The notes under the pieces are model-generated. The model had not been told where the DNA came from, searched no databases, and was given only the letters and a program-made list of their open reading frames with translations. A stretch of 56,948 nt of DNA from Rhodospirillales bacterium. GTDB lineage: Bacteria > Pseudomonadota > Alphaproteobacteria > Acetobacterales > Acetobacteraceae. Shown here piece by piece: positions 1-56,948 of this stretch. Position 1 is the first letter of the stretch, and the number at the start of each line of letters is the position of its first letter. The stretch lies in NCBI GenBank assembly GCA_025351925.1, contig JANXVC010000314.1, positions 1 to 56,948 of the forward strand, read 5' to 3'. The translations under genes and the position numbers were made by a program.

Positions 1-2
1 AC

Positions 3-593
3 CGGTTCCTGGGCTGCCTGCCGCGCAACCATGACCTGGCGCTCGACTTTGCCGAGTTCGACGTGGAGGAGGGCCACGCCGACCTCGTCTATGATTTCCG
101 CGATGGCGGAGAGGCCGATGGCTGGCTGCACGCGCTGCTGCGCTACGAGGACCGGGCGAGCGGCCACGCCGCCGAGAGCAGTTTCGGCGCGCACATCTAC
201 AATACCGCAATGACCTACCGCGACGAGCCGCAGAGCTATTCCGGGCCGCCGCCGGGCCTCTCGACGCGGCTGTTCCTGAAACTCGGGGACGCCGGACGGC
301 ACAGCTATGCCGCGCTGATCTATGCGGCGTCGGCGGCCTGGCATCCCTGGTCCAGCACGGCGCTGCTGCTGCACGATAGCGACGGCCGGGTGATCGCGGA
401 GGAGCCGCTGCGCATCGCCTGCTCGGGTTCGGCGATGGTCTGGCCGCATCTGGTGTTCGGCAGCGCGCTGCTGACCCAGGCAGGTCAGCGCGGATATGTA
501 TTGATCCGGGATGCGACGTGCCGGCTGTTCGGCTATCATGGCTTGATGGATGACGCGGGGGGGTTCAGCCTAGACCACATGTTCGGCTTCTGA
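3..593 (+). CDS. Hypothetical protein, 5'-truncated by the window edge
   Basis: The reading frame is open from the first complete codon, so the true start lies outside the window and about 196 C-terminal residues are seen. A GTG at 63 is in frame but lies inside the coding region. I do not recognise the family. The visible part is rich in Tyr, His, Gly and Asp, has no membrane segment or signal, and reads like a soluble beta-rich domain ending in FSLDHMFGF. It ends 11 bases before the proposed start of the acyl-CoA ligase and reads in the same direction. Co-transcription, and perhaps a role in handling a CoA-activated substrate, is an inference from context only. Confidence 0.6.
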   Translation, partial: RFLGCLPRNHDLALDFAEFDVEEGHADLVYDFRDGGEADGWLHALLRYEDRASGHAAESSFGAHIYNTAMTYRDEPQSYSGPPPGLSTRLFLKLGDAGRHSYAALIYAASAAWHPWSSTALLLHDSDGRVIAEEPLRIACSGSAMVWPHLVFGSALLTQAGQRGYVLIRDATCRLFGYHGLMDDAGGFSLDHMFGF

Positions 594-604
594 GGGGAAC
601 CGCC

Positions 605-2230
605 ATCGCACGCGACAAGTTCGACCTGCCGCAGGTCAGCGCCAACCACGAGGCGCTGTCTCCGCTAAGCTTTATCCGACGCACAGCGGACGTGTTCCCG
701 GACCGCGTGGCAATCGTGCACGGCCCGCATCGCGCCACCTGGGCCGAGACCTACGCCCGCTGCCGGCGCATGGCGTCCGCTTTGGCTGCGCACGGCGTCG
801 GGCGCGGCGATACGGTGGCGGTCATGGCGCCCAACACGCCGGCGATGGTCGAAGCGCATTTCGGCGTCCCGATGCTCGGCGCCGTGCTATGCGCCATCAA
901 CATCAGGCTCGATGCCGAGACGGTCGCATTCATCCTGGCGCACGGCGAGGCCCGCGTGCTGCTGACTGACCGCGAGTTCGCCCCAATTATCGCAAAAGCG
1001 TTGGCCTTGATGCCGGCGGAGGCGCGACCGTACGTCGTGGACATCGACGACGCGCTGGCGCCGCCGGGCGAGCACGTCGGCGACATCGAATACGAGGCGT
1101 TCCTAGCCAGCGGCGACCCAGCCTTCGAGTGGTCCATGCCCAGCGACGAGTGGGACGCCATCGCACTTAACTACACGTCCGGCACTACGGGGAACCCGAA
1201 GGGCGTCGTCTATCACCATCGCGGCGCCTATCTGAACGCGGTCGGCAACGCGATGACCTGGGGCATGGCGCAGCACCCGGTTTATCTTTGGACGCTGCCA
1301 ATGTTCCACTGCAACGGCTGGTGCTTCCCGTGGACGCTGGCGGCGATGGCCGGGACCAACGTTTGCCTACGCCGGGTCGAGGCCGGGGCCATCCTGGACG
1401 CGATGGACCGCAGCGGCGTCACGCACCTATGCGGCGCGCCGATCGTCATGGGTCTGATCCTCAATCATCCCGGCGTGCAGCCGCGCCCGGCTCCGGTTCG
1501 CATGATGACCGCCGGCGCGGCCCCGCCCGCGGCGGTGCTGGAGGGCATGGAGCGGCTCGGTTTCGACATCACCCACGTCTATGGCCTAACGGAGACCTAC
1601 GGCCCCGTCACCGTCTGCGCCTGGCACGAGGAGTGGGACGCCGAGGCGCCTGACGACCGCGCCCGGCTCAAGGCGCGGCAGGGCGTGACCTACCCGGTGC
1701 AGGAGGGTCTGATGATCGCCGATCCCACGACCATGCAGCCGGTGCCGCGCGACGGCGCCACGATGGGCGAGGTGTTCATGCGCGGCAACATCGTGATGAA
1801 GGGCTACCTCAAGAACCCGACCGCGACCGAGGAGGCCTTCGCCGGCGGCTGGTTCCATACCGGCGACCTCGCGGTCAGCCACCCCGACGGCTACATCGAA
1901 ATCCGCGACCGCTCCAAGGACATCATCATCAGCGGCGGCGAGAATATCTCGACCATTGAAGTGGAGGGCGTGCTGTACCGGCATCCCGCCGTGCTGGAGG
2001 CTGCCGTAGTCGCGCGGCCGGACCCGACCTGGGGTGAAACGCCCTGCGCCTTCGTCACCCTGAAGCCCGGCGCCGAAGCGACCGCGGCCGAGATCATCGC
2101 CTTCTGCAAGGACCACCTGGCGCGGTTCAAGGTGCCGCGCACCGTCGTGTTCGGCCCGTTGCCGAAGACCAGCACCGGCAAAATGCAGAAGTTTGTCTTA
2201 CGCGACCAAGCCCGCAGCCTCGGAGAATAG
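605..2230 (+). CDS. Acyl-CoA synthetase (AMP-forming), ANL superfamily
   Basis: ATP-dependent activation of a carboxylic or fatty acid to its acyl-CoA through an acyl-adenylate, in the cytoplasm. About 541 residues with the start used here. Seen: the phosphate-binding loop YTSGTTGNPKG at about 190-200, the adenylate motif YGLTETYGP at about 326-334, and the C-terminal PKTSTGK with the catalytic Lys near 526. The first standard start in frame, GTG at 692, would remove the N-terminal stretch ALSPLSFIRRTADVFPDR, which resembles the usual beginning of these enzymes. Upstream, a GAGGGGA ribosome site at 592-598 sits 6 bases before ATC at 605, so I place the start there; CTG at 626 is an alternative. 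The AhpD-like gene follows after 3 bases. Substrate unknown; medium- or long-chain acids are possible. Confidence 0.88.
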   Translation: MARDKFDLPQVSANHEALSPLSFIRRTADVFPDRVAIVHGPHRATWAETYARCRRMASALAAHGVGRGDTVAVMAPNTPAMVEAHFGVPMLGAVLCAINIRLDAETVAFILAHGEARVLLTDREFAPIIAKALALMPAEARPYVVDIDDALAPPGEHVGDIEYEAFLASGDPAFEWSMPSDEWDAIALNYTSGTTGNPKGVVYHHRGAYLNAVGNAMTWGMAQHPVYLWTLPMFHCNGWCFPWTLAAMAGTNVCLRRVEAGAILDAMDRSGVTHLCGAPIVMGLILNHPGVQPRPAPVRMMTAGAAPPAAVLEGMERLGFDITHVYGLTETYGPVTVCAWHEEWDAEAPDDRARLKARQGVTYPVQEGLMIADPTTMQPVPRDGATMGEVFMRGNIVMKGYLKNPTATEEAFAGGWFHTGDLAVSHPDGYIEIRDRSKDIIISGGENISTIEVEGVLYRHPAVLEAAVVARPDPTWGETPCAFVTLKPGAEATAAEIIAFCKDHLARFKVPRTVVFGPLPKTSTGKMQKFVLRDQARSLGE

Positions 2231-2233
2231 CCC

Positions 2234-2806
2234 ATGCCACAGCCCACCCACGTGATGGCGCTCGATGAGGCCGACGAGACCACGCTGCCCGAGGATCTGC
2301 AGCCCTATTTCCAAAAATGCCGGGACAAGCTGGGCTTCGTGCCCAATGTGCTGCGCGCCTGGCTGATCCGGCCGGAGAAGCTGCGCAACTTCATTCGGCT
2401 ATACGACGAGTTGATGCTGGCGCCCTCCGGTCTGACGAAGCTGGAACGCGAAATGATCGCGGTTGCAGTGTCGTCCTGGAACCGCTGCTACTACTGCCTG
2501 GTGGCGCATGGCGCGGCGGTGCGCAAGCTGTCGGGCGACCCGCAGATGGGCGAGATGCTGGCCTTCAACTACCGGGTCGCCGAGTTGCCGGCCCGGCAGC
2601 GCACAATGCTGGACTTCGCGGTGCAGCTAACGTCCGCGCCGCACTTGGTGAGTCAGGCCGACCGGGACGCACTCAGCGCGCAGGGCTTTTCGGACGCTGA
2701 CATCTTTGACATCGCCGAGGTGACCGCATTTTTCAACTACACGAACCGGGTCGCGCACGCCGTCGATATGATGCCGAATCCCGAGTACCACGCGCTTGGG
2801 CGCTAG
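2234..2806 (+). CDS. AhpD-like carboxymuconolactone decarboxylase / peroxidase-related protein
   Basis: A 190-residue all-helical protein of the peroxidase-related branch of the AhpD/carboxymuconolactone decarboxylase superfamily. The redox motif is visible as CYYCLVAHG, with Cys85, Cys88 and His92, the arrangement used by AhpD-type proteins for thiol-dependent peroxide reduction. The real substrate of this branch is generally unknown. It starts 3 bases after the acyl-CoA ligase, so the two are very likely translated from one message. Its TAG stop overlaps the stop of the converging DUF3035 gene. Confidence 0.85.
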   Translation: MPQPTHVMALDEADETTLPEDLQPYFQKCRDKLGFVPNVLRAWLIRPEKLRNFIRLYDELMLAPSGLTKLEREMIAVAVSSWNRCYYCLVAHGAAVRKLSGDPQMGEMLAFNYRVAELPARQRTMLDFAVQLTSAPHLVSQADRDALSAQGFSDADIFDIAEVTAFFNYTNRVAHAVDMMPNPEYHALGR

Positions 2807-3351
2807 AAGATGCCGCTGAACAGGCCCTGGCGCTTCCGTTGAATGATGGGCGTATCGCCGGTCTCCGGAGACTGACCGAGCGCCGCGTTCTGCCGCAGCC
2901 GGGCGCTCTCGCGCTGTGGATCTACCGGGGTGCCGGGTGGCGGCGGGCTTCGCCAGAACAGCAGACGGTCGGTTAAAGGGCGGCTGGGGGTATCCAGCGC
3001 AGCCTCGTTGTCAACACGGTTGCGGATGTCGGCCGGCGCCGCGCGGCCGGCGGCGGCGACCAGCGCCTGCTGACCCGGCGTGACGGCATTGTCCGGGCGG
3101 GCCAGCGTGGTATCGGGGGTCAGCGTCGCCTCAGCCTGCTGGCGCTGGGTCATCTCCTGCGGGCGGATGGCGCCGGGCCGCGGCGGGCGCAAAGTGAAGT
3201 CGGGCGGCATCGAGAGCGGGGCGCGCGTCGTCACCTGGAACTCGTCCGGCGCGTCGCGGGTCAGGCCGAAGGTGCGGGTCAACTCGTCACCGCTGCACGC
3301 AGCTAGGCCTAGGCCCAAGGAAGTTACCAGAACAAGACGAAATGCGCTCAT
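2803..3351 (-). CDS. DUF3035 family lipoprotein
   Basis: A 182-residue predicted lipoprotein. The start MSAFRLVLVTSL gives a signal peptide ending in a lipobox LAAC with the lipidated Cys at 19. The mature part is Pro/Arg/Gln-rich, with the proline pattern of DUF3035 proteins (MPPDFTLRPPRPG) and a C-terminal basic tail. The open frame extends further upstream, but that part lies in antisense over lspA and lacks a signal sequence, so I start at the ATG 10 bases after the lspA stop. Being last after ileS and lspA, the enzyme that cleaves lipoprotein signal peptides, fits a lipoprotein. Function unknown. Confidence 0.85.
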   Translation of the reverse strand: MSAFRLVLVTSLGLGLAACSGDELTRTFGLTRDAPDEFQVTTRAPLSMPPDFTLRPPRPGAIRPQEMTQRQQAEATLTPDTTLARPDNAVTPGQQALVAAAGRAAPADIRNRVDNEAALDTPSRPLTDRLLFWRSPPPPGTPVDPQRESARLRQNAALGQSPETGDTPIIQRKRQGLFSGIF

Positions 3352-3361
3352 GACGCGGGTT

Positions 3362-3855
3362 TTACTGCCGAAGCCCCGGCGCCTGCAAGCGGGTTCGCGG
3401 CCGCAGCCCGTCCAGCACCAGCGCCGCCACCCCGCAGACGATGGCCGCGTCCGCCACGTTGAACACGTACCACGACCAACCGAAGGCGTGGGCGTGCAGA
3501 AAATCCACCACGGCGCCGAAGCGCAGCCGGTCGATGACGTTGCCGATCGCGCCGCCGCCAATGGCGCCGAGACTCGCGGCGACCAGCGCGTTCTCGGCCC
3601 GGCGCAGCCAGACAGCCAGCGCGACCACCACCGCGAGAGCAACCCCCGCCAGCAGCCAAGGCCCCCAGACCCCGTCTTGATGGAACAGCCCGAAGGTTAC
3701 GCCCTGGTTCCAGACCATCGTCAGGCTGAGCACCGGCAGCACCGAAACCTGGCCGCGCTCGGGCAGGCGCAGCACCTCCAGCACCCACCACTTGCTCGCC
3801 TGGTCGGCGATCAGCACCAGAAGCGCGGCGAGCGCGCCCCAGCGGATACGGCCGG

Positions 3856-3859
<4 letters not shown>
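3362..3859 (-). CDS. lspA: Lipoprotein signal peptidase (signal peptidase II)
   Basis: Inner-membrane aspartyl peptidase that removes the signal peptide of diacylglyceryl-modified prolipoproteins. 165 residues with four hydrophobic segments, typical of the family. The two catalytic aspartates are seen as Asp110 in [10 protein letters not shown] and Asp137 in FNVADAAI. The start ATG at 3859 overlaps the ileS stop as ATGA, so the two genes are translationally coupled; ileS-lspA is a common bacterial pair. A longer upstream frame exists but is only ileS read out of frame. Confidence 0.97.
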
Positions 3860-6642
<2,783 letters not shown>

Positions 6643-6740
6643 GGGTTCGGGTCCAGGTTACAGCAATTTCGCGTCAAGGCAGTCCCGGCGCTTAGGCCGG
6701 CCTGGTAATTCGCCTGTGCGGGGTACGGACCATACCTGTA

Positions 6741-7706
6741 TTATGCGGAGCGCGGCGCGGCCGGGTCAAGCGTTGCGAGCAGGACGCGGGCCTGGTCTGC
6801 GTCGGCAACGATCTGAGTGCGCAGCTCGTCGAACGAGCCGAACTTGCGCTCGGCGCGCAGGAAGGCGTGCAGCGCCACCGCGATTTCCTGGCCATATAGG
6901 TCGCCGTCATAGTCGAACAGATGCGCTTCCAGCCGGCTTTCGGTGCCCTGGTTCACCGTCGGGCGGCGGCCGATATTGGCGACGCCGGGCACCATCGTGC
7001 CGTCCGCCAGCCGGGCCCAGACCGCATAGACCCCACGCGCCGGCTCCAGATGGCGGCCTAAAGGCACGTTCGCCGTCGGAAAACCGATGGTTCGGCCGCG
7101 CTTCTCGCCATGGGTGACGGGACCGCGCACCGCCCAGGGCCGGCCAAGCTCGGCCGCCGCCCGCTCGGGATAGCCGTCCTGCAGCAGGCGGCGGATGCGT
7201 GTAGAGCTGATGGTCCCCTGCGCGTCGGCGAGCGGCGGCACGATCGTGAGGCCGATGCCCAGCGCCTCGGCCCGTGTCGCAAGGAACCCGACATCGCCGC
7301 CGCGCCGGTGCCCGAACGCGAAGTCGGGCCCGCAGGCCAGATGCGCCGCGCCCACGCCGCGACGCAGCACGTCGTCCACGAACGCCTCGGCGCTCAACAG
7401 CGAGAATGCGCGGTCGAACGGCAGCTCATAGACGATCTGCACGTTAAGCGCCGCCAGCGCCTCCGCCCGCTCGGCGGACAGCGTCAGACGGAATGCCGGG
7501 TCCTCGGGACGGAACAGCTCGCGCGGGTGCGGCTCGAAGGTCAGCACGGCTAGCTTGGCGCCGGGCCGGGCGGCGTGGACGGCGCGCAGCACGTGGGCGT
7601 GGCCCAAATGCACGCCGTCGAAGTTGCCCAGCGCGACCGCGGCACCCCGCAGCGCCTCGGGCAGGTCCCGCCAGTCACGGATGATTTGCAAAGAATGGGC
7701 CTGCAT
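6741..7706 (-). CDS. ribF: Bifunctional riboflavin kinase / FAD synthetase
   Basis: Makes FMN from riboflavin and then FAD from FMN, both with ATP. 321 residues. The N-terminal nucleotidyltransferase domain shows GNFDGVHLGH at 27-36 and the later ISSTRIR motif near 168. The C-terminal kinase domain shows GFPTANV near 208 and GVANIGRRPTVN. The start codon overlaps the stop of the upstream MaoC-type gene by one base, which couples their translation. It is followed by ileS and lspA. Confidence 0.97.
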   Translation of the reverse strand: MQAHSLQIIRDWRDLPEALRGAAVALGNFDGVHLGHAHVLRAVHAARPGAKLAVLTFEPHPRELFRPEDPAFRLTLSAERAEALAALNVQIVYELPFDRAFSLLSAEAFVDDVLRRGVGAAHLACGPDFAFGHRRGGDVGFLATRAEALGIGLTIVPPLADAQGTISSTRIRRLLQDGYPERAAAELGRPWAVRGPVTHGEKRGRTIGFPTANVPLGRHLEPARGVYAVWARLADGTMVPGVANIGRRPTVNQGTESRLEAHLFDYDGDLYGQEIAVALHAFLRAERKFGSFDELRTQIVADADQARVLLATLDPAAPRSA

Positions 7707-8125
7707 CAGGCGCGGCTGCGGGGCATCACCGTGGCTTCGCCCTCGATGACGACCTTCCCGGCCACGGTGCAGACCGTCTTCAGCGTCGCGCGCTTTTTAT
7801 CGGGGTCCAGCGCCGTCACCTCCGCCGTCGCGGTCACCGTGTCGCCGATCTTCACCGGTCGGCGGAACTGCAGGGTCTGCGCCAGATAGATCGTGCCCGC
7901 CCCCGGCAGCTGCGTGCCCAGCACCGCGCTGATCAGCCCAGCCGACAGCATGCCGTGCGCCACGCGCTCCTTGAAGATCGACGCGGCTGCGGCCTCGGCG
8001 TTCATGTGTACCGGGTTCGTGTCGAGGCTGACCGCGGCGAACAGCAGGATGTCGGCCTCGGTGATCGTCTTGCCGACGCTGGCCGTCTGGCCGATGTGCA
8101 TATCCTCGAACGCGATGCCGTCCAT
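7706..8125 (-). CDS. MaoC-like (R)-specific enoyl-CoA hydratase / hotdog dehydratase
   Basis: A 139-residue single hotdog domain. The hydratase motif is visible as SLDTNPVHMN with catalytic Asp35 and His40, followed by AHGMLSAGLIS, as in PhaJ-type (R)-hydratases. Such enzymes hydrate trans-2-enoyl-CoA to (R)-3-hydroxyacyl-CoA and can link fatty acid oxidation to polyester synthesis, but the substrate cannot be told from sequence. It is the first gene of the minus-strand run into ribF, overlapping it by one base, and is transcribed away from the hydratase gene at 8239. Confidence 0.88.
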   Translation of the reverse strand: MDGIAFEDMHIGQTASVGKTITEADILLFAAVSLDTNPVHMNAEAAAASIFKERVAHGMLSAGLISAVLGTQLPGAGTIYLAQTLQFRRPVKIGDTVTATAEVTALDPDKKRATLKTVCTVAGKVVIEGEATVMPRSRA

Positions 8126-8238
8126 GCTGGAACTCCTCCCTGATCAAATGGACAAGGCATGGGCGCGGTGCGAAGGTCAAGAAGGCTTAATTTCGCTGGG
8201 ACATCCGATGATCGCTAGCCTTCTGGAGACGCCGTAAC

Positions 8239-8994
8239 ATGGACCGGCACCACGACGCCGCCCGCCTGCTGCTGAGCGCCCGGCGCGATCCCACGCAGAA
8301 ACTGCACAGCCTGCCCGAGGCGATGCGGCCGAAAACCGAGGAGCAGGCCTATCTGATCCAACGCGCCATCATGGCGGAGCTGGGCGGTGTCGGCGGCTGG
8401 AAGGTCGGCTCGCCGGACCCTACGGGCGCGGTCAACTGCGCGCCGCTGCCCGCCGCCGGTGTGCAGATGAGCCCCGGCCATGTCTTGACCGAGCACTGCA
8501 CCGACCAGGGCGTCGAGGCCGAGATTGCCGTTCGGCTCGTGCGCGACCTGCCGCCGCGCGAGGCGCCGTATGGTCCGGACGAGGTTCTTGCCGCCATCGC
8601 ATCCGCCCACCCGGCGATCGAGGTGCTGCAGAGCCGTTATATCGATGCGGACGGGGTGGACCCGCTCTCGCGCCTCGCCGACAGCCTGGCGCATTTTGGC
8701 CTGGTTGTCGGGCCCGCCATCGCCGACTGGCGGTCGATCGACTTGGCCGCCGAGCAGGTGGCGCTGATTGTGAACGGCGAGGCGATGAAACGGCGTATCG
8801 GCAACCCGGCCGGCGACATGCTGCGCCTGTTGGTCTGGCTTGCGAACCACGGCGCGCACTGGGCTGGCGGGCTGCGGGCCGGGCAGTATGTGACGACGGG
8901 CTCGTGGACGGGCAAGGACTTCGTGACGCCGGGCGCCGAGCTGCGGGTGGTGTTCGACCACGCCGGGGAGGCCGCGCTGCGGTTCTCCGCATGA
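8239..8994 (+). CDS. 2-keto-4-pentenoate hydratase / fumarylacetoacetate hydrolase family protein
   Basis: A 251-residue protein resembling the MhpD/2-oxopent-4-dienoate hydratase branch of the fumarylacetoacetase superfamily. Seen: the conserved GWKVG segment near 53, the acidic metal-binding stretch QGVEAEIAV near 95, the IEVLQSRY stretch, and the C-terminal GQYVTTGSWTG. Members add water to 2-hydroxypenta-2,4-dienoates in aromatic meta-cleavage pathways or decarboxylate 4-oxalocrotonate. No other aromatic pathway gene is nearby, so the role is open. The SDR gene overlaps its stop as ATGA. Confidence 0.85.
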   Translation: MDRHHDAARLLLSARRDPTQKLHSLPEAMRPKTEEQAYLIQRAIMAELGGVGGWKVGSPDPTGAVNCAPLPAAGVQMSPGHVLTEHCTDQGVEAEIAVRLVRDLPPREAPYGPDEVLAAIASAHPAIEVLQSRYIDADGVDPLSRLADSLAHFGLVVGPAIADWRSIDLAAEQVALIVNGEAMKRRIGNPAGDMLRLLVWLANHGAHWAGGLRAGQYVTTGSWTGKDFVTPGAELRVVFDHAGEAALRFSA

Positions 8995-9665
8995 CGCTCG
9001 CGTTGATCGTCGGCGCCGGGCCGGGCCTGTCGGCGAGCTTTGCCCGCGGCCTGGCGCGAAAGGGCCATAAGCTCGCACTCGCGGCACGGCGCACCGACAA
9101 GCTGGCGGCGCTGGCGGCCGAGACCGGCGCCAGACTGCACGTTTGCGAGGCCGCCGATCCCGCCAGCGTCGCCGCGCTGTTTGCTGCGGTGGGTGCGCCG
9201 GAGGTGGTGCTGTATAATCCAAGCTTTCGCATCCGCGGATCTCTGATTGATCTGGACCCGTCCGAGGTCGCGCGCAGCTTGGCGGTCACCGCGTTCGGTG
9301 CGTTCCTCGTGGCTCAACAGGCGGCTCGTGGCATGCTGGCGGCCGGACACGGCACGATCCTGCTGACTGGAGCGTCGGCCGGGGTGAAGGGCTTTGCCCA
9401 GTCGGCTCCTTTTGCGATGGGCAAGTTCGCGCTGCGCGGACTGGCGCAGAGCATGGCGCGGGAGCTGCATCCCAAGGGGGTGCACGTCGTGCATGTCGTT
9501 GTTGACGGCGGAATCTGCTCCGCTGCACGCCCGACACCTGCGGATCAGCCCGACAGCATGCTGGACCCGGACGCCATCGCGCAGACCATGCTGGACGTGC
9601 TGGCGCAGCCGCGCTCCTGCTGGACGGACGAGATCGCTGTGCGGCCTTGGACGGAACGGTTCTGA
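8991..9665 (+). CDS. Atypical short-chain dehydrogenase/reductase
   Basis: A 224-residue Rossmann-fold SDR. The cofactor loop GAGPGLS is at 8-14 and the Ser of the active site is Ser129 (TGASAG). The usual Tyr-x-x-x-Lys appears as FAMGK at 141-145: Lys145 is kept but Phe141 stands where the catalytic Tyr should be. The following segment, ALRGLAQSMARELHPKG, is strongly SDR-like, so this is not decay. I recall other bacterial SDRs with the same FAxGK pattern, so it may be a distinct subgroup. The ATG at 8991 overlaps the previous stop. An open frame reaching upstream to 8904 lies inside the hydratase gene and is ignored. Confidence 0.88.
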   Translation: MTLALIVGAGPGLSASFARGLARKGHKLALAARRTDKLAALAAETGARLHVCEAADPASVAALFAAVGAPEVVLYNPSFRIRGSLIDLDPSEVARSLAVTAFGAFLVAQQAARGMLAAGHGTILLTGASAGVKGFAQSAPFAMGKFALRGLAQSMARELHPKGVHVVHVVVDGGICSAARPTPADQPDSMLDPDAIAQTMLDVLAQPRSCWTDEIAVRPWTERF

Positions 9666-9762
9666 TTGAAACGTCTGCCTATGCAGGCCTGTCGCATTGC
9701 ACGATCCTGATCTCGCGGAGTAGGGATCGACCCTGAAAATGAATACGGAGTAGGCGCATTCC

Positions 9763-10785
9763 ATGATGCAAGACACACTTGGCAACGGGTTTGTGCATGA
9801 CGTCTACAACCGGATACTCGGTCGTGATCCCAGTTCTGCTGAGGTCACGGAGGCGGAGCGCCTTATCGACGATTGCAACGAACGGGCTTTCGTGTTGCTG
9901 GTCTGTGCCAAGCCGGCGGTCGTTGCCAAACGTCCCGAACGTTCCGAAGAATTTGGGTCGCTTTTTGTTCCGCCTGGCCATTATTATTCTCCTATTGTGG
10001 ACCCAGACGAACTGGTCCGCTCCGGTTTTTTCGAGCAGCAAACAGATAAGCCCCTATCGGGGATCACGCTTGATCCAACACGGATGCTTACGACTTTCAA
10101 TGCCTTGTCGCAGCATTTCCCGAGCATAGACTTCCCAGAAACTCAGCAGGAAAGTCACCGCTATTATTTTCAGAACGATTTCTACAGCTATGGCGATGCG
10201 ATCATTCTTTCGGCGATCATACGTGAATTCAGGCCGCAACAGATCATCGAGGTCGGATCCGGCTTCTCGAGTGCGGTCATACTGGACACACTAGACGGCG
10301 GCGGCCTCGATACCACCGTCTGCACATTTGTCGAGCCCTATCCTGACCGATTGCATGCGCTGCTTCGCCCCGCAGACCGTCAGCGTGTCAAGATACTGGA
10401 GCAGCCTGTCCAGAGCGTGCCATTGGACACTTTTAGCCATCTCAATTCGGGTGACTTGTTGTTTTTAGACACAACGCATATTTCCAAAACGGGCAGTGAC
10501 GTCAACTATGAAATATTCGAAATCCTCCCCAGTCTGAAAGCTGGTGTGCTCGTGCACTTCCACGATGTATTTTGGCCTTTCGAATACCCACGCGCATGGG
10601 TCGTCGATGAAAATAGGTCGTGGAATGAACTCTACGTGCTGCGTGCGTTTTTGATGCATAACAGAGACTATGATATCTTATACTTTAACCAGTTTTTTAA
10701 TGCTGCTTTCGGCGCGCGTGTTCGACAAACAAGTCCGTTGATATCACGCAATTGCGGCGGAGGTTTTTGGCTACGCAAAGTCTGA
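9763..10785 (+). CDS. Class I SAM-dependent methyltransferase with DUF4214-like N-terminus
   Basis: A 340-residue protein. Residues 10-35 (FVHDVYNRILGRDPSSAEV) look like the start of a DUF4214 repeat, a motif of cell-surface and glycan-associated proteins. The C-terminal half is a Rossmann methyltransferase: the SAM loop EVGSGFSS at 163-170, an acidic FVEP at 189-192, LLFLDTTH at 232-239 and HFHDVF at 265-270, as in Methyltransf_24-type proteins that modify saccharides. Base composition is clearly more AT-rich than the flanks, with many AT-ending codons, suggesting recent acquisition. It stands alone in its direction and converges on two glycosyltransferases. The target is unknown. Confidence 0.8.
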   Translation: MMQDTLGNGFVHDVYNRILGRDPSSAEVTEAERLIDDCNERAFVLLVCAKPAVVAKRPERSEEFGSLFVPPGHYYSPIVDPDELVRSGFFEQQTDKPLSGITLDPTRMLTTFNALSQHFPSIDFPETQQESHRYYFQNDFYSYGDAIILSAIIREFRPQQIIEVGSGFSSAVILDTLDGGGLDTTVCTFVEPYPDRLHALLRPADRQRVKILEQPVQSVPLDTFSHLNSGDLLFLDTTHISKTGSDVNYEIFEILPSLKAGVLVHFHDVFWPFEYPRAWVVDENRSWNELYVLRAFLMHNRDYDILYFNQFFNAAFGARVRQTSPLISRNCGGGFWLRKV

Positions 10786-10823
10786 ACAGGTCTCCAATGA
10801 CGAGGACCCAGGTCAGACTGCTA

Positions 10824-11963
10824 TCATTCCCGTAGCGTGCTGCCTACAAGCGGGACTGGCATGAGCATTGGATTGGGCTTTGATTGGCCAGCCAGGGTTC
10901 GCAAGTCGCACACCATCGCACTTGCCATGCCACCCCAGGCCAACTGAGGATCGTCCACGCCGGCAGGCAACGCCAAAGTGCCTGCCAGCAGGCTCATAAT
11001 ACCGCCGGCCAGACTTGCGGGCGTCGGATCGCACATGATTGCCATCGGCTCGTCGTGCAACTGCTCCTCCAGCCCGCCAACCCTGGTTGCAACCAGCCAA
11101 CGCTGGGCGGCCACGGCAGCGGCGGCGACACCGCTCTGGCTCGCCTCGCGATGCGAAAGCACAAGGCCATCCGCCCAGGCAAGCAGCGCACCGACCTCGT
11201 CCTCCGGCACCCAGCGGTTCTCGACGGATACGCCGGGTATGGCACGCAGCGCATCCAGCACCGGCGTCTTTGGGCCGCTTCCGACCACGCGAACCTCCAG
11301 GTCTGCACGCGGCCCGAGCAGCGCCAGACTATCTGCCAACAGGTCCAGACCCTTATAGGGCAGCAGCCGCCCGAATGAGAGCAAGCGCAGCTTCCCGCCA
11401 TGCGCACCCGGCGGCGGTGGACGCTCGCCGAACGCGAACGGCGGTAAAGATGCCGTCTTCAGCAGCCGTCCCGCCGCGATCCCCTGCTGCCGCAGCCGGT
11501 CAGCCACATGCGTGCTCAGTGCGAACAGCCGGTCCGCCCGGCGCAGCAACTGGCGCTGCAGCCGCATCTGCAGCGGGAACGCGTCGCCGGGATGGAGGTC
11601 CGCGTCGTGCACCACTACGGCGAACGGCACCCCAGCCCGGCGCAGCGCCACCGCCATCAGCAAGTCGAGCGGAGCCGGCATCGCGCACAGCGCCACATCC
11701 ACCCGATTGTCCCGCAGCCAGGCGGTCAGCCGCGGCACCAGCAGCGGGGCGCGCAGCGCACGGGCGGCGAACCCGGCGATCCCGTCATAGGTGGGGAACG
11801 GCAAATCGCAGGGCGGCGGCGTGGCCGAGTTCATGATCTCGGCCCCGGCGGACAGCGACAACAGCGGCTCGGTTTGCGGCACGGCGGCAAAGTTGCGCAT
11901 CAGCTCTGCCGCGAAACGTGGGCCGGCGCCGCGCCGCCCCCATTGCCAGATCAGGGCCCTCAT
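10824..11963 (-). CDS. Glycosyltransferase family 4 protein
   Basis: A 379-residue GT-B glycosyltransferase. The C-terminal domain begins with LRLLSFGRLLPYKGLDLL, the usual GT4 donor-domain opening, and has SHREASQSGVAAAAVA where the family has its Glu-rich donor-sugar motif. The start ATG at 11963 overlaps the stop of the upstream glycosyltransferase as ATGA, so the two are coupled. A longer open frame upstream to 12161 lies inside that neighbour. Likely adds a sugar to a cell-surface glycan; donor and acceptor cannot be read from sequence. Confidence 0.85.
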   Translation of the reverse strand: MRALIWQWGRRGAGPRFAAELMRNFAAVPQTEPLLSLSAGAEIMNSATPPPCDLPFPTYDGIAGFAARALRAPLLVPRLTAWLRDNRVDVALCAMPAPLDLLMAVALRRAGVPFAVVVHDADLHPGDAFPLQMRLQRQLLRRADRLFALSTHVADRLRQQGIAAGRLLKTASLPPFAFGERPPPPGAHGGKLRLLSFGRLLPYKGLDLLADSLALLGPRADLEVRVVGSGPKTPVLDALRAIPGVSVENRWVPEDEVGALLAWADGLVLSHREASQSGVAAAAVAAQRWLVATRVGGLEEQLHDEPMAIMCDPTPASLAGGIMSLLAGTLALPAGVDDPQLAWGGMASAMVCDLRTLAGQSKPNPMLMPVPLVGSTLRE

Positions 11964-13195
11964 TGGGCCGAGTACGCAGAAGAAAGGCCGGGGCCATGCA
12001 CTGCGAGGCCGAGCCCACGCACCGCTGCCGCGAGCGGTTTCGGTCCGAGCCGCGCCATTGCCGCCGCCTGCCCGGCCTGGCCGAGCGCGCGACGCGCTGC
12101 CGGGTCGTCCGCCAGCCGCACCAGATGCGCCGCCGCCGCCACCACGTCCGGCTCCGCCCAAACGGCGCCCGGCGCCATGAACACGCCCCGGGGATCATGG
12201 GCCGGGATCAGCCGAACCGGCACCATGGCAGCACAGCCTGCATCCATGAAGTCCACATTGCCCGACCAGTCGGTCGCGATCACCGGCAAGCCCAGCAGCA
12301 TGGCCTCCGCCGGGACCAACCCGAAACCCTCGCTGCGGTGCAACGACAGCACGATGTCGCAGGCGGCCATCAACGCGTAGTGGTCCGCAGCCGGCAGGGT
12401 TCGCGAGTCGATCCGGATGTTTGGACGGGAGGCGGCGGCGCGCAACGCGGCGAAGTCGGCGGGGAAATGGTGCGAATCGCCAACGCGCAGCAGCAGCACG
12501 CGATCCATCCGGTCGTCGAAGGCCGCACGGTGCGCAGCGATTGCACCGAGCGGGTTCTTGCGCTCGAAGCTGGACGCAAGACTGAATGACACCAGGGTGA
12601 CGACAGCGTCCATCGGCAGGCCAAACGCCGCCCGACCCAGCGCCGAAGGCATCGGAGGGTGCGTCGCGACGGGATGCGGCACGACGCGGACGCGGCCGGG
12701 CAGCAACGGTTCGAGTGCGGCGGCGGTGAAGCGCGACGGCACCCACACCTCGTGCACGAAGGCGATCCCGGCGCGCCAGCTTGCGGGCACCACGGGCAGC
12801 TCCCACGCCCAATAGCCTACAACCCGGCGGCCACGCAGCGCTGGCCGGCCCAGCCGCAGCAACGCCAACGGCATATGCGGCGCGTTCACATGCAGTACCA
12901 GCGGCGCGCCCCCGGGCGGCAAGTACCCGCCGCGGCGCATCTCCCAGGCCGGCACGCCCAACGCCTCCAGCCCGTGCAGCATCAGCCGCGCGCCCTCCCC
13001 TAGGCCCGAGGCGCGGTCCAGCTCGCCCGCTACTGCGATGCCGGCACAGGCGGGCGGCGCGGGCTGATCGGGACGGGGGGCCAGCAGCGCCGAACCCTGG
13101 ATCAGCCATCGGCGCCGCGTGGCTTGCGGCAGTCCACGCCACAGGCGGTGCAGCGGGTGCAGGGATGGGTCCGGTCGATCGATCACGTCCGACAT
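11960..13195 (-). CDS. Glycosyltransferase family 4 protein
   Basis: A 411-residue GT-B glycosyltransferase. The donor-binding motif is clear: SEGFGLVPAEAMLLGLPVIA, matching the GT4 pattern EGFGLxxxEAMAxGxPVI, preceded by a kinase-like MAACDIVLSLHR. The N-terminal domain carries AGELDRASGLGEGAR, typical of acceptor domains that open with a glycine-rich turn. It is the first gene of a two-gene minus-strand unit. The adjacent low-GC methyltransferase suggests a small glycan-modification locus, which is inference. Confidence 0.88.
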   Translation of the reverse strand: MSDVIDRPDPSLHPLHRLWRGLPQATRRRWLIQGSALLAPRPDQPAPPACAGIAVAGELDRASGLGEGARLMLHGLEALGVPAWEMRRGGYLPPGGAPLVLHVNAPHMPLALLRLGRPALRGRRVVGYWAWELPVVPASWRAGIAFVHEVWVPSRFTAAALEPLLPGRVRVVPHPVATHPPMPSALGRAAFGLPMDAVVTLVSFSLASSFERKNPLGAIAAHRAAFDDRMDRVLLLRVGDSHHFPADFAALRAAASRPNIRIDSRTLPAADHYALMAACDIVLSLHRSEGFGLVPAEAMLLGLPVIATDWSGNVDFMDAGCAAMVPVRLIPAHDPRGVFMAPGAVWAEPDVVAAAAHLVRLADDPAARRALGQAGQAAAMARLGPKPLAAAVRGLGLAVHGPGLSSAYSAQ

Positions 13196-13529
13196 GCGCG
13201 AGTCCGCGCCACCTACTCAGCGCCCGGTCGCAGTGCAGGCGCCGGGATCACCTTCGTGTGGCCGTCCAGCTCGGCGAGACGGCCCCAAGAATGCGCGAAT
13301 GACACGAGAAAGCTGCCAGAACTGCCCTTTTCCATCTCAAGACGCATGCGCTGGCCTTCTCTCCCGAAGAGTCGTTATAGCTACGCCTCCTCATGGCTGC
13401 TAGCACGTGTATCAGTCCGGCACGCAAGCTGGACGGCCCCGGTTGCCGTCGGCGGCGAGCCGTATAGAGTGCGACGATGATGGTTTTGCTGCATGTCCGG
13501 ACCTGCGCTACCCTGGCCTTGACGATAGA
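13196..13529. other. Intergenic region between divergent genes, no feature recognised
   Basis: 334 bases between the start of a glycosyltransferase on the minus strand and an aspartoacylase-like gene on the plus strand. It must hold promoters for both. I see no convincing sigma-70 boxes at good spacing, no hairpin with a T-run and no credible small gene. TTGCCG at 13443 followed by TATAGA at 13463 is a poor candidate for the plus strand because the spacer is only 14 bases. Confidence 0.5.
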
Positions 13530-14495
13530 ATGGCGGGCGGCCTGAACACATCGATGGAGCCAGCCCAGCACGGCATCCCGCATTTCGCAGTGGATTTAGT
13601 TGCGCCTGATTTGTCCTGGTGGCTGCCGGGCAACACTGGGGTACGTGGCTTTACCACATTCGGGTCGGGGCAGCCGGGTCCTCACGTCGCGCTGATCGCC
13701 TTGCTGCACGGCAACGAGGTTGCCGGCGCCATCGTGCTCGACCGGCTGCTGCGCTGTGGTATTCATCCAGCCCGGGGCAAGCTGACGCTCGGTTTCGCCA
13801 ACATCGCCGCATTCTCCCGGTTCGATCCCGCCCAGCCGACCGCGTCACGCTTCCTGGACGAGGACATGAACCGCCTTTGGGCACCCGCCGTGCTGGACGG
13901 CCCGCGCCGGAGCGCCGAGCTCGACCGCGCGCGCGAAATGCGTCCGTTGATCGACACCGTCGATGTGCTGCTGGACCTGCATTCCATGCTGTGGCCGTCC
14001 GAGCCGCTGATCCTAAGCGGACCCACTCCGCAGGGGCGGCGCTTGGCAACGGCGCTAGGCGTGCCGGAACTGGTGGTGGCGGATAGCGGGCACGCGACGG
14101 GCCCGCGGCTGATCGACTATCCGCATTTTACCGCGGCGGGCCAAACAGCAGCTGCCTGCCTGGTGGAGGCCGGCCAGCATTGGCAGCCGGCCACGGTGGA
14201 GACCTGCGCCGCCTGCGTCTCGGCGCTGCTGCGCCTCATCGGCTGTGTGGACGGTCCACCGCCGGCACCAAGCCCGCGCCTTGCTGAGGTCACAATGACC
14301 GTTACCGCCGCGACCGCCGGCTTCGCCTTCGTGCAGCCGTATCGCGGCGGCGAGGTGATCGCCCGGCGCAATACCCTGATCGCCATGGACGGTGCGGCCG
14401 AAATCCGCACGCCGCACGACGACTGCCTGTTGGTCATGCCAAGCCTGCGCCCCAGCCGCGGGCACACTGCCGTGCGCCTTGCCCGCTTCGTCTAG
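13530..14495 (+). CDS. Succinylglutamate desuccinylase/aspartoacylase (AstE/AspA) family hydrolase
   Basis: A 321-residue zinc-dependent deacylase of the M14-like AstE/AspA family. Seen: the zinc motif HGNE with His60 and Glu63, DEDMNRLW at 110-117, and the third zinc ligand in LLDLHSML (His151). Members release acids from N-acyl amino acids or other amides; the substrate here is unknown. The open frame reaches up to 13407, but the extra N-terminus has no family resemblance. ATG at 13530 or 13554 are both plausible and neither has a good ribosome site. No arginine succinyltransferase genes lie nearby, so I avoid the name astE. Confidence 0.85.
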   Translation: MAGGLNTSMEPAQHGIPHFAVDLVAPDLSWWLPGNTGVRGFTTFGSGQPGPHVALIALLHGNEVAGAIVLDRLLRCGIHPARGKLTLGFANIAAFSRFDPAQPTASRFLDEDMNRLWAPAVLDGPRRSAELDRAREMRPLIDTVDVLLDLHSMLWPSEPLILSGPTPQGRRLATALGVPELVVADSGHATGPRLIDYPHFTAAGQTAAACLVEAGQHWQPATVETCAACVSALLRLIGCVDGPPPAPSPRLAEVTMTVTAATAGFAFVQPYRGGEVIARRNTLIAMDGAAEIRTPHDDCLLVMPSLRPSRGHTAVRLARFV

Positions 14496-14533
14496 CAGCG
14501 GCACCCGTCCGATATTATGTTGCACCTACATAT

Positions 14534-14546
14534 GCTGCATTGCAGC
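14534..14546. promoter_or_regulatory. 13-base perfect palindrome before the DUF2889 gene
   Basis: GCTGCATTGCAGC is a perfect inverted repeat of 6 bases around a central T, ending 4 bases before the GGAGG ribosome site at 14551. Its place in the leader would suit an operator or a small hairpin that masks the ribosome site. A chance occurrence cannot be excluded. Confidence 0.3.
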
Positions 14547-14560
14547 GAATGGAGGGACTG

Positions 14561-15157
14561 ATGCCGCTGACCGAACCCGTAGCTCGTGAGCTGCTGCACC
14601 TGCGCAATATCCAGCTGCGCGGCTACCGGCGTATGGATGGCCTGTTTGATATCGAGGCAACCCTGCAGGACACCAAGTCCTACGCTTTCAGCAATGCCGA
14701 GCGCGGTCAGATCGATCCCGGCGTGCCGCTGCACCGCATGCTGGCGCGCATGACGCTGAACGACGAAATGGAGATCATCGCGTTCGAGGCGGTGACAGAG
14801 TTCGGCCCTTACGGCATCTGTCCCTCGGCCGCGCCCAACTTCGCCCGGCTTGCCGGACTGAAGGTCGGCCGTGGCTTTCTGAAGGCGGCGAACGAGCGTA
14901 TCGGCGGCGTGCATGGCTGCACCCATCTGCGCGAGCTGCTGGGCCAGATGGGCACCGTGGCGTTCCAGACGCTATACGCAGTGCGCGTCAAGCGCGAGGC
15001 GGCGCCGAACGCCGTTGATACTGCGCAACAGCCCGCGGAGACACCGTTGAAGAAGCCGATGCTGCTGGGCACCTGCAAGGCGTATGCGCCCGACAGCCCC
15101 GTGGTAGCGCGGCAATGGCCGCAGTTCTACACGGGGCCGGCGCTGGTCAATTCCTGA
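14561..15157 (+). CDS. DUF2889 family protein
   Basis: A 198-residue protein with the DUF2889 pattern: an opening MPLTEPVARELLH, the stretch RGYRRMDGLFDIEATLQDTK, a central HRMLARMTLND, and GGVHGCTHLRELLG, where Cys and His could bind a metal. Function unknown; no signal peptide or membrane segment. The start is set by a GGAGG at 14551-14555 at good spacing from ATG 14561; an ATG-like frame extension to 14540 is less likely. Its end overlaps the end of bolA by 11 bases in converging orientation. Confidence 0.82.
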   Translation: MPLTEPVARELLHLRNIQLRGYRRMDGLFDIEATLQDTKSYAFSNAERGQIDPGVPLHRMLARMTLNDEMEIIAFEAVTEFGPYGICPSAAPNFARLAGLKVGRGFLKAANERIGGVHGCTHLRELLGQMGTVAFQTLYAVRVKREAAPNAVDTAQQPAETPLKKPMLLGTCKAYAPDSPVVARQWPQFYTGPALVNS

Positions 15158-15443
15158 GGGCGGCCTGCTCGTCCGGCGTACGAAGCGTGAGTGCCAGCGC
15201 GTGCAGGCCCTGAGCGAACTCCGGCTCCAGCGCCGCATTCACCAGACGGTGCCGGGCGACACGGCCCTGGCCAACGAATCGGTCGGACACCACCAGGACG
15301 CTGTAATGCGTCTCCCCGCCAGGCGCCGCCCCGGCGTGCCCAGCGTGCTGGCTGCTGTCGTCGCGCACATCCAGCAGGGCCGGGTCCAGGGCCCGGACAA
15401 TCATATTGCGGATGCGGTCGCTGCGGCTGAGTTGGCTGGACAT
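15147..15443 (-). CDS. BolA family protein
   Basis: A 98-residue BolA domain. Seen: the N-terminal helix RSDRIRNMIVRALDP, THYSVLVVSDRFVGQGRVARHRLVNAAL with the conserved basic helix, and LHALALTLRTPDE at the end, the family signature. BolA proteins partner with monothiol glutaredoxins in iron-sulfur handling, and some bind DNA. The Cys or His that helps bind the shared cluster may be the His in ETHYS. It is divergent from the J-protein gene, which leads into cobS-cobT; this neighbourhood recurs in alphaproteobacteria as far as I recall. Confidence 0.9.
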   Translation of the reverse strand: MSSQLSRSDRIRNMIVRALDPALLDVRDDSSQHAGHAGAAPGGETHYSVLVVSDRFVGQGRVARHRLVNAALEPEFAQGLHALALTLRTPDEQAALRN

Positions 15444-15518
15444 GCATTCAGGTTTACCCCGGCCGTCGCGGGGTGTGAAGCACTTGCCGCCGCCGGGTTC
15501 CAGAGCACATAAAGCAAG

Positions 15519-16106
15519 ATGACCCGACCCCCGCGACCCCGGGCCTATGCGCCCGACCCGGCCGCGCCGGGACGCCCCTGTGACATGCCCGGTTGCCCCG
15601 AGGCCGGTGGCTTCCGTGCGCCTAAATCCCGCAGCACGCTGAACCAATACTGGTGGTTCTGCCTTGAGCACGTGCGCGCCTACAATTCGGCGTGGGACTA
15701 TTACAAAGGCATGTCGGCGGGCGAGATCGAGGCGCACACGCGGTCCGACACCGGCTGGCAGCGTCCGACCTGGCCATTGGGCCGACTGGGCGTTCAGGCA
15801 TTCGACGAGGCCATGCTGCGCGACCCGCTGCATATATTGTCTGCCGGGCGGATGCGTCGCGGCACGGCGGCTCCGAAGACCACCGTGCCGCCCGATCTGC
15901 GTGATCCGATGCAGGCGCTCGGCCTCGATTGGCCGGTATCGATGGATGTGCTCAAGGCGCGCTATAAGGAGCTCGCCAAGCGCCACCATCCCGATGCCAA
16001 CGGCGGTGACCGGGCGTCGGAAGAACGTCTCAAGACAATCAACCTTGCTTATGCCGCCGTGCGGCAACATTTGACTGCCGAACCCCGGATGGCCGCGACC
16101 GGGTGA
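15519..16106 (+). CDS. J-domain protein with N-terminal Cys/His cluster
   Basis: A 195-residue DnaJ-class co-chaperone. The J domain is C-terminal, from about 133, with the diagnostic HPD at 157-159 (KRHHPDANGGD), needed to stimulate Hsp70 ATPase activity. The N-terminus has Cys21, Cys26, Cys48 and His51 (CDMPGC...FCLEH), spaced like a small metal-binding site; that is my inference. It lies 83 bases upstream of cobS in the same direction, suggesting a link to assembly of the AAA+ chelatase subunits. Confidence 0.87.
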   Translation: MTRPPRPRAYAPDPAAPGRPCDMPGCPEAGGFRAPKSRSTLNQYWWFCLEHVRAYNSAWDYYKGMSAGEIEAHTRSDTGWQRPTWPLGRLGVQAFDEAMLRDPLHILSAGRMRRGTAAPKTTVPPDLRDPMQALGLDWPVSMDVLKARYKELAKRHHPDANGGDRASEERLKTINLAYAAVRQHLTAEPRMAATG

Positions 16107-16189
16107 GCTTTCGCAACCGCCCCGAACGGGGCTAGTGTACCTCGCCCGGCTCGCGGCACGGCGGAGCACTGCACAGGACCCCAACGCCT

Positions 16190-17209
16190 ATGAATAACAT
16201 CGCTGCACTCGCCAATGCCCGTTCCACGCCGACCTCGGCCATCAGTGTTCCGGACACTACCGTAAACGCACGCGAGGCTTTCGGCATCGACGTCGATATT
16301 TCGGTGCCGGCGTTCTCGGTACCGACCGAACACGTGCCCGAACTGGATTTGGCCTATAAGTTCGACCGCGAGACGACGCTGGCGATCCTGGCCGGCTTTG
16401 CCTTCAACCGGCGCGTGCTGATCCAGGGCTATCACGGCACCGGCAAGAGCACGCACATCGAACAGGTGGCGGCGCGGCTGAACTGGCCGTGCATCCGGGT
16501 GAACCTCGACAGCCACATCAGCCGCATCGACCTAATCGGCAAGGACGCGATCGTCCTCAAGGATGGCAAGCAGATCACCGAATTCCGCGAGGGCATCTTG
16601 CCCTGGGCGCTGCAGCACGCCTGCGCACTGGTGTTCGACGAGTATGATGCCGGGCGGCCGGATGTGATGTTTGTGATCCAGCGGGTGCTGGAGGTTGAGG
16701 GACGGCTGACACTGCTGGATCAGAACCGCGTGATCCGGCCGCATCAGAGCTTTCGGCTGTTTGCCACTGCGAACACTGTCGGTCTCGGCGACACGACGGG
16801 CCTGTATCACGGCACGCAGCAGATCAACCAAGGGCAGATGGACCGTTGGAACATCGTCGCGACACTGAACTACCTGCCGCACGCGCAGGAGACGGCGATC
16901 GTGCTGGCGAAGATGGGCATCGACCCGTCCGACAAGGCAATGAAGAAGCGGGTCGAGAGCATGGTGGCGCTGGCGGACCTCACACGCGCCGGGTTTATCA
17001 ACGGCGATATCTCGACGGTGATGAGCCCGCGGACGGTGATCACCTGGTCGGAAAATGCGCGTATTTTTAAGGACGTGGGCTTTGCTTTCCGCCTGACGTT
17101 CCTGAACAAGTGCGACGAGGCCGAGCGCAGCACGGTGGCGGAGTATTATCAGCGTTGCTTCAATGAGGAACTGCCGACCGGTCTGTTGGCGCCGCGCAAG
17201 GGCCTGTGA
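16190..17209 (+). CDS. cobS: Cobaltochelatase subunit CobS
   Basis: AAA+ ATPase subunit of the aerobic cobaltochelatase that, with CobT and CobN, inserts cobalt into hydrogenobyrinic acid a,c-diamide in vitamin B12 synthesis. 339 residues. Walker [10 protein letters not shown] is at 80-88 and Walker B LVFDEYD at 147-153, followed by [18 protein letters not shown] and the arginine-rich region near the end, typical of CobS. It resembles BchI/MoxR ATPases. cobT follows after 12 bases. No cobN or other cob gene lies in the window. Confidence 0.96.
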
Positions 17210-17221
17210 GCGGCTTGTCCG

Positions 17222-19096
17222 ATGAGCGGTAGCAAAGAGAACTCGCGCACCGAAGATTTCAAGCGCGCGACGGCCGGTGCATTGCGGGCGGTGGCGCAGG
17301 TGCCCGAGGTTCAGGTTGCGTTTCAACCCGGCCCGAGCGGCCTGGTGGGCAAGCGTGCCCGCCTGCCGTTGCCGACGCGGGCTTTGCCGCCTGCCGAGAT
17401 GGCGAAGTTGCGTGGTGCCGCAGACAGCGTGGCGCTGCGGCTGCGTCATCACGATGACGCCGTGCACGCCGCCCGCAGCCCAGGCCAGCGCGACGCGAAG
17501 GACGTCTATGACGCGCTAGAGCAGGCGCGTGTCGAGGTCGTCGGGACCGCGCACATGTCCGGCGTCGCCGCCAATATTCGTGCCCGCCTTTCGGACGAGT
17601 GCGAGGCCGAGGGCTATGACCGCATGACGCGCAAGGACCAGTTGCCGCTGCCGGCGGCGCTGTCCCTACTGGCGCGTGAGCGCATGTCGGGCGAGCCGGT
17701 GCCAGCCGCCGCTGCCAGGATTTTGGAAAGTTGGCGCGGCACCCTGGGCGACGACGCCGAGGGCGCGCTGTCCGAGATGGCGTCCACCCAAAACGACCAG
17801 CAGCGGTTCACCCGCGCTGCGCGCAAGCTATTGGCTGCCTTGAACCTGGCTGAGGCTGAGGTCGAGGCGGAACCGGACGATCAGACCGACGAGGGCGAGG
17901 ACGGCGGCGAGCAGGCGGGATCGCAGGACAACGCCGAGCAGACCGAGGGCGATACCCAGGCAGACGCCGACAGCATGCTGGGCGCACAGCCCGAGCAGAT
18001 GCAGGGCGATGCCTCGGAGGAGGAGGGCGACGACGCCGAGGAGGATGCTGCCGCATCCGAGGGCGACGACCGGCCCGGCGGACCGCAGACCCGGCGCGAG
18101 AAGCCGGTGCCGGACGACCATATGGCCTACCGCGCCTTCTCCCGCGCCAATGACGAAGAGACGGACGCCGAGGATCTGTGCGATCCCGAGGAGCTGGCCC
18201 GCCTGCGCCAGCAGCTTGACCAGCAGCTGCAGCACCTGCAGGGGGTGGTCAGCAAACTTGCCAACCGGCTGCAGCGGCGGCTGCTCGCACAGCAGACCCG
18301 GGCGTGGGAGTTCGATCTCGACGAGGGCATGCTGGACGCCGGGCGCCTGGCGCGGGTGATCGTCAACCCGATGTTGTCGCTGTCCTACAAGCGGGAGCGG
18401 GAGACGGATTTCCGCGACACGGTCGTGACTCTGCTGATCGACAACTCGGGCAGCATGCGCGGCCGGCCGATTACTGTGGCGGCGATGTGCGGCGACATCC
18501 TGGCGCGCACGCTGGAGCGTTGCGCCGTCAAGGTCGAGGTGCTGGGCTTCACCACCCGCGCCTGGAAAGGCGGACATAGCCGCGAGCGTTGGGTGGCCGA
18601 GGGCAAGCCGCGCAACCCCGGGCGGCTGAACGACCTGCGCCATATCATCTATAAATCCGCTGATGCGCCGTGGCGCCGAGCCCGGAAGAACTTGGGCCTG
18701 ATGCTGCGGGAGGGCCTGCTGAAGGAGAACATCGACGGCGAGGCGCTGCTTTGGGCGTATCGCCGCCTGATGTCGCGGCCGGAGCATCGGCGCATCCTGA
18801 TGGTGATCAGCGACGGCGCGCCGGTCGATGACAGCACGCTATCGGTCAATCCGGGCAACTACCTGGAGAAGCATCTGCGCGAGGTCATCCGGGAGATCGA
18901 GGGCCGCGACGCGATCGAATTGATTGCAATCGGCATTGGGCACGACGTGACACGCTATTACCGCCGGGCGGTGACGATCGTGGATGCGGAGGAGCTGGGC
19001 GGGACCGTAATGAAAAAGCTTGCCGAGCTGTTCGATGAGGATGCAGTACGCTCGTGGGCGCGTGCCGCGGCCGAGCGGGCGCCGCTCATCGCCTAG
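17222..19096 (+). CDS. cobT: Cobaltochelatase subunit CobT
   Basis: Partner of CobS in the aerobic cobaltochelatase, where the two form stacked rings. 624 residues. The N-terminal helical region is followed by a very acidic, low-complexity linker at about 210-300 (runs of Glu, Asp and Gln), then a von Willebrand A domain with the MIDAS motif DNSGS from Asp407 and a later ISDGAP. This layout is diagnostic of CobT. The name refers to the chelatase subunit, not the enterobacterial phosphoribosyltransferase also called CobT. Its stop overlaps the converging hydrolase gene by 4 bases. Confidence 0.96.
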
Positions 19097-20049
19097 GCTT
19101 TCTGCTTCGAAGCAGGTGACGGCTCGGTCAATCGACGCAGGATCGTGGCTGCATGACGGATCGCCAGCGAGTAGTGGCCCTCGTTCGGCATGACGTGCAG
19201 GCGCATGCCGGGAATAGCCTCGAAGGGTGCTAAGCCATGCAGCGGAATTAACGAATCCTCGCTGCCGTACCAGACGTCCACGGGCATGGTGATCTGCCCC
19301 ATTGGGACGTGCCACTCCTGGGCGTAAATCTGGGCATCAGACAGGGCGCCCTGCACGCTGCGCCCGATTCCCTCGCGCCAGACCCGAGCTAGTCCGGAAA
19401 GAGTTTGCCGGGTCAGGCACTCCCGATCAGCGGCGGGCAGCGAACCGCCGACCAGCGTGCGCGGCGTGATGATCCGGCGATGCAACAAAGGCCGTATCAT
19501 ACTGAACAGCCGGTGCGCCAGCACGGGATGCCGCCCAAGCCGGAACAGGTGGCCGACACCGGCCGCGCGAGGATGGATGCCATAGGCTGGCGGCACCGGG
19601 CACACCAACGCCGCGCCCACCACCCGATGTGGCAGTTCATAGGCGCACGCCACGGCATAGGGCGCGCCACCCGACAGTCCGACGACATGGAACCGGTCGA
19701 GGCCAAGCCGGTCCGCCACATCCGCCACATCCCGCGGCCAGTCCAGCAGGGTGCGCCCTGGCTGTGGCGAGGAGCGTCCATAGCCCGGGCGGTCGAGCGC
19801 CAGCAGACGCACCGGCAGATCCGGGATCAGCCCGGCCTCCAACCGCGAGGCCGGCCAGCCATGGAAATACAGCACGACGGGTCCGGCAGGGTCGCCGTAC
19901 TCTTCAACAGCCATCACCCGGCCGTCCGGCAGACGTATCACAAACGATGGCACTACAACCCGGCGGACGCGGCGCGGTGTTTGGGTACGGCGTACAAACC
20001 GCTTGAGCGCCAGGGTTACCACCGTTGGGGGCGCCGGTCGGGGCGGCAC
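19093..20049 (-). CDS. Alpha/beta hydrolase
   Basis: A serine hydrolase of the alpha/beta fold, up to 318 residues. Seen: the oxyanion HGWPASR at 63-69, the nucleophile elbow GLSGG with Ser126, a [10 protein letters not shown] stretch with the acid, and the catalytic His in NEGHYSL. Substrate unknown. The first start in frame, GTG at 20049, directly abuts the T-run of the rpmB terminator, and the first 32 residues are Arg/Pro-rich and not family-like. GTG at 20022 or 19953 may be the true start. It converges on cobT. Confidence 0.82.
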
Positions 20050-20077
20050 AAAAAAAGCCCGCCGAGGCGGGCCTTTT
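20050..20077 (-). terminator. Rho-independent terminator of rpmB
   Basis: Read on the minus strand, a GCCCGC/GCGGGC stem with a 4-base loop is followed by seven T's, 18 bases after the rpmB stop. Four T's on the other side pair with the A-run, so it might also act in the opposite direction. This is the clearest intrinsic terminator in the window. Confidence 0.9.
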
Positions 20078-20094
20078 GTTTCGCCAGTTAACCG

Positions 20095-20403
20095 CTACGC
20101 AGCTGGCTGAGCAGCGGCGCGCTTGGTTTGCGACCGGACGATGCGACGCTTCAGCACCTGAGCCTCCTCAGGCAAGTTACGGTTCGGCGTGCCGAGCAGG
20201 AACGAGTCAAGGCCGCCATTGTGCTCTATCGTGCGAATGGCATGCGTCGTCAGCCGCACACGGATCGTGGTTCCCAAGATGTCCGACAGCAGCGAGGTGT
20301 GCTGTAGATTGGGCAGAAAACGACGACGGGACTTGTTGTTGGCATGGCTGACGTTGTTGCCAGACTGCACACCCTTGCCCGTGAACTGGCAGCGACGAGA
20401 CAT
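20095..20403 (-). CDS. rpmB: 50S ribosomal protein L28
   Basis: Component of the large ribosomal subunit. 102 residues with the L28 hallmark [11 protein letters not shown], the [14 protein letters not shown] stretch, and a basic tail ([13 protein letters not shown]) as in alphaproteobacterial L28. The second zinc-type Cys pair found in some L28 proteins is absent here. It is monocistronic, with a strong terminator just downstream. Confidence 0.97.
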
Positions 20404-20512
20404 CGAAAATCCTCAAAATAAAGCGCCGCCCGGGACGGACGCCCCAGCGATCAGAGTGCGGTTTATGGCGTTATGGCACTGCCGCGTCAACCCGCCGCGT
20501 CGTTCCGTCGGC

Positions 20513-20788
20513 TCACGCGCGGCCAGACGCGCCTTCATGCGGCCCATACTCCGCCCGCAGCTCACCGGAGCGCACGCTTGACATGGCATTCTGCAGCACC
20601 TGAACGATCGCATCGTCGCCCATGGTGCGCGCGAGCAGTCCCAATGAGCCACCCAACAGCGCCGATGCGATAGAAAGCGGACTAAGATTCTGTCCGGTCA
20701 TATACTCGATCGCCTTATCGACGATGGCGCCTGCATGGCTCAAATCGGCCGGGGTTTCGGACGGTGCGTGGTCGGCGTCATGCGGCAT
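20513..20788 (-). CDS. Small hypothetical protein
   Basis: A 91-residue protein of unknown function. It has a central stretch with a hydrophobic, glycine-containing helix, LSPLSIASALLGGSLGLLART, which could be amphipathic or weakly membrane-associated, flanked by charged ends. It lies 53 bases downstream of the ABC exporter gene in the same direction and 109 bases upstream of rpmB. The ATG start and a codon pattern like its neighbours support a real gene. I do not recognise the family. Confidence 0.6.
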   Translation of the reverse strand: MPHDADHAPSETPADLSHAGAIVDKAIEYMTGQNLSPLSIASALLGGSLGLLARTMGDDAIVQVLQNAMSSVRSGELRAEYGPHEGASGRA

Positions 20789-20841
20789 CGTTTCACTCCT
20801 TTTCCATCAATATGCGAAATCCCGAGATCGTCGCAGACACG

Positions 20842-22752
20842 CTATTGCGCTGCGGTCGTCTCGGGCTCGGGCACTTTGGACTGCTCTACCGTTGACTGGA
20901 CCGCATCGGGCTCGGGGAGCTCCCCCTGCTCAATCTGCAGCGCCCACATCCGGGCATAAAGTCCGCCAGCGGCCAGCAGGCTCATATGGGTGCCACGCTC
21001 GGCCACCGCGCCTTCGGCCAGCACCAAAATCTCGTCGGCATCGACCACGGTCGAGAGACGGTGCGCGATCACCAGCGTCGTCCGGTCCGCGGACACGGTT
21101 CGCAGTGCCGTCTCAATTTCGCGCTCCGTACGGGTGTCGAGCGCACTGGTTGCCTCATCCAAGATCAGGATACGCGGGTTTTTCAGAATGGTGCGGGCGA
21201 TGGCGACCCGCTGCTTCTCGCCGCCCGACAGCTTGAGCCCGCGCTCGCCCACCCGGGTCTGGTAGCCCTCCGGCAGGCGAAGTACGAAATCATGCACCTG
21301 GGCGAGTCGTGCAGCGTGCTCGATCTCCGCCTGGGACGCGCCGGGGCGGCCATAAGCGATGTTGTAGCCGATCGTATCGTTGAACAGCACCGTGTCCTGC
21401 GGCACGACGCCGATGGCAGCGCGCAGGCTCGCCTGCGTCATGTCGCGCACGTCGATGCCGTCGATCTCCACGGCGCCTTCGGTCACGTCATAGAAGCGGA
21501 ACAGCAGGCGACTGATGGTCGATTTACCGGCACCCGTGGGTCCCACGATCGCGAGCTTCGCCCCGGCCGCGGCAGAAAAGCTGACGCCGCGCAGAATCTC
21601 GCGGTTGGCGTTATAGCCGAAATGCACGTCGCGGAATGCCACACTGCCGGGCTGCTCGGCGCTGGACACCCCCAACGCAAGCGGCGCTGCGAGCACGATG
21701 GCGCCGGGCCGGTCGGCGACCTCCTGCCCGACGGATAGCAGCCGGAACATCTGCTCCATATCCACTAGGCCCTGCTTGATCTCCCGATAGACAAATCCCA
21801 GAAAATTGAGCGGCTGGTAGAGCTGCATCAAATAGGTGTTCACCAGAACGAACTGGCCAACGGTCATAGTGCCGGCCTGCACGCCGTTCGCCGCCATCAG
21901 CATTACCCAGCCGAGGCCCACCGAAATAATCAGAGCCTGGCCCAAGTTCAGCATGTTCAGCGTGACCTGGCTTTTAACCGCCGCGCGTTCGTAGCGGGCC
22001 CGCGCATCATCAAAACGTCGCGCCTCATGCGCCTCATTACCAAAATACTTCACGGTCTCGAAGTTCAACAGGCTGTCGATAGCCTTGTTCTGCGCGTCGT
22101 TATCGGTGTCGTTCATAGCCCGACGAAAACGGACGCGCCAATTGGTGAAACCAAAAGTGAAGCCGATATAGAGGACGACGGTGACCAAAGTGACGCTGGC
22201 AAACCGCCAATCGAACAAGTGCCACAGGATGCCGACCACCAGCACGACCTCCAGCAGCGTCGGAACGATGTTGAACACGGCGAGGCGAAGCACGTTTTCG
22301 ACCCCTCCCGTGCCACGCTCGATCGAACGGGACAGGCCGCCCGTCTGCCGATCCAGGTGAAAACGCAGCGACAGGCGGTGCAGATGCTTGAACGTCTGCA
22401 AAGCCACCTTGCGCACGGTGCTTTGCTGCACGGCGGCGAACACCGCATCGCGCAGCTCGGCGAATCCAGCCGAGGCCACGCGCAGCAGCGCATACGCCAA
22501 AATCAGGCTTAGTGGGATGGTAAGCGGATGGCCCTTGGGCGACAGCGCGTCAACAGCCTGGCTATAGACAATCGGGATATAGACCGTCGCGACCTTCGCC
22601 AGGACCAGCAGAATAATGGCGGCAACCACCCGCACATGGGCGCCAATGTCGCCCTTCGGCCACAGATAGGGCAGTAGTGAGCGCACGGTTTGGAAACCGG
22701 TCCGTTGTGGCGTGTCGGACGCGGGCAATGGGGTTAGGTCGGCAGGCTTCAT
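20842..22752 (-). CDS. ABC exporter of the Atm1/HMT1 type (permease fused to ATPase)
   Basis: A 636-residue half-transporter that would dimerise in the inner membrane. The N-terminal half has about six membrane segments. The ATPase shows Walker A GPTGAGKST near 403, the signature LSGGEKQR near 507 and Walker B ILDEATSALD. The membrane part resembles Atm1-family exporters (VYIPIVYSQAVDAL, NFETVKYFGNEAHE), which move glutathione conjugates or persulfides for iron-sulfur and heavy-metal homeostasis. The family assignment rests on that NFETVKYFGNE stretch, typical of Atm1. It is divergent from the Nudix gene. Confidence 0.9.
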   Translation of the reverse strand: MKPADLTPLPASDTPQRTGFQTVRSLLPYLWPKGDIGAHVRVVAAIILLVLAKVATVYIPIVYSQAVDALSPKGHPLTIPLSLILAYALLRVASAGFAELRDAVFAAVQQSTVRKVALQTFKHLHRLSLRFHLDRQTGGLSRSIERGTGGVENVLRLAVFNIVPTLLEVVLVVGILWHLFDWRFASVTLVTVVLYIGFTFGFTNWRVRFRRAMNDTDNDAQNKAIDSLLNFETVKYFGNEAHEARRFDDARARYERAAVKSQVTLNMLNLGQALIISVGLGWVMLMAANGVQAGTMTVGQFVLVNTYLMQLYQPLNFLGFVYREIKQGLVDMEQMFRLLSVGQEVADRPGAIVLAAPLALGVSSAEQPGSVAFRDVHFGYNANREILRGVSFSAAAGAKLAIVGPTGAGKSTISRLLFRFYDVTEGAVEIDGIDVRDMTQASLRAAIGVVPQDTVLFNDTIGYNIAYGRPGASQAEIEHAARLAQVHDFVLRLPEGYQTRVGERGLKLSGGEKQRVAIARTILKNPRILILDEATSALDTRTEREIETALRTVSADRTTLVIAHRLSTVVDADEILVLAEGAVAERGTHMSLLAAGGLYARMWALQIEQGELPEPDAVQSTVEQSKVPEPETTAAQ

Positions 22753-22832
22753 GCACAGTATGTGGCGATTGACGCCAGCGCTGGAAAGGCCGGACGCCTG
22801 GGATGGCTGCGGATTGTGGCCATATCGGCCGA

Positions 22833-23648
22833 ATGCCTGAACTCATGCGTCACATCAATGCCTGTCGCAACTCCAAGCTGCCCGGGGGCCGAATGCCGTT
22901 GCTACTGGGATCGGCACCGGTTGGATGGGTGTCGCCGGACGTTGCGGCGGCGCTGGCCGGACTTGGCGGCGTGACCGGGCCGAGCGGTGTCACGGTCGGC
23001 GCTGACGAGATTTACGGCGTGGCCCGGCAACTCGCCGCGCAGGGTCGGTTTCGCTTCCGCGATGAGGCATTCGACGTGCGCGCCGTGCCTGATGGTCCCG
23101 TGCTGGCGCAACTCGACCGCGGCGCGTTGCCGGCCCTCGGCGTGCGGGCGGAGGGCGTGCACCTGAACGGGCTGATACAGCGCGCCGACGGTCTATGGGT
23201 CTGGGTAGCGCGGCGCGCTGCGCATAAGCTGCTGGATCCCGGCAAGCTCGATCATCTGGTGGGCGGCGGTGTGCCGGCCGGCCTCTCGCCGCTGGAGACG
23301 TTGGTCAAGGAGGCGGACGAAGAGGCCGCCATTCCCGCCGCCTTGATCGCCGGCGCGGTGCCGGTTGCGAGGCTCAGCTACGCGATGGACCGCCCCGAAG
23401 GCCTGCGGCGCGACCGCCTGCACTGCTTCGATCTGACGCTGCCGGAAAGCTTTGTGCCGCACCCGCGGGACGGCGAGGTGGAGACTTTCGAAGTCTGGCC
23501 ATTGCCCGCGGTGCTGGACGAGGTGCGGCGGTCCAACGCGTTCAAGTTCAACGTGAACTTGGTTCTGATCGATCTTTTCCTGCGAAAAGGCCTGCTCGGC
23601 GCATCAGAGGGCCACCGGCTGCGGGCGGCCCTGGACGCCCCCGATTAA
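22833..23648 (+). CDS. Nudix hydrolase with DUF4743-type N-terminus
   Basis: A 271-residue protein. The N-terminal half (MPELMRHINACRNS, VGWVSPDVAAALA) matches the DUF4743 domain found in plant and fungal Nudix proteins related to thiamine pyrophosphokinase. The C-terminal half has a Nudix box in modified form, GGGVPAGLSPLETLVKEADEEA, keeping the Glu cluster that binds metal. Relatives hydrolyse damaged thiamine diphosphates; that is known of the family, not shown here. The frame opens at 22803, but ATG 22833 suits the conserved N-terminus better; 22845 is an alternative. Confidence 0.87.
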   Translation: MPELMRHINACRNSKLPGGRMPLLLGSAPVGWVSPDVAAALAGLGGVTGPSGVTVGADEIYGVARQLAAQGRFRFRDEAFDVRAVPDGPVLAQLDRGALPALGVRAEGVHLNGLIQRADGLWVWVARRAAHKLLDPGKLDHLVGGGVPAGLSPLETLVKEADEEAAIPAALIAGAVPVARLSYAMDRPEGLRRDRLHCFDLTLPESFVPHPRDGEVETFEVWPLPAVLDEVRRSNAFKFNVNLVLIDLFLRKGLLGASEGHRLRAALDAPD

Positions 23649-23657
23649 AGCGCTAGA

Positions 23658-24155
23658 CTAGCCCTCGGGCGGCACGGCGGCGATCGGAATTTCCCGCGGC
23701 TCGGCGTGCTGCTCGGCTGCAGGCGCCGCGTTTAAAGTCTCCGCACCTGGGACCTCATCCTCGTCGCCCTGCTCTCCGCCTTGCTGCTCAACCGTCTGCG
23801 GCTCGTTGCCGTGGCTCTCATAGGGCTGCCGACGCTGCGGGCTGGCGCCGTTGGTCTGACCCTGCGCCTGAGCCGCCTGGTTCATGGCGTTCAGGATGCG
23901 GAAATAATGCTCGGCGTGCTGAAAATAGCTTTCGGCCATCACCCGGTCGGCGGAGCTCGTCGCGTCGCGGCCAAGCTGCAGATATTTCTCGAACAGCTGC
24001 TGCGAGGTGCCGCGAATACGCAGGTCCGGGCCGCTGCTATCAAAGACATGATTGCGGTTGAGCGGTACGTTGCCGGTTTGGTGCCGGATCGGCACTCCGC
24101 CGCCAGTGCCGCCGCTACCCCTGTGGTTGCGCCCGCGCATACGTTTTACGTTCAT
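23658..24155 (-). CDS. DUF4167 family protein
   Basis: A 165-residue protein with the conserved DUF4167 core at about 35-80: GPDLRIRGTSQQLFEKYLQLGRDA and AESYFQHAEHYFRI. The first 20 residues are Arg/Gly-rich, as in the family, and the C-terminal half is disordered, rich in Gln, Glu and Pro. Function is unknown; an RNA-binding role is sometimes suggested from the basic N-terminus. The frame opens at 24266, but the ATG at 24155 gives the family start MNVKRMRGR. It lies 190 bases after prmC, as commonly seen in alphaproteobacteria. Confidence 0.92.
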   Translation of the reverse strand: MNVKRMRGRNHRGSGGTGGGVPIRHQTGNVPLNRNHVFDSSGPDLRIRGTSQQLFEKYLQLGRDATSSADRVMAESYFQHAEHYFRILNAMNQAAQAQGQTNGASPQRRQPYESHGNEPQTVEQQGGEQGDEDEVPGAETLNAAPAAEQHAEPREIPIAAVPPEG

Positions 24156-24345
24156 TCGTATGGAACACTTTCCTGTTCGCGGCCACCCTGGAACGCACGC
24201 GGGCGCGGCCCGGCGGCAATCATCTGGTGGCATTGGGTTTCGCCTGCACGCAAGCGGGCAACACAAGCAGGACCGCGCCCAACGGGCTTCGATCCTAATC
24301 GCATCCTAACCCTAGCGGTCCCGCGCCGTCCTGCCAAACATTTTC

Positions 24346-25167
24346 TCAGGTTTTCACAAGTACGGCACGGGGAATGCCCGCTAGATCGGTGTGAAATATC
24401 GCAGATTCACCCGCTAGGACAGCCACCGGCCCAGCTTGCCCGAAGCCGATCTCCAGCACGGCGGCGCCGCCAGGTGCGAGCAGCCTGGGCAGAGCCGCCA
24501 AGATGTGCCGATAAGCAGTAAGCCCGTCCGCGCCGCCATCCAGCGCCCGGCCGGGCTCATACAGCGCAACCTCCGGCATCAGGCCGGCGATGTCGGCGCT
24601 CGGAATATATGGCGGGTTGCTGAGCACGAGGTCAAATTGCCCCGACAGCGCGTCGTCCCAATCGCCGCAGAGGAACGCCGCCCGACCCGCTAGCCCAAGC
24701 GCTGCCGCGTTCCGCGCCGCCAGGATTGCCGCCTCGGCCGACCGGTCGATCCCCAACCCCCAAGCCGCCGGAAACTCCGTTAGTGCGGCCAGCAGCAGGC
24801 AGCCGGTGCCAGTGCCGAGATCCAGGATGCGGCGTACCCGGGCACGCTCCGGCAGCGCTGCGATCGCCGCCTCAACCACGGTCTCACTGTCGGCGCGCGG
24901 GATCAGGGTAGCGGCCGAGACCTCGAAATCGAGGCTCCAGAACTCCTGGCGACCGAGGATTAATGCCAGCGGCTCTCGCGCGGCGCGGCGGGCCAAAAGG
25001 CCGTGATACCGCGCAGGATCAATCGTTTGCAGATTGTCGCCCAATAGCGTCTCGCGCGATAACCCGGTGGCGTGTCCCAGCAATAGCCGAGCATCCAGCC
25101 GCGGGTTGTCCACGCCGGCCGCCTCCAGCAACGCCGCACCTTGCCGCAGTGCCTCGCGGATCGTCAC
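24346..25167 (-). CDS. prmC: Release factor glutamine methyltransferase
   Basis: Methylates the Gln of the GGQ motif in peptide release factors, using S-adenosylmethionine. 273 residues: a helical N-terminal substrate domain and a methyltransferase domain with [13 protein letters not shown] and the substrate motif NPPY at 184-187. The start ATG overlaps the prfA stop as ATGA, so the enzyme is made together with one of its substrates, release factor 1. Confidence 0.97.
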
Positions 25168-26225
25168 TCCTGGGCGGCCAACCGCGCCGCCTGGTCCTCC
25201 GCGGTGAGCCGATCGACGATATCGTCGAGGTCGCCCTGCATGATCCGGTCGATCTTGTGCAGCGTCAGCTCCACGCGGTGGTCCGACACCCGGCCCTGTG
25301 GAAAGTTGTAGGTGCGGATGCGCTCGCTGCGGTCGCCGGTGCCGACCTGCGACTTGCGGTCGGCGGCGCGGGTGGAGGCAAGGCTCGACCGCTGCGCCTC
25401 ATACAGCCGCGCGCGCAGAATCTTCATGGCCTTGGCGCGGTTCTTGTGCTGGCTCCGCTCCTCCTGCATCGCCACGACGACGCCGGACGGGATATGGGTG
25501 ATGCGGACCGCGCTCTCGGTCTTGTTCACGTGCTGGCCGCCAGCGCCGGACGCGCGATAGACGTCGATGCGCAGGTCGGTCTCGTTCACCTGCACGTCCA
25601 CCTCCTCCGCCTCCGGCAGCACGGCGACGGTCACAGTCGAGGTATGGATGCGCCCCTGGCTCTCGGTGGCCGGCACGCGCTGGACCCGGTGCACGCCGGA
25701 TTCGTATTTCAGCCGGGCGAACACGTTGCGGCCGGTGATTTCGGCGACGCCCTCCTTCAGGCCGCCCAGCCCGGTGTCGGCGTATTCCAGCACCTCAACC
25801 CGCCAGCCCTTCGACTCCGCGTATTTCTGATACATCTGGAACAGCTCAGCGGCGAACAGGCTGGCCTCGTCGCCGCCAGCGGCCGGACGGATCTCTAGAA
25901 TTGCACTGCGGGCGTCCGCCTCGTCCTTGGGCAGCAGCGCCAGACGGATTTCGTGACGCAGCGCCGGCAGCTTCTCCTTCAGCTCGTAAAGCTCCGCCTC
26001 GGCGAGGTCCTTCATCTCGGGGTCGGACAGCATCGCCTCGGCGTCGGCGTTCGCCCGCTCAGCCTCGCGCAGTTCGTCGATGCGGTCCACGATCGGCGCC
26101 AGCTCCGAAAGCTCCTTGCTGGCACGAGAAAACCCTTCGCCGCCCAGGCCCTCGCTGAGCTGTGACCGCAACTCGGCGGCGCGCCCGACGATGCGGTCGA
26201 GCTTGTAGTCGAGGCTGCCGCTCAT
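25164..26225 (-). CDS. prfA: Peptide chain release factor 1
   Basis: Recognises UAA and UAG stop codons and triggers peptide release. 353 residues. The catalytic GGQ is at 229-231 ([13 protein letters not shown]) and the stop-codon recognition motif PAT occurs in [10 protein letters not shown], which marks RF1 rather than RF2. Its ATG overlaps the hisS stop by 4 bases, and prmC follows with another ATGA overlap. Confidence 0.98.
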
Positions 26226-27460
26226 GCCAGTCTCGCCGCCAGCTCGGCCAAGGCCACCTCGGACTGAGCGCCGGTCGCCAGATCCTTCAGCTGCGCCACG
26301 CCGCGGGCGAGCTCGGCCTCGCCGATGATCACTGCCGCGCGGGCGCCGATGCGGTTGGCGCGCTCCATCCGGCGCTTGAGATTGCCGCGATACGCCATCT
26401 CCGCCCGGATGCCGGCGCTGCGGAGCGCCTGCATCGCGTCGAGCGCGGCTGCTTCTTCGGAAGCACCGCCCACGGGGATCACCGCAACCGGAGCGGGCGG
26501 CACCGGGGCTGCATCCAGCAGCATGGCGAGGCGCTCTGTCCCCGCAGCCCAGCCGACGGCGGGAATGGCGGGACCGCCCATTTGCGCCACGAGCCCATCA
26601 TAACGGCCGCCCCCCATCACCGTGCCCTGAGCGCCCAGCTGGTCTGTCACGAACTCAAATGCCGTGTGGTTGTAGTAGTCGAGCCCCCGCACGATGCGCG
26701 GGTTTTCCCGGAACGGCACCCGCAGACGATCCAGATGCGAGCGCAGCCCGTCATAGAACGCGGCAGCCTCCGCCGTCAGCACGGCCTGGATGATGGGCGC
26801 GTCCGCAACCAGGGCACGGTCGCCTGCGTCCTTGCTGTCCAGAATGCGCAGCGGGTTGCGCTCCAGCCGGTCCCGGCTGTCCGGCGACAGCGCGTCGCGA
26901 TGTGCGCTGAAATAGGCCACTAACGCCTCGCGGTAGGCGCTGCGGCTGGCGGCATCGCCCAGCGTGTTCAGCTCCAGCACCGTGTCGCTGTCCACGCCCA
27001 ATGCCTCCAAGATCTGCCAGCCCAGGGCAATGATCTCGGCATCGGCCAGCGGCTCCGACGGGCCGATCAGCTCGGCGCCAATTTGATGGAACTGCCGGTA
27101 ACGCCCCTTCTGCGGGCGCTCGTAGCGGAACATCGGCCCAGCGTAGAACACCTTCTGCGGCAGCGACTGCGTCAGCCCGTTGCTGATCAGCGCTCGGCAC
27201 ACCCCGGCGGTGTTCTCCGGCCGCAAGGTGATGCTGTCGCCGCCGCGATCATCAAAGGTGTACATCTCTTTCGTCACCACGTCCGAGGTGTCGCCCAGCG
27301 TCCGGGCGAACACTCGCGTCTCCTCGAAGATGGGCGTCGCCCACTCCTCCAGGCCATACAGCCCAGCGACGCGCCGGGCGGTGTCGATGACGTAAGCGTG
27401 GCGGCGCTGCTCCTCGCCAATCAGGTCCCGTGTGCCGCGGACCGGCTGCAGATCGGCCAT
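26222..27460 (-). CDS. hisS: Histidine--tRNA ligase
   Basis: Class II synthetase charging tRNA-His, 412 residues from the ATG at 27460. Seen: [10 protein letters not shown] at the start (motif 1 region), the motif 2 arginine in [29 protein letters not shown], and the C-terminal anticodon-binding domain. An extra 34 residues read upstream from 27562 lie within ispG and are Ser/Arg-rich noise. ispG ends one base before this start, so the two genes are coupled. Confidence 0.97.
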
Positions 27461-27461
27461 G

Positions 27462-28589
27462 CTACTCCGCTGCAACCTTCGCGACGACCGGTGTGGCTGC
27501 TGCCAGCTCGGCGGCCTTGCGCTCGACCGTCTCGATGATGTGCTCGACCATGTCGCCGCCATCGATCGTGTGGTCGGTGCGCCCGGCGTGATACACCATG
27601 TGCCGGCCGTTGCCGCCGCCGGTCACGCCGATGTCGGTCATCAGCGCCTCGCCGGGTCCGTTCACGACACAGCCGATGATCGACAGTGTGATCGGCGTCT
27701 TGATGTGCGCCAGCCGCTCCTCCAGCGTCGCCACCGTCGCGATCACGTTGAAGCCCTGCCGCGCGCAGGACGGACAGGAAATAATCTTCACGCCGCGGTG
27801 CCGCACGCCCAGCGACTTCAGAATGTCCCAGCCGACATGAACCTCCTCCTCCGGCTCGGCCGACAGCGAGACGCGCAGCGTATCGCCGATGCCGGCCCAG
27901 ATCAGGCTGCCCAGGCCGATCGACGACTTCACGGTGCCCGCGCGCTTGGTGCCGGCCTCGGTGATGCCGATATGCAACGGGTGGTCGCAAACCTCGGCCA
28001 GTTGCTGATACGCCGCGACCGCCATGAATACGTCCGACGCCTTTACGCTGATCTTGAACTCGTGGAAGTCGTTGTCCTGCAGGATCTTGGCGTGCTCCAG
28101 CGCGCTCTCGACCAGCGCCTCCGGATTTGGCTCGCCATATTTCTCCAGCAGATGCCGCTCCAGCGAGCCCGCGTTCACCCCGATGCGCATGCTGCAGTTA
28201 TGGTCCCGCGCGGCCTTGATGACCTCGCGCACCCGCTCGGCGCTGCCGATATTGCCGGGGTTGATGCGCAGACAGGCGGCGCCGCTCTGTGCCGCCTCGA
28301 TGGCGCGGCGATAGTGGAAGTGGATGTCGGCGACGATCGGCACCGAGACCTGGCGCACGATGTCTTTGAGCGCCAGCGCGCTCTCCTGGTCCGGGCAGGA
28401 CACGCGGACGATATCGACCCCGGCCTCCTCCGCCCTGCGGATTTGCGCCACCGTGCCGGGCACGTCGGTCGTCAGCGTGTTGGTCATGGTCTGCACGGTA
28501 ATCGGCGCGTCGCCGCCGACCGGCACGTTGCCCACGTGGATCTGCCGGGACTTCCGGCGCTCGATCTGCTGGTACGGGCGATAGCTCAT
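27462..28589 (-). CDS. ispG: 4-hydroxy-3-methylbut-2-enyl diphosphate synthase (IspG/GcpE)
   Basis: Penultimate step of the non-mevalonate isoprenoid pathway, a [4Fe-4S] enzyme converting methylerythritol cyclodiphosphate to HMBPP. 375 residues. Cluster cysteines are seen in [11 protein letters not shown] and [10 protein letters not shown], and the N-terminal barrel starts with [15 protein letters not shown]. The short bacterial form is present, without the plant-type insertion. It is 60 bases downstream of the RodZ-like gene and upstream of hisS. Confidence 0.97.
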
Positions 28590-28649
28590 GCTGGCTCCCC
28601 ACGCCGGACCTCCGGCGCTTCCCTCTGTATATAGTGCGCGGCGCTGCTT

Positions 28650-29558
28650 CTACTGCGCCGGGGGCCGTCCCGTCGAGCCGCCCTTTAGCATATCAGGCTC
28701 CAGCGCCACGTCGCGGCGGACGGCGCCGGAGGGTCCCAGCGGCGGCGTGGCCTCGCCATCGACCAGCAGCTCCGTGCCGCCGGCATTACCGGTCGTCAGC
28801 AGCAGCGCAGCGCCCTTTGGCACCGGCCAGCTCTCGCCGCCGCGCATGACGCGGTTCAGCAGCACGTGGCCCTGCCGTTCCCGGACCTGAATCCACGTAT
28901 CGGAGTTAAGCCGCAGCAAGACGCGGCCCTCATCCGTGACGGCCGCTGCTGGAGGCGGCGCCACGGGGACAGCCGACGCGATGACAGGTTCTTCCGACGA
29001 TGATGCTGCATTGCGGGTCGGCGCAACCGGAGCGGAAGCGAATGGATCCGACGCGACCTGCGGCGACGAGGGGGATGGCGCCGCCCGGTCAGCGAGCGCC
29101 GCCAGGCGTTCCGGCACGACCGGCACTATTTCAGCGGTTGGCCGGGCATCGCCGGAGTAGTGCCACCAACCGGCATAGGCTCCAGCCGCGAGCAGCACCC
29201 CCAGCAGCACCACGGCGCCGGCCGGCACGCCACGGTCGGGCACGGGGGCGGGAAACTCCAGCTCGGTTTTCTGACCCAAAGTTTGCGCGTCTGGACGAAA
29301 GCGCCGTGCGGCTTCGTCCGCATCCAGGCCAAGCAGTGTCGCGTAGGCTCGGGCAAAGCCCACGGCATAGACATGGCCCGGCAGGTCGGCCAGGCGGCCA
29401 TCCTCAACCGCCTCCAGGAACGCCAGCCGGATACGCAGCTTGGCAGCGACATCCGGCAGGGCCAGGCCGAGCCGCTGCCGCGCCGCCTGCAGTTCCGCGC
29501 CGACGCGCGCTGCCCCGGTGATTGGGCCGTCCAGATCGCCATTGAGGAAGGACTGCAT
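28650..29558 (-). CDS. RodZ-like helix-turn-helix membrane protein
   Basis: A 302-residue protein with three parts: an N-terminal HTH_25 domain at about 15-80 (ELQAARQRLGLALPDVAAKL), one membrane segment near 110-132 (AGAVVLLGVLLAAGAYAGWW), and a C-terminal DUF4115 domain with SDTWIQVRERQGHVLLNR. This is the RodZ layout, a cell-shape protein linking MreB to the envelope. The start is set by AAGGAGG 8 bases before ATG 29558; the frame opens further up at 29612. A Pro/Ala/Ser-rich linker joins the membrane and periplasmic parts. Confidence 0.85.
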   Translation of the reverse strand: MQSFLNGDLDGPITGAARVGAELQAARQRLGLALPDVAAKLRIRLAFLEAVEDGRLADLPGHVYAVGFARAYATLLGLDADEAARRFRPDAQTLGQKTELEFPAPVPDRGVPAGAVVLLGVLLAAGAYAGWWHYSGDARPTAEIVPVVPERLAALADRAAPSPSSPQVASDPFASAPVAPTRNAASSSEEPVIASAVPVAPPPAAAVTDEGRVLLRLNSDTWIQVRERQGHVLLNRVMRGGESWPVPKGAALLLTTGNAGGTELLVDGEATPPLGPSGAVRRDVALEPDMLKGGSTGRPPAQ

Positions 29559-29708
29559 CGCCTTCGCCTCCTTGAATTTGGCCCTACGATCCTGCCGCAT
29601 CGCCGACCCCACTTTCGTCTCGATCCAAGCTCAGTAGTTACCCGAACGCAACTACAAAGATGGCACCCATTAGTTGAAATACCAAGTGAGCAGTATCCCA
29701 TACGAACG

Positions 29709-31958
29709 CTATACCAGGTGGCCGTGCTCCCGGGCCCAGGAGAGCAGCGGCGCGCGCAGGCTGGCCTGCCCGGCGGAGTTGCGCCGAACTGCCGCCAGCA
29801 CCGCACGCAGTTCCGCAAGATGTACCGAGGCGAACGCCGCCTTCAGCCGCAATAGGCTCGCCGCCGGCATCGACAGCGTGGTGATGCCCAGCGCTGCCAG
29901 CACCATCGCCTCGAGCGGCCGGCCGGCGTGCTCGCCGCATACCGAGACCTCGACCTCCGCCGCCGCCGCCGCTGTGCAAATATGATCCAACGCATCCAAA
30001 ACCGGCGGCGACAGCAGGTCGTAGCGCCCGGCGAGCCCCGGCGTGCCGCGGTCGGCGGCGAACAGGAACTGCATCAGGTCGTTCGATCCAATCGAGACGA
30101 AATCTGCCTCCGCCATCAACGCCGGCAATTGCCAGAGCAGGGCTGGAATCTCGATCATGCTGCCGATCAGCAACCGTTCAGGCGCCGGACGCACCCGCTC
30201 CGCCTCGGCCAGCAGCAGGTCGCGGGCGGCACGGAACTCGGCGACGGTCGCGACCATGGGGAACATGACCGACAGCGTCCGGCCCTGCGCCGCCAGCAGC
30301 AGAGCACGGAGCTGGCGGCGCATCAGGGCCGGGCGGTCCAGCCCGACGCGCAGGCTGCGCCAGCCCATGGCGGGGTTTTCCTCCTCCTGCCGCGGCGCGT
30401 CCGGCAAAAGCTTGTCGCCGCCCAGGTCCAGCGTGCGGAACCGCACCGGCCGGTCCCCGGCGGCGTCCAGCACGCGGGCATACAGCGCCGCCTGCTCCGG
30501 CACGTCGGCGATCTCGCCGCGGGCCAGCATCGCGATCTCGGTCCGGAACAGCCCGATCCCGGCAGCGCCCGTCGTGTCGAGATGCTCAACCTCCCGCACC
30601 AGCCCGACGTTGAGCATCAGGCTCAACGACAGGCCATCCAGCGTCTGCGCCGGCAGATGGCGCTGGGCGGCAAACCCGGTCTCAAGCTGCAGGCGCATCT
30701 CCAGCGCGCGGCCGTACGCGGTGCGGACCTCGCTGTCCGGACGCAGGATCAGCTGGCCCTCATCCGCGTCCAGCACCGCAACGTCGCCATCCTCGACCGC
30801 GGCGAGCAGCCCGCGCACGCCGCCGAGCGCTGGCAGGCCGAGCGCGCGGGCCAGGATGGCGGCGTGGCCGGCCGAACTGCCCTCCTCAATCGCGACGCCG
30901 CCGATGCCGCGGGCGTGCCACTCCAAAAGCTGGGCGGGACCCAGCCGCCGGGCGATCAGGATTGCGCCCAACGGGATTGCCGGCACCACGTCGTCGCCAT
31001 CCAGCGCCGCCAGCAACCGCCCAGCAAGATCCTCCATGTCCGCCAGGCGCTCCCGCAGGTAGGGGTCGGCGATGCGGCGCATGCGGTCGCGGATGTCGTT
31101 CGCGACCCGGTGCACGGCGGCCTCGGCCGTCAGCCCTCCGGCCACCGCCTCCCGCACCCGGCGCATCCAGCCGCCGTCGCCTGCGACCAAACGCGTCGCC
31201 TCCAGCACCTCGCGCGGGCCGTCGCCGGCCGGCAGCTTGGTCTCAATCAGGTCATCGAGCGTCTGACGCATCGAGGCTATGGCGAGGTCGAGGCGCGCAG
31301 CCTCCTGGACGGGATCATCGGCCAGCAGCCGGCGCAGCGGGGTACCGGCGCCGTGCAGCACCACCGGGCCGATCGCGATGCCCGGCGCGAACGGCGTCGC
31401 CTGAAACTGCCGAGGCATGGTGGCGCCGAGCCCCTGCTCCGCCCCATCGGTCGCGCCGGCGGCGGCCAGCACCTCGGCCAGCAGCATGGCGACGGTCTCC
31501 AGCAGCTCCACCTCATCATCAAGATAGCGGCGCGGGGCGCGGTTCTGCACGGCAATCACGCCGAGGATGCGGCCGCCGCGACGTACCGGCACCGCCAGCA
31601 GCGAGGCGAACGGCGCCTCCCCGGTCTCCGGGCGATAGGCGAAGGCCGGATGGTTCTGCGCGTCCGGCAGGTTCTGCACCGTGGCGGTCGCGGCGACGAT
31701 GCCGACGATGCCCTCCCCCACCCGCAGCCGGGTGCGGCCGACTGCCTCCGGATTGAGGCCGTGGGTGGCAGTGAGTTCCAGCAGGTCGCCGGGCCGCATG
31801 GCATAGATGGTGCAGACCTCGGCCACCATCTCGGTGGCGACCAGCGCGGCCAACTCGCCGAGCGGCACGCCGTCTGCCCCGTTCCCGGAGCCGATCATCG
31901 AGAAGCCGAGCGCCATCATGTCTCGCAGGCGGGACAGCAGCCGGCGCGTCTGCAGCAT
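29709..31958 (-). CDS. ptsP: Phosphoenolpyruvate-protein phosphotransferase PtsP (enzyme I-Ntr)
   Basis: First phosphotransferase of the regulatory nitrogen PTS: it takes phosphate from phosphoenolpyruvate and passes it to NPr. 749 residues. An N-terminal GAF domain (about 1-150), absent from sugar-PTS enzyme I, senses metabolites such as glutamine in known members. The phosphorylated His is His365 in SAGHAAILARALG, and the PEP-binding barrel carries Cys674 in CGEHAG. NPr and EIIA-Ntr genes are not in the window. The start abuts the stop of the upstream oxidoreductase gene. Confidence 0.94.
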   Translation of the reverse strand: MLQTRRLLSRLRDMMALGFSMIGSGNGADGVPLGELAALVATEMVAEVCTIYAMRPGDLLELTATHGLNPEAVGRTRLRVGEGIVGIVAATATVQNLPDAQNHPAFAYRPETGEAPFASLLAVPVRRGGRILGVIAVQNRAPRRYLDDEVELLETVAMLLAEVLAAAGATDGAEQGLGATMPRQFQATPFAPGIAIGPVVLHGAGTPLRRLLADDPVQEAARLDLAIASMRQTLDDLIETKLPAGDGPREVLEATRLVAGDGGWMRRVREAVAGGLTAEAAVHRVANDIRDRMRRIADPYLRERLADMEDLAGRLLAALDGDDVVPAIPLGAILIARRLGPAQLLEWHARGIGGVAIEEGSSAGHAAILARALGLPALGGVRGLLAAVEDGDVAVLDADEGQLILRPDSEVRTAYGRALEMRLQLETGFAAQRHLPAQTLDGLSLSLMLNVGLVREVEHLDTTGAAGIGLFRTEIAMLARGEIADVPEQAALYARVLDAAGDRPVRFRTLDLGGDKLLPDAPRQEEENPAMGWRSLRVGLDRPALMRRQLRALLLAAQGRTLSVMFPMVATVAEFRAARDLLLAEAERVRPAPERLLIGSMIEIPALLWQLPALMAEADFVSIGSNDLMQFLFAADRGTPGLAGRYDLLSPPVLDALDHICTAAAAAEVEVSVCGEHAGRPLEAMVLAALGITTLSMPAASLLRLKAAFASVHLAELRAVLAAVRRNSAGQASLRAPLLSWAREHGHLV

Positions 31959-33017
31959 CTAGTGCCGCGCCGGATTATGCCGGGCGGCGAGCGCCCGGCA
32001 GGCCTGGCCGATCAGCTCGTCGATGATCTCCGCCATCGACTGCTCCGCCGTCACCATCCCCACGGACTGCCCGGCCATCACCGAGCCGTGCTCCACGTCG
32101 CCGTCGATCACCGCACGGCGCAGCGCCCCGGCCCAAAAGTGCTCGATCGACAACTGCGCCTGCTCCCGCGTCAGCTCGCCCGCGTCCACGCGCGCCATCG
32201 CCGCCGCCTGGTGCTGCAGGAAGGCCTGGGTGCCGGCGTTGACCAGGCCGCGCACCGGAATCACCGGAAAACGCGGATCGAGCTGCACGCTGGGCAGCGC
32301 ATCACGGGCACGGGCGCGGATGAAGGCGCGCTTGAAGTGTGGATGGGCAATGCTCTCGGTCGCCGCGGCAAACCGGGTGCCGAGCTGCGCGCCGGCCGCG
32401 CCCATTTCCAGAAACGCCAAGATCGCCTCGCCGCGGCCGATGCCGCCGGCGACGAACACCGGGACCTCGGTCACGTGGGGCAGGATCTCCTGCGCCAGCA
32501 CGGCGAGCGACACTGGGCCGATATGGCCGCCGGCCTCCGATCCCTCGATGACCAGCGCGTCGGCGCCCCGCCGCACCATGCGCTGCGCCAGCACGAGCGC
32601 CGAGGCGAAGCACACCAGGCGGCTGCCGTCCTTGACCGCGCGCACCGCAGCGCCGCTCGGCACGCCGCCGGCCAGCACGATATGGCCTACGCCGTATTCC
32701 AAACAGACCGCGATCAGGTCCAGCAGGCGCGGGTGCATGGTGATCAGGTTGACGCCGAACGGCCGGGCGGTCAGCGCCTGGGTGCCGGCGATCTCGTGGG
32801 CCAGCGCCTCCGGCCCCATGGCGCCGCCGGCGATCACGCCGAAGCCGCCGGCGTTGCTGATGGCGGCGACCAGGGTCCGCTCGCTGACCCAGCTCATGGC
32901 GCCGCCCATGATCGCGACTCGGCTGCCGAGGAACCGCCGGCCGCGGTCCGACAGCCGGTCGAACTCCGCCCGGGTGAGCAGCCCGCCGCTATCTTTACTG
33001 ACGGTATCAGGCGGCAT
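31959..33017 (-). CDS. Nitronate monooxygenase-like flavin oxidoreductase
   Basis: A 352-residue FMN-dependent TIM-barrel protein of the 2-nitropropane dioxygenase/FabK-like family. Seen: MGGAMSWVSERTLVAAISNAGG with the family's early GGM loop, the phosphate-binding GSEAGGHIG, and FVAGGIGRG. The substrate cannot be told; many members detoxify nitronates and some are NAD(P)H-quinone or enoyl reductases. The ATG at 33017 overlaps the lysC stop by 11 bases; the frame opens further up at 33074 within lysC. ptsP follows without a gap. Confidence 0.85.
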   Translation of the reverse strand: MPPDTVSKDSGGLLTRAEFDRLSDRGRRFLGSRVAIMGGAMSWVSERTLVAAISNAGGFGVIAGGAMGPEALAHEIAGTQALTARPFGVNLITMHPRLLDLIAVCLEYGVGHIVLAGGVPSGAAVRAVKDGSRLVCFASALVLAQRMVRRGADALVIEGSEAGGHIGPVSLAVLAQEILPHVTEVPVFVAGGIGRGEAILAFLEMGAAGAQLGTRFAAATESIAHPHFKRAFIRARARDALPSVQLDPRFPVIPVRGLVNAGTQAFLQHQAAAMARVDAGELTREQAQLSIEHFWAGALRRAVIDGDVEHGSVMAGQSVGMVTAEQSMAEIIDELIGQACRALAARHNPARH

Positions 33018-34224
33018 CGAGACCGTAGGCGGTGTGCAGCGCGCGGACCGCGAGCTCGGTGTACTCCGCCGCAATCAGCACGCTGACCTTGATCTCGCTG
33101 GTCGAGATGACCTGGATGTTGATCCCCTTCCCCGCCAGCGTGCTGAACATGATATTGGCGACGCCGGCGTGGCTGCGCATGCCGACGCCGACCACGCTGA
33201 TCTTCGCCACATCCGGGTCGGTCAGCACAGTGTTCGAGCCGATCGCCTCCCGGTGCTCCGCCAGCACGGCGCGCACGCGCGGCAGGTCGGTGCGGCTAAC
33301 GGTGAAGGTCATGTCGGTGGTCCCGTCCGCCGAGACGTTCTGCACGATCATATCGACGTTCACCTGCGCCTCCGACAGCGGGCCGAAGATGGCGGCGGCG
33401 ACTCCCGGACGGTCCGGCACGTGGCGCAGCGTGATCTTGGCCTCGTCCCGCGAGTAGGCGATGCCGGATACCATTGCTTGTTCCACGATCTCGTCCTCAT
33501 CCACCACCAAAGTTCCGGGCACGTCGGCGAAGCTCGAGAGCACCTGGACCCGCACCCGCTCCTTCATCGCGAGTTCTACGCTACGAGTCTGCAGCACCTT
33601 TGCCCCCACCGAAGCGAGCTCCAGCATCTCCTCATACGCAATCTTGTCCAATTTACGGGCGCGGGCGGTGATGCGCGGGTCCGTCGTATAGACGCCGTCC
33701 ACATCGGTATAGATGTCGCAACGGTCGGCGCGGAGGGCCGCCGCCAGCGCCACTGCCGAGGTATCGGAGCCGCCGCGCCCCAGAGTGGTGATGCGCTGCT
33801 CCGGCCCGAGGCCCTGGAAGCCCGCCACCACCGGCACCTGGCCGGCCGCCATCGCCGCCAGTAGCAGGCCGCCATCCACCGAGGCGATGCGCGCCTTGCC
33901 ATGCGCGCCGTCCGTTTGCACCCCAGCCTGCCAGCCGGTCCAGGACCGCGCCTCCACGCCGAGGCTCTGCAGCGCGATCGCCATCAGGCCGGACGTCACC
34001 TGCTCGCCCGTGGCCACCACGGCGTCATACTCGCGGGCGTCGTGCAATGGGGACAGCGCCGCGCACCACTCAACCAGCTGATTGGTGACGCCGGACATGG
34101 CGGAGACGACGACCGCGACCTCGTGGCCGGCGGCGACCTCCCGCTGCACGCGGCCGGCTGCGTTACGAATGCGGTCGAGATCGGCCACCGAGGTCCCGCC
34201 GAACTTCATCACGATCCGCGCCAT
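33007..34224 (-). CDS. lysC: Aspartate kinase
   Basis: First step of the aspartate pathway to lysine, threonine, methionine and diaminopimelate. 405 residues. Seen: the N-terminal kinase loop KFGGTS at 7-12, the FTVSRTDLPR stretch and two C-terminal ACT-like regulatory domains, suggesting allosteric control by lysine and/or threonine. It is a single-function kinase, without homoserine dehydrogenase fused. It is the first gene of the run and is divergent from ubiG over a 102-base gap. Confidence 0.97.
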   Translation of the reverse strand: MARIVMKFGGTSVADLDRIRNAAGRVQREVAAGHEVAVVVSAMSGVTNQLVEWCAALSPLHDAREYDAVVATGEQVTSGLMAIALQSLGVEARSWTGWQAGVQTDGAHGKARIASVDGGLLLAAMAAGQVPVVAGFQGLGPEQRITTLGRGGSDTSAVALAAALRADRCDIYTDVDGVYTTDPRITARARKLDKIAYEEMLELASVGAKVLQTRSVELAMKERVRVQVLSSFADVPGTLVVDEDEIVEQAMVSGIAYSRDEAKITLRHVPDRPGVAAAIFGPLSEAQVNVDMIVQNVSADGTTDMTFTVSRTDLPRVRAVLAEHREAIGSNTVLTDPDVAKISVVGVGMRSHAGVANIMFSTLAGKGINIQVISTSEIKVSVLIAAEYTELAVRALHTAYGLDAA

Positions 34225-34326
34225 GCCTGCTTCTTGCCTTTTCGGTGCGGGCCCGGCCGTTGCGGCGGCGCCCCTGCAAGTTCACATACTTATCGGAAAG
34301 ACGGCGGGAAAACAGGGGCGAGCAGC

Positions 34327-35073
34327 ATGGCAGACGCACAACCCGTTTCAGGTGTGGCTCAAACAGGTGTGGCCGGATCGGTCGTTGCGGATGAGATCGC
34401 GCGGTTCGACGCGTTGGCCGCGCAATGGTGGGACACAGCGGGCCCGATGGGCGCGCTGCATGCGATGAACCCGCTGCGTGTCGGCTGGATCGACCGCCGC
34501 ATCCGGGTGCGGTTTGGCGGCCCGGTGCGTCTGCTCGACATCGGCTGCGGCGCCGGGCTGGCGTCGGAGGCGCTAGCAGCGCTGGGCCACGACGTGCTCG
34601 GCCTGGATGCCGCAGCGGACGTGATCGCCGCGGCGACGGCGCATGCGGATGGCCAAGGCCTGTCGCTCGCCTATCGGGCCGGCGCTGCCGAGGACCTCGT
34701 GGCGGAGGGCGGCCGCTTTTCCGTGGTAACAGCGCTCGAGGTGATCGAGCACGTGGCTGACCCTGCCGCCTTCCTACGCCTTTTGGCGCAGCTCATCGAA
34801 CCCGGCGGATTGCTGTTCGTGTCCACGTTGAACCGCACGCTGCGGTCGCTCGCGGTCGCGAAGCTTGGAGCGGAATACCTGCTGCGCCTGTTGCCGGTCG
34901 GCACGCATGACTGGCGGCAATTCATTACTCCGGCAGAGCTTGGGACTTATGGCAAGGCTGCCGGCTTCAGCGTGGCTGACGTCAGCGGGATGCTGTTCGA
35001 CATCCGGTCCCGGCAATGGCGGGCCGGCACGGACCTCGCGGTGAACTATATCGCGATGCTGGAGCGCCGCTAA
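34327..35073 (+). CDS. ubiG: Ubiquinone biosynthesis O-methyltransferase
   Basis: SAM-dependent O-methyltransferase that acts twice in ubiquinone synthesis, on the 2-polyprenyl-6-hydroxyphenol and demethylubiquinol intermediates. 248 residues. Seen: the family opening IARFDALAAQWWD, HAMNPLRVGWID, the SAM loop LLDIGCGAGL and ALEVIEHVADP, all typical of UbiG. GGGG 8 bases upstream supports ATG 34327; the frame stays open back to 33901 but that lies over lysC. Its end overlaps the DUF1178 end in converging orientation. Confidence 0.96.
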   Translation: MADAQPVSGVAQTGVAGSVVADEIARFDALAAQWWDTAGPMGALHAMNPLRVGWIDRRIRVRFGGPVRLLDIGCGAGLASEALAALGHDVLGLDAAADVIAAATAHADGQGLSLAYRAGAAEDLVAEGGRFSVVTALEVIEHVADPAAFLRLLAQLIEPGGLLFVSTLNRTLRSLAVAKLGAEYLLRLLPVGTHDWRQFITPAELGTYGKAAGFSVADVSGMLFDIRSRQWRAGTDLAVNYIAMLERR

Positions 35074-35543
35074 CCGTCGGCCCGCGGAACCCAAGGAATG
35101 CGCGCGACCTCGATGCCCTCATCCGCCAAGGCTTCCGCCTGCTCGGGCGTGCTCTCGCCGTAGATGCCACGCTTGTCACTCTCGCCGCGATGGATGCGCC
35201 GGGCCTCCTCCGCAAAGCCCGGGCCCACGTAGTCGCAGTTCCGTTCTACGTCGGCGCGCAGCTTCTGCAGCATCGAGCGGACATGGTCAGGCATTCCGGA
35301 GCCGGTTTTCTCGACACTCGATTGTTCAGGCACCGAGACCGCAACGTCGGGGGTGCCAGAGGTGTCCACTACGGCGCGGCCCTTCCTGATCCGCGGCGCC
35401 ATCAACGCGCGGTTCACGGTCGTATCGCCGCAAGCCGGACACGACACCAGACCGCGCTCAGCCTGAACGTCAAACGCCGCGCTGTCACGGAACCAGCCGT
35501 CAAAGCTATGATCGGCGCTGCATCGCAACTGATAGTGGATCAT
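35070..35543 (-). CDS. DUF1178 family protein
   Basis: A 157-residue protein matching DUF1178, with the conserved opening MIHYQLRCSADHSFDGWFRDSAAFD and a zinc-ribbon-like CPACGDTTVNRALMAP in which Cys pairs may bind metal. The C-terminal half carries HRGESDKRGIYGESTPEQA, also typical. Function unknown. It is the last gene of the minus-strand run dioxygenase-rhodanese-comF-grxC, 70 bases after grxC. Confidence 0.92.
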   Translation of the reverse strand: MIHYQLRCSADHSFDGWFRDSAAFDVQAERGLVSCPACGDTTVNRALMAPRIRKGRAVVDTSGTPDVAVSVPEQSSVEKTGSGMPDHVRSMLQKLRADVERNCDYVGPGFAEEARRIHRGESDKRGIYGESTPEQAEALADEGIEVARIPWVPRADG

Positions 35544-35613
35544 CTCTGGCCTATCTCAGCGGGACACGCTGTCCCGCCATCGTAACATGGCGGGGCGGCT
35601 GCGCATCGCAAGT

Positions 35614-35871
35614 TCACGCAGTGGCCAGCATAAGGTCGAGCTTGCCGGCCCGCTCCAGCGCCATCAGGTCGTCGCAGCCACCGACCGAGCGGTCATCGAT
35701 GAACACCTGCGGCATGGTGTTCTGACCGGAGCGCGCGACCGCCTGCTTGCGCTCTGCCGAGCCATGCGGCGCGTCGATCTCCTGGAATACCACGCGCTTC
35801 TTCTCCAGCAGCGCCACGGCCCGGCTGCAATAGGGGCACCAGGGCTGGGTGTAGATTTCGACCTTCGGCAT
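35614..35871 (-). CDS. grxC: Glutaredoxin 3
   Basis: An 85-residue dithiol glutaredoxin that reduces disulfides with glutathione. The active site WCPYC, Cys12 and Cys15, is intact, followed by the glutathione-binding MPQVFIDDRSVGGCDDL with the TMPQ/TVPQ-type cis-Pro. The ATG at 35871 fits the family start MPKVEIYTQPWCPYC. It sits between comF and the DUF1178 gene, an order found in other alphaproteobacteria. Confidence 0.95.
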   Translation of the reverse strand: MPKVEIYTQPWCPYCSRAVALLEKKRVVFQEIDAPHGSAERKQAVARSGQNTMPQVFIDDRSVGGCDDLMALERAGKLDLMLATA

Positions 35872-35923
35872 CGCTCTCTCCGCGTGGGATCAAAGGATTG
35901 GGACCGGCACCGCAAGACTCAAG

Positions 35924-36670
35924 CTACTCCAGACGCGCATCTGCCACACGCGCGGCCACCAGCACATCCACCCGAGCCACGCCGGCCGCCAGCAGCGCAC
36001 GGGCGCAGGCGTCCGCCGTAGCGCCGGAGGTCATCACGTCGTCGATCAGCAGCACCCGCGCATCCGCAAGCTGCACTCGGCGCGACGGCCGGACGATGAA
36101 GGCGCCCGCAACCTCCGTCCTGCGCTGGGCGCCAGTCAGATGCCCAAGCGAAACCGTGGCCCGGGTCCGGCGCAACCCGTCCAGCACCGAGGGCCGGCCA
36201 GTAAGCCGCGAGAGAGCCTGGGCCAGCAGCGCCGACTGGTTATAGCGGCGAGACAGCAGGCGCCTGCGATGCAGCGGCACGGGGACCAGCCAGTCGGCCG
36301 CGGATAGCAGTGCGGCACCCGCCCGCGCCATGTGCGGCGCCAGCGCCCGGGCGGTCTCAACGCGGTCGCCGTACTTGAACGGCAGTAGGATGCGCCGGGC
36401 CTGGTCATCGTAGCGCAGCGCCGCACGTGCCGCGGTCCAGGCCGGCGGATGCTCCCGGCAGTCGGCGCAGCGTCCGATTGCTCCGCCCTGCATGGCGGAG
36501 CCGAAGGGCCGTCCGCAGCATGTGCAGCAGGGGTTGGTCACGAAGGCGGTGCGGCGGAAACAAGCGGCGCAGAACTGGCCTGGCGCCCCGACCGGCGCGT
36601 CGCATGTCAGGCACTGTGGCGGCAAAAGCACATCGAGCAGCAATCCGACGCCCCGGCGCCCAACCGCCAA
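35924..36670 (-). CDS. ComF family protein
   Basis: About 248 residues. The N-terminal part has Cys pairs that may bind zinc (CLTC, FCAAC, CCTCC, CADC) and the C-terminal part is a phosphoribosyltransferase-like domain with the PRPP motif VLLIDDVMTSGATA. In naturally competent bacteria ComF helps single-stranded DNA uptake; elsewhere its role is open. No ATG fits. I use TTG at 36670; TTG 36688 (overlapping the rhodanese stop) and GTG 36631 are alternatives. The first usable codons run straight into LLLDVLLPPQC, the family start. Confidence 0.83.
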   Translation of the reverse strand: MAVGRRGVGLLLDVLLPPQCLTCDAPVGAPGQFCAACFRRTAFVTNPCCTCCGRPFGSAMQGGAIGRCADCREHPPAWTAARAALRYDDQARRILLPFKYGDRVETARALAPHMARAGAALLSAADWLVPVPLHRRRLLSRRYNQSALLAQALSRLTGRPSVLDGLRRTRATVSLGHLTGAQRRTEVAGAFIVRPSRRVQLADARVLLIDDVMTSGATADACARALLAAGVARVDVLVAARVADARLE

Positions 36671-36677
36671 CAGCCGG

Positions 36678-38228
36678 TCAGGCGCCAAAGGCAACCGTGC
36701 CGTCGCGCTCGATCTCGTGCACCAGATCGATCTCCCACGATAAGTAGGCCTGCATCGCCGCCGCAACCCCCGAGTTGCGGTCGTATGGGCGCAGGTAGAA
36801 ATCGACGCAGGCCTCGTCCGGCGGATTGATGCGGTCAGCGACCGGTATGTTGCCGGCGGCGATCCACGCAGTCGTCCCGCCAGCCAGGACCTGAACTGGC
36901 GCTGCGGTCAGGCCTTGCAGCTCCGCCACCGCAAGCCGGGCCAGCGTGCCGTCCACCGAGGTGACGACGACGCGCTCGGCCGCGGCCAACGAGTCGCGCA
37001 GCGCATCCAGACGGGTGCGGATGCCCCAGACTGCGCCCGGGATATGGCCCGCGCGATAATCGACGCTGCGTGCGAGGTCCACGACCAGCGCGCTGTCCAA
37101 ACTTGCCGTAGGGGCGACCAGATCGGCGTGTGGCAGGACCGGCGGCACGACGACCATAGCGTCGATGTCGTCCAGTCCGTTTTCTACGACGAAAACATCC
37201 AAGAAACCCATCTGCCGCAGCCAGGCTCCGGCCATCCGGGCGCGCACGCCGTCATCGTCCAGCAGCGCGATGCGGGCGCCACGGACGGCAATCCATTGGT
37301 CGGTCGCCTGGATCAGCTGGCCGCCCGGGGCGTTGCGGCTGCCCGGCCGGTGCTGCGCCGCGAACTCGGCAGGGTCGCGCACGTCCAGCGCATACAGCGT
37401 GCGGTCCGGGTCCTCCGCGTATCGCGTGAGGTCGAGCGGGCCGATCACGCCGACGCCCGACGCCTCGGCAAACGCACGGGCACGGTCGAGCGCCAGACGG
37501 GCCGTCGCCGGCGGCCCCGGGGCATAGCGCCTGGTCTGGCCGCGCTCGCATGCGAAGCCGGCGAGTTCCCATCCCGTCGTGCCGTTGCGCAGCGCCACCA
37601 CTGGGTTCGGCACCCCAGCGCGGCGCAGGCTCTCGGCACCCATGATGCTGCGGGTCCGGCCGGCGCAGTTCACGACGATCAGCATCGCCGGGTCGGGCGC
37701 GAGGTCGGCAATGCGGTAGGCGAGCTCGCCGCCGGGCACATTGATCCCGGTCGGGATCGACATGCTGCGGAATTCTTCCAAAGGCCGGCTATCGAGCACG
37801 ACCATGTCGCGGCCACCGTCGATCCAGGCCTTCAGCTCGGCCGCGTCCACGCTCTCTGTGCCATAACGGTGCTCGACCCACTCGCCGAATGCCTTGCTGG
37901 GCACGTTCACGCCGCTGAACAGCACGAACCCGGCGGCAGCCCACGCGGGCGTGCCGCCGTCCAGCACATGCAGATCCGTGGCGCCCTGCCCGGCCAGGTA
38001 CTCGGCCAATCGCTCCGCCAGGCCGCGCCCGTCATCCACGCACACGATGCGGGTGCCGAGACGCGGCAGCAGGACCGGTATCCGCAGCTCGGCGCGGGAC
38101 AGCGGACACGGCACGGCCCAGAACAGGTGGCTGGTGCCGAACTCGCCCTCCTCCCGCGCGTCAAGGATGGCCAGTTCGCGACCGTCTTGAATCCAGCCGC
38201 GCAGGGTGGCGGCGTCGATACGGGTCAT
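36678..38228 (-). CDS. Four-domain rhodanese-like sulfurtransferase
   Basis: A 516-residue protein made of four rhodanese domains in tandem at about 5-105, 125-225, 260-365 and 375-465, with a short Cys-containing C-terminal tail (PPDEACVDFYLRPYD). The active-site Cys is seen in the second (Cys188, CAGRTRS) and probably in the first (Cys63, CVDDGRG). The third has Leu/Asp instead (LLDDDGV) and the fourth has Ser424 (TSVDG). Persulfide transfer is therefore likely from the first two only, while the others may be structural. It overlaps the dioxygenase gene as ATGA, suggesting a shared thiol substrate or product. Confidence 0.92.
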   Translation of the reverse strand: MTRIDAATLRGWIQDGRELAILDAREEGEFGTSHLFWAVPCPLSRAELRIPVLLPRLGTRIVCVDDGRGLAERLAEYLAGQGATDLHVLDGGTPAWAAAGFVLFSGVNVPSKAFGEWVEHRYGTESVDAAELKAWIDGGRDMVVLDSRPLEEFRSMSIPTGINVPGGELAYRIADLAPDPAMLIVVNCAGRTRSIMGAESLRRAGVPNPVVALRNGTTGWELAGFACERGQTRRYAPGPPATARLALDRARAFAEASGVGVIGPLDLTRYAEDPDRTLYALDVRDPAEFAAQHRPGSRNAPGGQLIQATDQWIAVRGARIALLDDDGVRARMAGAWLRQMGFLDVFVVENGLDDIDAMVVVPPVLPHADLVAPTASLDSALVVDLARSVDYRAGHIPGAVWGIRTRLDALRDSLAAAERVVVTSVDGTLARLAVAELQGLTAAPVQVLAGGTTAWIAAGNIPVADRINPPDEACVDFYLRPYDRNSGVAAAMQAYLSWEIDLVHEIERDGTVAFGA

Positions 38229-38833
38229 CGGTTCGCGGTGGGCGTCATGAAGGCCTTGTTGTAGGGCTGCACCGTGCCCGCGTCGGGGTCGAAGCCCTGA
38301 CGCGCGTCCAGCTTCTCCAGCGCCAGGCCATAGACGTGCAGATGCCGGGTCGGCTGGATGCCGGAGGTGTGGATGGAGTGGATGTCGTTGGGCATGAAGG
38401 CGATGCCACGGCCGGGCTCGACCATGACCTCGCGAACCAGTTCCAGTGTAGCCTTGCCGGGAACCGAGGCATCGTCGGTGCGCCGATACACCCGGTTCAG
38501 CTCCTGGCCTTCAACCGCGGTGATGACGGCCCAGGTTGTATGGTCGTGCGGCTTGCTCGAGTTGCCGGGGTTCAGCGCCAGCAGATAGATGGCAAAGCGG
38601 CCGTCCGGGTCCTCCTGCAGCAGATACCGCTGCGATCCCTTCTGGCCCTCCGGCGGGGGCGGGAACTCGGCGTGCGGAAACAGCGCCTCGTGTCCGGCCA
38701 GCTCCAGCATTTCGGTCAGGATGGCGTCGAGCGTCGGGCGGGTGACGCCCTGCTCGCGCTCGATCGCCTTGACGCGGTCCATCGTGGCGGCAACGGCGGC
38801 GGTACGGGCGGCGGAGGTGGCGGGCGCGTTCAT
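38225..38833 (-). CDS. Cysteine dioxygenase-type (thiol dioxygenase) cupin protein
   Basis: A 202-residue cupin with a probable mononuclear iron site: His96 and His98 in KPHDHTTWAV and His152 in NDIHSIH, the three-His pattern of the thiol dioxygenase family, and a later LHVYGLAL. Such enzymes oxidise cysteine or 3-mercaptopropionate to the sulfinate using O2. Which substrate is used cannot be read from sequence; the missing Cys-Tyr crosslink partners would help decide. It is the first gene of the minus-strand run and is translationally coupled to the rhodanese gene. Confidence 0.87.
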   Translation of the reverse strand: MNAPATSAARTAAVAATMDRVKAIEREQGVTRPTLDAILTEMLELAGHEALFPHAEFPPPPEGQKGSQRYLLQEDPDGRFAIYLLALNPGNSSKPHDHTTWAVITAVEGQELNRVYRRTDDASVPGKATLELVREVMVEPGRGIAFMPNDIHSIHTSGIQPTRHLHVYGLALEKLDARQGFDPDAGTVQPYNKAFMTPTANR

Positions 38834-38931
38834 CGGTTTGCTCCGTATCGATCAGGGCTGCAGCCTAACCATCTGGTGACGGCGCGGTCAAAAAACTTGG
38901 CAGGGTCATCCGCCGTCCGCACATAGGGCGC

Positions 38932-39777
38932 ATGGACGACCAGACCGTTTTCGACCGCCGGGCCGTGCGCCTGCACCGCGACCGCGCAGCTGCCACGGTG
39001 GGCCAGGTCACCGAAATCCTGCAGGACTGTGCCGAGCGCCTGCTGGACCGGCTCGACGACACCACGCGCCGCTTTACCCGGGCGCTGGATGTCGGCGGCC
39101 GGGGCGTCGTAGCGCCGTTGCTGCGCGCCCGGGGCATCGAGGTGGTGAGCTGCGATCTCTCATCCCGCATGGCATCGATCAACGGCGGCCTGTGCGTGAC
39201 GGCGGATGAAGAGTGGCTGCCCTTCGCTCCCGGAAGCTTCGACTTGGTGATCGCCAGCCTCTCGCTGCATTGGATCAACGATCTCCCCGGCGCGCTGATC
39301 CAGCTGCGTATGGCGCTGGAGCCGGATGGCCTGCTGCTCGCAAGCCTTCCGGCGCTCGGCACTTTGGGTGAACTCCGCACCGCATTGACCCAGGCCGAGG
39401 CCGAGCTGATGGGCGGCGCGTCCCCCCGTGTCTCGCCCTTCCCCGAGTTGCGCGATCTCGCGGCCCTGCTGCAGCGTGCCGGCTTCGCGCTGCCGGTGGC
39501 GGATGTGGAGGAGATTTCGCTCCGCTATGCCGATCCATTTGCCCTGTTGCGCGACCTACGGGCCGCAGGTGAATGCAACGCGGTGGCGCTGCGTGACCAC
39601 CGGGTGCCGCAAAGCGCGCTGTTCCCTGCGGCGTTGGCGGCGTCTCCGCAACAGGAGGGGCGCATGACGGCAACCCTGCGCTACGCCAGCATGACGGGAT
39701 GGGCTCCTGGCCCACAACAGCCGCAACTGCTGAAGCCGGGAACGGGCCGGGTCAGCCTCTCGGACGCGCTCAAATAG
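38932..39777 (+). CDS. SAM-dependent methyltransferase-like protein, NDUFAF5/BioC type
   Basis: A 281-residue protein with a class I methyltransferase fold. The opening VFDRRAVRLHRDRAA matches the NDUFAF5-like branch related to BioC. The SAM loop is weak, LDVGGRGVVAPLL, where one expects GCGTG, so cofactor binding may be altered. Later ASLSLHWINDLPGAL and LRMALEPDGLLL are typical. In mitochondria NDUFAF5 hydroxylates an Arg of a complex I subunit; whether the bacterial relative does so is unknown. It is divergent from the dioxygenase gene. Confidence 0.85.
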   Translation: MDDQTVFDRRAVRLHRDRAAATVGQVTEILQDCAERLLDRLDDTTRRFTRALDVGGRGVVAPLLRARGIEVVSCDLSSRMASINGGLCVTADEEWLPFAPGSFDLVIASLSLHWINDLPGALIQLRMALEPDGLLLASLPALGTLGELRTALTQAEAELMGGASPRVSPFPELRDLAALLQRAGFALPVADVEEISLRYADPFALLRDLRAAGECNAVALRDHRVPQSALFPAALAASPQQEGRMTATLRYASMTGWAPGPQQPQLLKPGTGRVSLSDALK

Positions 39778-39811
39778 CCCGAGCGTCTGCGGCGCTGGCT
39801 GCCAGTGCCGT

Positions 39812-40798
39812 CTAGCCTCCAGTAAGGCTCATATGCCGCGCCACCGACGGTGCCGGGTTGCGACGATCGATTACGAAATCATGCCCCTTCGGCTTGCGAG
39901 TAATCGCCAGCCTGATGGCCGCGTCCAGCTCCGCGTCCGAGACGCCATCCCGCAGCACGCGCCGTAGATCCGCCGCATCGTCCTGACCCAAACACATATA
40001 CAGCGTCCCCGTGCAGGTCAGCCGGACGCGGTTGCAGCTTTCACAGAAATTATGCGTCATCGGCGTGATGAAGCCGATCCGCGTGCCGGTCTCCTGCACA
40101 TCAAAATACCGGGCTGGGCCGCCAGTCTGGTAGCTGGTGTCCTGCAGCGTCCAGCGCTGGCGCAACCGTCCGCGCACCAGCGACAGCGGCAGGTACTGGT
40201 CCGTGCGGTCGCCGCCGATGTCGCCCATAGGCATCGTCTCGATCAGGCATAGATCGTGCCCCTGCTCCCCGCACCAAGCGAGCATGTCGTCGATCTCGTC
40301 CTCGTTCACGCCCTTCAGCGCGACGGCGTTCACCTTCACGTGCAGTCCGGCCGCCTTCGCCGCCGCTATGCCGTCCAGCACCTTCTCGATCTTACCCCAG
40401 CGGGTGATCGCGGCGAACCGCGCCGGGTCGAGGGTATCCAGGCTCACATTCACCCGGCGCACCCCGGCTGCATAAAGCGCCTCGGCATGCTTGGTGAGCT
40501 GCGTCCCGTTTGTCGTCAGCGTCAGCTCATCAAGGCCTTGCCCCAAACGCTGTCCCAGCCTTTGAAACAGCGTTTGCACGTCACGGCGAACCAATGGCTC
40601 GCCGCCGGTAATGCGGATTTTGTTGGTGCCGAGCCGGATGAACGCGACGCACAGCCGCTCCAGCTCTTCCAGTGACAGCACGTCGGCCTTAGGCAGGAAG
40701 GTCATGTCCTCCGACATGCAATAGACGCAGCGGAGGTCGCACCGGTCGGTGACGGAGACCCGCAGATAGGTGATGGCACGGCCAAACGGATCGATCAT
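39812..40798 (-). CDS. moaA: GTP 3',8-cyclase (molybdenum cofactor synthesis)
   Basis: Radical SAM enzyme that, with MoaC, converts GTP to cyclic pyranopterin monophosphate. 328 residues from the ATG at 40798. The radical SAM cluster CDLRCVYC is at Cys20, Cys24, Cys27, a second [4Fe-4S] site appears in [13 protein letters not shown], and the protein ends in the conserved Gly-Gly tail (MSLTGG). ATG 40804 and 40840 also fit, the last overlapping the DUF3553 gene. No other moa/moe gene lies nearby. Confidence 0.96.
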
Positions 40799-40829
40799 AC
40801 CCATAGTGTCGGCTCTGGCGAGCGCGGGT

Positions 40830-41030
40830 TCAACCGTCATCTTCGTCCAGAATGTCCAACGCAACGACCGCAGCGTTCACCAGCACTTTGCCGGCATGCT
40901 CGAAGTTGACCGTGATGCGGTCGCCGACAGCGGACTGCACCTGGCCCACGCCCCAATCCGGCCGGCCGGGGTGCCGGACCCGCTGGCCGGGTTCAATCAG
41001 CGAGCCGAGCGACCGGTGCGGGCCTGTCAT
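40830..41030 (-). CDS. DUF3553 family protein
   Basis: A 66-residue protein with the DUF3553 pattern: [24 protein letters not shown] and [14 protein letters not shown], a short beta-barrel domain also seen in helicases. Function unknown; a nucleic-acid or protein-binding role is inferred. The frame stays open to 41333, but that part overlaps the aldolase gene out of frame. It starts 11 bases after that gene and may overlap the moaA start. The product is short but shows good family resemblance. Confidence 0.85.
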
Positions 41031-41040
41031 GCGAGGCGAG

Positions 41041-42156
41041 TCATGCAAGGCCACCGCGCGCTGCGATGGGCCACAGGCATTCCACCCGGCCGCCGCGGAC
41101 GCCGACATACCAGTCGAACCGGTCCACCGTCGGATCGCAATGGCCCGGCACCAGCCGCAGCTTCTCCCCGAGCTTCGGTCCGCTCGTCTCCGAACCCCAC
41201 TCAAGCTTGCCGTGCTCATCCGAGGCGCCGGTGTAGCGCACGCTGTCCCGCTGCCATACCAACGGAAACCCGCTATCCACCGCCACCGCCTTGTGCCCGG
41301 CGTCCAGCACGGCCAGGCCCGGCCGCGCCGCACTCATCACGGTCGCCAACACGAACAGCGCCTGTTTGAACCCACCAGAGACCCCGTCCTGGTTGCGGCC
41401 GTAATCCGCGTCCATAAAGCAATAGCTGCCAGCCTGGACCTCGTTATAGACGCCGCTCGCCGCCTCCATCTCAAAGGTGCCGGTCCCAGCGCCCCCGACG
41501 ATGGGACAATCGAGGCCGCGCTGGCGCAACTGCTCTACGGTGCGGCGCGCGTCGTCCACCGCGCCGCCGACCGCCTGGCCGCGCTCGCTGGCGGAGCGCA
41601 TGTGCTGGGCGCTGCCGTGATAGGCCTGCAGCCCGCCGAAAATCAGGTGCGGCGACCCGGCGATGCGCGCCGCCAGCGCTACCGCGTCCGGACCCGGGGC
41701 GACGCCGGCGCGCCCCATGCCGACGTCGATCTCGACCAGCACCGTCATCCGCTGGCCAGCCCCCTCCGCCGCCGCCTCGATCCTGGCAACATTGGAGGCA
41801 TCGTCGGCGCAGACCGCCACCCGGGCGATGCGGGACAGCGCCAGCAGCCGCGCGAGCTTCGCGTCGCCCACGACCTCGTTGGTCACCAGGATGTCGAGAA
41901 CGCCGCCCCAGGCCAGCACCTCGGCCTCCGCGACCTTCTGCACGCACTGACCGACAGCGCCGCGGGCGATCTGCAGATGCGCCACGACAGGCGATTTGTG
42001 CGTTTTGGCGTGGGCGCGCAGCCGGGCGCCGGTGGGGCGCAGCAGGCCGGCCATGCGGTCCAGGTTGTGCTCGAAGGCGTCGAGGTCGATCAGCAGGGCC
42101 GGGGTATCGACCTCGTCCTCGCGCATGCCGGGCTGGGCGGGGAGTGGCTGAAGCAT
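41041..42156 (-). CDS. D-threonine aldolase / D-serine dehydratase-like PLP enzyme
   Basis: A 371-residue fold-type III PLP enzyme of the alanine racemase-like barrel group. Seen: the PLP Lys51 in HAKTHKSP, VEIDVGMGRAGV, the phosphate loop VGGAGTGTFEM, and the C-terminal metal site GHCDPTV with His and Asp, present in D-threonine aldolase and D-serine dehydratase. Activity could be either, or dehydration of 3-hydroxyaspartate. It is followed by the DUF3553 gene after 10 bases, and lies just after the GT61 gene on the same strand. Confidence 0.9.
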   Translation of the reverse strand: MLQPLPAQPGMREDEVDTPALLIDLDAFEHNLDRMAGLLRPTGARLRAHAKTHKSPVVAHLQIARGAVGQCVQKVAEAEVLAWGGVLDILVTNEVVGDAKLARLLALSRIARVAVCADDASNVARIEAAAEGAGQRMTVLVEIDVGMGRAGVAPGPDAVALAARIAGSPHLIFGGLQAYHGSAQHMRSASERGQAVGGAVDDARRTVEQLRQRGLDCPIVGGAGTGTFEMEAASGVYNEVQAGSYCFMDADYGRNQDGVSGGFKQALFVLATVMSAARPGLAVLDAGHKAVAVDSGFPLVWQRDSVRYTGASDEHGKLEWGSETSGPKLGEKLRLVPGHCDPTVDRFDWYVGVRGGRVECLWPIAARGGLA

Positions 42157-42171
42157 GGGTAGAGCCTCCGG

Positions 42172-43233
42172 TTACGCCAGATACGCTAGGATATCCGGTA
42201 GGCCCAGCACCAGAGACCCATCCCATGCGTTGAGCCCGACCTGCTTCACGGCCTGCGGCGAGCGAACCTCGACGTAGTCATGCCCACATAGCTCGGATAG
42301 CAGCCAGAAGAAGATCTCCGGCATCATGGACGGCGCGAAGCTGGTGACGCGGGCCCCAGGCGCTGCAAAGGCTAGGTTGGTCAGTCCGGCGCCCATGACG
42401 CCGGCAATGTGCCGCGCGTTCTTAAACAGGCCGATCTGCTCACGCAATGGCATCTCGCCGGGCCGGCAGACCGTCCAGCCGGACCCCGCCAGCACGGCGC
42501 ACAGTTCTGCCTCGTTCCAAAGGCTGCGGCTATCGCCGACGCGGCTGACCCATAGGCGCGCTGCACCGGCCGGCGCGACCCCTTCCGCCAATTCGGCCAG
42601 GCAATCGATGACCATGGGTGAGATGTAACCCCCATGCGCCGTAAGCCCCTCGGCGATCAGCAGCTCCTCGACGCGCTGCGGAGTGAATGCGGCCATTGTG
42701 ACCTGGCCAGGCGGCACTTCCAGCAGCTCAAGCGCGTCCCGCATCACCGCGGCGAGTCGCCCCTCTGCCCATGGCACCAACGCCCGCCACTCCCCTGCTC
42801 GAAGCTGCGCACGGCCCAGCCAGGCGATCGACAGCATTTCATACATCCAGTGCCCATAGTTCGACGCCCCTCGCTTCGCACAGAGCAGCGTTACTCCGGG
42901 CAGAACAGGAATGCCGCCCGCCGTCACGGCCACCTGAAGCTGCGCCGCAGCCATGTCGATCTCGGCGGGTGAGTGCTGGGTGATGCTTGGGCGGACGACG
43001 GCCAGGTTACGATCGAACACCAAGCCCTCGCCGAGCACATAGACGTCCCGTATCCGGTGCACCGTCACGTCGCGGGCAGCGTAGTCGCGGCTGCCCCAAG
43101 CGTAGGACATCGCATCCAGCGCCGCCGCTGGCACTAGGGTCCGATTGCGCACCACGGGCGGCCGGGTGGTGAAAGCGTGGGACGGCACCCGCAGAACGAG
43201 GTCGTCGGCCGACGGCTCCACCACCGCCACCAA
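42172..43233 (-). CDS. Glycosyltransferase family 61 (DUF563) protein
   Basis: A 353-residue protein of the DUF563/GT61 family. Seen: SNYGHWMYEMLS in the middle, ARLWVSRVGDSR, and GVMGAGLTNLAFAAPGARV near the end, the family's signature segments. Bacterial members add sugars, often xylose or similar, in surface glycans; donor unknown. No ATG fits. The frame opens with TTG at 43233, with GTG at 43230 one codon later; it starts 3 bases after the phosphomutase stop, so the sugar-nucleotide genes and this enzyme are likely one unit. Confidence 0.85.
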   Translation of the reverse strand: MVAVVEPSADDLVLRVPSHAFTTRPPVVRNRTLVPAAALDAMSYAWGSRDYAARDVTVHRIRDVYVLGEGLVFDRNLAVVRPSITQHSPAEIDMAAAQLQVAVTAGGIPVLPGVTLLCAKRGASNYGHWMYEMLSIAWLGRAQLRAGEWRALVPWAEGRLAAVMRDALELLEVPPGQVTMAAFTPQRVEELLIAEGLTAHGGYISPMVIDCLAELAEGVAPAGAARLWVSRVGDSRSLWNEAELCAVLAGSGWTVCRPGEMPLREQIGLFKNARHIAGVMGAGLTNLAFAAPGARVTSFAPSMMPEIFFWLLSELCGHDYVEVRSPQAVKQVGLNAWDGSLVLGLPDILAYLA

Positions 43234-43236
43234 GGG

Positions 43237-44646
43237 TTAGTGTCCGGCGTTGTCCCCGGAGAAGTCCGGCGCCGTCAGGCCCGACGCTAGCAACTGCTCA
43301 ACCAGCGCCGCCTTCAGCCGTTCGAGCCCCGCGTCGTCCCGCGCCTCGGCCCGGGCAACCAGCACCGCCTGGGTGTTCGATGCGCGCAGCAGCCACCAGC
43401 CATCGGGCGTCAGCACTCGCACGCCGTCAATATCGTTCAGGTCGGCGTGGGCGGCGCGCAGCCGGGCCGCGACCTCCTGCACCACCTCGAACTTGCGCGT
43501 GTCGTCGCAGTCGAAGCGCAGCTCCGGCGTATTCACCACCTGCGGCAGCGCCAGGCGCACCGACTCCAATGTGCTGTCCATGCGCGCCACGATGCCCAGC
43601 AGGCGCACGGCGACATACAGCGCGTCGTCGAAGCCGTACCAGCGGTCGGCGTAGAAGATGTGGCCCGACATCTCGCCAGCGAACGGCGCCGAGATCTCCG
43701 CCATCTTCGCCTTGATCAGGCTATGCCCGGTCTTGAACATCAGCGGCTGGCCGCCGGCGCGGGCGATCTCGTCGTACAACACCTGGCTCGCCTTCACGTC
43801 GGCGATGATCGTGGCGCCGGGATGGGTGCGCAGCACGTCGCGCGCCAGCACGACCATCAGCTGGTCGCCGATCAGCATGCCGCCACCGCCGTCCACGACA
43901 CCGATCCGGTCGGCGTCGCCGTCGAAGCCGATGCCGAGGTCCGCGCCCTGCTCGCGCACGGCCGCCATCAACTGTTCCTGGTTGCGGGCGATCGTCGGGT
44001 CCGGGTGATGCGCCGGGAAGCGGCCGTCGATCTCGGCGTTCAGCACGGTGTGGCGCCCCGGCAGCACCTTGAGCAGCCGGGTCAGCACCTCGCCCGCGGC
44101 GCCGTTCGCGTTATCCCACACGACGCGCAACTGCCGGTCGCCGCCGTCCCAGTCCTGCATCAGGCGCGCCACGTAATCGTCCGCCACGTCCACCGCGCGG
44201 TCGGTGCCGGTCGTCTCCTCGACCACATCACCCGCCGCCGCCATGCGGCCCAGCGTCTGGATGTCCGCGCCGAAGTACGCGCGCTTGCCCAGCATCATCT
44301 TGAAGCCGTTGTAGTCCGGCGGGTTGTGGCTGCCGGTCACCATCACGGCGCCGTCGGTGTTCAGCGTGGTGGCGGCGAAGTACAGCATCGGCGTCGGCCC
44401 GCGCCCGACCCGCAGCACCTCCATGCCGCTCGCCTTCAGCCCATCCACCAACGCCGCTGCGAGCTCGGGCGAGGACAGACGGCCGTCATAGCCTACCGCG
44501 ACCATCCGGCCTCCCGCCCGCGCCACGACGCTGCCGAAGCAGCGGCCGATGGCGAAGGCGTCCGCGGGATGCAGGGTGCGTCCAACAACGCCGCGGATGT
44601 CGTACTCGCGCAGGCTGGTCGGGTCGAAACTATGCTTGAAATCCAT
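43237..44646 (-). CDS. Phosphomannomutase / phosphoglucomutase
   Basis: Interconverts 6- and 1-phosphates of glucose or mannose, feeding UDP-glucose and GDP-mannose. 469 residues of the AlgC/ManB type. Seen: the phosphoserine loop TGSHNPPDYNG, the metal loop GFDGDADRIG, the sugar loop GEMSGHIFY and the phosphate loop RASNTQ. The dual specificity is typical but not provable from sequence. The ATG overlaps the galU TAA by one base, so the two are coupled. Confidence 0.94.
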   Translation of the reverse strand: MDFKHSFDPTSLREYDIRGVVGRTLHPADAFAIGRCFGSVVARAGGRMVAVGYDGRLSSPELAAALVDGLKASGMEVLRVGRGPTPMLYFAATTLNTDGAVMVTGSHNPPDYNGFKMMLGKRAYFGADIQTLGRMAAAGDVVEETTGTDRAVDVADDYVARLMQDWDGGDRQLRVVWDNANGAAGEVLTRLLKVLPGRHTVLNAEIDGRFPAHHPDPTIARNQEQLMAAVREQGADLGIGFDGDADRIGVVDGGGGMLIGDQLMVVLARDVLRTHPGATIIADVKASQVLYDEIARAGGQPLMFKTGHSLIKAKMAEISAPFAGEMSGHIFYADRWYGFDDALYVAVRLLGIVARMDSTLESVRLALPQVVNTPELRFDCDDTRKFEVVQEVAARLRAAHADLNDIDGVRVLTPDGWWLLRASNTQAVLVARAEARDDAGLERLKAALVEQLLASGLTAPDFSGDNAGH

Positions 44647-45521
44647 TACACTGCGTCCTGATAGTGCTTCATGAACTCACGTACCGCCGGCGCAAGGTCG
44701 GGCCGCTTCAGCGCGAAGGCGATCTGCGCCTCGAGGAAGCCGATCTTGTCACCGCAGTCGAACCGCCTTCCCTCATAGCGCAAACCGTGGAACGGGGCAT
44801 GGCCGATCATCTTGGCCATTGCGTCGGTCAGTTGCACCTCGTTGCCGGCGCCGACCTCCATCTGCGACAAGAACTCGATCACCTCCGGCAGCAAAACATA
44901 GCGGCCGATGACCGACAGGTTGCTCGGCGCGACCGCCGGCTCCGGCTTTTCCACCAGGCCCAGCACCTCAACCAAGCGTCCGTCATCGTGCCCGACCCGC
45001 AGAATGCCGTATTTGTTCGTCTGCTCATGCGGAACCTCGGTCACCGCGACCACGTTGCCGCCGGTTTCCGCGTAGGCGTCCGCTAGCTGTTGCAGGCACG
45101 GCGTCTCGCTGAGTACCAGGTCGTCCGGCAGCAGGATAGCGAACGGATCGTCGCCGATGAACGCCCGCGCGCACCAGATGGCGTGGCCAAGGCCGAGCGG
45201 CACCTGCTGGCGCACCGTGGTGATCGAGCCCGGCGGCACCTTCATGCCGTCCAGCATCGCGATCATGTCGGTCTTGCCGCGCTCGCGCAGCGTCGCCTCC
45301 AGCTCATAGGCCACGTCGAAATGGTCGATCAGCGCGGTTTTGCCACGGCCGCTCACCAGGCAGAACTGCTCGATCCCAGCCGCCCGCGCCTCCTCGATTG
45401 CATACTGGATCAACGGCTTATCGACGATCGGCAGCATTTCCTTTGCGATGGCCTTGGTCGCTGGCAGGAAGCGGGTGCCCAGGCCGGCAACCGGCAGGAC
45501 GGCTTTACGCAGCTTTTTCAT
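44646..45521 (-). CDS. galU: UTP--glucose-1-phosphate uridylyltransferase
   Basis: Makes UDP-glucose from UTP and glucose 1-phosphate. 291 residues. Seen: the nucleotide loop LPVAGLGTRFLPATK near the start, EMLPIVDKPLIQY, LPDDLVL, VEKPEP and GNEVQLTDAM, all typical of GalU. The start ATG is at 45521; the frame stays open upstream to 46046 but that part overlaps the J-protein gene. With the mutase and GT61 gene it forms a short sugar-nucleotide unit. Confidence 0.96.
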   Translation of the reverse strand: MKKLRKAVLPVAGLGTRFLPATKAIAKEMLPIVDKPLIQYAIEEARAAGIEQFCLVSGRGKTALIDHFDVAYELEATLRERGKTDMIAMLDGMKVPPGSITTVRQQVPLGLGHAIWCARAFIGDDPFAILLPDDLVLSETPCLQQLADAYAETGGNVVAVTEVPHEQTNKYGILRVGHDDGRLVEVLGLVEKPEPAVAPSNLSVIGRYVLLPEVIEFLSQMEVGAGNEVQLTDAMAKMIGHAPFHGLRYEGRRFDCGDKIGFLEAQIAFALKRPDLAPAVREFMKHYQDAV

Positions 45522-45643
45522 GACGTGGGTGCGTTCCGTTTTGGTTGTGGTTGCGCGGCCACTAGACGATTTCCAGCCCGAATGAAACGTTGCCACGCCC
45601 AATCCGGGGCAGCAAGACGTGCGAATCTTACAAATGTACGGGA

Positions 45644-46090
45644 TCAACGTCCCTTGAGCAGCACATCCCGCGCCTGATTGACCCGCGCGGCCAACCCGTG
45701 CGAGCCGCCGCCATCCGGATGCGCCACCCGCATGAGCTGCACCCAGGCCGCGCGCACGTCCGCGTCCGACACCGGGTCCGTCAGGCCGAGGACTTCGAGC
45801 GCCTCGGCCCGGCCCATCTTGCCCCGCTTTATCTGATCCGGACGGGTTTTGGACGGCTTGCCCTGCGCCTCCTTCCACCAGGTCCAGGCCAGCGGGCCCA
45901 GGAACACTGCCGCCGCCACCGCGGTCGCACCCCGGCCGGTCAGCAGCAGCATCGTGCCGAGGGCCAGGCCGCCCAGCGCTACGACCCACGCCAGCAGAGA
46001 CTTCAGCGATGCGACGGTGGCGCGGGAAAACGCGTTCGCCGCCCATAGCAGCAGCCCGAGGGCGCCCAGGCCCAGCCCGACCAGGATCAT
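45644..46090 (-). CDS. Membrane-anchored J-domain protein
   Basis: A 148-residue protein: three hydrophobic segments in the first 75 residues (MILVGLGLGALGLLLW, LLAWVVALGGLALGTMLL, AAVFLGPLAWTWW), then a C-terminal J domain with HPD in RVAHPDGGG. This is like TIM14-type or DjlC-like membrane co-chaperones, which recruit Hsp70 to the membrane. It starts 4 bases after the malic enzyme stop in the same direction. Confidence 0.88.
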   Translation of the reverse strand: MILVGLGLGALGLLLWAANAFSRATVASLKSLLAWVVALGGLALGTMLLLTGRGATAVAAAVFLGPLAWTWWKEAQGKPSKTRPDQIKRGKMGRAEALEVLGLTDPVSDADVRAAWVQLMRVAHPDGGGSHGLAARVNQARDVLLKGR

Positions 46091-46094
46091 CGCG

Positions 46095-48401
<2,307 letters not shown>

Positions 48402-48492
48402 CGCCACGTGCTCCCAAGCCGCTCACGGTGAGGTTTAGCCGGACGCGGCGGGAAGGCAATGCAGGGGTAGGCCAATCACAGATGCTCAAGAA

Positions 48493-48575
48493 TGCGGTCG
48501 AGAAGACTCGAACTTCCACAGGGTTTCCCCCACAAGCACCTCAAGCTTGCGCGTCTACCATTTCGCCACGACCGC
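48493..48575 (-). tRNA. tRNA-Leu (anticodon GAG)
   Basis: Read on the minus strand: a 7-base acceptor stem GCGGTCG/CGACCGC, an A as discriminator, a D arm with AATGGTAGAC, an anticodon arm CAAGC-TTGAGGT-GCTTG with GAG, a long variable arm and a TTCGAGT T-loop. The long variable arm and GAG anticodon make it a leucine tRNA. 83 bases; the terminal CCA is not encoded. Confidence 0.96.
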
Positions 48576-48622
48576 ATCGCGCCGGGAACGGCTCGCCGTG
48601 CCCAGTGCCGGGCGTATAGCGG

Positions 48623-49321
48623 ATGACGCTGCTGGGTTCAACTGCATCCCACCCATTCGGCACGCTCGATTGGCGCATCGAGGACGGGCTGCTGCCGTAT
48701 CCGCATGCCTTGGCGGCGATGCAGGCCCGCGTGGACGCGATCCGCGTTGGGCACGCCGGCGAGCAGGTTTGGCTGGTCGAGCATCCGCCGCTTTATACCG
48801 CAGGAACGTCCGCCAAGCCTGGTGACCTCGCCGAGCCGAACCGTTTTCCGACGTTCTCCGCCGGCCGCGGCGGACAGTGGACCTATCATGGGCCTGGCCA
48901 GCGCACCGCCTATGTCATGCTGGACCTAACGCGTCCGCATGGCAGCGTCCGCCCGCGCGACGTGCGCGCCTTCGTGCATGGGCTGGAGGATTGGCTGATC
49001 CGCGCGCTGGACCGCTTCAACGTGCGGGGCGAGCGCCGGGAGGGGCGGGTCGGCATTTGGGTCGCGGACTCGGCATCGGGCAGTGAGGCCAAGATCGCCG
49101 CCATCGGTGTCCGCGTCACCCGTTGGGTCAGCTGGCACGGTGTCGCGCTGAATGTAGAGCCCGACCTCGGCCACTTCGCCGGTATCGTGCCATGCGGCAT
49201 CCCGGAGCACGGCGTCACCAGCCTGCAGGCGCTGGGTTTGCCGGTGACGATGGCCGACGCGGATGTGGCGCTGCGGGCGGCGTGGGATGAGGTGTTTGGC
49301 GAGGTTGCAGCTACTGTTTAA
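48623..49321 (+). CDS. lipB: Octanoyl-[acyl-carrier-protein]--protein octanoyltransferase
   Basis: Transfers octanoyl from ACP to lipoyl domains of pyruvate and 2-oxoglutarate dehydrogenases and the glycine cleavage H protein. 232 residues. Seen: [13 protein letters not shown], the [11 protein letters not shown] loop, the catalytic Lys in [11 protein letters not shown] and the catalytic Cys in GIVPCGI. The N-terminal 10 residues vary in the family. It is divergent from tRNA-Leu. lipA is not in the window. Confidence 0.96.
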
Positions 49322-49383
49322 AAACGAGTGTATGAGGCATCTGAAGATCCACGCGATCTCGTGAAAGGAGTGCGGCGGTCATC

Positions 49384-49857
49384 ATGGCTGATGGTTTGTA
49401 CGAGAGCGACGCCCTGGCCTGGTCTGATCAACAAGCCGATTTGCTGCGCCGGCTGGCCGCCGGCGAGCGTGTGAACGATGCGGTGGACTGGCCGAATGTC
49501 ATCGAGGAGGTGCAGGACGTGGGGCGATCAGAGCTGCGATCCTGCCAATCCCTATTAAGGCAGGCGCTGACACATTTACTTAAGTTGTATGCTTGGCCTA
49601 CCAGTCACGCGGCGGCACATTGGCAAGACGAGGTGATGAACTTCATCGACGATGCTGAGAATCGTTTCGCACCTTCTATGCGGCAGCATATTGACCTCGC
49701 CGATCTCTATAAGAGGAGCCTGAAACGAGTGCGCGCCGCGACCGACGATGCCGGCGAGCCTCGCTCCTTGCCGGAAACTTGTCCATTTACGCTGGACGAC
49801 CTTCTCGACCTGGATACAGATGCCAGAACCTTGGTTCTCAAGCTGGGAAGCTCTTAA
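49384..49857 (+). CDS. DUF29 family protein
   Basis: A 157-residue protein with the DUF29 pattern: YESDALAWSDQQADLLRRLAAGE near the start, DWPNVIEEVQDVGRSE, and LTHLLKLYAWP in the core. The family occurs in many copies in cyanobacteria and some alphaproteobacteria; function unknown. AAAGGAG lies 13 bases before ATG 49384, a long spacing. The composition is AT-richer than the flanks, so it may be acquired. It converges on the broken transporter gene. Confidence 0.88.
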   Translation: MADGLYESDALAWSDQQADLLRRLAAGERVNDAVDWPNVIEEVQDVGRSELRSCQSLLRQALTHLLKLYAWPTSHAAAHWQDEVMNFIDDAENRFAPSMRQHIDLADLYKRSLKRVRAATDDAGEPRSLPETCPFTLDDLLDLDTDARTLVLKLGSS

Positions 49858-50431
49858 GCAGCGGTCCTTACCCGCTGCAGCAGCAACCGCGGCAGGCGCC
49901 CGTCGAGGAACGCGAGGCCTGCCCCGATCAGCGCCATGCCCATGACGTGCCGCGGCAGCAACGTCTCATGCAGCACGAGGACGCCGAGCAGGATGGCGCT
50001 GACCGGGATCAGAAAGGTGACCAGCAACAGGTTGGAGGCACCTGCCGTGGCAAGAATACGGAAGTGCAGCACGTAGGCGAGCGCGGTGGACAGCAGCGCC
50101 ACCCCGAGCACCGCTGCCCAGGTGGCAGCATGCGGCATTACCAGCTCCCAAGGGTGGTCCAGCAGCATCGCCGGCAGCAGCATCAAAGCGGACGCGCTGA
50201 CCTGGCCGGCTGCGGTCCCATGCCGAAGAACGCCGCCCAGACCCTTCGCTGCTTCGGCATCCGCTGCCCTAATAGGCGCTGCGCCAACAGCACGGTCACT
50301 GCCGCGACGGCCACCCGCAGCCAGACCAGCGTGAACGAGGGCAGCTCCCGCACCGCCACGCCATAGAAAAAGAACGAGCCGCCCCAGAGCACCGCAAGCA
50401 CCAGCAGCATGGCCCATTCTGCTCCGCCCAT
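49854..50431 (-). pseudogene. EamA/DMT-family transporter, broken by an internal deletion with frameshift
   Basis: The first 71 codons from ATG 50431 encode a typical EamA start (MLLVLAVLWGGSFFFYGVAV, FTLVWLRVAVAAVTVLLA) up to FFGMG. From about 50215 a different frame continues with AAGQVSASALMLLPAML and the end of the second EamA repeat (STALAYVLHFRILATAGA, LIPVSAILLGVLVL). Together they make about 190 residues where the family has about 290-300, so roughly 100 residues are missing from the middle, with a frame change at the junction near 50210-50220. No insertion element is seen at the junction. The product is most likely non-functional. Confidence 0.85.
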
Positions 50432-50519
50432 CACTGATCGTTGCGCGTCACGACTTGCCGTTTTTACCCTCCCTCTTGAGAGCGCAAAATGGCGGCAGCG
50501 TGGTGTCGCCGCACTCCGG

Positions 50520-51251
50520 TTATTGCGGTCGTTTGGCAGCGGAGCGTAAGCGGCTGAGACGGATGAAACGCTCGGCAAGCGCTACGTCTTCCGCCACACG
50601 CTGACGGCGCAGCGCCGCCTCGGCGTCCTCACCCCACGCCGCCACCTGAAACAGCTCATCAAGGCTCGCCAGCTCGTGCGCGGTCGCGGCGTCCAGCGCA
50701 TCCTCCGCCAGCGCCAGGCCCAGCACAGCACTGCCCAATAACGGCACGGCGATGCTCAACGCCGCGAGCGTGAGCGCGGACTGCCCGGCCATCGCCCGTC
50801 GGACCGCCTCAAGCGCAGCCGGGTCTTGCGGACGATGGATGATGCCGGTGGTCACCTGCAGCCGTGCGCCGAGCGTCTGTGCCGCCCAATCCAGCCAAGG
50901 CTGCCAGGCATGGGCCTGCCGCACCACCAGCGCCACCGGATGCTCAGCGCGATAGCACAGCAGGTCCGTCTCGGCGTATTGCGCCAAAGCCGCGGCGACC
51001 GGCGCCGGGTCGGGGGCGATGCGGTCCTGCGCGGTGCCCGCCAGCCGGGTGAGCGGCACGTCGTCCATCGACAGCTCGCCGCCTTTTGCGCCGCCCGCCT
51101 GCTGCCACTCGGCGGCGATGCCGTCGGCCAAGGCTGGAACCGTGATGGTGAGCGGCACGCCGCCCGGAATGCGCATCGGCTTGCCGTCAAGCAGCACGGC
51201 AAAGCCGCCCTCGGTCGGCGCCACGGCAGCAGTGTCCCAAAAACGACGCAC
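50520..51251 (-). CDS. ATP12 family F1-ATPase assembly chaperone
   Basis: Homologue of mitochondrial ATP12, which assists assembly of the alpha subunit into F1-ATPase; the family is typical of alphaproteobacteria. 243 residues. Seen: the opening VRRFWDTAAVAP, GFAVLLDGKPMRIPGG, the CYRAEHP stretch and WQPWLDWAA, all typical. The GTG at 51251 has AAGGAAAA at good spacing; the frame opens further up at 51383 within the AsmA gene. It starts 11 bases after that gene. Confidence 0.93.
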   Translation of the reverse strand: MRRFWDTAAVAPTEGGFAVLLDGKPMRIPGGVPLTITVPALADGIAAEWQQAGGAKGGELSMDDVPLTRLAGTAQDRIAPDPAPVAAALAQYAETDLLCYRAEHPVALVVRQAHAWQPWLDWAAQTLGARLQVTTGIIHRPQDPAALEAVRRAMAGQSALTLAALSIAVPLLGSAVLGLALAEDALDAATAHELASLDELFQVAAWGEDAEAALRRQRVAEDVALAERFIRLSRLRSAAKRPQ

Positions 51252-51262
51252 GTGAGTTTTCC

Positions 51263-53251
51263 TTATCGCAAAAGGCTGCGCAGCAAGTCGGCCGGCTTCA
51301 TGCTGCGCGGGACCTGGGTTGTTGACGCCGCCGGCATCGGTCCGGTCCGGCCATCGCGCGCCACGGCGAGCTGCGCCGGGCACGCATCCGGACCTGGCGC
51401 AGCACCGATCACCAGCGCGCCCTGGCCAGCCCCGCCTGCGGCGACCTGTGGTCGAGGCGTGCGCCAGGGACCCGTCAGGTGCACCGGCACCGCGACCGAC
51501 GTGCCGCCCAGCCGCACCAGCATGCGCAGGCGCAGGTCCAGCGTCTCATCCGCCAGGTTCACGCTGCCCTCGCCCTCTAGATGCAGGCGCGTGGCGTCCA
51601 GCAGCATCGCCCGGACCGCCGCCTGGCCATCCACCGCATCAAATCGCAGGGCGAGGCAGCGCACTGCGCTCCGCCCACCCAGCTCGACGGGCAGGCCGCG
51701 CACGGAGTCCCCGAGCAGGCCGGCCAGCCACGCATTGTCCAACTCGCCATCCACCATCGCCAAACCCAAATGGCCGTCGAGCGACGCCGCGATCGCCCGT
51801 ACGCTATCGCCGGAGCCATGCACTTGCAGGTTGGCGTCGAGCTGGCCCGCCATGGTGCCCGGTGCGCCGAACGCTGCCAATAAGGGTCCGGCCGCGATGC
51901 CGGGTGCTTGCAGCCCGAATGTCATGGTCGGCACCGCAGCAGCAGCATCCGCCAGCACCGTCGCCTGCATCGCGCCGCCGGGCGCCTGCACTTGCAATGG
52001 GTCCACCTGCAGCCGGCCGTCCTGCAGCGACAACCGGCCTGCCACGGCACGGTAGGAGGCGCCATGCCACGAGACCTCGTTCAACGAAATATGCAGGTCG
52101 GCGTCCACCCGTCGTAGCAGGTCAAACGGCAGCTTCTTATCCGACAGCATTCGGGTGGACGGGACGGCGCCGGACGCCTTTGGCGGCGGATCACGTCCGG
52201 CCGGCGCAGCAGGCAGTGCATCGACCGGCGGGGCGGCGGCGGGCCGGGCTGCCCACACGTCGAGGTCGAACCGCTGCGACGCCAGTGTCCCTCGCAGTGC
52301 CGGCCGTGGCGTCTGCGTCAGCGCGAGGTCACCCGACACGTCTCCTTGGGACGACGCCAATCGCATCCCGTGCAGCGCCAAGCCGCCTGTGTCCGTCGTA
52401 GTGGCCCGCGCGTCGAATGTCATATCCCGGACTGGCGGCAGCGCACGCCCGGCGAGCGCATCGAGCGCCGTCAGGTCCGGCACGCGGGCCGACACCGCCA
52501 TGTCGAGTTCACGGCCGGCTAGGCCGAGCGTTCCGTCGGCGCTCGCCTGCATTCCGCTGCCCTGCAATACCACTCGCAACGGCCATGAAGTGCCGTCAAT
52601 CGCCGCCAGCGGCCCCGTCATACCCGTCAATTCGACGCTGAAGCCCCCGGCCGCCAGCGTGCCTGAAAGGGCAACAGGCTCGTTCGGCCCCGCTGCCGCG
52701 GCCGTAAGCATCGGCGCCAGCAGCTCGGAAACGCCTATGTTGGTCCGCCAGCCAATCCGCCCGTCACGGATGCGCACAGCATCAATCGCGACCTGCATCC
52801 GAGTCGTGGGTTTGGATGCCGGCACCGGTCCAGCAGACGGCACGACAACGGGAGTAAACTGCCAATTTGCCCGGCCCGCCGCGTCGCGTTCCAAAAGAAT
52901 GTCCGGCTCGACCAGGGTGATCCCGCGCACTTCAATCTGCCGAGACAGCAGGGGAAGCAGGGCGACCCGTGCCTCGATCCGTGCCACCCGCCCCATTGCC
53001 AGGCGGGACATACCGGGCGGGTTGGACAAAGACACGTCGCGCAACACGATCGTGGGGATCAGCGACCAGGTCAGGCCAATGGGTCCGGCAATCACCAGGT
53101 CGCGTCCCGTGGAACGCCGCGCCGCATCCGCCACCCGGATTTTCAGCGTCTCAGCGTCAAACAGCGTCACGAACGCTGCAGCCGCCGCTATGGGCAGCAG
53201 CACGATGATCGCTGCGGCAATCAGCCCAATGCGGCGTCCCCGGATCATCAT
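51263..53251 (-). CDS. AsmA family protein
   Basis: A 662-residue envelope protein with one N-terminal membrane segment (IGLIAAAIIVLLPIAAAAAF) and a long periplasmic part of the AsmA type: SLIPTIVLRDVSLSNPP near the start and LGLAMVDGELDNAWLAGLL in the C-terminal AsmA_2-like domain. AsmA-like proteins are thought to move phospholipids between membranes. ATG at 53251 or 53248; the frame stays open to 53320 within the pseudouridine synthase gene. Two consecutive ATG codons sit at the start. Confidence 0.9.
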   Translation of the reverse strand: MMIRGRRIGLIAAAIIVLLPIAAAAAFVTLFDAETLKIRVADAARRSTGRDLVIAGPIGLTWSLIPTIVLRDVSLSNPPGMSRLAMGRVARIEARVALLPLLSRQIEVRGITLVEPDILLERDAAGRANWQFTPVVVPSAGPVPASKPTTRMQVAIDAVRIRDGRIGWRTNIGVSELLAPMLTAAAAGPNEPVALSGTLAAGGFSVELTGMTGPLAAIDGTSWPLRVVLQGSGMQASADGTLGLAGRELDMAVSARVPDLTALDALAGRALPPVRDMTFDARATTTDTGGLALHGMRLASSQGDVSGDLALTQTPRPALRGTLASQRFDLDVWAARPAAAPPVDALPAAPAGRDPPPKASGAVPSTRMLSDKKLPFDLLRRVDADLHISLNEVSWHGASYRAVAGRLSLQDGRLQVDPLQVQAPGGAMQATVLADAAAAVPTMTFGLQAPGIAAGPLLAAFGAPGTMAGQLDANLQVHGSGDSVRAIAASLDGHLGLAMVDGELDNAWLAGLLGDSVRGLPVELGGRSAVRCLALRFDAVDGQAAVRAMLLDATRLHLEGEGSVNLADETLDLRLRMLVRLGGTSVAVPVHLTGPWRTPRPQVAAGGAGQGALVIGAAPGPDACPAQLAVARDGRTGPMPAASTTQVPRSMKPADLLRSLLR

Positions 53252-53258
53252 CAGAGCG

Positions 53259-54254
53259 TCATCGGCGGTAGGGAGCTTGAGCCGGACCGGCATGGAAGCC
53301 CAAGGTCTTGAAGCTCTCACGCATATGCGGCGGCAGCTCGGCCTCGACCACCAGCCGACCGCCCATTGGATGCGGCAAGTCCAGCGTACGGGCGTGCAGA
53401 TGCAGCTTATCCGACAGGCCCTCGACCAGCGCCGAGCCCGCGCCGTTCTGGTCGGGTTCGTGATACTTCACATCGCCCACGATCGGCGCCCTGATCGCCA
53501 CGCTGTGCACCCGAAGCTGGTGCGTCCGCCCGGTGATCGGCGACAGGTCCAGCCACGCCAGCTTCTGCCCGGCATTATCGAGCGTCCGGTAGTCGGTGAC
53601 CGCCCGCAGCCCCTCCTTGTCGTCGCGCGTCGCCGGCACGCTGCGTTCGCCCCGCGGTCCGGTGTAGCGCAGCAGCGGCATGTCAATGCGCCCCTCGACC
53701 GGGACCGGACGCCCGGCGACTACCGCCCAGTAGGTCTTCTGCACGTCCCGCCCGCGAAACGCCGCCGCGAGCTTCGCCGCTGTGCCCGGCGTTCGCGCCA
53801 GCACCAGCACGCCCGACGTATCGCGGTCCAGCCGGTGCACCAGCCGCGGCCGATGCTCGCTGCCGGTGCGCAGCCCGTCCAGCATGCCATCCAGATGCCG
53901 CACGATACCGGGGCCGCCCTGCACCGCCAGGCCGTGCGGCTTGTTCAGCACGATCAGGGTGTCGTCCCGGTATAGCACCATCCGCTCCAGCTCGCGGGCG
54001 ATGTCGGGGTTGAACACGTGTACCACCGGCGGCGGCTCGGCGGCCGGAAGCAGCGGCGGCACCCGCACGGCCTGGCCCGGCGCCAGGCGGGTGCCGGCGT
54101 CCGCCCGCCGGCCGTCGATGCGGACCTGCCCGGTGCGGCACAGCTTCTGGATCGCACCCTGGGTCACACCGGGGAAATGCCGGCGGAACCAGCGGTCCAG
54201 CCGAAGGTCGGCCTCGTCCTCCGTCACCGCTCGGGTCTGCACTGAAAGGTTCAT
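53259..54254 (-). CDS. RluA family pseudouridine synthase (RluC-like)
   Basis: Isomerises uridines in 23S rRNA. 331 residues: an N-terminal S4 RNA-binding domain (DLRLDRWFRRHFPG, IQKLCRTGQVRIDG) and the catalytic domain with HRLDRDTSG, whose Asp is the nucleophile, plus PITGRTHQLRVH. The S4 plus RluA layout points to RluC or RluD; I favour RluC by neighbourhood. It starts within the end of rarA as ATGA (overlap of 4 bases). Confidence 0.92.
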   Translation of the reverse strand: MNLSVQTRAVTEDEADLRLDRWFRRHFPGVTQGAIQKLCRTGQVRIDGRRADAGTRLAPGQAVRVPPLLPAAEPPPVVHVFNPDIARELERMVLYRDDTLIVLNKPHGLAVQGGPGIVRHLDGMLDGLRTGSEHRPRLVHRLDRDTSGVLVLARTPGTAAKLAAAFRGRDVQKTYWAVVAGRPVPVEGRIDMPLLRYTGPRGERSVPATRDDKEGLRAVTDYRTLDNAGQKLAWLDLSPITGRTHQLRVHSVAIRAPIVGDVKYHEPDQNGAGSALVEGLSDKLHLHARTLDLPHPMGGRLVVEAELPPHMRESFKTLGFHAGPAQAPYRR

Positions 54255-55573
54255 TGACGGCGTTCCTGCCTCAGCTTGGCCCAGTGGTCCAACCGCCGCG
54301 CCACCTCGCGCTCGAACCCACGGTCCGCCGGACGGTAGAACACCGGCCGGTCCAGCCCGTCGGGAAAATAGTTCTGGCCGGAGAACGCATCCTCCGCCTC
54401 GTGGTCGTAGGCGTAGCCCTGGCCGAGGTCCCGCATGAGCGGGGTCGGCGCGTTCAGGATGTGGGCTGGCGGCGGTAGGCTGCCGGTTTCCTTTGCCGCC
54501 GCTGCTGCCTGCTTGGACGCGGCATACAGTGCATTCGATTTCGGCGCGGTGCCGAGATAGACGATGGCCTGCATGATGGCCAATTCGCCCTCTGGGCTGC
54601 CCAGGCGTTCATAGGCCTCCCATGCCGCAAGGGCCTGGGGCAGCGCCGCAGGGTCGGCGATGCCGATGTCCTCCGACGCAAAGCGGACCAGGCGCCGCAC
54701 GATGTAGCGCGCGTCCTCGCCGCCGGCGACCATCCGGGCGAACCAATACAGCGCGGCATCGGGGTCAGAGCCGCGCAGTGACTTATGCAGGGCGGATATT
54801 AGGTTGAAATGCTGGTCCCGGTCTTTGTCATATAATGCAGCCCGGCGTCCGATGACCTCCGCCAATCCTGCTGCGTCCAACGTCGCTGTCCCTGGCAAAC
54901 TGAGAAGCTGCTCTACCATGTTAAGCAGATAGCGCCCGTCCCCATCCGCCATTGCCCGCAAAGTCTCGCGTGCGTCTGACGTTATCAGTAACGATCGGCC
55001 GGTTAACCGCTCTGCGCGATCCAGCAGTGCTTCCAGTGCTGCATCGTCCAGGCGCCGCAGGACCAGCACCTGACAGCGCGAGAGCAATGCGCCATTTAGG
55101 GCGAAAGAAGGATTCTCAGTGGTGGCCCCAACCAAAACGATCGTGCCGTTCTCAACAACCGATAGGAAACCGTCCTGCTGGGCGCGATTGAAGCGATGCA
55201 CCTCGTCCACAAACAACAGGGTGCCGCTGCCAGTTTGACGGTGCCGGGCAGCCTCGTCGAATGCACGCTTAAGGTCTGCAACGCCAGAGAACACGGCTGA
55301 TAGCGCCGCAAAGTGTAAGCCGGCGGCTTCCGCAAGCAGGCGAGCGATCGTCGTCTTGCCGACGCCGGGTGGGCCCCACAGGATCAATGATGTCAAGGCG
55401 CTGCGCGCCAGCATGCGCGTCAAAACACCCTCTAGCCCAATCAGCTGCGGCTGTCCGACGACCTCGTCCAGCGCCGTCGGGCGTAGCTGCTCAGCCAGCG
55501 GCCCCGTCTGACAAGACGCCGGGACAGCCGTCGATCCAAACAAGTCCGTTGATTGAGGAGTGGGCCGGATCAT
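54251..55573 (-). CDS. rarA: Replication-associated recombination protein A (RarA/MgsA)
   Basis: AAA+ ATPase acting at stalled replication forks. 440 residues. Walker A GPPGVGKTT is at 67-75, Walker B LLFVDEVHRFN follows, then the sensor GATTENPSFALNGALLSR, and the C-terminal MgsA domain with YAYDHEAEDAFSGQNYFPD. The rplQ-rarA-rluC order is a known alphaproteobacterial arrangement. The start ATG is at 55573. Confidence 0.96.
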   Translation of the reverse strand: MIRPTPQSTDLFGSTAVPASCQTGPLAEQLRPTALDEVVGQPQLIGLEGVLTRMLARSALTSLILWGPPGVGKTTIARLLAEAAGLHFAALSAVFSGVADLKRAFDEAARHRQTGSGTLLFVDEVHRFNRAQQDGFLSVVENGTIVLVGATTENPSFALNGALLSRCQVLVLRRLDDAALEALLDRAERLTGRSLLITSDARETLRAMADGDGRYLLNMVEQLLSLPGTATLDAAGLAEVIGRRAALYDKDRDQHFNLISALHKSLRGSDPDAALYWFARMVAGGEDARYIVRRLVRFASEDIGIADPAALPQALAAWEAYERLGSPEGELAIMQAIVYLGTAPKSNALYAASKQAAAAAKETGSLPPPAHILNAPTPLMRDLGQGYAYDHEAEDAFSGQNYFPDGLDRPVFYRPADRGFEREVARRLDHWAKLRQERRQ

Positions 55574-55655
55574 AAGAAATTAGGTAATGCGACCGGCCCT
55601 CAGATGCGAGCGCCCTGGATATACCCGCCCCTGAGCGACGGGTACATCAGAGGTG

Positions 55656-56084
55656 TCAGGCTGCCTGCTGTTCCTCGTCATCCATCAGATCCGGGCGCGG
55701 GCCGCTATCCTGGCCCTTCGCGGCTGGGTCACGGTCCACCAGTTCAATCACCGCCATATCCGCGGCGTCGCCATAGCGCACGCCGGCCTTGAGCACACGA
55801 GTATAGCCGCCGGGGCGGGTCCGGTAGCGGTCTGCCAACGCGGCGAACAGCTTCGCGACAATCACATCATCCCGCAACTGCGCATGGGCCTGCCGCCGCG
55901 CATGCAATCCACCCCGCTTGCCGAGCGTAATGAGCTTTTCCGCTACTGGCCGCAGTTCCTTGGCTTTCGGCAGTGTCGTCGTGATCTGCTCGTGCTTGAT
56001 GAGTGCGACCGCCATGTTACGGAACATAGCGAGACGGTGACTCGAAGTAACATTTAGTTTGCGGCCGGAAACACCGTGGCGCAT
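55656..56084 (-). CDS. rplQ: 50S ribosomal protein L17
   Basis: Component of the large ribosomal subunit, 142 residues. The opening [20 protein letters not shown] and [34 protein letters not shown] are the L17 signature. A C-terminal acidic tail ([11 protein letters not shown]) follows. It starts 25 bases after rpoA, matching the alpha-operon end rpoA-rplQ. Confidence 0.98.
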
Positions 56085-56109
56085 GGCGCAGCTCCTACTT
56101 TCTCAACGC

Positions 56110-56948
56110 TTAAAACGGCTCGTCCAACCGCTTGGCCAGGTCTTCGATGTTCTCCGGTGGCCAGCCCGACACGCTCATGCCGAGCGCCAGGCCCATCGCC
56201 GTCAACACTTCCTTAATCTCGTTCAGCGACTTGCGACCAAAGTTCGGTGTCCGCAGCATTTCCTGCTCAGTCTTCTGCACGAGATCGCCGATATAGACGA
56301 TATTATCGTTCTTCAGGCAGTTCGCGCTACGAACCGAAAGCTCCAGCTCATCGACCTTGCGCAGTAGATTGCGATTGAATGGCAGGTCGTCATGGATGTC
56401 GTCGGCGCCGGCAAGTTGCGGCTCATCAAAATTGATGAACAGTTGCAATTGATCCTGCAGAATGCGCGCCGCAAGCGCTACAGCGTCCTCTGGCGTTACC
56501 GCCCCATTCGTCTCAACCTGCAATAATAGCTTATCGTAGTCGGTCACCTGCCCGACGCGGGTCGGCTCGACCTTGTATGACACACGCTTGACTGGCGAGT
56601 AGATCGCATCGATCGGAATGAGGCCGATCGGCGCATCTTCCGGCCGGTTGCTCGCGGCGGGGACATAGCCTTTCCCAAGGTTGACGGTAAATTCCATGTC
56701 GAGCTTCACGCCGTCATCCAGCGTGCAGATGACCAATTCCGGGTTCATCACGTCGATGTCGGAGCCAGTCTGGATCTTTGCCGCAGTGACCTCGCCGGGC
56801 CCGGTCGCGGTGAGGACCATGCGCTTCGGACCCTCTCCATGCATCCGCAGCGCCAACTGCTTAATATTGAGCACGATGTCGGTCACGTCTTCCCGAACTC
56901 CGGGAATGCTGCTGAACTCATGCAGCACGCCGACAATCTGCACGGCCG
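56110..56948 (-). CDS. rpoA: DNA-directed RNA polymerase subunit alpha, 5'-truncated by the window edge
   Basis: Assembles the core polymerase; its C-terminal domain contacts UP elements and activators. About 279 C-terminal residues are visible, with roughly 55-60 N-terminal ones outside the window. Seen: [22 protein letters not shown], the second half of the dimerisation domain, and the C-terminal domain with [19 protein letters not shown] and [14 protein letters not shown]. It reads into rplQ. Confidence 0.97.

Follow-up and report, generated by a model that had tools for sequence, protein, structure and literature searches.

What does a rhodanese of four domains do beside a thiol dioxygenase? 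This question is raised by a locus in a 56,948-nucleotide stretch of DNA from a Rhodospirillales bacterium (assembly GCA_025351925.1, contig JANXVC010000314.1; this whole stretch is called the window below), in which a cupin gene and a tandem rhodanese gene overlap by four bases. The genome carrying the window comprises 5,922,311 bases in 547 contigs. The features of the locus are:

38225..38833, minus strand: cupin gene, 202 residues, mercaptosuccinate-dioxygenase (MSDO) type (8vni, E 2e-48; predicted model with pLDDT 92.4)
38225..38228, minus strand: ATGA overlap of the cupin stop and the rhodanese start, read directly from the sequence
36678..38228, minus strand: tandem rhodanese gene, 516 residues, four domains, one predicted catalytic Cys (Pfam; 1yt8, E 1.7e-133)
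38031..38042, minus strand: domain 1, codons Cys63 to Asp66, predicted degenerate; the slot is Asp65 at 38034-38036
37647..37667, minus strand: domain 2, CAGRTRS loop with Cys188 and the loop-end Arg193, predicted live; Cys in 70/70 sequences and in 150/150 of a set biased toward it
37257..37259, minus strand: domain 3, slot occupied by Asp324, predicted degenerate; Asp in 146/150 sequences, Cys in 4
36957..36959, minus strand: domain 4, slot occupied by Ser424, predicted degenerate here; Ser 78, Ala 60, Cys 8, others 4 (n = 150)

On the minus strand the cupin gene comes first and the rhodanese gene follows, one ATGA being common to the stop of the former and the start of the latter; the overlap described in the sequence-only reading was thus borne out in its frames, coordinates and strand. 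Direct reading of the sequence revealed a GGAG seven bases 5' of the cupin ATG and no such site ahead of that of the rhodanese; this would agree with a translational coupling of the two genes via the ATGA overlap, a possible arrangement. As neighbours in the window the pair has a methyltransferase-like and a comF-like gene, and the most similar rhodaneses among named records are alphaproteobacterial (Rhodopila globiformis among them).

A search of solved structures returned as best match of the cupin the mercaptosuccinate dioxygenase 8vni (E 2e-48, 168 bits), which we take to be the Variovorax MSDO, compared with E 5e-9 and weaker for the 3MDO group (6xb9, 40 bits). The predicted model likewise had 8vni as its top PDB match (TM 0.87/0.91, 47% identity), with 3MDO structures behind it at TM of about 0.7 to 0.8 (0.72/0.75 where set against the 0.87/0.91 of 8vni). 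The 50 PDB matches listed for this model comprised cysteine, cysteamine, mercapto-acid, plant cysteine and ergothioneine oxygenases and their relatives; no ETHE1-fold oxygenase was among them, nor does the model itself have that fold. The cupin fold and the three His ligands of a predicted iron site place the protein in the thiol dioxygenase superfamily (CDO, 3MDO and MSDO), and its nearest solved relative is MSDO, not 3MDO or CDO. Profile searches of the cupin gave sub-threshold Pfam matches throughout (CDO_I, 13.4 bits, under the cut-off of 23) and no NCBIfam match at E 0.1, and there was no CDO_I match at E 0.001 anywhere in the window's own genome.

We aligned 13 cupin sequences, ten of MSDO type (the window's counted) and three of 3MDO type. 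His96, His98, His152 and Arg178 were invariant, and the three histidines, which had been named from the DNA letters, are present and align with those of 8vni; they are probably the iron ligands. Arg178 aligns with an Arg of the 3MDO-type rows, and Arg69 stands against a Gln in all three 3MDO-type rows. Azotobacter 3MDO binds the substrate carboxylate through Arg168, and its Gln63 marks the Gln type, as described in PMC8050391; we read Gln63 and Arg168 as the residues that align with Arg69 and Arg178 of the window. Arg69 and Arg178 are probable carboxylate binders, and two arginines in the cupin would suit a thiol with two carboxylates.

The 516-residue protein contains four Pfam rhodanese stretches (E 3e-40), and its residues 11-514 match PDB 1yt8, presumably PA2603, at E 1.7e-133. 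Its predicted model (pLDDT 91.4) also had 1yt8 as top PDB match (TM 0.91/0.89, 46% identity), the four domains being in register with it over nearly the full length. A domain-profile alignment matches Cys188 (domain 2) to Asp65, Asp324 and Ser424, and in the model each of these four residues is the first past its own strand. A Cys in first place of the six-residue loop after the strand, which marks an active domain, was found in domain 2 (CAGRTR) and in none of domains 1, 3 and 4, where Asp65, Asp324 and Ser424 hold the slot. Cys63 as a second active cysteine was ruled out by the profile alignment, by its position in the model (inside strand 60-64, two positions before the catalytic slot) and by its poor conservation (39/70 and 66/150 sequences).

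Conservation was read from two sets, one of 70 distinct rhodaneses taken without motif filter from the 90 loci of the order search, the other of 150 rows which include loci found by NCAGR or VPSKAF patterns, so that for Cys188 the 70/70 is the fair figure and the 150/150 a biased one. Asp was found at slot 65 in 69/70 and 146/150 sequences and at position 324 in 67/70 and 146/150; position 424 varied among the 70 (Ala 34, Ser 33, Cys 2, Asp 1). Alignment and model thus predict one live domain (Cys188) and three degenerate ones (Asp65, Asp324, Ser424). The sequence-only reading had held that both Cys188 and Cys63 are kept and that two domains are degenerate: Cys188 in its CAGRTRS slot stands, as does the degeneracy of domains 3 and 4, but Cys63 does not, the slot of its domain being Asp65, and with domain 1 the number of degenerate domains rises to three. 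The idea of a scaffold around a live domain fits this arrangement, since three degenerate domains would surround one live domain and Asp occupies two of the degenerate slots in 146/150 sequences each. The live loop has an Arg at its end (CAGRTR), and a loop-end Arg in RDL2 (CAKGVR) and DUF442 (CRTGTR) is required for persulfide formation from thiosulfate, according to PMC8533005.

To see how far the pair recurs, we searched 200 genomes of the order, the window's own included, and accepted rhodanese matches at E 1e-60 or better. The rhodanese was found at 79 loci in 76 genomes, and wherever a cupin shares 44% identity or more with the window's (28 matches), it sits directly upstream of the rhodanese. 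At 24 further loci the upstream cupin is less than 44% identical and of 3MDO type (the group represented by L048, which matches 4qma at E 6e-70 and the Azotobacter 3MDO 6xb9 at E 1e-68), and 27 rhodanese loci had no cupin among the matches listed, one of them (G062, contig 113) with an upstream sequence of only 313 bases. In a collection of 160 distinct loci, which leans to close relatives because its named loci were the top 80 among 593 candidates, the cupin within 1.6 kb of the rhodanese is of MSDO type at 53 loci, of 3MDO type at 26 and of a third type at 10, with 65 loci lacking a cupin of these three types and 6 having too little flank. All 89 neighbouring cupins lie upstream of the rhodanese, two of the third type in opposite orientation; a downstream cupin at some loci, as open-frame coordinates had it, was ruled out when domain coordinates put 89/89 upstream.

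The third type of cupin is represented by L143 (motif PHDHG..W), which gave a weak match to 8vni (E 0.0065) and, as the one member searched, no Pfam match. At E up to 0.001 this family occurs in 5 of 18 genomes that have the rhodanese but neither MSDO nor 3MDO, and in none of 20 genomes without the rhodanese; it is absent from the nine three-domain g61 genomes and from G365, G289, G504 and G131. It also occurs in a 3MDO genome (G104) and is not confined to orphan rhodaneses. That the third family explains every orphan rhodanese therefore held in part only.

Co-occurrence extends to genomes in which the two genes are unlinked. With a dioxygenase defined as 3MDO at E 1e-30 or better (58 of the 200 order genomes) or an MSDO-type match of 39% or more, the rhodanese is present in 71/72 dioxygenase genomes of the order sample, and in 18 order genomes the 3MDO is unlinked and no MSDO is adjacent. 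Five of the 76 genomes with the rhodanese lack both MSDO and 3MDO, among them G131 with a partial rhodanese match only. The L048 3MDO query, run against the 26 order genomes with a cupin-less rhodanese locus and the window's own, matched 22/27 at E 0.001 and 19/27 strongly (E 3.2e-57 or better), the E 0.001 match of the own genome being its MSDO.

The phylum sample (398 genomes; 3MDO at E 1e-30, MSDO at E 1e-25) gave a similar picture, with the rhodanese in 26/27 dioxygenase genomes. It accompanies 3MDO in 23/23 genomes, directly adjacent in 17, and 6/10 MSDO-type matches lie directly upstream of it. Both genes were found in eight families of this sample; four g195 genomes of 1.7 to 2.1 Mb keep both in non-adjacent positions (the 3MDO match of G490 is flagged with one stop), and G348, with 1.7 Mb, has kept a rhodanese and a 3MDO about 313 kb apart. 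The rhodanese occurs in 39 phylum genomes, 13 of which have neither an MSDO nor a 3MDO at the cuts used, and nine of these 13 belong to the genus g61, with a shorter, three-domain form of the rhodanese. Fisher tests of the association returned 7e-47 (order) and 5e-30 (phylum); these values ignore kinship, leave genome size uncontrolled and are descriptive only.

There are exceptions, and the strength of the co-occurrence depends on the cut chosen. G423 and G101 have an MSDO-type cupin and no four-domain rhodanese (no rhodanese match at E 0.001 in G423, a single-domain match only in G101). At a loose cut (window cupin, E 0.001) 88 order genomes match, 75 with and 13 without the rhodanese, and 75/76 rhodanese genomes have such a match. 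Seven cupin regions from these 13 genomes were inspected: the cupins of six have 31 to 35% identity to 3MDO, and the seventh is the MSDO-type cupin of G101. Judged by these identities, more distant members of the cupin superfamily do occur without the rhodanese, and the statement that every thiol dioxygenase comes with this rhodanese, which holds for MSDO and 3MDO at the cuts applied, is too wide. The 28/28 upstream cupins and the 71/72 order and 26/27 phylum genomes make a functional link of dioxygenase and rhodanese likely, and with the same counts the expectation that the pair is conserved elsewhere was confirmed. The pair in the window is not a chance pairing, given the 1yt8 match at E 1.7e-133 and the wide recurrence of the pair.

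We reconstructed a FastTree tree from 150 full-length rhodanese rows with known flanks, using the three cupin types and none as states. The four states required 17 changes on this tree, in which two pairs of long branches meet and whose change counts do not separate gain from loss. By state, the changes numbered 14 for none (10 forced by starred branches), 14 for MSDO (8), 3 for 3MDO (2) and 2 for the third type (1), whereas type-to-type exchange without the none state accounted for 3 changes only. Set against the 17, these few exchanges suggest that the common event was gain or loss of a cupin beside a retained rhodanese and that exchange of one type for another was rare.

The pairing itself is already in print, as msdo with a rhodanese (PMC5373536) and as 3mdo with tst (PMC12947264). 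In Advenella mimigardefordensis msdo clusters with genes for a rhodanese and a cystathionine beta-lyase, as in Variovorax paradoxus B4, whose rhodanese is discussed there for sulfite handling and cofactor synthesis (PMC5373536). The Variovorax and Advenella Msdo resemble the window in the cupin fold, the ligand motifs (8vni, 47%) and the rhodanese gene in the cluster; in the window, however, the rhodanese directly follows the cupin (ATGA) with no cystathionine beta-lyase between. The Advenella deletion was rejected as evidence on the rhodanese: strain table and text give 37450-37480 (transporter genes), the figure legend gives 37430-37480, and the rhodanese is 37440. In Pseudomonas protegens CHA0, 3mdo and tst apparently form one transcription unit, with homologues PA2602-PA2603 (PMC12947264). 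Here too a thiol dioxygenase is followed by a gene annotated as thiosulfate sulfurtransferase, but the dioxygenase is of another subfamily (in the structure match, P. aeruginosa 4tlf and the window cupin share 22% identity). The P. aeruginosa thiosulfate sulfurtransferase 1yt8 has the four-domain fold of the window rhodanese at 46% identity, and differs in domain 4, where the printed alignment has a Cys at the site of Ser424. Pairs and fusions of a persulfide dioxygenase with a rhodanese (ETHE1 type) also exist, and the ETHE1-type oxygenase has a metallo-beta-lactamase fold. They are like the window pair, in its proposed working, in that an iron dioxygenase is combined with a rhodanese in sulfite and thiosulfate chemistry, but the oxygenase fold is another, the window model being a cupin. 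The persulfide dioxygenase makes sulfite, and sulfite and persulfide give thiosulfate (PMC8533005).

We found no report of a genome-wide co-occurrence of dioxygenase and rhodanese among titles and abstract openings of the open-access literature, no open-access paper on a four-domain rhodanese or on PDB code 1YT8, and no mention of PA2603 in the main text of PMC9765439; the tightness of the link was not found in print in the open-access literature.

That the rhodanese accompanies dioxygenases of MSDO type and of 3MDO type, whether or not the genes are linked, favours a step common to different thiol dioxygenases, most likely the capture of sulfite as thiosulfate. For the window we therefore prefer, tentatively and with a little less than even confidence, a reading in which an MSDO-type dioxygenase works with a rhodanese of one live domain that captures the released sulfite as thiosulfate. 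The dioxygenase would turn a small carboxylated thiol (mercaptosuccinate-like) into a sulfinate, which would fall apart to give sulfite; the rhodanese, loaded with persulfide on Cys188, would pass this sulfur to sulfite, and the formation of thiosulfate would remove a toxic product common to several such pathways. The three degenerate domains would build and shield the single active site. By analogy, this is supported by the closeness of the cupin to 8vni, as the Msdo product sulfinosuccinate decays spontaneously into succinate and sulfite (PMC5373536), and by the loop-end Arg in CAGRTR, as in the thiosulfate-using RDL2 and DUF442; the 150-row tree, on which one rhodanese appears with three cupin types, points the same way. 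In P. protegens, deletion of 3mdo raised 3-mercaptopropionate (3-MPA) and the account in PMC12947264 gives no significant change on deletion of tst, so the rhodanese is not needed there for the dioxygenase step; this fits a role after or beside that step. A single null result of a tst mutant is, however, equally expected of an unrelated gene, and sulfite is not the direct product of 3MDO, which makes 3-sulfinopropionate, the sulfite being released via a CoA ligase and a desulfinase (PMC5373536). Also against sulfite capture are the 65/154 loci with known flanks at which none of the three cupin types lies within 1.6 kb, the MSDO-type cupins of G423 and G101, the 13/88 loose-cut order genomes without the rhodanese and the 13/39 phylum rhodanese genomes without MSDO or 3MDO, as well as the role in cofactor synthesis considered by Brandt and co-workers (quoted in PMC5373536).

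The rhodanese might instead act upstream, stripping the sulfane sulfur from an organic persulfide and giving the free thiol to the dioxygenase. Rhodaneses do shift sulfane sulfur between thiols (PMC8533005), and the gene overlap in the window would favour a direct hand-over, but with tst deletion lacking a significant effect on 3-MPA in P. protegens (PMC12947264) and the genes unlinked in many genomes, we regard such a role as quite improbable. It is somewhat unlikely that the two genes serve different branches of a single organosulfur-scavenging regulon, with the rhodanese feeding biosynthesis (e.g., of the molybdenum cofactor) and being merely co-regulated with the dioxygenase. Such co-regulation would agree with the genes near 3MDO-type pairs, namely a LysR regulator, an FMN luciferase-like monooxygenase, a class II aldolase and putative sulfonate-type ABC transporter genes (read from translations, with Pfam on single representatives of the LysR, monooxygenase and aldolase clusters). 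An ORF at 39812-40864 of the window, which by its motif we take to be MoaA, would also agree with it, but this MoaA-like gene clusters with one gene of one other compared locus only. Brandt and co-workers (quoted in PMC5373536) considered a role of the rhodanese in cofactor synthesis for a sulfite-oxidising molybdoenzyme; against mere co-regulation, the two genes still co-occur where they are unlinked and where their neighbourhoods differ.

The co-occurrence might also reflect shared ancestry of some clades together with the choice of cut-off and not function, given that the genomes are related, that the Fisher tests take account of neither kinship nor genome size, and that the loose cut drops the figure to 75/88. 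We consider this unlikely, as both genes are present in eight families of the phylum sample and the four small g195 genomes keep both without adjacency (with the one stop in the G490 match).

For the "sulfide control" pathway raised by the sequence-only reading no direct support was obtained. Beyond sulfite capture in the window, the four-domain rhodanese may be a general companion of bacterial mercapto-acid dioxygenases of several subfamilies (MSDO, 3MDO and the third cupin family, seen beside it in Alphaproteobacteria) that handles their shared product, which would make oxidative mercapto-acid breakdown in these bacteria a two-protein process; we regard this generalization as possible but would not yet lean on it. 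The co-occurrence is the part that specialists may not expect, and it makes the role of the four-domain rhodanese directly testable. The third cupin family found beside the rhodanese is a possible further thiol dioxygenase, and studies of bacterial mercapto-acid dioxygenases alone would miss a step if the rhodanese usually accompanies them.

Ten of the gathered loci carry, adjoining the four-domain rhodanese, a cupin of a third family with the motif PHDHG..W (L141, L143, L152, L158, L160, L166, L167, L168, L169 and L170), and in L167 the stop of this cupin overlaps the start of the rhodanese by four bases. A Pfam search with one member, the cupin of L143, found no match; the family is a candidate uncharacterised thiol dioxygenase.

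Six genomes (G012, G034, G042, G129, G139 and G161; loci L202 to L206 and L208) encode distant cupins, 31 to 35% identical to the 3-mercaptopropionate-type dioxygenase (3MDO), and are missing the four-domain rhodanese. Nine genomes of the genus g61 (L187, L188, L189 and six more from the phylum search) possess a shorter rhodanese of three domains, which matches the window protein only across residues 6-369 or so; in these nine genomes, neither mercaptosuccinate dioxygenase (E 1e-25), 3MDO (E 1e-30) nor the third cupin type (E up to 0.001) was found at the cuts used.

The rhodanese of the window is flanked by the following genes:

35070-35543 and 35924-36766, minus strand: comF-like gene and DUF1178 gene, downstream
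38932-39777, plus strand: BioC-like methyltransferase gene, divergent, on the upstream side

Many related loci likewise have genes of the same clusters as these three next to their rhodanese, whether a cupin is present or not. An ORF at 39812-40864 (minus strand), putatively MoaA-like by its motif, lies close to the cupin-rhodanese pair of the window, not adjoining it.

Five loci (L140, L163, L171 and two others) have near the rhodanese a member of cluster c46, a Cys/Met-metabolism PLP enzyme according to a Pfam check on one member (L140), and in this they resemble Variovorax and Advenella, where a similar gene near the rhodanese has been described (PMC5373536).

In twelve relatives (L043, L053, L064, L074, L100, L101, L158, L172, L177, L179, L182 and L190), the catalytic slot of domain 3 or domain 4 is occupied by Cys, and six of the eight with Cys in domain 4 are paired with 3MDO. 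Because Cys stands at this slot, these rhodaneses may, judging from sequence, have retained or regained a second live domain.
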